8,124 bases of DNA from contig JALSNL010000398.1 of NCBI GenBank assembly GCA_026987055.1, forward strand, positions 1-8,124, in the 5' to 3' direction. Positions within the stretch are counted from its first letter, which is position 1. Each line of letters starts with the position of its first letter. The position numbers and the translations under genes were made by a program. The notes under the pieces were generated by a model. It saw only the letters and a program-made list of their open reading frames with translations. It searched no databases and was not told where the DNA came from. Of this stretch, positions 1 to 8,124 are shown piece after piece. This DNA comes from Melioribacteraceae bacterium (GTDB lineage Bacteria > Bacteroidota > Ignavibacteria > Ignavibacteriales > Melioribacteraceae).

Positions 1-98
1 GTAAAATAGCGTTTTAGTATTCTGCTATTTGTATTATCCGCAGACCGAAAAATCTGTGATACTTTTACTTCGTAAATTATATTTTCCATAAATGCCAT
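1..98 (-). CDS. Start of an unidentified gene, cut by the left edge
   Basis: An open frame of 32 complete codons starts at ATG 98-96 (or at a second in-frame ATG, 89-87) and runs without a stop off the window edge. An in-frame TGA lies just upstream of the first ATG, so this is a true 5' end. The first residues read MAFMENIIYEVKVSQIFRS, followed by ADNTNSRILKRYF. A GGAGAG sequence sits two bases before the first ATG and about eleven before the second, so either start is possible. It lies 102 nt downstream of nosD on the same strand, where nos clusters often continue with nosF, nosY or nosL, but these residues are not a convincing match to any of them. I do not recognise the family. Short repeats just upstream (92-143) leave open that a mobile element begins here. 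Confidence is for a real coding start, not for a function. Confidence 0.4.
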   Translation of the reverse strand, partial: MAFMENIIYEVKVSQIFRSADNTNSRILKRYF

Positions 99-143
99 CT
101 CTCCGGTAGTAGATCATTTGTTACAACAGCAGAGATGCCATCT
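92..143. repeat. Direct 9-mer repeat and 7-bp inverted repeat ahead of the left-edge gene
   Basis: ATGCCATCT occurs at 92-100 and again at 135-143. Overlapping these copies, CATCTCT (96-102) and AGAGATG (131-137) form a 7-bp inverted repeat with a 28-nt loop. In transcripts of the minus strand the hairpin would cover the ribosome binding site and first ATG of the left-edge gene, so it could act as a leader structure. It could also be part of a mobile-element end. No full terminator with a T-run is visible after nosD in this stretch. Confidence 0.35.
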
Positions 144-200
144 TATACTTTTAAAAATCATTCAAATACAATCATCCAATCAAAACATTCATTCATTTTT

Positions 201-1529
201 TTACTCCAAACCTTCCCACTTAAAAAGTGGTTTTTTATCTTTTAAAATAAATTTCGGTTCGGAAAAAGGAGCTAATCTTTCTAAAAAATCTATTACAGCT
301 AAAATAGGAGCTCCGTAAAAAAATTTTACATTTCTTTTAAAAGTCCATAAATGTTCCGAATAAGAATAAAGACGATATGGTGTATCACCAATATTATCCC
401 CGTCTCTATCAAAACCTTGATAATCATCAAAATAATTATTTATCCATTTATTTCTACTTGCAGTTGTACCGTTTACAGTAACTTGCTCTAAATTATCATG
501 GAAATAATTATGTTTAATTAGATTGCCTTCTTGATTACTATGAAACTGTATTGCATTACCGCAAAAAGCGATTTCATTATTTACTATTGTATTAATCTTT
601 GTGGGAACAAACGGAGAAACATCAATGTGAATGCCAACTGCGGAATAAATAAATCTATTGTTTAAAATTTGGTTAGATGATGTTTCTTTCATTCCCAAAC
701 ACATACCGCTTACTCCGTTGGATTGCATAATTGTATTACCAACCATAATTGTTTCTTCGCTGTACATTAAAAATATACCAACAGAGTTATTATAAAATTC
801 ATTATTTAATATTTTATTACTATGAGAATACATAAAATGAATGCTATATCTGTTTCCTACTCCTTTATTGTTTTCAAATAAATTTTCAGCGGAATACCAA
901 ACAACCATATCTCTAACATCGTGCCAATAACACCCTTTTACAGTATTATATTTTGAATACCAAAAATGAATTGCATCCCCTTTAAATGCCAAATTATTTT
1001 CCGTTCTAGAAGATATTTCGCAATGTAAAACTTTATTGTGGTTGGATTTTTGTACATCCAAACCAAAAAGGCATTCCTCTATTCTACAATTTTCTACAAC
1101 ATTATAGTTCCCTCTAATTGAAACTCCGCAATCAATTCTATTATGTGATTTACCGGTATTAATAATTTTTAAATTCCTTAAACGAACGCTATCCGCTTTA
1201 ATAAAGAATACCGATGTTTTGAACATACCGGAAACAACTACTTTCCCTTTTCCGTCTAAAACAATATTGTTCTTTTTAATTGTTACAGGACCGGAATAAA
1301 ACCCGGGTTTTAGTACAATTGAATCACCCGGAGAAGCATTATCAATAATAGATTGTAAGGGAATTGCATTGGCAGTATCTACTTTAAGATTGTCAAAAGA
1401 ATATAATGTGCCGGATTTATTTTGCGAATAAGACGTAACTAAAGGAAGGAAAATAAATAATATAATAATTAAAAATATATGTTTTTCTATTATATGTAAA
1501 AAATGTAATCTGTAAAAAAAGTTTTTCAA
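201..1529 (-). CDS. nosD: NosD, periplasmic beta-helix maturation protein of N2O reductase
   Basis: NosD is the exported right-handed beta-helix (CASH/carbohydrate-binding-like) protein needed, with the NosFY ABC transporter, to build the CuZ centre of NosZ. The frame carries the usual NosD signature in order (numbering from the 1571 TTG): a signal peptide or membrane helix at about 31-50 ending LVTSYSQ; a PGDSIVLKPGFYSGP segment at 81-95; repeated N-x-I/L-x-x-N beta-helix turns; RDMVVWYS (220-227); RYSIHFMYS (241-249); and the C-terminal NYFDDYQGFDRDGDNIGDTPY stretch (379-399). There is no ATG near the start. The longest frame opens at TTG 1571, inside a hairpin stem and without an upstream ribosome site. 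I prefer TTG 1529, which follows GAAAGG at an 8-nt spacing and gives about 442 residues including the signal. It lies downstream of the membrane-protein gene and is probably co-transcribed with it past the hairpin at 1551-1579. Identity is confident; the exact start is not. Confidence 0.9.
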   Translation of the reverse strand: MKNFFYRLHFLHIIEKHIFLIIILFIFLPLVTSYSQNKSGTLYSFDNLKVDTANAIPLQSIIDNASPGDSIVLKPGFYSGPVTIKKNNIVLDGKGKVVVSGMFKTSVFFIKADSVRLRNLKIINTGKSHNRIDCGVSIRGNYNVVENCRIEECLFGLDVQKSNHNKVLHCEISSRTENNLAFKGDAIHFWYSKYNTVKGCYWHDVRDMVVWYSAENLFENNKGVGNRYSIHFMYSHSNKILNNEFYNNSVGIFLMYSEETIMVGNTIMQSNGVSGMCLGMKETSSNQILNNRFIYSAVGIHIDVSPFVPTKINTIVNNEIAFCGNAIQFHSNQEGNLIKHNYFHDNLEQVTVNGTTASRNKWINNYFDDYQGFDRDGDNIGDTPYRLYSYSEHLWTFKRNVKFFYGAPILAVIDFLERLAPFSEPKFILKDKKPLFKWEGLE

Positions 1530-1550
1530 CTTTTTAACCTTTCTAAAAAG

Positions 1551-1579
1551 AATCAGTCTTAGAAAAACCAAGACTGATT
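1551..1579 (-). terminator. Hairpin between membrane protein and nosD; weak terminator or attenuator
   Basis: AATCAGTCTT (1551-1560) and AAGACTGATT (1570-1579) are perfect 10-bp complements with a 9-nt loop. On the minus strand the hairpin begins 13 nt after the stop of the membrane-protein gene and is followed by CTTTTTAG, a short T-run. This looks like a leaky terminator or an mRNA-end stabiliser just before nosD. Its stem shares the core TCAGTCT/AGACTGA with the terminator at 2871-2908. Confidence 0.55.
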
Positions 1580-1592
1580 CAAAATTTATATT

Positions 1593-2342
1593 TTACTTAG
1601 TAGCATTACTTTCACTTAATGATTTTCGTTTAAGTAAAATAGCTAATACCAAAACTACAAAAGTTACTAAAGCAACAAAAAAACCAACATCAGGGTACGA
1701 TTGAGTTGTAAATTGAGCTACTTTACCTTCACCGAAAACCGTAGGCATAAAAGCTTTAATACCTTCAAAAGCACCACCTCCGTGCAAACCCAAATGATGT
1801 CCGTACCAGTATAAATAATAAGCATAAACAATCACAAAATAAAAAGGTGTTAATGCAGGTATAAGTGCTGCCCAAGCAAATGTTTTTTTAGAAGTAAAGG
1901 CAAATAACAAGAGAAGTAATGCAAAAACGATAAACAAGTAAATAGAGTGCCTTAAAATAAAATCCAATGTTTTTAACTGACCAGGTATTTTATCAGCAGG
2001 TATTTTATCTCCGGCATAAATAGGATAAGGAACATGATCGCCTATTTCATTTATATCATTAGTGCCTTGTACAATGGGATACATACCGATAAAATGATTT
2101 ATTTTATTCATTTCCATCAAACAATCAGCCCCAACATCTTCTGCTAATTCTTCTCTTTCTTTAACACCTTTGCAGCCATTATAAACACCATCAAAAGTAA
2201 AATTAATCCTTATACCTTTGGGATACATTGCTTTGGGATATTGAATACTTTGCAAAGCAACATGCCACATTGGCGAATAGAATGTAACAAATAAAAGTAC
2301 AACACCAAGTATAGCTAAAACTTGATAAAGTCTGTTTTTCAT
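1593..2342 (-). CDS. Four-helix membrane protein of the nos cluster, in the nosB position
   Basis: A 249-residue protein with four predicted membrane helices at about 6-23, 129-149, 155-178 and 219-237. A large loop (24-128), probably periplasmic, contains C57, C74, MEM (76-78) and the motif NHFIGMYPI (82-90). After helix 3 comes a His-rich GHHLGLHGGG (181-190). The Cys, Met and His residues would suit copper or haem handling, but no CxxCH is present. Clade II nos clusters usually carry a membrane protein gene, nosB, between nosZ and nosD; here this gene lies directly before nosD. I cannot confirm sequence homology to NosB, so no symbol is given. The start is an ATG preceded by AAGGA at 5-nt spacing. 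It begins 39 nt after the small cytochrome c gene, and the two are probably one transcript. Function is inferred from context only. Confidence 0.75.
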   Translation of the reverse strand: MKNRLYQVLAILGVVLLFVTFYSPMWHVALQSIQYPKAMYPKGIRINFTFDGVYNGCKGVKEREELAEDVGADCLMEMNKINHFIGMYPIVQGTNDINEIGDHVPYPIYAGDKIPADKIPGQLKTLDFILRHSIYLFIVFALLLLLFAFTSKKTFAWAALIPALTPFYFVIVYAYYLYWYGHHLGLHGGGAFEGIKAFMPTVFGEGKVAQFTTQSYPDVGFFVALVTFVVLVLAILLKRKSLSESNATK

Positions 2343-2381
2343 ATTGTCCTTCGATTCAAATTTATATTATTTAAAATATAG

Positions 2382-2804
2382 TTATTTTACTGTAACTCCG
2401 GCTTCCTTTACCATATATGCAACTGCATCAGCTAAATCTTCATCTGAACAATCAGTACAAGAACCTCTGGCAGGCATTACACCATATTTGCCTTTTGGAA
2501 CTCCGTTTATTGCATGTTCAACAAGCACTTTCATACCTAGTTTAGCATTTTCTTCCCAACGTGCTTTATCATTTAAAGCTGCTGCTCCGGCAACACCTGT
2601 CATATGGCAGGCAACACAAACTTTATCATAAACCTTTTTACCATTTGTTAAATCAGGTGTATGAACAGCTTTTGTAACTTCTTTTTTTACGGTTTGAGCA
2701 ACTTCTTTTGTTTTATCAACAGCTTTTTTTGCATCACCGCCACAGCTTTCTATTAAAACAATTGAAAAACTAACTAACATAATTACAGCAAGAATTTTTT
2801 TCAT
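2382..2804 (-). CDS. Small lipoprotein cytochrome c (class I, c5-like), probable electron donor
   Basis: A 140-residue monohaem cytochrome c, probably donating electrons to the N2O reductase in the periplasm. A lipoprotein signal with lipobox LIESC places the lipidated cysteine at residue 21. A lysine/alanine-rich helical tether (about 24-50) leads to the haem domain. The haem motif is CVACH (63-67), and the likely sixth ligand is M110 in GVMPARG. A Cys pair follows in GSCTDCSDEDL (C116, C119), a disulfide arrangement typical of cytochrome c5-like proteins. The ATG at 2804 has GGAGA upstream at about 6 nt. The gene follows the nosZ-like pair but is separated from it by a strong terminator, so it may be expressed by read-through or from its own promoter; I saw no good promoter in 2805-2870. 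It precedes the membrane protein and nosD on the same strand. Which nosZ subunit it reduces cannot be told from sequence. Confidence 0.88.
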   Translation of the reverse strand: MKKILAVIMLVSFSIVLIESCGGDAKKAVDKTKEVAQTVKKEVTKAVHTPDLTNGKKVYDKVCVACHMTGVAGAAALNDKARWEENAKLGMKVLVEHAINGVPKGKYGVMPARGSCTDCSDEDLADAVAYMVKEAGVTVK

Positions 2805-2870
2805 TTAGGGTCTCCTTCTTTTTTTATTATTAAAAAAATTACATTATTTAAATATACTTAATCTCCAGAT

Positions 2871-2908
2871 AAAAAAAGAGACTGAATAAAAAAATTCAGT
2901 CTCTTTTT
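2871..2908 (-). terminator. Strong intrinsic terminator after the nosZ-like pair
   Basis: AAAAAGAGACTGAAT (2873-2887) pairs perfectly over 15 bp with ATTCAGTCTCTTTTT (2894-2908) around a loop of six bases. On the minus strand it ends in seven T residues (complement of 2871-2877). It begins 23 nt beyond the stop of the CuZ-type gene. The stem is symmetric, with A-runs and T-runs on both sides, so it could work in either direction. It separates the two nosZ-like genes from the cytochrome/membrane-protein/nosD genes and would favour higher levels of the enzyme transcript. Confidence 0.82.
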
Positions 2909-2931
2909 AAAACTATTACAATAATAAAAAA

Positions 2932-5334
2932 TTATTTTTTATTTTGCATTTCCTTCATTACAGCATCTGATTTAGCCTTTAGATATTCTATAACTTTACC
3001 AACATCTTCTTTAGAAACATTTTGATTAGGCATTGCGAGTTTATATTTTTGACGCATTGCTTCAATATCGGTTTCTTTATAATGTTTTTCAGGATTTAAT
3101 ATCCAAGACTTTAACCATTTGTCATCTCTACGTTTATTAACCATCAACAAATCGGGACCGTTAAATTCGGAGCCGAATTTATGACAAGCGTTACATCCGT
3201 AATTCAAGAATTCCATTTCTCCCGGTAGTAGGTTTTTAACTTCAATAGCGGAAGGTTTGAATGCTTGCATTTGCATATCTTTTTGTACACGTTTTGAATA
3301 AGCCAATACACGATCATTTTCTGCTTTTTGATTATACTTAACAGCAAGATAACCTTGTAAAGTTCTTCCGGCAGGACTATGAATATTATCTAACAATAAC
3401 GGATACATACCGGCTTTTTCTGCTTTGAATTCAATGGTAGCGGTTTCACCTGGTCTCCATCTGTACATTGCATCATAAGAAGCAACTTCATAAACATAAT
3501 GGTCGGTTTTTGATTGACCATGATTTGTTAAATGAATTGTAACCGTTTCACCTTGGTTTACTTCTATGTTTTTAGGTGTAACTTTACCATCATTTATGGT
3601 ACCGAATACTTCAACTGTTCTACCATTGTTTTTTACTTTTTCACTACCAAGAGCAGTAGCATATTTTGATTTCTTCATAGTTACTATATCAGTACCAACA
3701 GGATATTTGTCTATAGATTTAAAATCATTCACACTAATTAAAGATGTATAATGTGGTTCGCCCATTGGAAGAGGTAAATCGTAAATAACACGCATCTTAT
3801 CACCTGCAATATCAATCAATTGATGATTTTGAGGATGTAAAGGACCAACCGGATTAAATCTATCGATAGAAAGTTTGTTTAATGCAATTAAATATTTCCC
3901 ATGAGGTTTTTTAGTATCGCCATGAGCGGAAACCAAGTGCCCAATGTTATAATGTGAACTTACATAATCCAACACTTTAAGATTTATGTAATCCCATTTT
4001 GTAACTCTGGAATCAACATAAATTGAAGTGTAAACAACACCTTTTTTAGAATCATATTGGTTATGCAAAGGTCCTAAACCAACTTCAACACTTCCGTGTA
4101 AAGCATCTTCCATTGCAATAATAGGAATACCGAATTCATCTTTGCCTTCGAACTTTTTATTCTTAATTGCATCCATAATTTTGGCAAAAGAATAAACCCA
4201 AGCATGAGAATCCAATTTACCGGCAACTATAATGTAATCTCCTGTAGGATCAACATCAACACCATGAGGTGATTTTGGTTCGGGAATTAGATATAACAAT
4301 CCATGTTTAACGGCACTTTCTATAGGAATAACCGTCATTCCATTAATTTTTTTAGTTCTGATTTTCCCTGCTTTAATAAGAGCAGCAGCCTTTTTCCAGT
4401 TAGTAACATGTAAAAAGTCAGTATCTTTAGAAGAACATCCGGCTTCAAAAGGAGGACGTCCGCTTTCAATACCACCGTAATACATTTCGGAACAGAAAGA
4501 GTTATTAAATCCCCAACCGTAACTTGCATTTTTACCGGCATCACTTAAATCTTGTGTATAAGGAGGATATTCAAATGTGAAAGAATTTTTTTCATCAATT
4601 CTTCCTTTTTCATTATTGAATTTCCAATAAGTTAAACCACCTCTCCAATATTTTTTAAAAGTAGCTTCATTTAGAGGATGATATTTTCTATCTAATGGAG
4701 CAGGATATTGTGCTGCTTCCATAATATATTCCGAATTAGGAGTAAAGAAACAACCACCGTGATCACTACGAAATATAGGATTTTGAACTATTTGTTTTAG
4801 TTCCCAGTCTTTTAGATCTATAATATAAATACGAGGGTTTGCTTTATCATTTATTGCTGCCCATTTACCATTATACAAACCGTTGGTTTCCGAATATCCA
4901 GGATGGTGAGTGTCACCCCAAAGAATTTCGGCTCCATCAATATAACCATCTTTCATCAGTTCTTTTGTTTCTTTACTATACGCATATCCGTTATAAGGTT
5001 GTCTTGTAGCAGTAGGAACATACTTTAACATTCTCATAGACGGAACAGTGTACATTGGCATATTACCTTCTTGTCCACCGGAATTGAGAGCAACATATTC
5101 ATCTTTGATTTTATCCGGTGTATATGTTTTAACTGCGGCTAATACATCTTGAGCATTAAGTCCTCTTCTTTTAACAACATCGCCAAAAGATTCGTTTCCA
5201 TAAGGAGCTCCGTCACCGGCAGCACCTGAAGAAGATTTTTTGTTTCCACCACAACTTACAATTAATATAGTAGAGAAAGCAAAAATTGCAGCTAATTTTA
5301 ATGTATTCATATAGAATTTATTTAACCTTTTCAT
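2932..5334 (-). CDS. nosZ: NosZ-family N2O reductase subunit with CuZ site and fused cytochrome c, CuA site lost
   Basis: An 800-residue clade II-type NosZ homologue and probable catalytic subunit, reducing N2O to N2 at CuZ in the periplasm. It has a lipoprotein signal (lipobox IVSC, lipidated C28) and no twin-arginine. All seven CuZ histidines are identifiable: H143/H144 (GDTHHP), H192 (DHGG), H309 (FLHVTNW), H357 (SPHGVD), H424 (GLGPLH) and H466 (NIGHL). The conserved Lys near the active site is K446 (VTKW). The presumed calcium loop EMYYGGIESGRPPFEAG (283-299) is present. The C-terminal cupredoxin domain (about 572-667) keeps its fold pattern, but the CuA motif is gone: aligned with its neighbour, the two Cys, the His and the Met are replaced by L648, H652, G656 and L659. 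Only H612 may remain. A monohaem cytochrome c domain follows (about 700-790; CNACH 714-718, probable ligand M768), as in Wolinella-type cNosZ. The start ATG overlaps the upstream stop (TAATG), with AGGAGG at 5341-5346. The frame is long and intact, so decay is unlikely. Confidence 0.92.
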   Translation of the reverse strand: MKRLNKFYMNTLKLAAIFAFSTILIVSCGGNKKSSSGAAGDGAPYGNESFGDVVKRRGLNAQDVLAAVKTYTPDKIKDEYVALNSGGQEGNMPMYTVPSMRMLKYVPTATRQPYNGYAYSKETKELMKDGYIDGAEILWGDTHHPGYSETNGLYNGKWAAINDKANPRIYIIDLKDWELKQIVQNPIFRSDHGGCFFTPNSEYIMEAAQYPAPLDRKYHPLNEATFKKYWRGGLTYWKFNNEKGRIDEKNSFTFEYPPYTQDLSDAGKNASYGWGFNNSFCSEMYYGGIESGRPPFEAGCSSKDTDFLHVTNWKKAAALIKAGKIRTKKINGMTVIPIESAVKHGLLYLIPEPKSPHGVDVDPTGDYIIVAGKLDSHAWVYSFAKIMDAIKNKKFEGKDEFGIPIIAMEDALHGSVEVGLGPLHNQYDSKKGVVYTSIYVDSRVTKWDYINLKVLDYVSSHYNIGHLVSAHGDTKKPHGKYLIALNKLSIDRFNPVGPLHPQNHQLIDIAGDKMRVIYDLPLPMGEPHYTSLISVNDFKSIDKYPVGTDIVTMKKSKYATALGSEKVKNNGRTVEVFGTINDGKVTPKNIEVNQGETVTIHLTNHGQSKTDHYVYEVASYDAMYRWRPGETATIEFKAEKAGMYPLLLDNIHSPAGRTLQGYLAVKYNQKAENDRVLAYSKRVQKDMQMQAFKPSAIEVKNLLPGEMEFLNYGCNACHKFGSEFNGPDLLMVNKRRDDKWLKSWILNPEKHYKETDIEAMRQKYKLAMPNQNVSKEDVGKVIEYLKAKSDAVMKEMQNKK

Positions 5335-7571
5335 TATTTGCCTCCTTCTAATTTCTCTTCTAACAGTGTCTTGGCACGTAAACCAACATCGGCTGTTTTA
5401 ACTTGATATTGCCAATATTGTTCTGCCCATAAGAAAGCATCTTTCCATTTACCTTCTTTCGCATACTTTTCATAATTTGCTTTAGCAAATTTACCTTTTT
5501 CCAATTGATCAAAAGCATCTTCTACAAGAGCTTTAACATAAGGATATTTAGCATAATCATTTTCTTTCAAGAATTTAACAACGCCACCGATAATATCGCC
5601 GGTTTGTTTAATTACTTCAACTTTCTTTTCGTAATTTTTCTTGTATTGTGCTAATTCTTCTTTTGTTAAAGCAACAACTTTTTCAGCTTTTCCTTTCCAG
5701 TTTTTAGGTTTAACAAGAAGAATACCTTCCATTTCAAGGTGAAGTGCCGAACAGAATTCAGTACAATAATATGGGAAAACACCTGAACGATCTGCTGTAA
5801 ATGTTAGTGAAGCGGTTTTACCAGGTTCAAAACTACCATGTTTACCATAAGTATCTATCGTAAACCCGTGAGTTTCATCTTCGGCACGTTCAAGATTTGT
5901 TAAGTGAAATGTTACAACATCACCTTCGTTAACATTAACAATTTCCGGTGTAATGTGTGAACGTATTAAAGTACCGAAAACATGGACACGATTTCCTTGT
6001 CGTTCAATTTTTTCTTGACCGGCAACTGTTTTAAAGTTTGAAATTTCACCTGTTCTGGTATTTGTTCCAAGTTTGTAACGAATTATAGGTTTAATTGTTG
6101 TTCTTAAAACAGATACCGAACCATAAATATTTGCTTGCGGTAAACTCATCGTATAAAGGTCTTTCATGTTATCCGATGAAATATCAATCAAATGTTGGAA
6201 ACTTGGTCTTACCGGTCCAACATTAGGATAATTTTCATACAAACCTTCTTTATCAACAGCTACTAAATAATTTGAATGTGGTGAAGCAGACATTCCTTGT
6301 GGTGTCATCAACATACTGGGTTTAAATGTTAAAGCAACTTCACCTTCTTTTTTTAATGTGTTGTAATTAAATCTTACAATTTTTTTACCACCATGATCGG
6401 AAGCATAAGTAACACCGTCTCTATAATCAAAAGCTATGTCACAAATCATTCCGCCTAAATCAATCTTACCTTTAAGAACACCGGCAGCATCAATTGCAGG
6501 AACACCGGCAACGTTTTTAGAAGTTTTACTTAGTGCGGCAGCAACTTTGTCAAAATCAAAAACCATAACTTCTTTACCGGTTACAATAAAATATTTACCG
6601 TCAGGGGTTACTTTTACTCTTCTAGCCATTCCCGGTAATTCAATAATAGCAACAGCATTAGCAGCAACTCCGTCTTTTAACGAAATAACATTTGCTTCGT
6701 TAACCGTTGTAGAAGCTTTACCTTCCAATTTGGAATAGTCAATTACATAAACGTAATTTTTTCCATCTTTGGAAGCTAAACCAACAACAAAATTTTTACT
6801 TCCTTTTCTACCTGTATCAAAATAATCTAATGAAAACGGAGGTAGTTCCAAAGTAAAAGATTTTTCTTTAAGCATACGACCAATGTGATGACCGGATTTT
6901 GTAGCACCTTTAGGATCTTCAAATTTCCAGAAAGTTACACCTGATTTAAATTGAGAATCAAAATTATCAGTACTGGCAACTTTATTATCCCATGGAGCAG
7001 GATATTGACTTGTTTGAATAACATATTCCGTATTTTCAGTAACAGCAACACCAGGATAGCAATTAGCAAATAACGGATTTGTTAAAACTTGTTTGGTTTC
7101 AAAATCATCTAAACCAAGTAATGCGATTCTTGAATTTGCTCCATCGGAATAGAATAAGTATTTTCCGTTATATTCTCCGTTTGTTTCCGATAACGCAGGA
7201 TATCTCATATCGCCGTAATTATAAATACGGTCATCAAGAGAACCTTTTTTAAGCATTAGTGAACTTTCATCATCATAACCATAACCTTGCCATGGTTCCG
7301 GTGAAAAAACACCAACGTATTTGTAAATACGCATTGAAGGTAAACCGTAAACAATCATTGTTCCGGAATTACCTGTCCCGACAAATGCAAAATATTCGTC
7401 ACGTCCACCACGCGGCATAAATGTTTTAACAGCTGCTAAAACATCATCGTCGTTTAGGTTACGAGCTTTTTTTACATCGTCAAGAGTTTGTTGAGCAAAC
7501 ATTTGTCCCAACATAGCAAACATAACTAAAATTGCTATGTGGTACATGGTACGCTTAGCTTTTAGTATCAT
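5334..7571 (-). CDS. NosZ paralogue with intact CuA site and no CuZ ligands; probable electron-transfer subunit
   Basis: A 745-residue NosZ-family protein with a Sec signal peptide (about 1-26, ending MLGQMFA). The propeller half aligns with the next gene throughout (e.g. LAAVKTFMP, LSETNGEYNGKY, SQYPAPWD), but every CuZ ligand is changed: HH to R123/Y124, then Y172, Y275, R317, D378 (small gap) and M420. The active-site Lys becomes R400, and about 20 residues holding the calcium loop are missing between 258 and 270. The C-terminal cupredoxin domain has a complete CuA site: H568, C603, E605 (backbone ligand position), C607, H611 and M614 in YYCTEFCSALHLEM. The H568-C603 spacing of 35 equals H583-C618 of Pseudomonas stutzeri NosZ. 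A charged, helical tail (about 622-745) without Cys follows. It is first in the operon and probably pairs with the CuZ subunit. The ATG at 7571 has GGGAGG only 1 nt upstream; M9 is an alternative, but M1 supplies the KAKR n-region. Confidence 0.9.
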   Translation of the reverse strand: MILKAKRTMYHIAILVMFAMLGQMFAQQTLDDVKKARNLNDDDVLAAVKTFMPRGGRDEYFAFVGTGNSGTMIVYGLPSMRIYKYVGVFSPEPWQGYGYDDESSLMLKKGSLDDRIYNYGDMRYPALSETNGEYNGKYLFYSDGANSRIALLGLDDFETKQVLTNPLFANCYPGVAVTENTEYVIQTSQYPAPWDNKVASTDNFDSQFKSGVTFWKFEDPKGATKSGHHIGRMLKEKSFTLELPPFSLDYFDTGRKGSKNFVVGLASKDGKNYVYVIDYSKLEGKASTTVNEANVISLKDGVAANAVAIIELPGMARRVKVTPDGKYFIVTGKEVMVFDFDKVAAALSKTSKNVAGVPAIDAAGVLKGKIDLGGMICDIAFDYRDGVTYASDHGGKKIVRFNYNTLKKEGEVALTFKPSMLMTPQGMSASPHSNYLVAVDKEGLYENYPNVGPVRPSFQHLIDISSDNMKDLYTMSLPQANIYGSVSVLRTTIKPIIRYKLGTNTRTGEISNFKTVAGQEKIERQGNRVHVFGTLIRSHITPEIVNVNEGDVVTFHLTNLERAEDETHGFTIDTYGKHGSFEPGKTASLTFTADRSGVFPYYCTEFCSALHLEMEGILLVKPKNWKGKAEKVVALTKEELAQYKKNYEKKVEVIKQTGDIIGGVVKFLKENDYAKYPYVKALVEDAFDQLEKGKFAKANYEKYAKEGKWKDAFLWAEQYWQYQVKTADVGLRAKTLLEEKLEGGK
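5341..5346 (-). promoter_or_regulatory. Ribosome binding site of the CuZ subunit inside the CuA-subunit gene
   Basis: On the minus strand AGGAGG lies within the last codons (Glu-Gly-Gly-Lys) of the CuA-type gene, 6 nt before the ATG at 5334-5332. Stop and start overlap as TAATG. Ribosomes ending on the first gene can restart on the second, which would couple production of the two subunits. Confidence 0.75.
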
Positions 7572-7644
7572 GCCTCCCTCGTTCTGTTTGTTAAAAAATG
7601 AATTGATTTATGTGCTAATTAACTTTTCTCTAAGAAGTAAGATA

Positions 7645-7674
7645 CAAATATCTTTTATACATATAAAAGTACAA
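7645..7674 (-). promoter_or_regulatory. Candidate Bacteroidota-type promoter of the nosZ-like pair
   Basis: On the minus strand TTG (7674-7672) is followed after exactly 19 nt by GATATTTG (7652-7645). The Bacteroidota primary sigma-factor pattern is TTG, about 19-21 nt, then TAnnTTTG, so this is one mismatch in the -7 box and correct spacing. It would start transcription roughly 65-70 nt before the ATG at 7571. The region is AT-rich, so chance matches are possible. Confidence 0.45.
7652..7669. promoter_or_regulatory. 18-bp palindrome within the promoter spacer, candidate operator
   Basis: CTTTTATA (7652-7659) and TATAAAAG (7662-7669) are perfect inverted repeats separated by CA. The palindrome occupies most of the spacer between the candidate -33 and -7 boxes, where a bound dimeric regulator would block or bend the promoter. 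The sequence does not match the FNR/DNR box TTGAT-N4-ATCAA. It could serve the divergent gene as well. Confidence 0.45.
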
Positions 7675-7784
7675 AAATTTTTGATATTACAAGTAATAAT
7701 TTAGAAAAATAAAAAACTACTAACAAGAATTATTAATCCGATTATATCTTGCCAATTAATTATTTTTTAGTTAACTTATTTCTT

Positions 7785-8124
7785 ATGAATTTATTTCGCA
7801 AAATTACAATTGTTTTTCTTAGTTTATCTTTTTTGATTATAACCAATCAAAATACTATTGGTTATTTATATTTTAAGATAAATCAAAATTATATTGCTAA
7901 AAATTTATGCGTTCAAAAAGATAAAGAAGAAAATTTATGTTTAGGTAATTGTTATTTGAAAGCAATTCAAAAAAGATTAGAAAAAAATTCGGCAGATTCA
8001 GATAGTAAAAACGTACCTGTTAAATATAACAGTTCCAATCAAATTCAAGACTTTATAACTACCAATAAATTCACTTTATATAAAAAAGAAAGTATATCAA
8101 TTTTTGCATTTAATAAATCAAATC
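7785..8124 (+). CDS. Small exported Cys-motif protein, cut by the right edge
   Basis: The frame opens at ATG 7785 and stays open for 113 codons to the window end. Residues 1-29 form a hydrophobic signal or anchor (KITIVFLSLSFLIIT). Next comes YFKINQNYIAKNLC, then LCLGNCYLK, giving three cysteines at 42, 52 and 56 (C-x9-C-x3-C), followed by a polar lysine/asparagine-rich stretch. I recall this 'Q-x-YIAKNLC...C-x-G-x-C-x-L' pattern from many short Bacteroidota hypothetical proteins, often near metal-related or TonB-receptor genes. The Cys set suggests metal binding, perhaps copper, but that is inference. It is divergent from the nosZ-like pair across 213 nt. No clear Shine-Dalgarno sequence precedes the ATG, which is common in this phylum. 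The C-terminus is outside the window. Confidence 0.7.
   Translation, partial: MNLFRKITIVFLSLSFLIITNQNTIGYLYFKINQNYIAKNLCVQKDKEENLCLGNCYLKAIQKRLEKNSADSDSKNVPVKYNSSNQIQDFITTNKFTLYKKESISIFAFNKSN

What the first reader, a model, noticed from the sequence alone, without database searches (positions are those of the whole stretch)
2932..7571. Split nitrous oxide reductase: tandem NosZ paralogues with complementary copper sites
Seen: two adjacent, overlapping, intact genes are NosZ paralogues end to end. The 745-residue one keeps all CuA ligands and none of the seven CuZ histidines. The 800-residue one keeps all seven CuZ histidines and at most one CuA ligand. Known: NosZ is a head-to-tail homodimer in which CuA of one subunit delivers electrons to CuZ of the other. 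Inference: after duplication each copy lost one half, giving an obligate heterodimer with one composite active site and two silent ones. I know of no described N2O reductase of this type.
Basis: partly seen in the sequence, partly recalled or inferred. Interest (0 to 1): 0.95.

Follow-up and report, generated by a model that had tools for sequence, protein, structure and literature searches.

The report
Nitrous oxide reductase split in two
In this bacterium the enzyme family that destroys the greenhouse gas nitrous oxide is encoded as two neighbouring genes, one keeping only the copper site that delivers electrons and the other only the copper site where the gas is reduced, so the two proteins are predicted to work only as a mixed pair, a form of the enzyme that none of our paper searches turned up.

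Summary
A (5334-7571, 745 aa) and B (2932-5334, 800 aa) are NosZ paralogues, 32% identical. Of 121 A-type proteins, 120 keep all five CuA side-chain ligands and one keeps four; none keeps more than two of seven CuZ histidines. All 121 B-type proteins keep seven CuZ histidines and at most one CuA ligand. In named genomes, 46 of 46 A-type loci are followed by B on the same strand. Conservation is reciprocal: A keeps 26 of 28 canonical-invariant CuA-domain columns but 37 of 89 propeller columns; B keeps 10 of 28 and 78 of 89. B carries a C-terminal haem c; A keeps a helical tail; Campylobacter showae NosZ has CuZ, CuA, tail and haem in one chain. Best reading: an obligate A:B heterodimer with one working CuA-CuZ site, probably fed by haem c. 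The heterodimer is inferred; no complex was modelled or measured. Three of 45 pair-bearing genomes also hold a canonical NosZ. Ten searches of the held papers found no split NosZ. New variant of a known enzyme.

The parts
5334..7571 (-). A, CuA-only NosZ paralogue (745 aa): signal-like N-terminus (not tested with a tool), propeller without CuZ ligands, intact CuA cupredoxin domain, helical tail
   Evidence: ORF; NCBIfam TIGR04246 463.8 bits, below its 625 cut-off; solved NosZ chains E 2e-50; ligand columns
5709..5996 (-). A residues 526-621, working CuA domain; ligands H568, C603, C607, H611, M614 (codons within 5730-5870)
   Evidence: ligand columns; 26 of 28 canonical-invariant columns kept
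6123..7205 (-). A's empty CuZ site: R123, Y124, Y172, R317, D378, M420 and Y483 in place of the seven histidines
   Evidence: in 121 A proteins D378 121, Y483 121, R123 119
5337..5705 (-). A residues 623-745, helical C-terminal tail shared with canonical proteobacterial and Campylobacter NosZ, absent from B
   Evidence: tail alignment; helices in the model
2932..5334 (-). B, CuZ-only NosZ paralogue (800 aa) with C-terminal haem c; one-base overlap with A
   Evidence: ORF; NCBIfam TIGR04246 690.8 bits, above its 625 cut-off; solved NosZ chains E 3.6e-60
3751..4908 (-). B residues 143-528 spanning the seven CuZ histidines H143, H144, H192, H357, H424, H466, H528
   Evidence: 121 of 121 B proteins keep all seven
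3337..3624 (-). B residues 571-666, cupredoxin domain that has lost CuA
   Evidence: 10 of 28 canonical-invariant columns kept
2938..3225 (-). B residues 704-799, haem c domain; CNACH motif at 3181-3195
   Evidence: Pfam Cytochrom_C 711-787; 40% identical over 84 aa to the haem domain of Campylobacter showae NosZ
2382..2804 (-). small cytochrome c (140 aa), probable electron donor; a homologue is fused to B in 10 of 46 loci
   Evidence: Pfam Cytochrome_CBB3 E 9.6e-15
1593..2342 (-). membrane-type protein in the NosB position; no Pfam or NCBIfam match; homologues also follow canonical nosZ
201..1571 (-). NosD maturation protein
   Evidence: TIGR04247 366.4 bits, above its 300 cut-off

Best explanation
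The window encodes two NosZ-derived proteins with complementary copper ligands, A (CuA only) and B (CuZ only, plus haem c), which are predicted to work as an obligate heterodimer in which A's CuA would pass electrons to B's CuZ, where N2O would be reduced. Shown: the ligand split, its fixation in the family, the reciprocal conservation of the two halves, the constant A-B gene pairing, the haem domain on B, and NosD alongside. Inferred from the solved homodimer, where CuA of one subunit sits against CuZ of the other: A and B pair head to tail, giving one working composite site (A CuA, B CuZ) and one silent one (B empty CuA, A empty CuZ). Also inferred: electrons run from NosGH-type 4Fe-4S proteins through the small cytochrome c and B's haem c to CuA of A, and then to CuZ of B. 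Least certain is the haem step: B's haem domain follows B's dead CuA domain, which in the canonical layout lies on the silent side, so it would have to reach across.
For: Ligands: 121 A and 121 B proteins. Genome loci: 47 of 47 A rows that span the CuA loop have 5 of 5 ligands; 42 of 42 B rows that span all CuZ positions have 7 of 7; 40 of 40 B rows that span the CuA loop have none (counts include the window's own). Pairing: 46 of 46 loci A then B on the same strand, B's first in-frame Met -50 to +100 nt from A's stop. Both metal-free halves are kept: 119 A proteins with a start Met are 721 aa or longer and the 37 B frames not cut by a contig end are 796 aa or longer, as a dimer scaffold would require. 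Canonical-invariant columns: A keeps 26 of 28 CuA-domain and 37 of 89 propeller; B 10 of 28 and 78 of 89 (Fisher p 8e-7 and 2e-7). A and B distances co-vary over 42 pairs, Mantel r 0.889, 0 of 2000 permutations as high (shared descent also gives this). No one-sided chain was met among 100 single-chain loci, 87 distinct. In 42 of 45 pair genomes no NosZ other than A or B type was found at E 1e-20. In L034, one of the two closest loci: A, B, cytochrome c, NosB position, NosD, two 4Fe-4S proteins, ABC ATPase, NosL-like (below its cut-off), ABC permease, close to Wolinella nosZBDGC1C2HFYL (PMC8139620, passages). Dimer geometry: PMC11573801 (passages). A homologue of the small cytochrome c is fused to B in 10 loci; the 16 loci with a separate copy are disjoint from them.
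Against: No complex was predicted or measured. The monomer models are middling (A mean pLDDT 64.4, with the CuA region mostly under 50; B 71.2). The haem sits on the chain whose CuA domain is dead. A falls below the NosZ equivalog cut-off (463.8 against 625). 3 of 45 pair genomes also hold a canonical NosZ. The window's assembly is 68.6% complete, so a further NosZ there is not excluded. The 46 named loci are all from metagenome-assembled genomes, and no activity data were found.
Confidence: 0.83

Rival explanations
1. B is a self-sufficient reductase in which the fused haem c has replaced CuA and feeds CuZ directly; A is an accessory protein such as a copper chaperone or an assembly scaffold.
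For: B has all CuZ ligands and its own haem c motif in 121 of 121 (one CxxCH in 101, two in 20); A alone cannot bind CuZ.
Against: A's CuA domain is its best-kept part (mean pairwise identity 0.906, against 0.651 in the propeller), and A accompanies B in 46 of 46 loci. In Campylobacter showae NosZ the homologous haem domain coexists with an intact CuA.
Confidence: 0.09
2. A and B each form homodimers; A is a separate CuA electron carrier that docks on a B homodimer.
For: Each chain keeps both NosZ domains; nothing here excludes A2 and B2.
Against: A pure carrier would not need a 480-residue propeller, yet the 119 A proteins with a start Met are 721 aa or longer. The canonical dimer already places CuA of one chain on CuZ of the other (PMC11573801, passages).
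Confidence: 0.05
3. The pair no longer reduces N2O but some other small molecule, or acts as a copper or redox sensor.
For: No activity data; long stems of A and B in the tree (1.28 and 1.14 changes per column).
Against: The CuZ cage and 78 of 89 canonical-invariant propeller columns are kept in B, and the genes lie in a nos maturation cluster.
Confidence: 0.03

Closest known systems
Clade II Sec-dependent NosZ (NCBIfam TIGR04246)
   Same: Whole-length homology of A and B, CuZ cage in B, CuA in A, nos maturation genes alongside
   Different: CuA and CuZ on one chain there; on two different chains here
Cytochrome c NosZ (cNosZ) of Wolinella and Campylobacter
   Same: Haem c fused to a NosZ chain, NosB-position gene, NosGH-type 4Fe-4S proteins in the cluster (PMC8139620, passages); haem domain 40% identical to that of C. 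showae
   Different: C. showae NosZ has CuZ, CuA, helical tail and haem in one chain; here CuA and tail are on A, CuZ and haem on B
Clade III lactonase-type NosZ (NCBIfam NF052460; NosZ-like proteins with a lactonase propeller in PMC11033732, passages)
   Same: Propeller plus cupredoxin plan
   Different: Different propeller family; A and B score 76.7 and 114.3 bits against a 700 cut-off
DPANN NosZ-like proteins (PMC10936187, passages)
   Same: CuA site kept, CuZ absent; in two MAGs a neighbouring protein with five conserved histidines was suggested to act like CuZ
   Different: The DPANN proteins are shorter and branch between Cox2 and clade II NosZ, the partner is short and seen in 2 MAGs only, and complementation without the partner gave no significant activity; here both chains are full-length NosZ and together hold all ligands
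Heterodimeric ABC exporters with one degenerate ATP site (recalled, analogy only)
   Same: A homodimer with two composite sites turned into a heterodimer with one working and one dead site
   Different: Unrelated proteins; no redox chemistry

Membership tests
Clade II NosZ (TIGR04246) | Whole-protein score above the curated equivalog cut-off of 625 | tested here: inconclusive
   B 690.8 passes, A 463.8 does not
Clade II NosZ (TIGR04246) | Seven CuZ histidines and five CuA side-chain ligands on the same chain | tested here: not met
   Met only by the pair together: A745 0 of 7 and 5 of 5, B800 7 of 7 and 0 of 5
Clade II NosZ (TIGR04246) | Encoded with nos maturation genes | tested here: met
   NosD in the window; in L034 also ABC ATPase and permease, 4Fe-4S proteins and a NosL-like protein below its cut-off (22.5 against 24 bits)
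Clade II NosZ (TIGR04246) | Head-to-tail homodimer with CuA of one chain against CuZ of the other | not testable with these tools
   No complex prediction available; only monomer models
cNosZ | Haem c domain at the C-terminus of a chain that carries CuA | tested here: not met
   Haem c is on B, which lacks CuA; A has no CxxCH in 121 of 121
Clade III lactonase-type NosZ (NF052460) | Score above the curated cut-off of 700 | tested here: not met
   A 76.7, B 114.3
DPANN NosZ-like | Sequence membership in that clade | not tested
   Sequences not fetched; known here only from passages of PMC10936187

The most novel reading that the evidence does not exclude
A one-way wired N2O reductase: an obligate heterodimer with a single active site, haem c and CuZ on one chain and CuA on the other, in which evolution has dissected the homodimer and so gives natural genetic proof that only inter-subunit CuA-to-CuZ transfer is needed; the metal-free halves have become scaffold, and A's former CuZ cage is refilled by a fixed Arg, Asp and Tyr set.
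Probability: 0.72. Interest if true: 0.9.

Novelty: new variant of a known kind. Interest (0 to 1): 0.87.

Why it matters
NosZ is called the only known enzyme that reduces N2O to N2 (PMC13122619, abstract in the listing), and the solved enzyme is described as a head-to-tail homodimer with both copper sites on each chain (PMC11573801, passages). A natural split would show that one composite site per dimer is enough, would let CuA and CuZ be assembled, changed and studied separately, and would give a role to proteins that some sources name 'cytochrome C' or 'hypothetical protein' in Bacteroidota MAGs. Surveys that demand both motifs on one protein would miss or misread this lineage, which is present in Bacteroidales, Flavobacteriales, Saprospiraceae and Melioribacteraceae MAGs.

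Full report
What is there. The window is a whole 8124-base contig of a draft genome of 2.35 Mb in 458 contigs, 68.6% complete. On the minus strand lie A (5334-7571), B (2932-5334), a cytochrome c (2382-2804), a membrane-type protein (1593-2342) and NosD (201-1571). A's stop codon and B's start codon share one base. A and B are 32% identical over 653 aligned positions, and both match solved nitrous oxide reductases. NCBIfam's Sec-dependent NosZ model accepts B (690.8 bits) but not A (463.8; cut-off 625).

The ligand split. Using columns that are invariant in 29 canonical Bacteroidota NosZ (selected for having both motifs), A745 has all five CuA side-chain ligands and none of the seven CuZ histidines; B800 has all seven CuZ histidines and none of the five CuA ligands. 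In A745 plus its 120 best homologues, 120 keep all five CuA ligands and one keeps four; 92 keep no CuZ histidine, 28 keep one and one keeps two. In B800 plus its 120 best homologues all 121 keep seven CuZ histidines; 116 keep no CuA ligand and 5 keep one. The homologue lists are the best 120 of 5804 and of 7170 hits. In a re-test without the motif filter, 100 of 100 single-chain NosZ loci fetched from the phylum, order and class samples had both motifs (the CuZ test there is only D-x-H-H); these are 87 distinct proteins, because the samples overlap.

Reciprocal conservation. Of 117 columns at least 97% invariant in 63 canonical NosZ, 89 lie in the propeller and 28 in the CuA domain. A keeps 37 and 26 of them, B keeps 78 and 10 (Fisher p 8e-7 and 2e-7). 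Mean pairwise identity is 0.651 (propeller) and 0.906 (CuA domain) within A, 0.756 and 0.673 within B, 0.782 and 0.808 in the 34 NosZ of the second control set (mostly proteobacterial), and 0.577 and 0.634 in the 29 Bacteroidota NosZ. Each chain is therefore constrained where it still carries metal and relaxed where it does not. Against simple decay, three of A's former CuZ positions are nearly fixed: D378 121 of 121, Y483 121 of 121, R123 119 of 121; in the genome loci R123 is Arg in 43 of 45 rows that span it and Trp in 2. This suggests a structural filling of the empty cage (inference). Nine canonical-invariant propeller columns are kept by A and lost by B, and I have no explanation for them.

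The pair is constant. A scan of one genome per species with the A alignment returned the best 80 of 562 relatives. The 46 loci at 63% identity or more are A-type; in all 46 a B-type frame follows on the same strand, its first in-frame Met lying -50 to +100 nt from A's stop. Five of the 46 B frames are cut by contig ends before the later CuZ positions (four show the first three histidines, one is too short to tell); one A (L073) is broken into two frames and one (L077) holds a 100-N assembly gap. The other 34 loci (about 42-45% identity) are single-chain NosZ with both motifs. The 46 loci lie in 45 genomes; a search that scored all candidates found a further NosZ with both motifs in 3 of 45, all Flavobacteriaceae or Flavobacteriia MAGs. 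Samples of whole orders and classes: in 393 genomes of the order of G400, 10 have B, 5 of them not met before, and all 10 have A (for G700 on another contig; for G487 only A's C-terminal part before the contig end). In 395 genomes of the order of G403, 2 have B, one not met before, both with A. In 294 genomes of the class of G395, 2 have A, both already known to have B. In 395 genomes of the window's phylum only the window's own has a close A; the next match is 34% identical. A and B distances agree over 42 pairs (Mantel r 0.889, 0 of 2000 permutations as high; the same nearest neighbour in 28 of 42), as expected for joint inheritance; this does not show contact.

Modules and neighbours. A ends in a helical tail that aligns with the tail of proteobacterial and Campylobacter NosZ; B lacks it and ends in a haem c domain, 40% identical over 84 residues to the haem domain of Campylobacter showae NosZ, which has CuZ, CuA, tail and haem in one chain. 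The simplest history is a cNosZ-like ancestor whose modules were divided between two copies; a haem domain captured later from a neighbouring cytochrome gene is not excluded, since small cytochrome c genes with weak similarity to B also flank canonical Bacteroidota nosZ. In 10 of 46 loci B carries a second haem domain homologous to the window's small cytochrome c (42-63% identical); in 16 loci a separate copy follows B, and the two sets are disjoint; about 10 loci show neither and about 10 are cut. This fusion pattern points to the small cytochrome c as B's electron donor. In L034, one of the two closest loci, the order is A, B, cytochrome c, NosB-position protein, NosD, a Tat-type 4Fe-4S protein, a second 4Fe-4S protein, an ABC ATPase, a NosL-like protein (22.5 bits, cut-off 24) and an ABC permease, close to the Wolinella operon nosZBDGC1C2HFYL described in PMC8139620 (passages).

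Mechanism. In solved NosZ the CuA domain of one chain sits against the CuZ propeller of the other, forming a combined active site (PMC11573801, passages). With A lacking CuZ and B lacking CuA, only an A:B pair can form such a site, and it forms one instead of two. That both metal-free halves are retained (119 A proteins of 721 aa or more; 37 uncut B frames of 796 aa or more) argues that they are needed as a dimer scaffold. Electron entry through NosGH-type proteins, the small cytochrome c and B's haem c is inferred; B's haem follows B's dead CuA domain, so its reach to A's CuA is the least certain step. No complex was modelled; the monomer models are middling (mean pLDDT 64.4 and 71.2), and NosZ structures rank first for both.

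Origin. In a 40-row tree A and B are each one clade (100/100) and lie with proteobacterial and Campylobacter NosZ, apart from the 7 canonical Bacteroidota NosZ used (100/100); A and B as sisters is neither shown nor rejected (p-AU 0.258). In a 152-row quick tree A and B are again clades (100) with long stems, but the fork that sets canonical Bacteroidota NosZ apart is weak (45) and the C. showae row falls beside them there, so the place of the ancestor is open.

Novelty. The nearest report met is the CuA-only NosZ-like protein of DPANN archaea, two of whose MAGs carry a neighbouring five-histidine protein (PMC10936187, passages). PMC11096178 states that clade I and II NosZ share complete conservation of both sites in its curated set (passages). 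Ten searches of the held papers listed no paper on a split or heterodimeric NosZ. I rate it a new variant of a known enzyme, strongly supported in sequence and untested in the laboratory.

Noticed in passing
L045 and L054 (both genome G407); G435 contigs C151 and C170 (C170 = L074); G429 contigs C49 (L068) and C120 (L117): Three of 45 genomes carry a second pair or a second B: G407 two pairs with one and two haems on B, G435 two pairs, G429 a second B at a contig start so that its A is unseen.
   Followed up: partly
L113, L114, L115: Three Flavobacteriaceae or Flavobacteriia MAGs with the pair also hold a canonical NosZ; in two of them (L113, L114) a small cytochrome c gene lies just before it.
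   Followed up: partly
window 1593-2342: The protein in the NosB position matches no Pfam or NCBIfam model, although homologues follow both the pair and canonical nosZ in many loci.
   Followed up: partly
window 7749-8123 (+): Open frame running off the contig, divergent from the A-B operon, with a signal-like start and a CxxxC pair; no family match.
   Followed up: no
A residues 123, 378, 483 (codons between 7205 and 6123): Arg, Asp and Tyr are nearly fixed at three former CuZ ligand positions of A, perhaps a salt bridge filling the empty cage.
   Followed up: no
B residue 28 (window 5253-5251): A cysteine at the end of the signal region is present in 121 of 121 B proteins and has no counterpart in A, suggesting that B is a lipoprotein and A is held at the membrane by B.
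   Followed up: partly
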